Part shown: one piece after another, positions 1 through 34,578 of the stretch
How the letters are laid out: every line of letters starts with the position of its first letter
How positions within the stretch are numbered: position 1 is the stretch's first letter
Assembly (NCBI GenBank): GCA_018398765.1
Contig: JAHBMJ010000179.1
Coordinates: forward strand, 100,070 to 134,647
Direction of reading: 5' to 3'
Source: Chromera velia
Taxonomy: Eukaryota > Sar > Chromeraceae
DNA length: 34,578 nt
The notes under the pieces: model-generated
Database searches by the model: none
Seen by the model: the letters and a program-made list of their open reading frames with translations, nothing else
What the model was told of the DNA's origin: nothing
Program-made: the position numbers and the translations under genes

Positions 1-676
1 CCATTTTTGCAGGGAAGGCGACGGGCTGACGAATGCGCGTAGTGTGCGGGAGAAAGTTCTGCCTGGGAGGGAAGGTTTGGAACGGGGAGATGTCTTCTCT
101 GCAGAAGGCAGTGAGGGACCATGGAGAGGTCGTCAGGAGGAGCTCCTCGATCTGGCTAGAGGGATCAGGGAGCTAGGAGCTGTGGGGCGATGCACTCCGC
201 ATGACAAGTCAGTGAGTGAGGTGATTCGGATCAGCCCGGCTGGCGAAGGACAACAACGTCTTCGGCGTTCAACCGATCGCTCTGTTTCCTTCCCTGATCG
301 TTCCTTTCTTTCCTTCTTTCGGTCTTCCTTTCTTCTTTCCTTCTGTTCGTTCATTCAGGGACGAGCAGGGACGGCCGATGCCGAGGGGAGAGCTCTGTCT
401 CCGTGGTCCCTCCGTTTTCTCCGGGTACTTCCAGAACGAGGAGAAGATGAATTAAGGAAGCATTCGACAGCGACGGCTGGTTCCACACGGGGGATGTCGT
501 CAAGGTGTGTGCGTGTGTGTCTGTGAGAGAAAGAGAGAGCTGCATGGCTTCATCTGGTGACCTGCATTCACTCAGTCATAAACATACCATTTCGGTCTGG
601 GGATAGCTAGGCACTTTCAGAACAGTGGCAGCGCGGTCGAGTGCACATATTGGCTTCTCTGCTCGGTTTCTCTCTC

Positions 677-743
<67 letters not shown>

Positions 744-1758
744 CTACTCATCTGTTTGTTCGTGCTTGTGTGTCTGCGTATGTATGTCTGAGTGAGTAAT
801 CTGTGTGTGCACTTCTCTGATCATCGATCGCCCTCCTCCCCCGATCCCTCGCTCCCTCCCTCCCTCCCTCTGCAGGTTCCCTCACCCGAACGGCGCCTTC
901 CAGATCATCGACAGGGCGATTGAAGAACATCTTCAAGCTCGCACACGGAGAGTACATCGCCCCGGAGAAGACCGAAATCGTGTACGTGCAGGCCTCCAGC
1001 GTTGCACAGGCCTTCGTGTACGGCACCTCCACAGAGAGATTTCTTGCCGCGGTCGTTGTGCCTTCGGATGAGGGCGTGAGGGTCAGTCAGTCAGTCAATG
1101 AGTCAGAGAGAGGGGGAGACAGGCAAAGAGAAACTTTGCGCTATCAATTAGCGGGAGATGTTGAATGTCATTTTTTCCTTCCACATAGGCAGGCCCGCCC
1201 CTGACTCAGTCAGATCCGCCTTCGTGACCATAGCCAGTTTTTGGAATTGTATTGCTGCCCCTGTATTTTTTGCTGTCGACTGAGGAAACGTGTGTACAGG
1301 AATTTGTGCACATGCTTCAGGGCTGTTGGGTCCCTCTCTGCACCTTCGCAAACTGCTCGATTTGCGTGCGCCTTTTCTTTTGCTGGTGATGGCCAACTTT
1401 TGCCACAAGTCTGTGTGTTATTCGTAGGAGATATATTGTTATATTTCCCTTCCTCTGACTCGATCGATGGATCAGGCTTTCGCTGAGAAGACAGGCAAGC
1501 CGCGTGACATGAATTAAGGCTTTGTGCGCGGACGATCGAGGAGTTCAAGGAGGAGGGGGTAGAGGAGATGAACGCGGCCGGGAAGGCAAACAAGCTGAAT
1601 GGAATGGAATGGAATTCGGGAAGGAGGTCACGCTCTGGCCCGAGCCCTTCACTGTGGAGAAAGATCTGTTGACCCCCTCTTTCAAGCTGAAGAGGCTCCA
1701 GGCAAACACGGTCTTCCAGAAGCAAATTGCGGAAATGTACGCAAAACTGAACAAGTGA
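1..1758 (+). CDS. Long-chain acyl-CoA synthetase, C-terminal exons (5' end outside window; frame interrupted)
   Basis: Activates long-chain fatty acids to acyl-CoA with ATP. Three exons are supported: 359-506, 876-1075 and 1476-1758 (TGA stop). Exon 359-506 carries [20 protein letters not shown] and [10 protein letters not shown], the AMP-binding signature with the ribose-binding Asp. Exon 876-1075 carries [11 protein letters not shown], then [16 protein letters not shown], the hinge region. Exon 1476-1758 carries [13 protein letters not shown] and [10 protein letters not shown], the conserved ACSL C-terminus. Introns are 507-875 and 1076-1475. A possible earlier exon begins at 13 (EGDGLT, compare the family's GYGLTE), but 13-358 is not resolved. 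Oddity: the motifs are not in one frame. Extra bases sit at 450-453 (AATT), 919-922 (ATTG), 1512-1515 (AATT), 1534-1537 (GATC) and 1604-1608 (a GGAAT repeat unit). Removing them restores the family alignment. It may be a young pseudogene, an assembly error or a recoded gene. The family assignment is firm; functionality is open. Confidence 0.8.
670..741. repeat. (CT)n then (GT)n microsatellite in ACSL intron
   Basis: About 43 bases of CT dinucleotides run straight into about 29 bases of TG dinucleotides. It lies inside the intron upstream of the acceptor at 875, which is itself preceded by repeated CCCT units. It probably supplies a polypyrimidine tract as well as being a simple repeat. Confidence 0.9.
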
Positions 1759-2540
1759 TCAGAGACGGGAGAATGCAGGGGAAGGGGTGGGGACCTGTGA
1801 AAGAAAGTGAAGCCTGGTCGTGGGAATAAAGAGAAGTGGGTTACGTTGAAAGGTTTCGATCGATCTCTGTCTGTGTGAACGTGCATGTCCTCTGCACGGG
1901 TTCAACGACCTCGAGCACTTCTCGGGGGATGAGAGAGGAGGGAGTCTGAAGAAGTTAGAGCATGCAATTTTTGTGTTTGAAAAAATGGGACCCATGCCCA
2001 ACTGCCTTTAGTTCTGCATTTTGGCTTCCATTTTCCCGCCGTACTAGCCGCCGTCTCATTACTTTTTCTGATAGATCGAGTGGTAGATTGATCGGTGGTA
2101 AATCCATGGTGCAGCGTCAAAGCAGTTTGCTCACATGCATTGGTTGTTGTTGACGAAGTAGTTCGGAGGTACGGTGAGGTCTAAGGTGAGGTTTTGGGTC
2201 ATGAAAAAAAAGAAGCGTAATGTGTAAAGCACGTCACATGCAAAGGCTTAGGCCGCGTGTGTGCAACAAAGAAGTTGATTGAAAACGGCCTGGAAGAGAT
2301 TCCGGGCGGGCCGCGGGGTGTGGTCTGAGCCTCAGCGATGGGGCACACCCCCATGCCGTTTGCGGGGCGGGGCCCGCAGCGGGGGCGACCTCTATAAGAC
2401 AAAACGGCGACAGTGCTCAAGGGCACCACTAAATCACTTATCACTTAATTCAGACTGACAACCAAAAAACGTTTGATGATAATTAAATTTTGATCTAGCT
2501 AGCGTTTGGTTAATTTAACAATAAAAAAAAATGTGATCTG
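1759..2540. other. ACSL 3' flank and GC-rich block, no gene seen
   Basis: No protein motif is visible on either strand. About 2300-2390 is strikingly GC-rich and includes a short GCGGG...CCCGC inverted pair near 2360-2375. The DNA then turns AT-rich (about 2430-2540) up to the retrotransposon stub. The GC-rich block does not match a tRNA (no B-box) or an rRNA that I recognise. Confidence 0.6.
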
Positions 2541-2998
2541 TTATAGTGTCATGTCCCCTCGCGTATGATCAAAGATGAGGTTCATGTCCTGACGGAGTGT
2601 AAGAACACAGAAAAGGAACGGAACAGGCTGAAAGAACTGTACGAAATTGCGAAGCAGAGAGCGCTCATTGACATAAGAATACAGATTGCACAACGCGTTG
2701 CAGGTGTAACCGAGAGGGGCACTTCTGATAATGAGAAGAAAATGAAGGATATGGTGTTGCTGTTGTGCACAATCCTGCCTAAAAGCGGTTCCAAAGCTAT
2801 AGCCGACTGTTTCAAGAAGATCCATTCTGTCGATAAGGCAAGTTGAGGCGAATCAATCTGACTGGCATGCAGGCTTTGATCCTCACCCCCCCCCCCCTAT
2901 GAATGTGTGCTCTGGGTTGTCCTTAAAGCCTTGTTAGTGGCTTGGGATTTGGCGTCGCTAAATCTAAGATTTAACCCTCAATCATCATCATCATCAGC
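2541..2998 (+). mobile_element. Non-LTR retrotransposon (LINE), 5'-truncated 3' end
   Basis: An open frame from about 2541 to a TGA at 2844-2846 encodes a stretch with DEVHVLTECKNTEKERNRLK. This resembles the short Cys/His segment with 'DE.H.L..C' found at the C-terminus of reverse-transcriptase proteins of LINE-type elements. About 150 bases of 3' untranslated sequence follow, ending in a (TCA)n tail at about 2980-2997, a 3' simple-repeat tail typical of some LINE clades. The RT and endonuclease domains are absent, so this is a 5'-truncated insertion. I could not identify target-site duplications. The clade cannot be assigned from so short a piece. The last ~100 residues have no internal break, which suggests a fairly recent insertion. 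Confidence 0.65.
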
Positions 2999-3800
2999 AC
3001 TTCACACTAATTATTTTTTATAATACTAGTGATAATCTAGGAAATATACCAGGAGATAAATGAGTTTCATGTAATAATTTACTAATAAATCGATATATAA
3101 TACTTTGATTGATTGATTGATTGATATGTTCCGCCCTAGGGCCTTCTCGCTATGTCTATCTGTCGACTTTAATCGTTCTATGTCATGCCAGTCTAGATGT
3201 CAGTGATCGAATGTCATAAGCTTGGTCCAACTTAAGTCATTAGAGATCACCTCATCAAGCTTTACACCCTCAGACATCGTCAGGATTTGGAATGATCACA
3301 TTGTGTACTGTCGGTATTATGCATGCAACTTACACTTATACAAACTTGCAGCACACCTACACATGTATGACATGCGGGCTGGCACTAGGCTTTTCGAAGA
3401 TGAAAGCCTTCTGTGTCCTGTTTCTTGCTCTCAGGCTGCATCTATACGCGTCGGAAGCGAAGGCAGGAGACCGCCAGGTCCACCAACACGACGTTCGTGG
3501 ATGGAAATCGATCGATCGGTCTCTCAAACCCCTCTTTCTCTGTGTCGCTTTGCCAGTGCCTCTCTTCTGAAAGTCATTGTTAGACTAGTTGCTTGCACAG
3601 TTTGCATCGAGTCATCGCCATCTCCCTACCGCTCACCATCGAATGGACTCTGCACACTCTCTCGGCCAGGCTCCCTCGACTTTTTTGCCTTGGTTGTTTT
3701 TGGATCTGTCTTCTGCTGAGGGGCTCACATGACGAATCAATGAAGTCTTTCTGCACAAGCTACCAGTCTCCGACGAAGGCAACAAAATAAAGAAAGACGC
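2999..3800. other. Intergenic, AT-rich then mixed; no gene seen
   Basis: About 3000-3105 is AT-rich and ends in a (TTGA)n microsatellite at 3106-3125. An open frame at 3222-3719 has no recognisable motif and a composition like translated spacer, so I do not call it a gene. A perfect TGCATGCA lies at 3320-3327. Confidence 0.55.
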
Positions 3801-6800
3801 AAGCAAACCGATCCAACCTTATTGAGGTGCATTGAAAGGGAACAAGAGACAGATGAGCCGCCTGCCCGCTCTTGCTACAACAACTGGATTGTTCGTATCG
3901 GGTGTGTGGTGTGAGTCAGCGGTCGATTGAAGTTGTACATTAGTGAGGGACGTAGGAGTGGAAATTAAGGGAGCTCGGATTTGTGTGTGAGTTTTCAGTG
4001 CCCTCACCTTCAAATAGCGAAAGGAGAAAAAAGGCAAACCGACAGATGCTGGAAGAAAGGAATGAAGGAAGACGAAGGAAAGGATGTGGGTCAAGCAGCC
4101 CGTCAGCACAGCACATCACATCACGCCACAGCGACAAAATGAAGAGAAGAGAAGAGAAGAAAACAGGCATGCATACGAAGAAACATGCAGAGAGTGAAGA
4201 GAGAGTCGACCGAAAGGAGCCCTCCCCCCCGGCGCTTCGCTTCTCGGCCGGGTATCTCCATCCGTTTCGTCCGTCCCTTCCTGTCTGAACTAACTATACA
4301 AAACCACAGCTGCTGACAAAAACCACGCAAGCTCTGGAGTACCTCTGTGTCCCTAAGGTCGGATTTCAGAGGATCGAGTGGTGTAGAAAGGGAGAAGTCA
4401 CTGGATGCGAGCTCAGGGAGGTAACTCTTTCTTTCAGGCTTTCTCTCTTTCTCTTCTTCTCGATTGTCACAAACGAATCCACGAATAGAATGGAATGGTT
4501 AGAGGAAGGAAGCATGCATTCTCTTCCTCCCTCCCTCCCTGCCTCAATCTCCACGCTGGCCTGACTTCTCTTCGGTTCTCTCAGTTCTTTTTTTCTTCTT
4601 TCGTTCTTTTGATGATCTCTTTCTAGGACTGAACAGACAAAGAGAAGAAAAGGAGCGCGTGCGCTTCAACAGAGTGAAATTTTTCTTTCGTTGGTGGATC
4701 GTCCTTCCTCTCGCCCCTTTTCTGTCTGCTCTTCCCTGTTTAGTCCCTCGAAGGAATCTTCATTCCGATACCCCTCCTCGAATTTCCTCATGGCTCGCTA
4801 TCGTCGAAATAAATGGAGGATTGAGTGACCATTTTGAATTTGCTTCTAAGAGAAAGGCAACATCCACCCCTGCCTGCCTCCTACACAAAGGGACCTCACT
4901 TTGAATTTTTCTAAAATCACGGATGAAAAAACAGACATGCAGAAACGTCTCACTGGTCGTCTCGTTCCTCGGAGTCTGCCGCCTTTTCTTGCTTTCTCCG
5001 CCCCACTTGCACGTCTTTATTGAACTTTCTCCCCCTCCTTCTGCAAAACCTGCATGCCACAGTCCTCTGCATTCTTTTCCTTCCACTTTCTGCTTTTCTG
5101 TTTCTCGATTTCGCCAAAGACAAACTCCCTGGCTGAAATGAATTTTTGCTTCCGTCCTCACTACCGGCAGGGCAGCGTTCTCTCCAGACAGACGCAGAGA
5201 CAAAGCGAGAGACAGGCAGAGACAACCATTTCACTCAAACCACCTGAAAGCATGCCTGCCTGCCTGCCTATCAAAGTCATGAAAGACAAAAGGATGACGA
5301 ACGGAAACAAAAATCGCACACACGATGTGCGAAAGAGGAGTACAGAAAGAAGATAAGAAGAGAGGAAGAGAGTTGGGAACGCAGGGACACACACAAAGTT
5401 CGCATGCCGCATCTATCTATCCACCCTGACGCACACATGCGTGCATGGCCCTTCGCTTCCCTTCCGCTCTTTCTTCCTTCCTTCCTGCAGTGGATCGAAT
5501 TGATTTCCTTCCGTCTGACATTGCCATTTTATTCATTCCTTCTTTCATTCGTGCATTCACTTGCCTGCATGCAAGACAAGCAAAACGAGCTGCCAGGAGA
5601 GACCAATACACCCTCTCTCCCTCCTCTCTCTCCACCGCCATACAATCTCACACCCACCGTCCTTTTCAAAGAACAATCCCTCGACTTGAATCAACCAACT
5701 CCTCCCCCCTCTTCCCTACCCAGTCCTCCCCTCTGCATGCCTGAAGATAGATGGACAGACAGAAAGCGAACAATCAAGGATCTGGGTGGGTGAAACAAAC
5801 ACACAAAATCACCAGCAGCAAGTCCATCAATGCCTTCTTTTGTGCCTTTCTTCCCCCTACCCTCTCCCTTCCCCTTCTTCCTTCATTCGCCCACCAGAGA
5901 GCGCAGTCGTGAATCGACCGGCTCGCTTAAAGAAAGAAAAAAGGAAAGGAGAGAGAACTACAACAAAGCGGATCGTCGTCTCCGATCCCAACGCGAAAGT
6001 GCCCACCCACCGCCGTTCCCTTCCCTTCCCTACCCTCTGTCAGTTGAATTATTCACAACAGGTTTGCTTCTCTCGGCCTTTATTGCAGGGAGGGAAAAAG
6101 AGAGGCAGGCAGGCAGAAAGAAAGAAAGAAAACATCTCAGAGCCAGCCTCCAGGTTTGGATCCCCTCGATTCATTTTTCGTCCATTACCGTCGAGGCGAG
6201 ACAGGACAACACTCCCTTCCTTCTTTTTACACGCGGTCTCTGTCTCATTCACAGTCTCATCTTCTTTTCGTCCCACAGTAGCACTTCCTTTCTTCCGTTC
6301 CCCCGCCCCGGGAGGCCTCTTGCCAGATTGCAAACAAAAAAATGCAAGCACACCCGAAGAGCACCCACACATGAACGAGAAGATCCATCGAAGGCGAGGG
6401 AAACCAACCGAAGCGAGACGTTCGCACTCACTTACTCACTATGGTCGTTTGGGAAGGATAGAAGGGGACCCTGCCAGGCATGCAGCCAGAAGGCGAAACC
6501 CGAAAAGAACCCTCGGCCCAGCACCCGGAGAGGGTGGCAGGGAACGGTAGAAGAATAAGGGGAGAGAGAAAGAGACAAATGAGTGTTTTCACAATCAATA
6601 CATGGACAGGCATGAAAACAAAAGCAGGAAGGCACTTTAAAGAACGAGGGGGGGGAGGGAGAAGCGAAGGAAGGAAAAACTGAATCAGTCAGTCAGTCTT
6701 CGACCTTCTGATCGGATAGGTCTCTCTCTCACCCTCCTTTTCCTTTCACTGTTGCTGAAGAGCGAGTGAGTCAGAGCACAAAAGACAACGTCTCCATCAG

Positions 6801-8032
6801 CCACGTCCCAGATGGAAACGGCCGCCTTCTCCGTCGCCCCTCACGCCTCATCTTTCTCTTCCTCCTCCCTGTTCGGTTCTCTCAACTCAAGTGGAAGGAA
6901 GGAAGGGCACTTTCGTTCTTTCGCTCTCTTATTTTCTTATGGGTTTGCATCTGTGGGTGCATAGGTATTCGATCAGACCGTCCCTCCGATAGACTCAGTC
7001 AGGTTCTACTTATGTTGGTGTTTGGTTTTTTCTTCATGTAGCCCCCCCCCTAATGATGGATGATCGAATGAATTTGATTGAGGATGGGGATTGTCGACTG
7101 TTTCTTCGATCGTTCTTTCCCCCTTCCGTTTGATGATGAAACCCCCTGACCGACTGACTGCCAAGACGAAAGAGAAGACGGGAAGGGAAGGGAAGAGAAG
7201 AGAAGGAATTTACTCACACTGTCGGAAGGAAGCAAAACACAATTCAGTCACGTCCAGTACCGAATCAACACACACAACTTCCTTATGCAAGGCCGATGGA
7301 TGGCTCGGCTCCTCCACGAACGAATGAACGAACAGTCACGTGCATGACGAAAGAAACGCATGCATGCACCGTTGGCAGAGAGAGAGAGAGGGAGAGAAGA
7401 GCCAGAAAGAAGGGATAGGGTGAGAGAGAGAAGGAAGAGCCAAAATTTCTGTTGCCAAGTACGCACATGCAGGGGGGAACAAAGAGAGGATGCCACTTTC
7501 GTCCTGGTCTCCTGATGGCCCGAGACGGACAGAGAGAAAAGAGAAGGCCGGCCAGAGAGACAGTCTTCCTTCCTTCTAGCCCTCTCGCTGTTTATTAGTC
7601 ATGTCAGACGGCACTCACTCTCTCATCCGTCAGCTCTTGTTCGTTCGATTCGTTTTGCTGAGGGACGGCAAGACAGAGTGGTAGAGAGAAAAAGAAAACC
7701 ATCGTCCTTCTCCCTCCGTCTTGAAAGCTCCTTATTCGTTATTCATCTTCCGAGCCCCGTTCAGCTTCTCTCCCCAAGCGCACAGGCAGGACAGACACTC
7801 GTCCCTTCCATTCAGGAAAGAGAAAAGAGAAAGGAGAGGAAAGGGTGGACACACACGCCTCAACGTTTCTTCATTTCGTTGGAAGAACATTCATTCGCGC
7901 ACTCACAGACTCTCACGGTCACGAACACATTCATGAAGTCACTCGTGAGTGCACAGAGCACCAACGAACCAAACACCCTCCCGCCCCATTTCCTACACCC
8001 CCCCAATGCACTCATGCCTTCTGTCCGTCTCC
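3801..8032. other. Long purine/pyrimidine-biased spacer, no supportable gene
   Basis: Alternating blocks rich in GA or CT on the plus strand (GGAAG, CTTCC, AGAGAG runs). Stops are scarce in such sequence, so long frames appear by composition: two overlapping plus-strand frames of about 250 codons share about 5786-6558, and both read as Arg/Lys/Ser/Pro-rich low-complexity protein without domains. TGCATGCA occurs at 5566-5573 and 7361-7368. Part of the region below 8033 is probably the 3' untranslated region of the minus-strand gene, and the start may hold distal ACSL 3' sequence. I see no RNA gene. Confidence 0.5.
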
Positions 8033-10313
8033 TCACATAAGAGGAGCGTTGGGGTCGATCGGCTTGTCCACACTTCCTGCCTCTGCCCCTGCCCCAGAGC
8101 CAGACGCACCGATCCCCATCATGGGGTAGGAGGGGGACCCGGGGTTCAGCCCCTCACGGGGGGAGGCGTCCACATTGCCGGAGGCAGCGGCACCGGAAGA
8201 CGGCTGCACGGAAGTTCTGCTGCCAGCAGCATCTCCCACGTCCTCATTCTCGGTTGTTGGCTGTGCCTGCATCTGCACAGCACCCTCAGCGGCTGCAGAC
8301 GCAGCAGAGGCACCCCCCGCCTTCTCGACTGCGGCAGCAGCAGAGGCGGATGCGGATGCTGAGGCTGACGCGTTCTCTTGGACTGGGGATTCGGGAAGGG
8401 AATTGGCAGCACGGGGCTCCTCATCGAGATCTTCGGATGTCGGGTCGGGGTGGTCTGCGGCCTCTGCGAGTTCTCTCTCTCTGTGAGACTCGGCCATGGC
8501 GGTGTGGTAGGCATGGTGAGCTGCCTGGGCCTGACTGAGACCTTGGCCGCCATCAGAGGCGTCGTCTCCGAAGTGGGACCCCCACTCTCCATCGTCGTCA
8601 TAGTCCCCATCGTCGTCTACACCCATGTCCCCGGGGCCCGCACCCGGACGGGGACGCTTCCTGTACCTCTGTCGGTGCGCGGTTCTGTCGTTGTGCTGAC
8701 GTTGGAGGGACTGGATCTCTCTCTCAAGTCCGCAGGCCTGCACTCATTCAAAAGGGGGTGAGGGGCAGGTAGGGAGGTCTGTAGGGAGTCTGACACGGAG
8801 CTGGGAAGGGAACGAGCAGGAGTGTGAAAGAGGAAGGGAAGTCAAACAGAAACCAGATAACGAAGACGGAGCGAGGAAGGCATGAAACAAAACAGAAAGA
8901 AGGGAGATTCGCTTTGTACGTTTTCTATTATTTTCATGCTTTTCTTTCTCCCGTGTGTCCTCATTTCCCACCCACCTACCGACCTGGGCCATCTGGAGGA
9001 GCTCTTGGAGTTTCGCGTACTTGATTTGGCCGATCTGCATGACCTTCTCCTTGCAGATAGGGTCTGTCTTGCAGCGGTGAGAGAGCATGGTCTTGAGGGC
9101 GGCACGACCGGTTTCTCCGATGCTCACGTTGAAGGCATCGCGGAGGACGCCGGTGAGGTGGATGTGTGCCACTGGGGACCCGGAAGGGCCCCTGTGGATG
9201 TGCTCATGGTGATGGTGGGCAGAGGGGGAACCGGGTGGATGTCGGGTAGCCTTCTTGGCGCCCTTTGCGCGGGTCTGCAGGCAAGCAGGGAGGCAGGCAG
9301 ACAGAGGGAGAGGACTCGGACAAGTGAAGTTGGGCTAGGTCAGGTCAGGTCAGGAGAGGTGCGTGCATGGAAGTGAAGGTCGAGCAACAGCATCCCGAGG
9401 GTAGCAAAAAGGAAGGAAGAGAAAGCCAGAGGAGGGACGAAGGGGAAACGCAACACCATTTGTAGAACACAAAAAGAGGGAAATTCTTTCATATAGGCAT
9501 TCCTTGCTACCGTCTTGGCTGCTTTTGTCTCTCTAAACTGACCGTAGGCTTGGAAGCAGACACGTTGTGGGCGTGGGCGTTGGCCATGGAGGGAGAGCCC
9601 GCGGGCATTCCCCGTCCCTCAGGAACGTACGCAGGGCCTCCCTGGAGGTTTTCCTCCTCTGGGGAGGCGTGCATGGGTGCACCACGAGCCTCGGCGTAGC
9701 GGAGGATTCTCTTCATCTGTTCAGTGAGGGAAATGCCGAGACCCTCGGGACGGTCGGCCTCTCCCGCACCGCCCATCGTCTCGTCTCCTCCATCTGTTGC
9801 GGCGTTGTCTCCTTCCACTTCTGTGCCATCTGCCTTCTTCTTCTTCAACGTACGCTTGGTCTTGGCGTCCTGCACGGTTGGCTGAGCAAGAGCAGCGGCG
9901 TTGTGGGGCTCTCTGAGTGACCTCTCGAGGAAGTGGAGAATCAGGGCGTCCTTCTCTGCAGCGGTGATGAGGCCATTCTGGAAGAGAGAGCAGATGGCTG
10001 CAGCACTCTTCACTTTGACGGGCTCCCCAGCAACAAAGTCGAGGAGAGCGGAGTGGCAGAAGTGAAGAATCTGCTCATTGGGGAAATGGTAGGCCAAGTT
10101 CATGAGGTTCAGATTCACCCAGTTGAACAGGCCATCCACGTCCGTATTCTGAAGGTCGATGTAACTCATGAGGTGGTTCAACTCAACAGTCACGTGTTTC
10201 TGGTGGAGGTTGTGCTGCGCACTGTTGGGAGGGTATCCGAGGCCTCTAGTGATCTCATCAATCTCCACTTTCTCTCCGCCAGGAGCGGGTGCAGCAGGTT
10301 GTTCAGTCGCCAT
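8033..10313 (-). CDS. Unrecognised 588-aa protein, three exons
   Basis: I do not recognise the family. Exons on the minus strand: 10313-9543 (257 codons, ATG at 10313-10311, MATEQPAAPAP), 9274-8984 (97 codons) and 8737-8033 (234 codons plus TGA). Introns of 268 and 246 nt begin GTCAGT and GTCGGT and end CTGCAG and GTGCAG; both are phase 0. Residues ~15-155 look globular, with helix-rich segments (HLMSYIDLQNTDVDGLFNWV; SAAAICSLFQNGLITAAEKD). A basic stretch (KTKRTLKKKK) and acidic/Gly-rich linkers follow. Exon 2 opens with a His-rich tract (HHHHEH) and a second conserved-looking block with HLTGVLRDAFNVSIGE and CKTDPICKEK. The C-terminal ~200 residues are acidic, then Ala/Ser/Gly-rich and probably disordered. 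No signal peptide or membrane segment is seen. It is divergent from the CCCH gene upstream. Exon structure is well supported; function is unknown. Confidence 0.8.
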
Positions 10314-11528
10314 CTTACTAGGATGGGTAGGGTTGTTCTTCAAGGTGAGAAGAAGTTGTGGTTGTGGAGCTCAACCAAGCTGTTGAGAAAGCTGTTGTGG
10401 GAAACTTAAGACTTCGGGAAGCGATAGAAGTCTTTCAGCTGCTTCGTAAACGTGAAAAGAAGCCTCAAAGAAAGTTTGCCGTCTCTTCAGTCTCGTCTCC
10501 TTTCGTCTCCTTGGTCGTCTCTGCAGTCTCGTCTCTTCTGTCTCCTTTCTGCCTTGCCTGAGCTGACGTCTAAAATTCGGTCTCGATCACTGCGTGACGG
10601 AAAAAAATTCTCACCGCAAAAATTCCGGCCGCATGCAAACCGCGCAAAATATTATTGCGGGTAAACGTGTTTGGCGATTATCTCGGAGGGCAGTCCAGCA
10701 TAGTCCAGCAATTCCCAGAGAGGCCCTCGGAATTTGCAGACGAAAAACTCGCATAATTCCTTCAGAGGACTTTTTTTTTAATTGCTTTGTTCACGAACCG
10801 CATCTCGCACCTCTGAAGGCACTCACCATATCTCCTTGACCGCAAAGTGTATCTCCGGCCGGGCCGAGCCCCTCCCCCGGACCTTAATTATTTTTTTATC
10901 GTTGTGATCCATATTACCCAGTGAGTGGATTTGGCAGATTCATTGGCTGTATCGGTCTGTGTTCCTTTTTTTAATTAATTCTTCTTTATTTTTCTTCCCA
11001 AAACTCAGATACTGAGAGGATATATATAGTTTTAATTAAAAATAATTTTATTAATATCAATTTTAATATATATATAGTACATTTTTCAAAGATGTATACA
11101 CATGCATGTATCGGTCGACCGGTGATAAGCAGCATGCAATCGATCGACAGACGAACACAGAGGCAGGCAGGCACATACACGCCTGTCGATCCTCTTCTGG
11201 TCGAATCTGCCCGGAAAGACCTCTGCTTCCGAGTGGGGCGTGCCTCTCAAAGGATTACAACTCAGTCTGTAAATGCATAAAAAAGAGGAGGAGGTGTATA
11301 ACAAAGGAAGTAGACGGGTGCTTGCCCTCGATCAGAGAATCGATCACACAATCAAGCCAACGCCAGCACAAATCCGCACCTGTTCGATCGTCAAGTCTGA
11401 CCCTATCCGTTCATCTACCTGTACGTGTCTGTGTGTGTCCGTGTGTGTGTGCACGCTGGCGCCCCGCTGACGAGTGTTCACCCGTCCGTCGAGTAAGCAA
11501 GCGAGCGATCACGAAGGCAAACAAGCAA
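10314..11528. promoter_or_regulatory. Shared divergent 5' region between the unknown gene (-) and the CCCH gene (+)
   Basis: About 1.2 kb separates the two start codons, so it must hold both promoters and 5' untranslated regions. It includes a CT-rich stretch at about 10480-10560, a short GC-rich patch at about 10855-10885, then an AT-rich core at about 10885-11090 with TA runs. Near 11110 is a palindrome CGGTCGACCG. The frame of the CCCH gene is open upstream of its ATG to 11106, but that sequence looks like untranslated spacer. No specific promoter element can be assigned. Confidence 0.4.
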
Positions 11529-14500
11529 ATGAGCACCATGTACGACCCACTCGGGTGGCAGTCCGACCACATGCCGCAGACAGCCCCCTTCTCTGACCAC
11601 TCCAGCAGCGAAACAGGAGGGAATGCACTCCCCTCCCAAAGCGATTCTTCAGTTCTACATGCTTCTTCTCTCAACCTTGATGAGGGGACGGGGGCAGCTG
11701 CAGTTTCCCTCTCTTTCAACTTCGACAGAGAAGAAGACAGCCAGGCCCTCGACCTCCATGCACATGCGACTGCGGGTGCATTCCCGTACTTCTCCCAAAA
11801 CGACGTCAGTGCACGTGTCGACCACCGTCACGACAGCTGCAGAAACCTCCACGCAGACTGCCATGCAGATTGCGAGGACGAAGTCAAGAGAACAGAAACC
11901 AAGGACACAGACGGAAACACAGAGCCTCTTACCTGGCAGTCTGTTCTTCTGGCTGCTGGTGCCTCCTCCTCCCCCTCCCGACCTCCTGCAGGGGGAGGGG
12001 GAGGGGATGCCGGGGCCTCCGTCGGAGAGGATCGGAGAGGTCTGGTGGGGTTGAAGCATGTCGGCAAATTGCCGCAGGTCAGTTGCGTGCATGCATCCAT
12101 GTCCATCTGCTACATGCGTATGCATACATGCGTGTATGCGGTGGAGAATTGTTCGTCGCCCGCGAAAATCTATTATCTGCACGACTTGCGAAAGTGAGAA
12201 AGCAGGCAGCCAAAAATGTGTGCGGAGAGCTTCCACCAGGAACGGAGTTGGATGGAAAGACGGACGCAATCGTTTGCATGGAGTGAAAGAAAAGAATCGT
12301 CCATCCATCCTTCCTTGCATGTAGGCAGAAAGACTCGATCAATAAGTGACTTCTTGGCTAGAAAGACTGCCGGTACAGTCCAAAGTAAAGCAGAGGGAGA
12401 AGAAGCGAAAGATGTATCATGTCAGATCTTCGTTTTCATAATAAAATCTGAGTATGTTCCCGCACGCTTTCATTCCTGCAGCCTTTGAAGACACGCGCGA
12501 TGCCCGTCTCCTTCTCGCCCATCATCGCGCCTTCCCCCCTCTTTTCTGGTTCCAGTCTTGTGTCTGGGTCTGTCCCCAACTCCAACGCGAACAACCCAAA
12601 CGTCTCCGTCTCCCCCTTCTCTCCGAAGGCCGCCTTCGGGGGCTTCTGCCCATCCGACCAGAGCAACAGGGCCGCGGGGCAAGAGACCGGAGTCGGAGGG
12701 AACTTCTCAGGCTCGGCCTACGACTTCCCGAACTCAGTCGCCGCCTCTGCTTCACCGCACAGGGGGGGCAGCTCTCCCGGATGCGCTCCGAACGACCTCC
12801 GGCTCTCTCTCGCATGCGAAATCTGCGGAGTGCCAACACCTGTCACCGAGACTGTGGCAGTGCGCGCGTGTGCACAGGGCCCCCGATGCGCCCGCAAACT
12901 TGTCAACGAACTCGAAACGTTGAGGAAGGAGCATGGCAGGGTGGGTAAGTGATCTTCCTCTCTCCCTGCCTCCCTCTTCGTCTCCCTTCTCTCTCTCTTG
13001 CTTGATCCTACCCGCTGATTGAGTGCGCACTTCCTTGCTTCGTTGGGGATTCTGTCGTGTAATCTATGTTGGAGGAAATGGCTCGATCAGGAAACAAGGG
13101 GACAAACTTCTGCATGTATTTGTGCATAGAGGGATCTGGGGACTGTCACACCCTTTATTGCTCTGGGGGCTTGGTATTCCGATCTCTTGGGTCATTTTCT
13201 TCTTCTGCTTCTTTGTTCAGCTCCAGTCACATCCCCTTGGAGTCGAAAATTGCGCATCAATCTCTTCTCCCGCATCTGTCGTGGGGGTCTCTCTTTTCTT
13301 TCTTCTTCTTGACAGATTCGGTTCAAAGAAGACTTAAAGGCAATAGAACAGCGTGGAGTACATGTTGCGCAAAAATCGTTGATTGATTCCTTCCTTCTTT
13401 CCTACTTTCCTACTTTCCCTCTCTCCCTCCTTCACTCATGTATTCATTTAATTCCTGATTCACTCATTCATTCATTTCTTCCCTACCTCGATCCCTGCCT
13501 GCAGCTCCAGAACAGGTACGCCACAGCCCTGGAGCAGGCTCTCAGGCTGCAAGAGACTCTCCAAAGGCAGGAGAGAGACATCGAGAGGGAACGCCAAAGA
13601 GCCGCACAGGCAGAAAAGACCCTCGAGAAGGAAAGGGAAAACTTCCTCCTGGCAGCCCAACAACAACAACAACAGCAGCAGAAAGAAAGGAAGAGGCTCA
13701 GAGGCACCTCCCGCACCTCCTCAGCCTCCTCTGATCCAGTAAGTGGGGGCAGTGCGGCTGACGGGGAGAAAGAGAACTCGGTCCCTCCAGGACCAGCAAG
13801 GGACAGCAGAGAGAGGGGGGAATCAAAAGAGAATAAGGACAGAGAGAGGGAGAGGGAGAGGGAGAGAGGAGAAGCACCCAGAGATGGAAACGGCAGGCCC
13901 CGGCATCCCATTGCTTCTTTCAGATTCCCCACAAAGCCCTCTGCCCCCACACCAACCACTGAAACCAAAGTAGAGTCGAACACAAACCCTCCTTCTGGAC
14001 CTGCCAAGGTGTCCCCTCCCTCTTCAGACACCAGCCAGGCAAACATTCAAGACACTGCCGAGCGCACTGTCTCTCCTGCCCCCACTGAGGCTTCAGCCTC
14101 TGCCCCCAGCACATCCCCAGCTTCTCAAGCCGACCAGACAACGGCGCCCCCTTCCCAGCAAGAGAACGTCGAGACCCCTCTCTGTGAGGAAACAACTGCA
14201 GAGACAGAGGAGACTGAAACCTCTCCAGCCTCCCACGACAAGGGATCGTCAAAAGAGAAATCAGCAGACTCAACAGAAAAGGACGGGAAGGACAAGGCAC
14301 TTCTCACACCCGACCCCAATGAAAATCCCTACGAGGCAACAGGGGCTGGCTACTTTTGCCAGGGGTGGATGACTCCCAAAGACCTCCTGCCTGACGCACG
14401 CAGATTCCGATCCTGCACCACTCCATGTGCAATGGGCGTGGGCAATCACCTGCGTTGCAAGTGGAGACACAACTGTTTCTACGCCCACTACTTCTTTGAG

Positions 14501-15232
14501 TTGCAGCACTACGAGGCATTCCGCACTCGAATGTGTGAGGCCTTCGTATCGACAGGGTCCTGTGTGTATGGGGACACCTGCGTGTTTGCACACTCGCAGA
14601 ACGGACAGAGGGACAGGGACAGAGACCGCGGAGAAAGAGGAGAGAAGGACCAACCCGAGAAGGAGAGGGGGCAGTTTGGTCTCCACGCTGCTGTGGAGAG
14701 GGAGAGAGAGAAGATGAGGGAAGAGTACCGAGAGAGGGACACCAGAGGGAACTCAAACACAAACACAACAAAAGGACCCTCCCGTCCTTCCGCAACCAGA
14801 CTCCAGCCTGTCCCCTTTACCTCTCCGTCTGCAACCAGCAACAGCAACAGAGGCGACAGGTACCAAGAGAAAGAGAGGGAAAGTCAGAGAGACAAGGAAA
14901 GAGACCGTGAGGTGATTGGTAATGTGAGGGGAGGGGGGGCTGTGCGTCCCAGAGGAGCCGCCCGTTTCGGGTCCTCTACCGACCCCGCTTCTTCTCTTTC
15001 CGGTGACTCTTCCTTTGTCTCACGCACCCATCTTCAGCCCAGACGCCAGGAGGGTTCCTCATCCCAAGAGAAGAGCGGAGGAGGCAAGCAAACCACAGGG
15101 GGGGCAGGGCAGGCAGACACAGAAGCAGCCCACGAGAAGACCTCTTCTTCCGCCACCGGACAGGAGAAGGGGACATCACGTCGGAGTCCCCCTGTGGATG
15201 TGACGGATGCTTCTCAGTTTCCGTCGCTGTGA
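11529..15232 (+). CDS. Tandem CCCH zinc-finger protein, 911 aa, three exons
   Basis: Likely an RNA-binding regulator of mRNA fate, by analogy with tandem CCCH proteins. Exons: 11529-12077 (183 codons), 12482-12940 (153) and 13505-15232 (575 plus TGA); both introns are phase 0. The second donor is GTGGGT at 12941; the nearby GTAAGT would break the frame. Finger 1 (about residues 642-663) is C-x9-C-x5-C-x3-H, ending CKWRHNCFYAH. Finger 2 (about 680-702) is C-x8-C-x5-C-x3-H, with MCEAFVSTGSCVYGDTC. Exon 2 ends with a possible extra metal site (CEIC ... CAQGPRC, about residue 294-318), which runs into a coiled coil that continues across the splice junction (LETLRKEHGR then LQNRYATALEQ), confirming the join. 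The rest is low complexity: polyQ, Arg/Glu repeats and Ser/Thr/Pro-rich linkers. The start ATG at 11529 is the first of two close in-frame ATGs (M-S-T-M). Family call is firm; RNA targets are unknown. Confidence 0.88.
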
Positions 15233-17925
15233 AGGAAGTGAACAAGGAGACAGAGAGGGAAAAGAGGAGCTCGCTCTGGTTTCCTCTCCCTCTCAGAAAG
15301 AAGAAGATGAAGAAATGAAAGATGAAAAAGGAGACATGAACGCGTGTCTCTGCAGAAGTTCATGGATGGGGAAATTTAATTGGAACGAAGAAAAGGAGAG
15401 GAAAGGAATTCAATGCATGCATCGAGTGCATGGTACGTGAAGTTCTTCTGCACCCATCCATCGTCATGAACGAATCGCACTGTGCGCATCAATGAAGAGC
15501 CCATCGCATGATTCTCTTTTTTTTTCTCCGTCTCTTTTTCCTTTCTTTCTGTGTTCCTTTCCGGACGACGGATGAATCAAACAAAATCAATCGAAGAAGA
15601 CCTCGAGAGAGCATGGTCAGTACCCGATCAAACAGATTGAATGAGAAAGATTCGATCTGTATGAGAGAGTCCTTGTAGTACCGTAAGAAGAAAGAAAAAA
15701 AGGAGCTGGGTGTATCTTGGGCTGGCTGTCTCTGTCTACGTCCTTTCAGTTTTTTCTCTTCTCTCTCATCGTCGTGAGAGGGGAGAAAACGAGGGTGAGC
15801 GACAAGAAGCCGAGTCGATGGATTGTTCGGCTGCATGGCTCGTGTGTTACTGGCTGAAGTCGACCTCACCACAGGAGGGAGACAGGATTCCAAATGCACA
15901 GCAGAGCCGAACCGAGCAAAATCAATCAGAAGAAAGACCGGCCCACATGCACTCGAGCGAGCAGCTTCTCTTTCCGCAACCGAATGCCATCGATTATTTT
16001 TATTCATTCATTCATTAACTCATTCATTCATTCACATACGAATTGAAACCTGAACAGTTTGTCCCTCGATAACAGTAGGATCAAATGAAAAAGGAACACC
16101 AACTCCTGCAGGATTACTTGCACGGGGTTTGAAGGGACTTTCTTGTCATCGGGTGAGGGCTTTGGGGGGAAAGAGGCAGTGCAGGGATCATCGAAACAAT
16201 GTAGTCGCCAAAGGACCATGCAGAATGAAGTTTTCTTCCAACTTGCTAAAGGGAGCCTTCAGAAGACTTTCCGAAGAAAGAAAGGAAGAGAAAGGGGAAA
16301 TCCGCCTGGAAGTGAGATTCGAACAGGAAAAGACGAAAACAGAAAAGAGGACTCACCCAGAGGGGAAAGGGAAAGAACGATTGTTTGGGAAGAAGTCTCA
16401 AAGCCTGAATTGTAAATGTACACTTGCACACGGTCAGCCATTCGTCTGTCTTTCCGTCTTACAGTCGAGCTTTAGCAGAAGGACAGAAAGAAATGAACGG
16501 GAGCAGAATACGTAGGCACTGTAAGGAAAGGAAAGGCGGAAGGGACACGAAAAGTCGAAATAAACAAGCGGCAGATCAAAACAAGGGAAGGTTGGGTGCA
16601 GTCGTCAATCAGCATGACGTCCCGTCGTTCAGTACACCCAGACGATCCCTCTCACCACAGCAACAAACCCCCTTTGCTCATTTTCTTTCCTTCTTTCTTG
16701 TCCCCTGTTGCCGCTTCTTTTCGATCTTCAGGTACATGCGTGTAGCGTTTATCTGGCTGAAAGCAGGAGAAAGATACTTTGAATTCGTGAAGAAAGAGAC
16801 GAAGCGTCAAACTTACAAACATTGTCTGTGCGACAGAGGCATCTACTGTCTCTCTCAGGACAGGAAAAGGGCAAGGGGCAGGGGGGGGATGGGATACGAT
16901 CCAGTCTGTTTGCCTGCAAAGAGGAGCAAATGGTAATAAAAGTGATGAAGTGGAAGAGTGATGGTCAAAGAGAAGAAACAAAAACAGAACAGGAAGCCCT
17001 CCTCTCCAAACTCGCAGGCGAGCAGGCGTCTGAAGAAAGAAAAGCAGGACAACGTCGGTCGGTCTTTTTGAACAAGCAAACGCAGAGAAAGATTGTACTG
17101 AAAATGTGTATCCAAAGGCTTTTTTCTTTCTTTCTTTCCTTTCTCTCTCTCTTCCCTCTCTCTGCTCCTCACTCATCTTTGCTGCCTCGATCTTCCTTCC
17201 GTCTATCCCTTTGGAACCCCCCCCCTCGACAGTTCCTCCCTCCCTCCCTCCGTCTCTGACTCTTTCGAAAACCCTCCATCTCGTCTCCCTCGCTTCCCTC
17301 CCTCCCCGTCTCTTACCGAATGAGTGCCAGCAAGCCAGCAAGCCAGTTTGTTCTCCTGTCGGAGGACTGATTTGATCAAAACGGAGGTGCAAGAAAGGAA
17401 AGGAAACAGGACTGACACTGACTGCCTCTTTCCTTCGAAACCACGGCCTCCACACAGCACCAGCACCACATCTACCACCTGACTTCGAGCACTGATCTCG
17501 TTCCTTAGCTGTTTAAGGGAAGAAAACAACAACATAAGAAAGAAAAAGCTGATGAAACCAACACAAGATCAAGTGAAGAACGAAAAACATCTTTGTACTT
17601 CTCTCTCAAACATGCGCCACGTCCCTCCTTTGCACACGGGAACTCTGCTCTTCTCTCATTCATTCGGTGTGTCAGTCGACTGTTCGATCTCTCGGAAAGT
17701 TTGACTGTCCAACAGACCTGTTCGAACCTGACGGGGGGACCAGAGGGAGCCAGAAGAAAAAGAAGAAAAAAGGAGCGGAAGCTGGAAGAAAGACAACCTC
17801 GCTGCAACCCTGCAATGCCGTTCATTCCTGACACGTGAAATCGAATCGGTTTATCTCATATGGAGAAGCTCTGCATCTCCTCTGCATGTCTGTGCACGTG
17901 TGGGTGCAGGGTGCGTGAATTTGTC

Positions 17926-17964
<39 letters not shown>

Positions 17965-18580
17965 CCGCTTCTCTCTGAGGTAGAAGTCCTGGAGATCCAA
18001 TTAAGAATCTTACCGACTCCCTATTTAACGAATCAAACCAACCCCTTTCAAAATGTAAGCAGACAAAGAGACAGACGCAATCACAGGCGAATGAAAATCA
18101 TCGCTGCAGGCAAACGGAGCATGGCAGTTTTCTTGCAACCAGATAGGAACACAATGGAAGGAGATGCGTGCGCGTATGTATGGGTATGGGTAGACAGGGC
18201 CCGACATTGTCCTCCGGGAAGATGAAGGAAGATGCACCAGTCAACTTAATTCCCTTCGTACAGTCACGATGGATTCTTCCTTTGCTCCCTTTCTCTGATA
18301 GCTCGAATCTTTGCTTGCATTCCTACATGCCCAGCAGCCCAGCGGGATGTTCCCTTTCCACGTGGGAGGGAATGAATAAGAAAATGAAGATCAAAAGGAA
18401 CTTTGAATGATGGAAGAGAAAATCGAAGCTTCAAGCTCGGACCAAGAACAGGTTTGTCGTTCGACATTCTTGCCATCGATTCTCAAGTGACTCAATTCGT
18501 CCATCTTTTCAAGCACATCATGCAGTCAAGAGTCATTCGCTTCGATCGATTATAAATAAAACGAAAACAGCCCTCTGACA
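15233..18580. other. CCCH gene 3' flank and spacer, no gene seen
   Basis: Purine/pyrimidine-biased spacer with short compositional frames only. It contains TGCATGCA (15414-15421), an (ATTC)n tract (about 16001-16034) and a (GA)n tract (17929-17962). The frame at 16424-16936 has no domain and sits in the same kind of sequence. No RNA gene is recognised. Confidence 0.5.
17929..17962. repeat. (GA)n microsatellite
   Basis: About 17 uninterrupted GA units on the plus strand in intergenic sequence. Confidence 0.95.
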
Positions 18581-19094
18581 AACTGTATGATTAAAATTTA
18601 CAAATGATTTTTCTGTTTATATGCTGAAACACTTAAATCAATCTAGGAATCAATTGACCGTTATCCAAGTCGCCACTAGAGTCGCTATTATTTCAAATTT
18701 ATATATCATCATCATATATAATGATATAACTTGAATATAGAAGTTGAAAGATAAACTATATAATATTCTTTCCTAGATACTTTCAAACTGTAAGGAGTCT
18801 GAGAATGAACTTGAAACGTGTTATAATACCCCTTAAGCTAGCTCCTATTATATTAAAGGTTTTCAAGCAAATTTCATCATAAATATCATCAGCATCATGT
18901 CATCATGATACGCCATCGATCGCTATCGGCATATATATAGCCACTGGCCTAATTTTATAAGTTTTTAGCGCTTAAGTCGGTTTGACGGCAATATATGAAG
19001 CAGTTTCGTTTCTATAACAGTGTTTCAATTATCTATAGCATAATTATTAGCATTTTATTCAAATTACTCTGAATAATCTCTAACAACAGGTAAT

Positions 19095-19135
<41 letters not shown>

Positions 19136-19330
19136 TATATATATTTACTAGTATATTTAGGGTCAATTTTAAGTACATAGATCTAGAGGTTGATTCAGTT
19201 ACTAGTTCAGTCATCATTATTAATCTCCATTACTTGTAGTGGTAGTATGAGCCTGAGCTAGCTATAGCTAGAGCTGTAGTGGCTAGTATAGTCTGTATAA
19301 TAATTAATCATGCAACGCATTCAGTAGCGC
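18581..19330. other. AT-rich intergenic block
   Basis: Composition changes sharply from mixed to AT-rich, with TA runs at about 19102-19129 and 19131-19144 and many CTAG/AGCT words (about 19255-19275). No open frame with protein character. It lies beyond the 3' end of the lipase gene and mirrors the AT-rich block beyond the 3' end of the GTPase gene. Confidence 0.7.
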
Positions 19331-19636
19331 ACTCATGATTTCATATATGAAGCAGTATGCATCCCTAGATGCATTCCTAAAGCGATACCCTCTTCTTCAC
19401 TTCTTCAAGTTCAAGTTATTATATGCAATTGCAAAGTTCGTCAGTAAAACAAGCGATTTTGACCCAGACAATGCATATACGAAAAAAAGACTTCCAAATA
19501 GTTTTGAGCACAATTTTGAAACGACCTGGCTGTGCCGCGTCCTATATGTAAGGTCACGATTGCAAGCCACATGCATCCAGTCGAGCACCGTAGCATGGAA
19601 AGTATGTATACACAGAAGAACATGACTTCAGGGGAA
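19331..19636. other. Lipase gene 3' flank, no gene called
   Basis: A plus-strand frame of 96 codons (19335-19625, opening MISYMKQYASLDAF) lies antisense to the probable lipase 3' untranslated region. It has no recognisable motif; it could be a small gene or chance. Confidence 0.35.
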
Positions 19637-21399
19637 TCAAGCACCGGTACACCATTGGGCAGGGGGCTGCGAAGTATACCTCCTTGCTTTGTACAATCGT
19701 CTGGCCGCTGCTTCCATTCCACTCACGTCCATGCGTCCGTCTTCTGTCTCCTTTTCAATGCGGTCCCAGTCTTTTCCTTGCACCTGGTCGTACACCTCCT
19801 TCAGCTGTTGGACTGAAGGAGTGATCCATCGGAAGTCTGCAGGAGAGACCTCAAAGCCCTGGAGCTTCCGTGCATTCATCTGGTCTCTCAACTGTGGATT
19901 GCTGAGATCTTCAAAGCCTCTGGGAATAAAGGGCTTGGTAAAGAAATCCAGGGCCCCGCGCTGGATCTTCGCAGTCAGGGAGGGAAACGCAACGACCTTC
20001 AACTGCTTCTTTGCAAGACCTGTCGCGGCTTCCATGGCGGCCATGTGCAGGTCGATTGAGTGTTGGGACTTGACGTATCTGATCTGGTCGAGAGTGTAGT
20101 TGGCAGCGTGGGCAGACATCGTGTTCAGTGGTCCTGCAACGACATCAACGAACCTGGTGCCAAAAAGGAGCTGTTGCACACTGTCCGCCATTTGAGGTAC
20201 TACGCCTCCGAGACTTGCCTCACAACTCTTCAACAGTGCCGCCATGGCCTTCACGGCTTCCGCCGCTTGAGCGGCTGCTGGTGCAGAACTGAAGCACCTC
20301 GCCATGTACTGCCCCGGAGAAGACCAAAAAGAGCATGACACTGCAGCCTCCTGAGCAGCCTGGTTAGAGAGCTGCTCCGAGAGCTTCACACACACGACTC
20401 TCAGGCCACTGATAGCAAAGCGCGCAGTATTGACCCACGTGACTGCAACACCCGCGTTGTGGAGCGTCCACTTGACAACGTGTCCCACAGTGACAGGTGC
20501 GTTGACGTTGATGTCAACAAGGTAGCACCTTCTAGAGATTTTCCTGTGAAAAAGACAGTTGATCACGTTTGGAAGCCCGAAGTACTGCACCACACGGTTG
20601 TCGACTAAATCTCGATAAGCGTGAAGACAACTTTCGATCTCTGAACTGAGAGGGAACCCCGGGGACTCCCAAGAAGTCACATTCCAGAGTTGGCCCTCAA
20701 GTTCTGCAGCTCTGGGGGACACACGGCTCTTTTCGTACAGATCCAGACAGAAAGCGTTCTCCACAGTAGCAGCACCAAGAGAATGTCCTGTGAGATACCA
20801 GGAGAAATCAGGCCAGTGCCGTTCGCAAAACGCCATCGTGTCCTTCACTGCTTGAACGTATCCAGGGAAGAAACGTTGGTAGTCGTTCCGAATCCTGCAT
20901 ACAGACAGGGACAGGTCAGCCATCCACCAGCTTGCTGGATTGAAGATACATGTACACATTTTCCCTCGGCAAATTGTGTGTTCAAACAGCTTTTCGAAAG
21001 AGAGGATCAGTCTGCTCACCTTGCTCGAAGGAGCCTCCAGTCCTCAACAAGATCTCCCAGCTTGTCTGCGTCAGTTCCCCGAACGGCCATAACCAACACT
21101 CGTTTCTTCTTGTTCAAGTAAACGTCAATACAGAATGCTTGGACGCCATCCTCAGAGGCAGATGAGGCGATGCGTTTTTGCAAGTAGAACCCTTTTGGCA
21201 TTGGTTTACTGCAGATGGGATGGTAGGTCAGTGCAGCAAGCTGGCATTGAACGAAAGGCGAAACGCGACAGCTGGGTGATGTATCAGCGGCGCGGCAGAG
21301 AGATCGTAGCAGGTCTTCAAAGGCAGGGGAGCTCAACAAAGTCGCAAATAGCACCAGCAACCCTGTTGACATGAAAAGCAGAGTGAAAAGGAGAAACAT
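19637..21399 (-). CDS. Secreted or membrane-anchored alpha/beta hydrolase (class 3 lipase-like), 545 aa
   Basis: Probable lipid esterase. Exons on the minus strand: 21399-21020 and 20894-19637 (TGA stop); the 125-nt intron is GTGAGC...TGCAG in phase 2, regenerating Arg127. The N-terminus MFLLFTLLFMSTGLLVLF is a signal peptide or signal anchor. AVRGTD (about 105-110) followed by DLVEDW matches the oxyanion-side RGT...DW of class 3 lipases. TGHSLGAA (162-169) is the GxSxG elbow with nucleophile Ser165. SWESPG and VVQYFGLPNVIN, further on, resemble the region before the catalytic Asp in the same fold; the acid and His are not assigned with certainty. The C-terminal ~250 residues, Ala-rich then basic, match nothing I know. 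The ATG at 21399 lies ~25 nt after a TTTGTTTCAG that could be an acceptor, so a 5' UTR intron or upstream exon is possible. It is divergent from the GTPase gene. Confidence 0.8.
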
Positions 21400-21569
21400 G
21401 CTTCCAAAGGTCAAGTTTCCCTGAAACAAAAGTCAAACCTTTACCTTTACCTATTCTATATTACCAATCAATACAGGGAGAAGAAGTAGGAGCTCCTGAA
21501 TGCTCGTGATTGAACGGTTCTGCTGGGATGATGCCAAATCGCGCGGCCCTCAATTAATCATCCATCCGT

Positions 21570-21606
21570 GCAACTGCAACACATGCAAGTGAACCCAACC
21601 CCATGC
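21570..21606 (+). repeat. Direct repeat copy 1, TGCAACAC...ACCCAACCCCA
   Basis: Shares TGCAACAC and, ~10 bases later, ACCCAACCCCA followed by YGC with the copy at 21790-21824, same orientation. It may be a transcription-factor site in the divergent promoter. Confidence 0.6.
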
Positions 21607-21632
21607 ATGCGTGAATAAAGAAGGGAGGTTGA

Positions 21633-21659
21633 CGCACGCAGGTTGCGATCCTGCGTGCG
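21633..21659. repeat. Perfect inverted repeat, 10-bp arms, 7-nt loop
   Basis: CGCACGCAGG at 21633-21642 and its exact reverse complement CCTGCGTGCG at 21650-21659, separated by TTGCGAT. It sits in the divergent promoter, so a dimeric factor site is the simplest reading; a hairpin in a transcript leader is the alternative. Confidence 0.8.
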
Positions 21660-21789
21660 AGCAGTAAAAAAAAGCGAAATTATTTGGATAGACCCCCGAG
21701 AGACCTTTTCACGTAAGTGCCCCACATAATACATTTGCCTTTCCGGGGTAAAGTGGGTGCAGCAAAATGCGCTTACATGCGCACCGCGC

Positions 21790-21824
21790 GTTGCAAATGC
21801 AACACCTAAAACCCAACCCCACGC
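21790..21824 (+). repeat. Direct repeat copy 2, TGCAACAC...ACCCAACCCCA
   Basis: Second copy of the element at 21570-21606, about 220 bp away, with two bases fewer between the shared blocks. Confidence 0.6.
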
Positions 21825-21840
21825 TATAATTTCCTGTGGC

Positions 21841-21857
21841 TACATATATATATACAT
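21841..21857 (+). promoter_or_regulatory. TATA-like run upstream of the GTPase gene
   Basis: TACATATATATATACAT, about 185 bp before the GTPase ATG. Position fits a core promoter, but TA runs are common in this DNA and no start site is known. Confidence 0.25.
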
Positions 21858-22039
21858 CGATCTGTAAGCAGAGCTCTCTCGAAGACGCTGTGGCTTTTGA
21901 AGATGCTCAGTGTGGCTTCATTGATTCACCTTTCGTCGGACAAAGACTCTTCTATATCGACGCCTCCTTTTTCTCTTCTACTTTGGTAAGCATATACAAT
22001 CACCTGTGAGATTGCGCATATACATCTTCAAAAGTCACG

Positions 22040-24685
22040 ATGGCTTTGACAGACCACCAAGTGTTGCAGTATTTGCTGGCGTCGTACGAGCCAAGGCCGG
22101 ACGCCTGTCGCAAAGGTGTGGTCACGTGGGTTGGTAACACTGGCGCTGGGAAGAGCACGGGTGTTGCTGTACAGACCGGTGCGACTTTTCGCAGAGACTC
22201 CGAGGGACGGCTCGTCCTTCATTCCAATGTGAGGACGCCTCGTACGTCCCAGTGCCTGGAGTCTCAGACCCTCCATCCAGCCACTTTCCCCGACTACAAG
22301 GACCCCCAATTCGTGCATGTTGATACAGGTGGATACTTCGATACTCGCGGCCCCCTCTACGCGACGTGGACAGCGCAATCTGTCGCGGGGGTTGTAGCTT
22401 CTTCGAAGGTGTTGCAGTGTGTTGTTGCAACAGTCTCCTACACCAACTGCTTTCCCTCTAGTCGAGCTCCTCCTGCCGTTATTCACTCCTGGGCTGACTT
22501 TGCGGCACAGATGCAGACGACTTTTCCCTCCCATCTGGTGTCTTCTGACTCCATGATCTACTTCGTGTCGAAGGCTTTCGACATGGACATGATGGCTACT
22601 GTCAGCCGAGAGCGGCTGAACAAGGACATCGATGACTACATCGCGTTCGCCAAGAAGAGCATCTCGGAATGCGGGGCCCGACTTCGACAGACGCATCCCA
22701 AGCAGGCTGCTGCTGTGCGTAGTGCTTTGGGTGAAATCCGTGGGGCCCTCACGGATGTCGTTGCAATTGGGGGGCAGCAGGATGAGGACGAGGACCTGGA
22801 CAACCATATCAAGAACGCGCTCACTGGGGTTCATCTTCAGAACGTGCCGCGCGACAACGAGGACATGGCCATGCTCCACAAAATCCAGGGTGGGGTGCGG
22901 GAGATCATCAGATTTCGCGAGTGCCTCATGAAAGGACGTGTGGTTCTCAGCGACCCGTCCACGTTCCTCGTCCCGGAGGGTTGCAAGAAGCAAAGGGAGA
23001 AGGTTGGCCACCTGGTCGCGCGCTCCATGCCTCTGAACGGACCTCGCCTGACTGCGGCTGTTTCCCAGGGGCATGGGGTCGAGTTTGCCGATCTTCTGGT
23101 GCTAGCAGCACAACAGTACACTGAGCCCCTGAAGGATTTGTCCAACGTTGCTGCTGAGGTGAAAACAGAGATCGAGAACAAAGAGACCCTCCTCAGAAGG
23201 CTGGAGGCAGACTGGAGGGGCGTGAAGGAAGAGAGACTGAAAGCGCTGAGAGAGGAGTTTAAGCAAGCCGATGCTGACATGATCAGGATCGAGAAACGAA
23301 TTGAACACCTCAGGTCAGCTGAGAACGAGTCGGTCGATCTTTTTTTTTTTCGGTTATTTCTTCCACAGTTGAAGCCTCCTTGGATGCTCTTCAAAGTTCT
23401 GACTTTCCCGATGGACCTTCTGTGTTCTCTCAGTGACCTCTGTGCACTTTATTTTGCTACCTTCTCTGCTGAATTTCTCTGCGCCCCCCCTCTGCCTTCG
23501 TGCAGAACTTCCGAAAGGCATGTGGTCATCACAGAGGAACAGATTCACAAGCTCAACACTGGATGGCAGTGGTTTTGGGGTGTTCCTGTCACGCACTCGG
23601 CCACAAGCGGGAGAGACATTCCGATCTTTACCTACCGGTACGAGCAAGAGGGTGGCGACGTTGTCAGCGCCGAGCACACGTATGAGAGAGACTACCGGAA
23701 GTTGACTGTCGATGTGTCGGCCAAGTGGGAGATCAAGGGAACGGTGAAGGTGATTGCCCTCGAGAAGGACACCCCCGTCGCGAAGGAGACTGTGACACAT
23801 GAAGAGACAAAGCTGGAGCAGCAGAAAACACTGTGTCAGGACTTGAGAAGCCGCATTCAAACGCTTCGGGATGCAGGGAACAAGGAAGCAGTTGAGGGAA
23901 TTCTAGCTGCAGACTTCCAAATGAAGAAAGCTCGACTGGAAGGCCTGCGTGAGTGGCTTCAGGGGACAGAGGTTTTTCAACGAGAGACAACGTACGAATA
24001 CTGCCGGCAGAACACCCGAAGGGGACTGGCCTGTTTCCTGGCCACCATGAGAATGGGGGGTCTTCTCAAGTCCCTCGATCCTTCTGTCGCTGAGACCCTC
24101 TCAGAGTTCGAGCGAGTCTCCAGAGAAGCCAACGAAAGACTGACGAACCCGACGCTCCGAGGCCTCCTGGGAGATCTGTCTATCGAGGTTGTGAAGGTCG
24201 CTCAGGACGTGGAGAAGCCTACCAATCTCCCCCTGGTAGTTGCCGGTGAGGTTGCTGAGAAGCTCGAGGACCTTCGGTCTTTCGCACAGGATGTGTCAGT
24301 CTGGAGTGCGAAGAAGGGGTTCGAGGTGTTCATGGGGGTCGTCCACGTTGCGGCCGCCGCAATGGAGCAGCGGCCTCTTGAAACAGGCGTTTTCCTCCTC
24401 GCCCTGTCGTTGATGCTCCTGTTCAGGGTCGTGAACAGCTTCCAGGGCCTCGTGGTGACTCTTGCTTTTCCGTTGGGCTGCGTCTTGACGGTGAGGGCGA
24501 CGGTGGGTACAACGGGTCGACTTTCCGAGCAACTGCAGAATGTGCATCAGGCGCTCTCGAGGTTTTCATTTTGGCGACACTCAGAGACGATGGCGTTGGA
24601 GTTCATTGCAGCATTGAAGAGAATGAAATGGAGTGACGTGATGGAGGGAATTTTTGCTGGACTCTGCGCCAAAAGAAGTGAATGA
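22040..24685 (+). CDS. P-loop GTPase-like protein with coiled coils and C-terminal membrane hairpin
   Basis: Open for 881 codons from ATG 22040 to TGA 24683-24685; 817 aa if the optional intron 23314-23505 is removed. The N-terminus has Walker A GNTGAGKST (residues 32-40) and a G3-like DTGGYFDTRG (95-104), typical of TRAFAC-type GTPases in which DxxG is followed by FDTRG. No clear [NT]KxD is seen; FVSKAFDMD is the nearest candidate, so nucleotide specificity is uncertain. Charged coiled-coil segments lie at about 365-425 and, after a beta-rich part (KLNTGWQWFWG...), at about 590-640. Two hydrophobic segments at about 780-797 and 805-823 suggest a membrane hairpin near the C-terminus. Such a layout resembles membrane-remodelling or membrane-tethered GTPases, but no named family can be assigned. 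It shares its 5' region with a lipase. Confidence 0.8.
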   Translation: MALTDHQVLQYLLASYEPRPDACRKGVVTWVGNTGAGKSTGVAVQTGATFRRDSEGRLVLHSNVRTPRTSQCLESQTLHPATFPDYKDPQFVHVDTGGYFDTRGPLYATWTAQSVAGVVASSKVLQCVVATVSYTNCFPSSRAPPAVIHSWADFAAQMQTTFPSHLVSSDSMIYFVSKAFDMDMMATVSRERLNKDIDDYIAFAKKSISECGARLRQTHPKQAAAVRSALGEIRGALTDVVAIGGQQDEDEDLDNHIKNALTGVHLQNVPRDNEDMAMLHKIQGGVREIIRFRECLMKGRVVLSDPSTFLVPEGCKKQREKVGHLVARSMPLNGPRLTAAVSQGHGVEFADLLVLAAQQYTEPLKDLSNVAAEVKTEIENKETLLRRLEADWRGVKEERLKALREEFKQADADMIRIEKRIEHLRSAENESVDLFFFRLFLPQLKPPWMLFKVLTFPMDLLCSLSDLCALYFATFSAEFLCAPPLPSCRTSERHVVITEEQIHKLNTGWQWFWGVPVTHSATSGRDIPIFTYRYEQEGGDVVSAEHTYERDYRKLTVDVSAKWEIKGTVKVIALEKDTPVAKETVTHEETKLEQQKTLCQDLRSRIQTLRDAGNKEAVEGILAADFQMKKARLEGLREWLQGTEVFQRETTYEYCRQNTRRGLACFLATMRMGGLLKSLDPSVAETLSEFERVSREANERLTNPTLRGLLGDLSIEVVKVAQDVEKPTNLPLVVAGEVAEKLEDLRSFAQDVSVWSAKKGFEVFMGVVHVAAAAMEQRPLETGVFLLALSLMLLFRVVNSFQGLVVTLAFPLGCVLTVRATVGTTGRLSEQLQNVHQALSRFSFWRHSETMALEFIAALKRMKWSDVMEGIFAGLCAKRSE
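23314..23505 (+). other. Candidate in-frame intron (192 nt) of the GTPase gene
   Basis: Starts GTCAGC after CACCTCAG and ends TTCGTGCAG, matching the donor and acceptor style of the other genes here. It contains a polyT run and a C-rich tract. It is 64 codons long with no stop, so both spliced and retained forms stay in frame. Its translation (Phe/Leu/Pro-rich, Cys-rich) is unlike the charged coiled coil on both sides, which joins smoothly when it is removed (IEHLR then TSERHVV). Confidence 0.7.
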
Positions 24686-25200
24686 GCTCGATGATGATCA
24701 ATTGATCTGTGCGTGTGTTGAAAAACATTTTTCTTGCATGCTTTCTTTCTCTGGGAGACGTCGGTCTTTTTCGCCTTTCTTTCTTTGTTTTTGACTTTCG
24801 TGCTTCGACGCGTGCCCGTCCGTGTCGGCACGTCTCTGACTGACTTTGTCCGAAGCCAACGGAATTACTGCATCGACGGATGGAGAACGCTCATTGGATT
24901 GTACCACTCGTCAGCAGCAGTTCATGCCTCAGTTCGTGCCTGAACTCTTGTGCGTCTCTTCTTTACTGTAGGCGGCTGTTCGTTTTTCTTTGTTCTGGCT
25001 TGGAAAGAACTTTGGCCGTCTCCGTTCTCTCAGCCTTTGTCGCTTCCCGTCCCCTTCTTCTTATGGCTTCAATATGCATGGTCGGTGGTGGGTGGGAGGG
25101 TGTCGGTGGGTGGGGCACCATGGGTGTTCAGGGGGCGCCGGGGCGGCGTAAATGAGGGACTCAATGAATGTCAAATGTTCTCCAGTCGACTTCTTCTCTA
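24686..25200. other. GTPase gene 3' flank, no gene seen
   Basis: CT/TTTC-rich then G-rich (about 25080-25145) sequence without protein motifs. Probably 3' untranslated region and spacer. Confidence 0.5.
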
Positions 25201-25222
25201 GCTTCTTCTTTTGTTGCTTGAT

Positions 25223-25262
<40 letters not shown>

Positions 25263-25571
25263 ATCAGTGACTTAAAGTGTTTGAATTGGTTTGAGTCATG
25301 CTGTATGAATGTAGAAGAACAGTCTAAAAACTTCAAAGTTCAAACTGGAATTCAATCTAGAATTCAAATCATTTTAAAAGTCTGGGATAACTTTAATTTT
25401 TGTGTGAAAATTCCATCACACCGAACAATACTCTGAACTAGATACCGACCCTAGTACCAAACCCTAGCTAGACCGAACTACACCGAAGTTGACCGAACTT
25501 ACCATACAGTTAACTCTTTCATCATACTCATTCGATCAATCTGAAACAATTATTTGTGCTGTTTACTCATA

Positions 25572-25606
<35 letters not shown>

Positions 25607-26270
25607 TGTATATATATATATATATATATAATTTATGTCACAAATTCAAAAAAAAAAAACTCATAATTGGAATTCTGTCACACCATCACTATAGCACTAT
25701 AATTTAATTCTTAATTTAATTTGATCGGTGTAACTTGTTTGAAATCGAGTTTTAATCTAGGTTTTCATCGAATTTAAAAATTAGCTAACACATTAGAACC
25801 TAATACCCAGCCTGCAGCCCGGCCAATATATACTTAGCTAGGTCCTATAGGATCATACAACCTGAATAATAAAATTGCTGCCCCTGCAATTATTGACAAT
25901 CTAGTTGATCTAGTAGTTAATACTAGAGTTGATAATCTTGAAATATCCACCTATATTCAAGTTCTACCAGGAATCTAGCTATACCTTGATACTAGGCCAC
26001 CTATATAAAAAAAAAATAAAAAAGTAATTGCCTAAAATCGATTTTTGATTTTCTTTTTTTTTTTATTGATTTCCAATGTGAAAAATCTTGGCCCAGTTTA
26101 GATCTCCCACTTAGGAAAGGCTTTAGCTCATATAGTTTAGCTTAGGATCTAGCTTCTACTTAGCGACTACTTTGAGGATCTGAAAGTCACTCTTGGTTTG
26201 AAGAAGTCTAGGAGGAAGTTTGCATCCATCCGGTACGGTTCTGTTTCCCCTTTTCAATAACTACGGCATG
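25201..26270. other. AT-rich intergenic block
   Basis: Begins with (ATTG)n at about 25229-25263. TA runs lie at about 25575-25631, and an A-run/T-run fold-back at about 26005-26070. Frequent TAGCTAG/CTAGAT words. No gene. It mirrors the block at 18581-19330 across the lipase/GTPase pair. Confidence 0.7.
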
Positions 26271-26521
26271 CCCGTTTTTTTCACTTACTGGCAGCAAAAA
26301 AGCGCTCACAAGATTTCTGAAAGCGAACCAACGATAAAAGGGGAACAGAATGAGAATCACCAATCTGATTGAGGACTTTACTGATGTGGAGATCGAAAAG
26401 AAAGATAAGAATTAAGAAAAATAATATAAAGAGTAAGTGAACAGTGGTCGATTCCTCTGATAAAGAGGAGGAGGAGGACGTTATTTGGCTAGCTCCTCTT
26501 CTCAAAAGAACTGCGGCCCAG

Positions 26522-26950
26522 GGCCTCTCCGTCCCTCAGCAGCCTGCAGTAAATTAAGAAGTGAAAGAAAGAGAAAAAGAAGTGAGAAAAGGAGGAAAAG
26601 GAGGAGAGGGGAGAAAGAGGCTTCTTTTCCTGCCTAACTTCAAGTGGCTTCTTTTTCTTCTCTTTCCTGTTCGTTGTTTCAAGTCTGTTTTAACGGTTAC
26701 TTGCAGGTGCCACTGGGAGGAAGGAAGAGTCTCCGTCCTTCAGCAGCCTGCAGTCAAGAAGTCGGGAAAAAAAAAAAAAAATTAAGAAAGAAAGGGAAAG
26801 GGGGAGAGGGGAGAAAGAGGAGAGAAAGGGATGATTTATTATAATTTGTTGATGTCCCTTTCACTTTCTTCTCTAAGTCTTTCCCCTTTGTTCTTTTATG
26901 TCTGTTATATGTCTGTCGTCTGTCTTTAACGTGCAGGTGGGGGGCGGTGG
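26522..26950 (+). repeat. Two diverged direct copies of a ~205-bp unit
   Basis: Copy 1 begins about 26522 and copy 2 about 26728. Shared landmarks in the same order: CTCCGTCC(C/T)TCAGCAGCC followed by TGCAGT (26526 and 26731), ATTAAGAA, the 18-mer GGAGAGGGGAGAAAGAGG (26603-26620 and 26803-26820), a CTTTTTC/CTTCTC-rich part, and TTAACG...TGCAGGTG near the end. It looks like an old tandem duplication of non-coding DNA. Confidence 0.7.
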
Positions 26951-27430
26951 GGGGATCGAGGTCGTCGAAACAAAAAAAAAGAAAATAAATGAACAAAAGA
27001 AAACTGTCTGCTGCTGTTGAGACCTGCTGAGCCTTTCCACCTCTACCTACTCCTCCCTGCCTGTCTTCTGTACTATCCCCCTCTGGCCTCTGCCTCTGCT
27101 CATGGCAAGCGAATGAAGAGACAACATGAGCATGAGCGTCCCCTCTCCGGGCCCTTATTGGGTGAATCGAACTGACGGAACTGGGGGGGGCATTTGATGT
27201 CGAGCCCTGTCTTCCTCTTTTTCTTCTGCTTCCTGTTGTCTTTGGGGAGAAGTGGGGGCCTCGTGACCTCGTCTAGGGCCTCGTGCTGCTTATGTTGCTG
27301 GGGGGACAGCGGTTCCGTCTCTGAAGGGCATACGCGGTTCGCGGGAGACCTGTGGAAGACTTGCTCAGACTTTTTGTTAGTCTAGGCACTAGGCCTAGCA
27401 CTAAGCTGACTTTGAGGACCTAGATGTGAA

Positions 27431-27490
27431 CATCAAAAAAAAAAAAAAAAAAACTAATTAGGTTTTTAGCTCAATTTTTTTTTTTTGATA
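27431..27490. repeat. A-run/T-run fold-back
   Basis: CATC followed by about 19 A, a ~22-base spacer, then about 13 T followed by GATA. The arms are reverse complements (ATC + A-run against T-run + GAT). A similar pair occurs at about 26005-26070. Confidence 0.6.
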
Positions 27491-27593
27491 TATGGGTAGC
27501 CTAGACTTTAATATTTACACTGTTACTAATTGCTAGACTAATTGTTACACAAAGGACCCAGATTTAGACCTAGATGCATATATAACTAAAACA

Positions 27594-27640
27594 ATGACAG
27601 TGGCATGACAGTGGCATGACAGTGGCACAAGCAGTGGCAT
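27594..27640 (+). repeat. 11-bp tandem repeat, unit ATGACAGTGGC
   Basis: Three near-perfect units in a row, then a degenerate copy (ACAAGCAGTGGCATT). Non-coding. Confidence 0.85.
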
Positions 27641-28100
27641 TATAACACAAAATCAAGAGTCACCATGTATGGTCCATAATTGGTGAATCAATCGCGGCCC
27701 ATGCATCATGCAGTCTCGATCGACCAGGCGGAAGTTGTTTGAATTTGGGTAGGATTTCATTCCTTTGTTTCAATCAGACAATCAGACAGGCTTCGCGAGC
27801 GCTCCTCAGAGCATATTGAACAGTGACTGTACGTACTTTCTCATCAAGAATCCAATGCATGCATGTCTTGATGATTGATCGCCTTCCTCCTGCCATGCCC
27901 CATCCGCGAACCGTACTGCCCGAACAATAGATAGGCTGCATTTTGTGTTTGTCTCCCTCTGAGACGCCTTGTTTTTGCCTATCTTCGATGACTGGATTGA
28001 CCGGTCGACCAATCGATCAATCATTTCATCACGCATTCGGCCTCGTCCTTCCGACCCCAAACGTTGTTTTCTTCATTAGAGGCTGCGCGACTTCTTCATG

Positions 28101-30283
28101 ATGGGGAGATTGTCTGTCTTGCGGAAGTGCTGTTGTTACGTATACAAGTCAGAGGTCGCACATAGGGAAGGAAGGAAGCAAAGACAGCAGGCAGGCAGAT
28201 ACACAAGACTTCATGGGTGTTCTAATTACGTCCATTCGAGTCATTCTCCAGTTTTCCTCTCTTTCTTTACCTTTGTCTGTCCGGTTTGCTAGATGCATCG
28301 ACCCTCACTCTCCCTCCGTCCCATGCAGTTTCTCTGTCTGGCAACTTTGAATGGATGGACCAGGCAGACAGACATGAGAGAGGCCAACAAACAAGGCCGC
28401 CTGCCTGCCTACGTTCCTTCCTTCCTTCCTTCACTTCCTCCTTCAAATGAATCGATTCCCTGCCATTCCTCTTCCCTCCGCCCGCAATTCTAATAACACC
28501 CTCTTCCTATCTGGAACGGCAGCAGCAGCATCGCTCATTCAGTCGTCCTTTCCTCCGTTCACCCATGCACTTCATGGACCTACCTTGCTTCTCTCCCTTC
28601 AGTGCCGTGCATGAACATGCTCCTCTCTCTCTCTCCCTTCCTTCCTTCTCTCATCTCTGGATGATTTCGTGCCTGAGGTGAGAGGAGCACATGCATTTCC
28701 CCTTGTTTGACCTCGTGAAAACCAAACGAACGAAGCCTTTCCTTCCTTCCCTCCAGTCGTCCTCTAGACAGGTCAGAGAGATGCAAGGGGGTAGGGAAGG
28801 GATCATGAAACGAACAAACGAGCCTTTTTCTTTTCCCCTCACCTCAGACAGGCCAGCAGACTGACATACAGATCAGAGAGAGAGAGAGAAACGGGCCTAA
28901 AGTGTTGTCAAAGGGTAAAGAATCACATGTGACGGCCTCCCTTTGCACGTTGCTTCTCTTCCTCTTTCTGTTAATAGAGCGTGTTCTTGTCTTCTTCTTA
29001 CAGGATGCATCAATGAAGGAGGAGGTTAAAACAGCGAGTGGGAAGTGAAACAGTTGGAGAGGAGGGAGAGGAGGAGACAGGAGAGGAGAGAATGAAATGA
29101 AGCACCCTTCTGCAACGACGATCAACAAAGCCAGTCACCCTGCGCCTTGTTTGCGGACAGATCCATAGGATGAACAGGAGAAATGCAGTCAATTGGTATT
29201 CATTCTCTTTGAATGGATGGATGAATGGATGGATGCGGAGGTTCATGACGATGGGTTGAGGTCTCTTCCTTCCGCTCTTCCTTTGGATTCTTCGTCAGAT
29301 CGACAGAGAGAGAGGCCTATCCCTTCGCGAGTCCTCCATGCTCCAGCCATCTTTCTTTCCCTCTGTTTCTCTCCGACCATCCCTCATTCATCTTCTGTCC
29401 TCCGTCTCTCTGCAGCCCTCCAGTGCACTCACTCATCCATTCCATCCGTCCCGTCCCGCACAATCATTTTTACATCTGTTCACCCACCCATCATTCATTC
29501 ATCGTCCATCCTTCCATTCGGGTCGGACAGCCTTCCCCCCCCCAACGAGAAGGGATCGGGACAGCACGTACATGCAAGAAGTGACGAGAGAAGGTACACG
29601 AGGAGGAATAAAGGAGTGCATACAGAACTGCTACAGGTAGAGAGAGAGGGGGAGGGGCGGGTGCCATCGTAAAAGGAATCGAGCTTTAATCAGCGTTCCT
29701 TCTTCTTTCTTCATTCAAATTGCCCGTTGATCAGTCAGTCTCGGTCTTGCCTTCTGCACGTCTCTTTCTGTCTTCTCCGTCTTGGTCACTGTCTCTGTCA
29801 GTCTATCCAGCTCCCCCGACCGTCACGCAACCTCTCGTCATCATACACCGACACCCTTTGGCACGGTGCTGTTTCTTTTTACCATCCTCTTTTTTACACA
29901 TGTGAGTGTGGCTAGGGGCTGGGACATCTGACAGTTTTTGTCTCTGTGTGTGTGAGAGAGAAAGAGAATAGGCAGTCAAGGCTTCAACGGGGTCGAGCTG
30001 GATCTCAGTAACACAGGGGAAAGAAAGAAGGGAAAGAATGAAGCAAGAAAGCAGCCGACTGCTCGATGGAAGGCGAGGACCACCAACAGAAAGGAAAGGA
30101 GTCATACACAGGTTTTCATTCAGCACTTCCACAGATTCCGGAATGAAGCATACATGCACGCACGAAGGAAGGAAGACGATGAGAAAGGAGAAGAAAAGAG
30201 GAGACAAGAAAGAGATCACACGATCAGTGAAGAGGGGGGGGGAGAAAGGGAACGTGTGCACCCATGCATCCATACATGCATTC

Positions 30284-30317
<34 letters not shown>

Positions 30318-31441
30318 TCAAAGAAGATAGAAGAGAAGTTAGAAGAGAAGGCAGAGATACACGAACGCAAACAGTCCGATTCACGTGAGGAAACTGCGCA
30401 GGACGATCTGTCATTTCTTCATTGACTTTGTTTCACTTCGTCCATCAACCCATCCATCGAGGACAGGAAAGAACGACAGGAAGAAAAACAATGAATGATG
30501 GACAAGCGAATTTGAGATGACAGGTAAGGGAAGATGCGGTTACACGATTTGCTTGCCGAGCCTGTCTGCATGCCCTCCCGATCGTTTCACCAGCTCACCT
30601 CAAGCAAAGTTTCGCTCTGTCCTCTTTGTCTCTTCCCTCTTTCTCTCTGTATGCGCCGACGTTCCTTCTTTCTCGACTGAGTCTCTCCCGCTCTCCCCTG
30701 CCCCAAAGAGCCCCCTTCTGTCAGGACGAAAGCGTTGACAGACAAACGGACAGACTGAAGGAAAGACACACACACCCTCCTCTCTACCCGCAGGACTCCA
30801 GAGACGCATCCGGTGTCATGCAGACCATGCAGCGAGAAAAAAAAAAAGAAAGAACCAACAATGAGCAGGAAAGAGACAAACACAACGGATGGATCCTTGA
30901 ATGAATTCATTGAAGTCTACCATACCAGGCCAGAGCGGCGTGGAAGGAAGGAAAGAAAGACAGAAAGAAAGAGGGGAGCATGCATGATGGATCGATCCAT
31001 AGAACAGTTTCCTTGATTCTCTCTCTTCACGTCTATCTCTCTTCTCCTTGTCTCACTTTCTTCTTCCGATTCCTCCCAGACCCCCCACACTGCCCCCACC
31101 ATTTCCACACTTACACAGAGGGGACGACAGCAAGAGTGGAGAGTGGGAGCGGAAAGAAGGTAAATGATTTATTTTCTTTGGGCTTTCGTTCTCTCTCACG
31201 GAAATGAGAAGACGGGAAGCGAAGAGAAGGAAGGAGATCTGTCCATTGGTCGACAAAGGGGGGCCATAGAAGAAGATATACAGACAGGAGGTGAGGGAGA
31301 GAACAGGAAGAGAATCGGAAGAGTCAACGGAACGAGAACGTCAACATCAGACACCCGTATCCCTTTCCTTTCCTTCTCTTCCTACCCCCCCAACCCCCCA
31401 ATTCCCCCCCCAATTCCTCCATCCAGCAATTCATGAATGAA
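28101..31441. other. Purine/pyrimidine-biased spacer, no supportable gene
   Basis: Alternating GA-rich and CT-rich plus-strand blocks, a (TCTG)n tract at about 30284-30315 and (CTTC)n near 28418-28432. The frames (for example 29193-29672 plus, 29803-30414 minus) are Ser/Pro/Phe- or Arg/Lys-rich and lack domains. The part next to 31441 is likely the 3' untranslated region of the HMG-box gene. Confidence 0.5.
30284..30315. repeat. (TCTG)n microsatellite
   Basis: Eight tandem TCTG units in intergenic sequence. Confidence 0.95.
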
Positions 31442-33708
31442 TCAGACAACCTTCTGCTGCTGAACCTCCTCCCCTGAAGCGGAGGCACCTCCAGATTCCG
31501 CACCCGCCAGACCTGCGAACCCCTCAGGCCCCCCAATGCCCCCCTCGGGAACAGCCTGCTGCTGTTGTTGCTGCTGCTGGAGGGCCCCGAACAGAAACGC
31601 CCCGGCACCTCCAGGCATGGCTGCCGCCGCGTGCAGAGCAGCCGCTGCTTGGGGTTGGAAGAGTCCGGCAGCCTGCTGTGCCTGCTGTTGCTGGGAGGCC
31701 TGCTCGCTGTCTCCCCCATTCGGCGCACTTCCGTTCTGCTGCTGCTGCTGTTGTTGTTGTTGCTGAGCCGCCTGCATCTGTTGGTACTGGGCGGCAAGGA
31801 GAAGCTGCCTGATCTGGAGGTTCTGCTGGATCGGGTGGGGTGCAAATTGGGGGGCCTGGCCGAGGGCTCCGAAAAGTCCCGGCTGCTGAGGAGGGGGGGT
31901 CTGGGAGGCAGGGCGGGGGGGGGAGGATCCGTTCTGCTGAGGAGGTTGGCTGTCCTGGTCTGCCTGCTGTTGCTGCTGCTGTTGCTGCTGCTGTTGGGCT
32001 TGGTGTTGCATGTGCAGGTTGTGCAGGTGTTGCAGCTGGAGCCAGTAGAAGAACTGCTGAGGACTGATCAAATTCTTCTGATCACCTCCGGCAGCCGCCC
32101 CATTTGCTGCTGCTGCAGCACCCGAGAGAGCATTCAGATCACCGATACCCCCCTCAGCCCCCCCAGCGGCAGGGAACTGAAGTCCCGGGAACAAAGCAGC
32201 TCCGGGGATCTGAAGCTGTTGTCCCGGCTGCTGTTGCTGGGGCACACCGAGAGCACGGAAGCTGTTCGAGTTCTGCTGGGACACTGATGTTGCAGCAGTC
32301 TGGAATCCCGTAGTGTCGCTCTCTCCGTTGTTTGTGCCCCCAGACCTCCGAGATCCCACACCACTACCACGAGGACGACCACGAGGTCTCCCTGTCCCCC
32401 TTGGCTGTTTCACAACACTTGTCGCCCTCCCACGGGAAGAACTGCCACCCCGACCCCTGGTGCTGGTGCCCCCCCGACCCCGACCACGGCCTCGTGAACC
32501 ACGGGGTCGACCACGGGACCTCGGGGGATCGGCTGAGGAGGTGAGAGGGGGGTCTGCTTCAGCGGGGTTGATCTGGGAGGAGGAAGAGGCAGAAGCCGCA
32601 GCGGTGGCTGCGGAAGCTGCTGAAGCTGCGGCTGCTGCGCGCTCTTCACGCTGGGCAGCAGACAGGGGAGGGCGACCTCGAGGGCGTCCTGTGGGTGCTC
32701 TGCCTCCTCTGCCCCCCCTGCCTCTGGTGGTCGGGGTGAAGGGGGCCTTCGGAAGACTCGCTCTCTCGGCCATCTCTCTGCGGGACTTGACCATCTCGGC
32801 GGGGGGCTCTCCGGTGTGTTTCTCGACCTCCTTCATTCTCTCCCAGTCTCGCTTCTCGGCGGAGTATCGGGCCTTTTCGGCATCCTCCAGAGCTACGTAG
32901 TGCTGCAGAAGAGGCAGAGAAAACGGGAGGGAAATCTGTGAGGTGGAGGATCGAGAGTCAACAGAACCAGAAAGGACGAGAGGGAACAAGCAGAGGCAAG
33001 AGGTTATGCTGCCCAAGAATTACACCTTCCGGACTGACCGCTTTGCGAGCTGGATCCATGTCACGCCATTCTTCGCCTGCACGTATGCCAAGAAGGGGGG
33101 AAAGACACGTATGAGATTGTTGCTCAACACTCATGGTCGTGTTGGAAAGGAGGCAGGTCAACTGACCGATCATTCTGGCGATCTGGGTCACGTCACACTT
33201 CTCCTTGTCGTGCCGGGCCTGTCGCAGCTGTGCATGGCGTTCCTTGGAGTAGAAAAGAAACGCTGTGCAGATTTTTTTCGGCAGAGAGGGGTCCTGCAAC
33301 AGAGGAGGACAACAGGCAGAAAGGAGACTCATGTCAATACGTCAACAGCGGGGCTGTTGGACAGGAGTTTCTTTACTCCTTCTTGCAACAGTACCAACTG
33401 ACCAAATGATGCTTCCTCCGCTTCATTCGTCCATGCTCAGGGCTGTTGGTAAGAACACCGTTCATGCCGTTCAGAGGGGGATCTTCCTGTTCCTCCTCCA
33501 TCTCTCCAATACCCATTGTTTCGTCGTTGTGCAGATCGTCCCCCTGCAAACAAGAACAAAACAAGATAGTGAACCCAGGACGACGGCGCATTCAACATTG
33601 GATCTCTGGCCAACACCCCAAAAAAGCCATCTGCAAGGTGTTTCTCGGTTCACTTACCACTGGCAGATCCTGCGGGTGGAAGTCCTCGTCGTTTCCAACC
33701 AAGCTCAT
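31442..33708 (-). CDS. HMG-box protein with AT-hook/RG repeats and polyQ tail, 605 aa, five exons
   Basis: Chromatin or transcription architectural protein, presumably nuclear. Exons on the minus strand: 33708-33658 (ATG, MSLVGNDEDFHPQ), 33543-33403, 33293-33167, 33076-33039 (38 nt) and 32902-31442 (TGA stop). Introns of 114, 109, 90 and 136 nt have donors GTAAGT, GTCAGT, GTCAGT, GTCAGT and all end TGCAG. The HMG box (about 68-140) is assembled across three exons: LPKKICTAFLFYSKER, VTQIARMIG, EEWRDMDPARKA, then HYVALEDAEKARY. This order matches the family exactly, confirming the joins. A basic patch (KRRKHH) precedes it. Residues about 185-290 hold several GRPRGRP AT-hook cores and RGRGRGRGG repeats for minor-groove binding. 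The C-terminal ~300 residues are Gln/Ala/Gly-rich with three or more polyQ runs, probably disordered and activation-like. Family call is firm; target genes are unknown. Confidence 0.9.
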
Positions 33709-34578
33709 TTTGCGCTGTTAAGCTGTCTGCTTGTTTCTGAAGACGTTCGTGTGAAGAAAAACTGATCACTTCACAGGCGGGAGTGTCTCTCTCTCTCAAA
33801 CAACTCAACACAACCGGTCACAGAATTCTGATACCTCGGTTGCCAATACAGCGTTGCTCCAGTCTGTATTCCAACTCTCTGTATTGCTGGAACTGTATAT
33901 TGAAGTGAAGGAAATGTGTCTGCAGAAATTCAGAAATTTAAAAGCCGTTACAGAGGGGGCTGTTTTGTATTATTCATAATATCGCTGTCAATATTTTTTT
34001 CGGCCAGAAAAATTTTTTTTTTATCGATATTTTTCGAAAACTTGAGTTTGGTGAAACACCCTCCGTTTGGTTGTTTTTTCTGAGTTTTTTCAAGAACGTG
34101 GAGGAAAAACTTGAGTTCTAGACTGTTGCCCGAAGTGGCAGCCCCGAAAAAGTCTAAATCACGCGACACACCTGTGTTGTGTGAATTCCTTTTATGGCGC
34201 GGCTCTGGTTAAACGCCTTTCCCCCCCCAAATAGGTGAATTCCATGTATGGCACAGAAGCCGGCCGGCCTTCAGATTCAGGATTGAGCTAAGGTTATTGT
34301 CACGCTCCGCGCGCTCGCGCGCACAAAAGGCATGCTTTTCTCCATCCACCCGGCCGTCGATCATGCTCGTATCGGCGTGCATTGGATTGAAGTCAGACGC
34401 GAACACAAGACAGCCACACCCTAATTCTCCTTCACCATTCCACAGAACCACTCCGCTGTGGACCGTGTGAAAGCGTACAAGCACGCACTGCGAGTTGAGC
34501 TGCCAGCAAACTTCGAATCTTCAGTCCCGGTCGCAGTGTTTGACTGCCTGACCGTTTGACTGACCGACAAGTCCTCTC
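33709..34578. promoter_or_regulatory. 5' region upstream of the HMG-box gene, to the window end
   Basis: Likely promoter and 5' untranslated region. About 33940-34090 is AT-rich with A- and T-runs; AAAACTTGAGTT occurs twice (about 34040 and 34107), and GTGAATTCC occurs twice (about 34179 and 34233). About 34290-34330 is a GC-rich CGCGCGCTCGCGCGC tract. No gene is seen in the last 870 bases. Confidence 0.4.

Follow-up and report, generated by a model that had tools for sequence, protein, structure and literature searches.

Truncated duplicate pseudogenes are partial copies of a gene that carry frame breaks, and piggyBac-type excision of a transposon occurs at TTAA. In yeast and in plants, excision of Ac/Ds transposons leaves footprints that contain P nucleotides, and the Ac/Ds target duplication is 8 nt (PMC5873905). 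In yeast, foldback inversions range from 2 bp to ~150 bp, most of them being <14 bp, and their formation needs Pol δ and NHEJ (PMC11724301).

We compared these systems with a locus for long-chain acyl-CoA synthetase (ACSL) and with other small insertions in and around a 34,578-nt stretch of Chromera velia DNA (hereafter, the window; contig C178, positions 100070-134647), using a 178-Mb assembly of 4040 contigs as the survey set. The ACSL locus is also a partial copy with frame breaks, but its indels are gains, five of six being exactly +4, in which it differs from a truncated duplicate pseudogene. Like the hAT (Ac/Ds) footprints (PMC5873905), the insertions combine a target duplication with short palindromic additions, and some scars found here have an 8-nt duplication; the ACSL scars, however, are net +4 with just 2-3 nt duplicated, and their source element is putative. 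Very short inverted copies at the join are shared with the yeast foldback inversions (PMC11724301), whereas the inverted part here usually has a direct repeat on its flanks. In piggyBac-type excision, an element with identical 4-nt flanks could leave one of the two behind, which here would be CTAG, but in our case a separate 8-nt duplication outside the CTAG stays behind as well.

The ACSL copy lies at the start of the window and was compared with two paralog loci, on contigs C3481 and C2489. Its features are as follows (the footprint model is defined further below).

359..504, + strand: exon A of the ACSL copy, 86% identical to C3481:72875-73022, with AG and GT on its flanks
450..453, + strand: 4-nt insertion 1, AATT, creating an in-frame TAA; a gap against C3481; fits the footprint model with either ATG or ACC preceding
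876..882, + strand: exon B opens with a net +4, GTTCCCT replacing a 3-nt codon (GTG in C3481, ATC in C2489)
883..1081, + strand: rest of exon B, 86% identical to C3481:73297-73515
919..922, + strand: 4-nt insertion 2, ATTG (GA.TT.GA); a gap against C3481 and C2489; the odd-centred model fits
1476..1758, + strand: exon C including the stop codon, 82% identical to C3481:73779-74051
1512..1515, + strand: 4-nt insertion 3, AATT, creating an in-frame TAA; a gap against C3481; the even-centred model fits
1534..1537, + strand: 4-nt insertion 4, GATC; a gap against C3481; the even-centred model fits
1601..1605, + strand: an added GGAAT unit (+5), a plain tandem, found with the exons compared side by side

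Nucleotide identity to C3481 over the exons was 82-86%. Both paralogs carry a fuller ACSL gene, with BLAST blocks that span ~5.5 kb at C3481 and ~4.5 kb at C2489. Within C178:75000-103000, similarity to C3481 started at 100425 and covered the last three exons only, and seven peptides from upstream exons found no match in that range or in the 34.6-kb window (E 1e-3); C2489 was matched. Most of the AMP-binding part is therefore missing from the window copy. The locus is thus, within the searched range, a 5′-truncated ACSL copy that consists of the last three exons, and its frame is broken relative to the paralogs, as the pseudogene option of an earlier first-pass annotation had it. The same annotation called the gene otherwise pristine, which was too strong given the missing upstream exons and the residue changes: with C2489 as the outgroup, the window branch accounted for 12, including an I to T change in APEKIE, and the C3481 branch for 4. 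These extra amino-acid changes are suggestive of relaxed selection but not significant (synonymous/nonsynonymous changes 15/15 on the window branch and 12/7 on the C3481 branch, Fisher p = 0.40). Over 201 codons, Ks between the window copy and C3481 was 0.54 and Ka was 0.06 (Ka/Ks 0.11); the divergence was mostly built up under constraint, and decay, if any, is recent. The pieces of the window copy in the ancestral frame contain no stops, which is equally expected from a recent loss of function. With part of the coding sequence missing and the frame broken relative to its relatives, as is looked for in a pseudogene, we infer that the copy is probably non-functional and decaying.

The four 4-nt insertions lie where the first-pass annotation had placed them, each opening a 4-nt gap against C3481. 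In the same alignment C2489 also lacked insertion 2 (919), and insertion 1 (450) faced a gap divided into 3+1 nt, 4 nt net; the exon C of C2489, inspected by eye and as peptide, lacked the insertions at 1512 and 1534. Paralogs without the insertions, which the annotation had proposed to look for, thus exist in both C3481 and C2489, and it follows that the insertions were gained on the window copy. No deletions were found in the three exons relative to the paralogs. Events 1 and 3 are indeed one 11-mer, ATGAATTAAGG, which sits at 447 and 1509. Site 1 has ATG where both paralogs read ACC, yet the whole 11-mer is common to the two sites, and one site may have been copied to the other. In the assembly the 11-mer had 145 occurrences, versus 42 for the reversed control, and a comparison of 20 of these contexts revealed no common family. 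The 9-mer GAATTAAGG gave 2491 versus 2208 occurrences. The context RATYRARG, also proposed by the annotation, does fit the sites; this fit partly reflects a choice of placement, as every insertion could be shifted by a few bases, and as a preferred target the motif did not hold, the common trait being self-complementarity with the flanks. Two further candidates were rejected. Among the 20 of 145 ATGAATTAAGG contexts compared, the sole match was one of 26 nt, shared by two contexts and not located at the site, which speaks against a common target motif. Ligation artefacts at restriction sites leave doubled sites; for AATT and GATC no such doubling was seen, and an artefact of this kind would not account for the other inserts.

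For the rate and form of small indels elsewhere, we used a duplicated stretch and several repeat families as yardsticks.

3166..4770, + strand: duplicated stretch, other copy at C178:87110-88724, 92% identical; indel yardstick
6335..8028, + strand: duplicated stretch, other copy at C178:88728-90462, 89% identical

The segment between them, window 4771-6334, is missing from the other copy (C178:87110-90462). Indels of the duplicated stretch were unpolarised and the longer copy was taken as the holder of an insertion; 33 indels were present in 3249 aligned bases, the largest class being those of exactly 4 nt (13/33). The repeat families comprised F1a (window 25992-26287) and F1b (window 26974-27504) with 24 rows each, F2 with 21, F3 with 5, F4 with 21 and a LINE-like 3′ end with 39, reference included in all cases; as family copies are the best-scoring matches, the counts are biased against indels. 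F1-F4 yielded 84 distinct insertions, of which 5 were 4 nt long, and 56 distinct deletions, and the LINE-like repeat, whose copies are subject to the same bias, only 15 distinct indels in its 39 rows. A search with L016 returned short matches, nearly all of ~95 nt. The LINE-like 3′ end occupies window 2555-2999; among 2068 first-look candidates, at least 38 were near-identical copies of it at other loci (91-95%). By eye, its short frame resembles the tail of a reverse-transcriptase protein. By our own arithmetic, the chance of at least five of six indels being exactly +4 is ~4e-6 at the frequency of 4-nt events among insertions of the repeat families (5/84) and ~0.04 at the 4-nt indel rate of the duplicated stretch (13/33).

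Many insertions in the repeat families consist of a direct repeat of flanking bases around an inverted middle. F2 contains AA.TT.AA, in the context GACGAATTAAGG, and CA.TG.CA; a single F1 site has both GA.TC.GA and GAA.TTC.GAA, and CTG.ACAG.TGT and AGTT.GAACT.AGTTC occur elsewhere in F1; the LINE-like repeat has AAG.CTT.AG. This form was captured by a footprint model with a duplication of 3-8 nt, trimming of at most 2 nt on either side, 1-6 P nucleotides added per side and an even or odd centre. Inserts of <4 or >16 nt and pure tandem inserts (8/70) were left out of the counts, as were the ACSL indels at 876-882 and 1601-1605, so that ACSL was represented by the four 4-nt sites. The model, which was shaped after the data had been seen, accounted for 26 of 62 non-tandem insertions and left 36 unexplained, compared with a mean of 2.9 and a maximum of 8 in 100 letter shuffles. 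By group, the fits were 4/12 in F1a, 6/13 in F1b, 4/7 in F2, 2/5 in the LINE-like repeat and 5/14 in the duplicated stretch, and in F4, which was fetched after the idea had formed, 1/7 with 0.2 expected. All four ACSL insertions fit, one of them odd-centred, in a post hoc comparison in which a random 4-mer is explained in 8-10% of cases. When random stretches of the F1-F4 majority sequences were taken as inserts, 55 of 2306 fit. Five of 15 non-tandem deletions also fit, and the fitting ones that were inspected all lie in poly-A/T tracts.

Among 38 insertions of 4-16 nt, direct-repeat letters summed to 137, versus ~32 after shuffling (maximum 51), and nine insertions were fully self-explained, versus 0.8 (maximum 4). 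The summed inverted match was barely raised, at 130 versus 117 for shuffled inserts (maximum 131) and 120 for inserts from other flanks. A looser inverted-copy test scored 14/29 versus 7.1 expected in the first families, about two-fold, with 2/5 versus 0.5 in F4, 4/12 versus 2.5 in the duplicated stretch and 3/3 versus 2.1 in ACSL; its support for self-complementarity is weak. Hexamers of period 4 with a palindromic unit stood at 1.21 over expectation in masked sequence, versus 1.07 for other period-4 hexamers. Taken as observed, the form with a direct repeat and an inverted middle is over-represented among insertions in the repeat families and in one duplicated stretch. The duplications end at 8-9 nt and cluster at 8, and three insertions of 12-13 nt had an odd-centred fit only at a duplication length of 8 when lengths of 2-12 were tried. 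The ACSL sites fit duplications of 2-6 nt and not 8.

We therefore favor, at a probability of about 0.55, the reading that the locus is a truncated, probably non-functional ACSL copy whose 4-nt insertions are imprecise, self-complementary repair scars, the breaks having come mostly from excision of cut-and-paste DNA transposons. In such a process, a few bases at the break would be duplicated directly, one or two more would come from copying an end in reverse complement (AA.TT.AA, CGA.T.CGA, GA.TT.GA), and hairpin-capped or staggered ends would be opened, filled and joined; transposon excision is the presumed source of most of these breaks. Footprints of excised elements, one of the options in the first-pass annotation, are the best match to the form of the insertions, in this case with no preferred RATYRARG target. 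At the ACSL scars the duplications that fit are 2-6 nt long and not 8, so these scars do not stem from a standard 8-bp hAT element or from the CTAG element described below. Counting against the reading, they differ from the CTAG type, no element was found residing in the ACSL copy, and the run of +4 events in ACSL exceeds the rate in the repeat families. If the reading is correct, an apparent oddity of recoding becomes a countable mutational signature, and +4 breaks in gene models of such genomes are not to be read at once as programmed frameshifts.

A second, sharper class of scar has CTAG between two copies of the same 8 nt (N8-CTAG-N8).

25992..27504, strand not assigned: F1 repeat, with ends CTAGG...CCTAG; in its copy L103 the CTAGs are enclosed by an exact 8-nt duplication
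27525..27544, strand not assigned: exact N8-CTAG-N8 scar (actaattg) with CTAG at 27533, one of 18 scars in the window
2044, 3193, 18643, 18676, 18773, 19148, 19202, 19268, 19365: CTAG positions of N8-CTAG-N8 scars
25198, 25357, 25757, 25910, 25923, 26208, 27273, 27395: CTAG positions of further N8-CTAG-N8 scars

With simple-repeat contexts removed, 18 of the 61 CTAGs in the window were flanked left and right by matching 8-nt sequences (one mismatch allowed); the next filler reached 6, and the scars cluster in two stretches, 18643-19365 (seven) and 25198-27533 (nine). In 217 kb of sampled sequence, a non-random set with simple-repeat contexts removed, the same was true of 53 of 341 scored CTAGs (at most one mismatch; next filler, 16). 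Exact distinct N8-CTAG-N8 numbered 18 versus 0.09 expected, the top combination among repeat lengths of 5-11 and filler lengths of 1-6. Matching at lag 12 was 0.41-0.43 at eight adjacent positions and 0.22-0.34 at the next twelve. The count and the lag-12 profile together indicate that about one CTAG in six is involved in the sampled sequence. A Markov control on seven pieces holding 38 scars produced none in nine runs and one in one run. Three pieces of C3481 (L010, L014, L018) had scars at 0 of 38 CTAGs, which shows that scar density is uneven. Two F1 majority forms read U8-CTAG-U8, each absent from one copy (held by 15/16 and 14/15 of the covering copies), an insertion in L148 also reads U8-CTAG-U8, and an F4 insertion in L177 is a similar scar with the filler GCTAG.

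The F1 copy L103 consists of CAGATTAA, then CTAGG...CCTAG, then CAGATTAA again. It would represent the filled form; if its ends were joined at CTAG, N8-CTAG-N8 would remain, a net gain of 12 nt. When the flanking 8-nt duplication was compared in three F1 copies, it was exact in L103, near-matching in L104 and ambiguous in L106. The hAT dimerisation domain PF05699 had seven matches in the genome as a whole. We tentatively propose, at somewhat short of even odds, that a lineage of DNA transposons inserts with an 8-bp duplication and exits by joining its CTAG ends, leaving a frame-preserving 12-nt N8-CTAG-N8 scar; counted together with short hairpin-type scars such as those of the ACSL copy, transposon excision would then be a main source of small insertions in this genome. 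In a limited literature search we recognised no description of N8-CTAG-N8 scars. If they are what they seem, a large number of past excisions can be recorded in a genome, and a 12-nt scar, if the proposal is true, would make the passage of elements through coding DNA less harmful.

Similar insertions could arise with no transposon at all, when ordinary double-strand breaks are repaired by fold-back or template switching: an end would fold back on itself or change strands, copy a short piece of reverse complement and then undergo end joining. The shape of the product would be the same, and for many insertions short duplications of 3-5 nt are as good a fit as 8; we nevertheless consider this source unlikely, because the duplications end at 8-9 nt with a cluster at 8, and the sharp length of 8 in the CTAG scars is also more transposase-like. 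Tetranucleotide slippage across the genome, or fill-in of 4-nt staggered breaks of the topoisomerase II type, with 4-bp tandem duplications mutating later, would explain why no indel length is commoner than 4 nt in the duplicated stretch (13/33), why period-4 runs of at least three units number 162 versus 2.2 expected in 115.6 kb, and why the +5 GGAAT in ACSL is a plain tandem. However, none of the four 4-nt ACSL insertions is an exact tandem duplication and the 4-nt class makes up only 5/84 of insertions in the repeat families, which renders this explanation quite improbable. Plain tandem slippage, tried separately, was rejected: it fits part of the duplicated stretch, where 6 of 20 insertions (4-16 nt) were pure tandems, but not one of the four ACSL sites. 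In the 115.6-kb sample, runs of period 3 numbered 123 versus 27.6 expected.

Both the ancestral-frame pieces free of stops and the Ka/Ks of 0.11 against C3481 would suit a working gene that uses programmed +1 frameshifting or excises tiny RNA segments, as the first-pass annotation had suggested. Such a gene would need the upstream exons, which were not found in the searched range, whereas the fuller paralogs lack the insertions and need no shift, the shift sites are not conserved and similar insertions are present in non-coding repeats; recoding is therefore scarcely credible. An error of sequencing or assembly, or a misjoined contig, is easier to imagine in a draft of 4040 contigs, and a misjoin could mimic the missing upstream exons, but insertions of the same form recur across many contigs and we regard this explanation as very improbable.

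When ten open reading frames of the window were compared with Pfam, a CCCH zinc finger was the only named domain, in a frame of 617 aa at 13379-15232 on the + strand; a frame of 881 aa at 22040-24685 on the same strand had no Pfam match. Light-harvesting domains had 58 matches in the assembly. Four light-harvesting gene copies (L038, L039, L040 and L044) were 96-99% alike over ~480-650 nt, and the available flanks of L038, L039 and L040 did not match each other.
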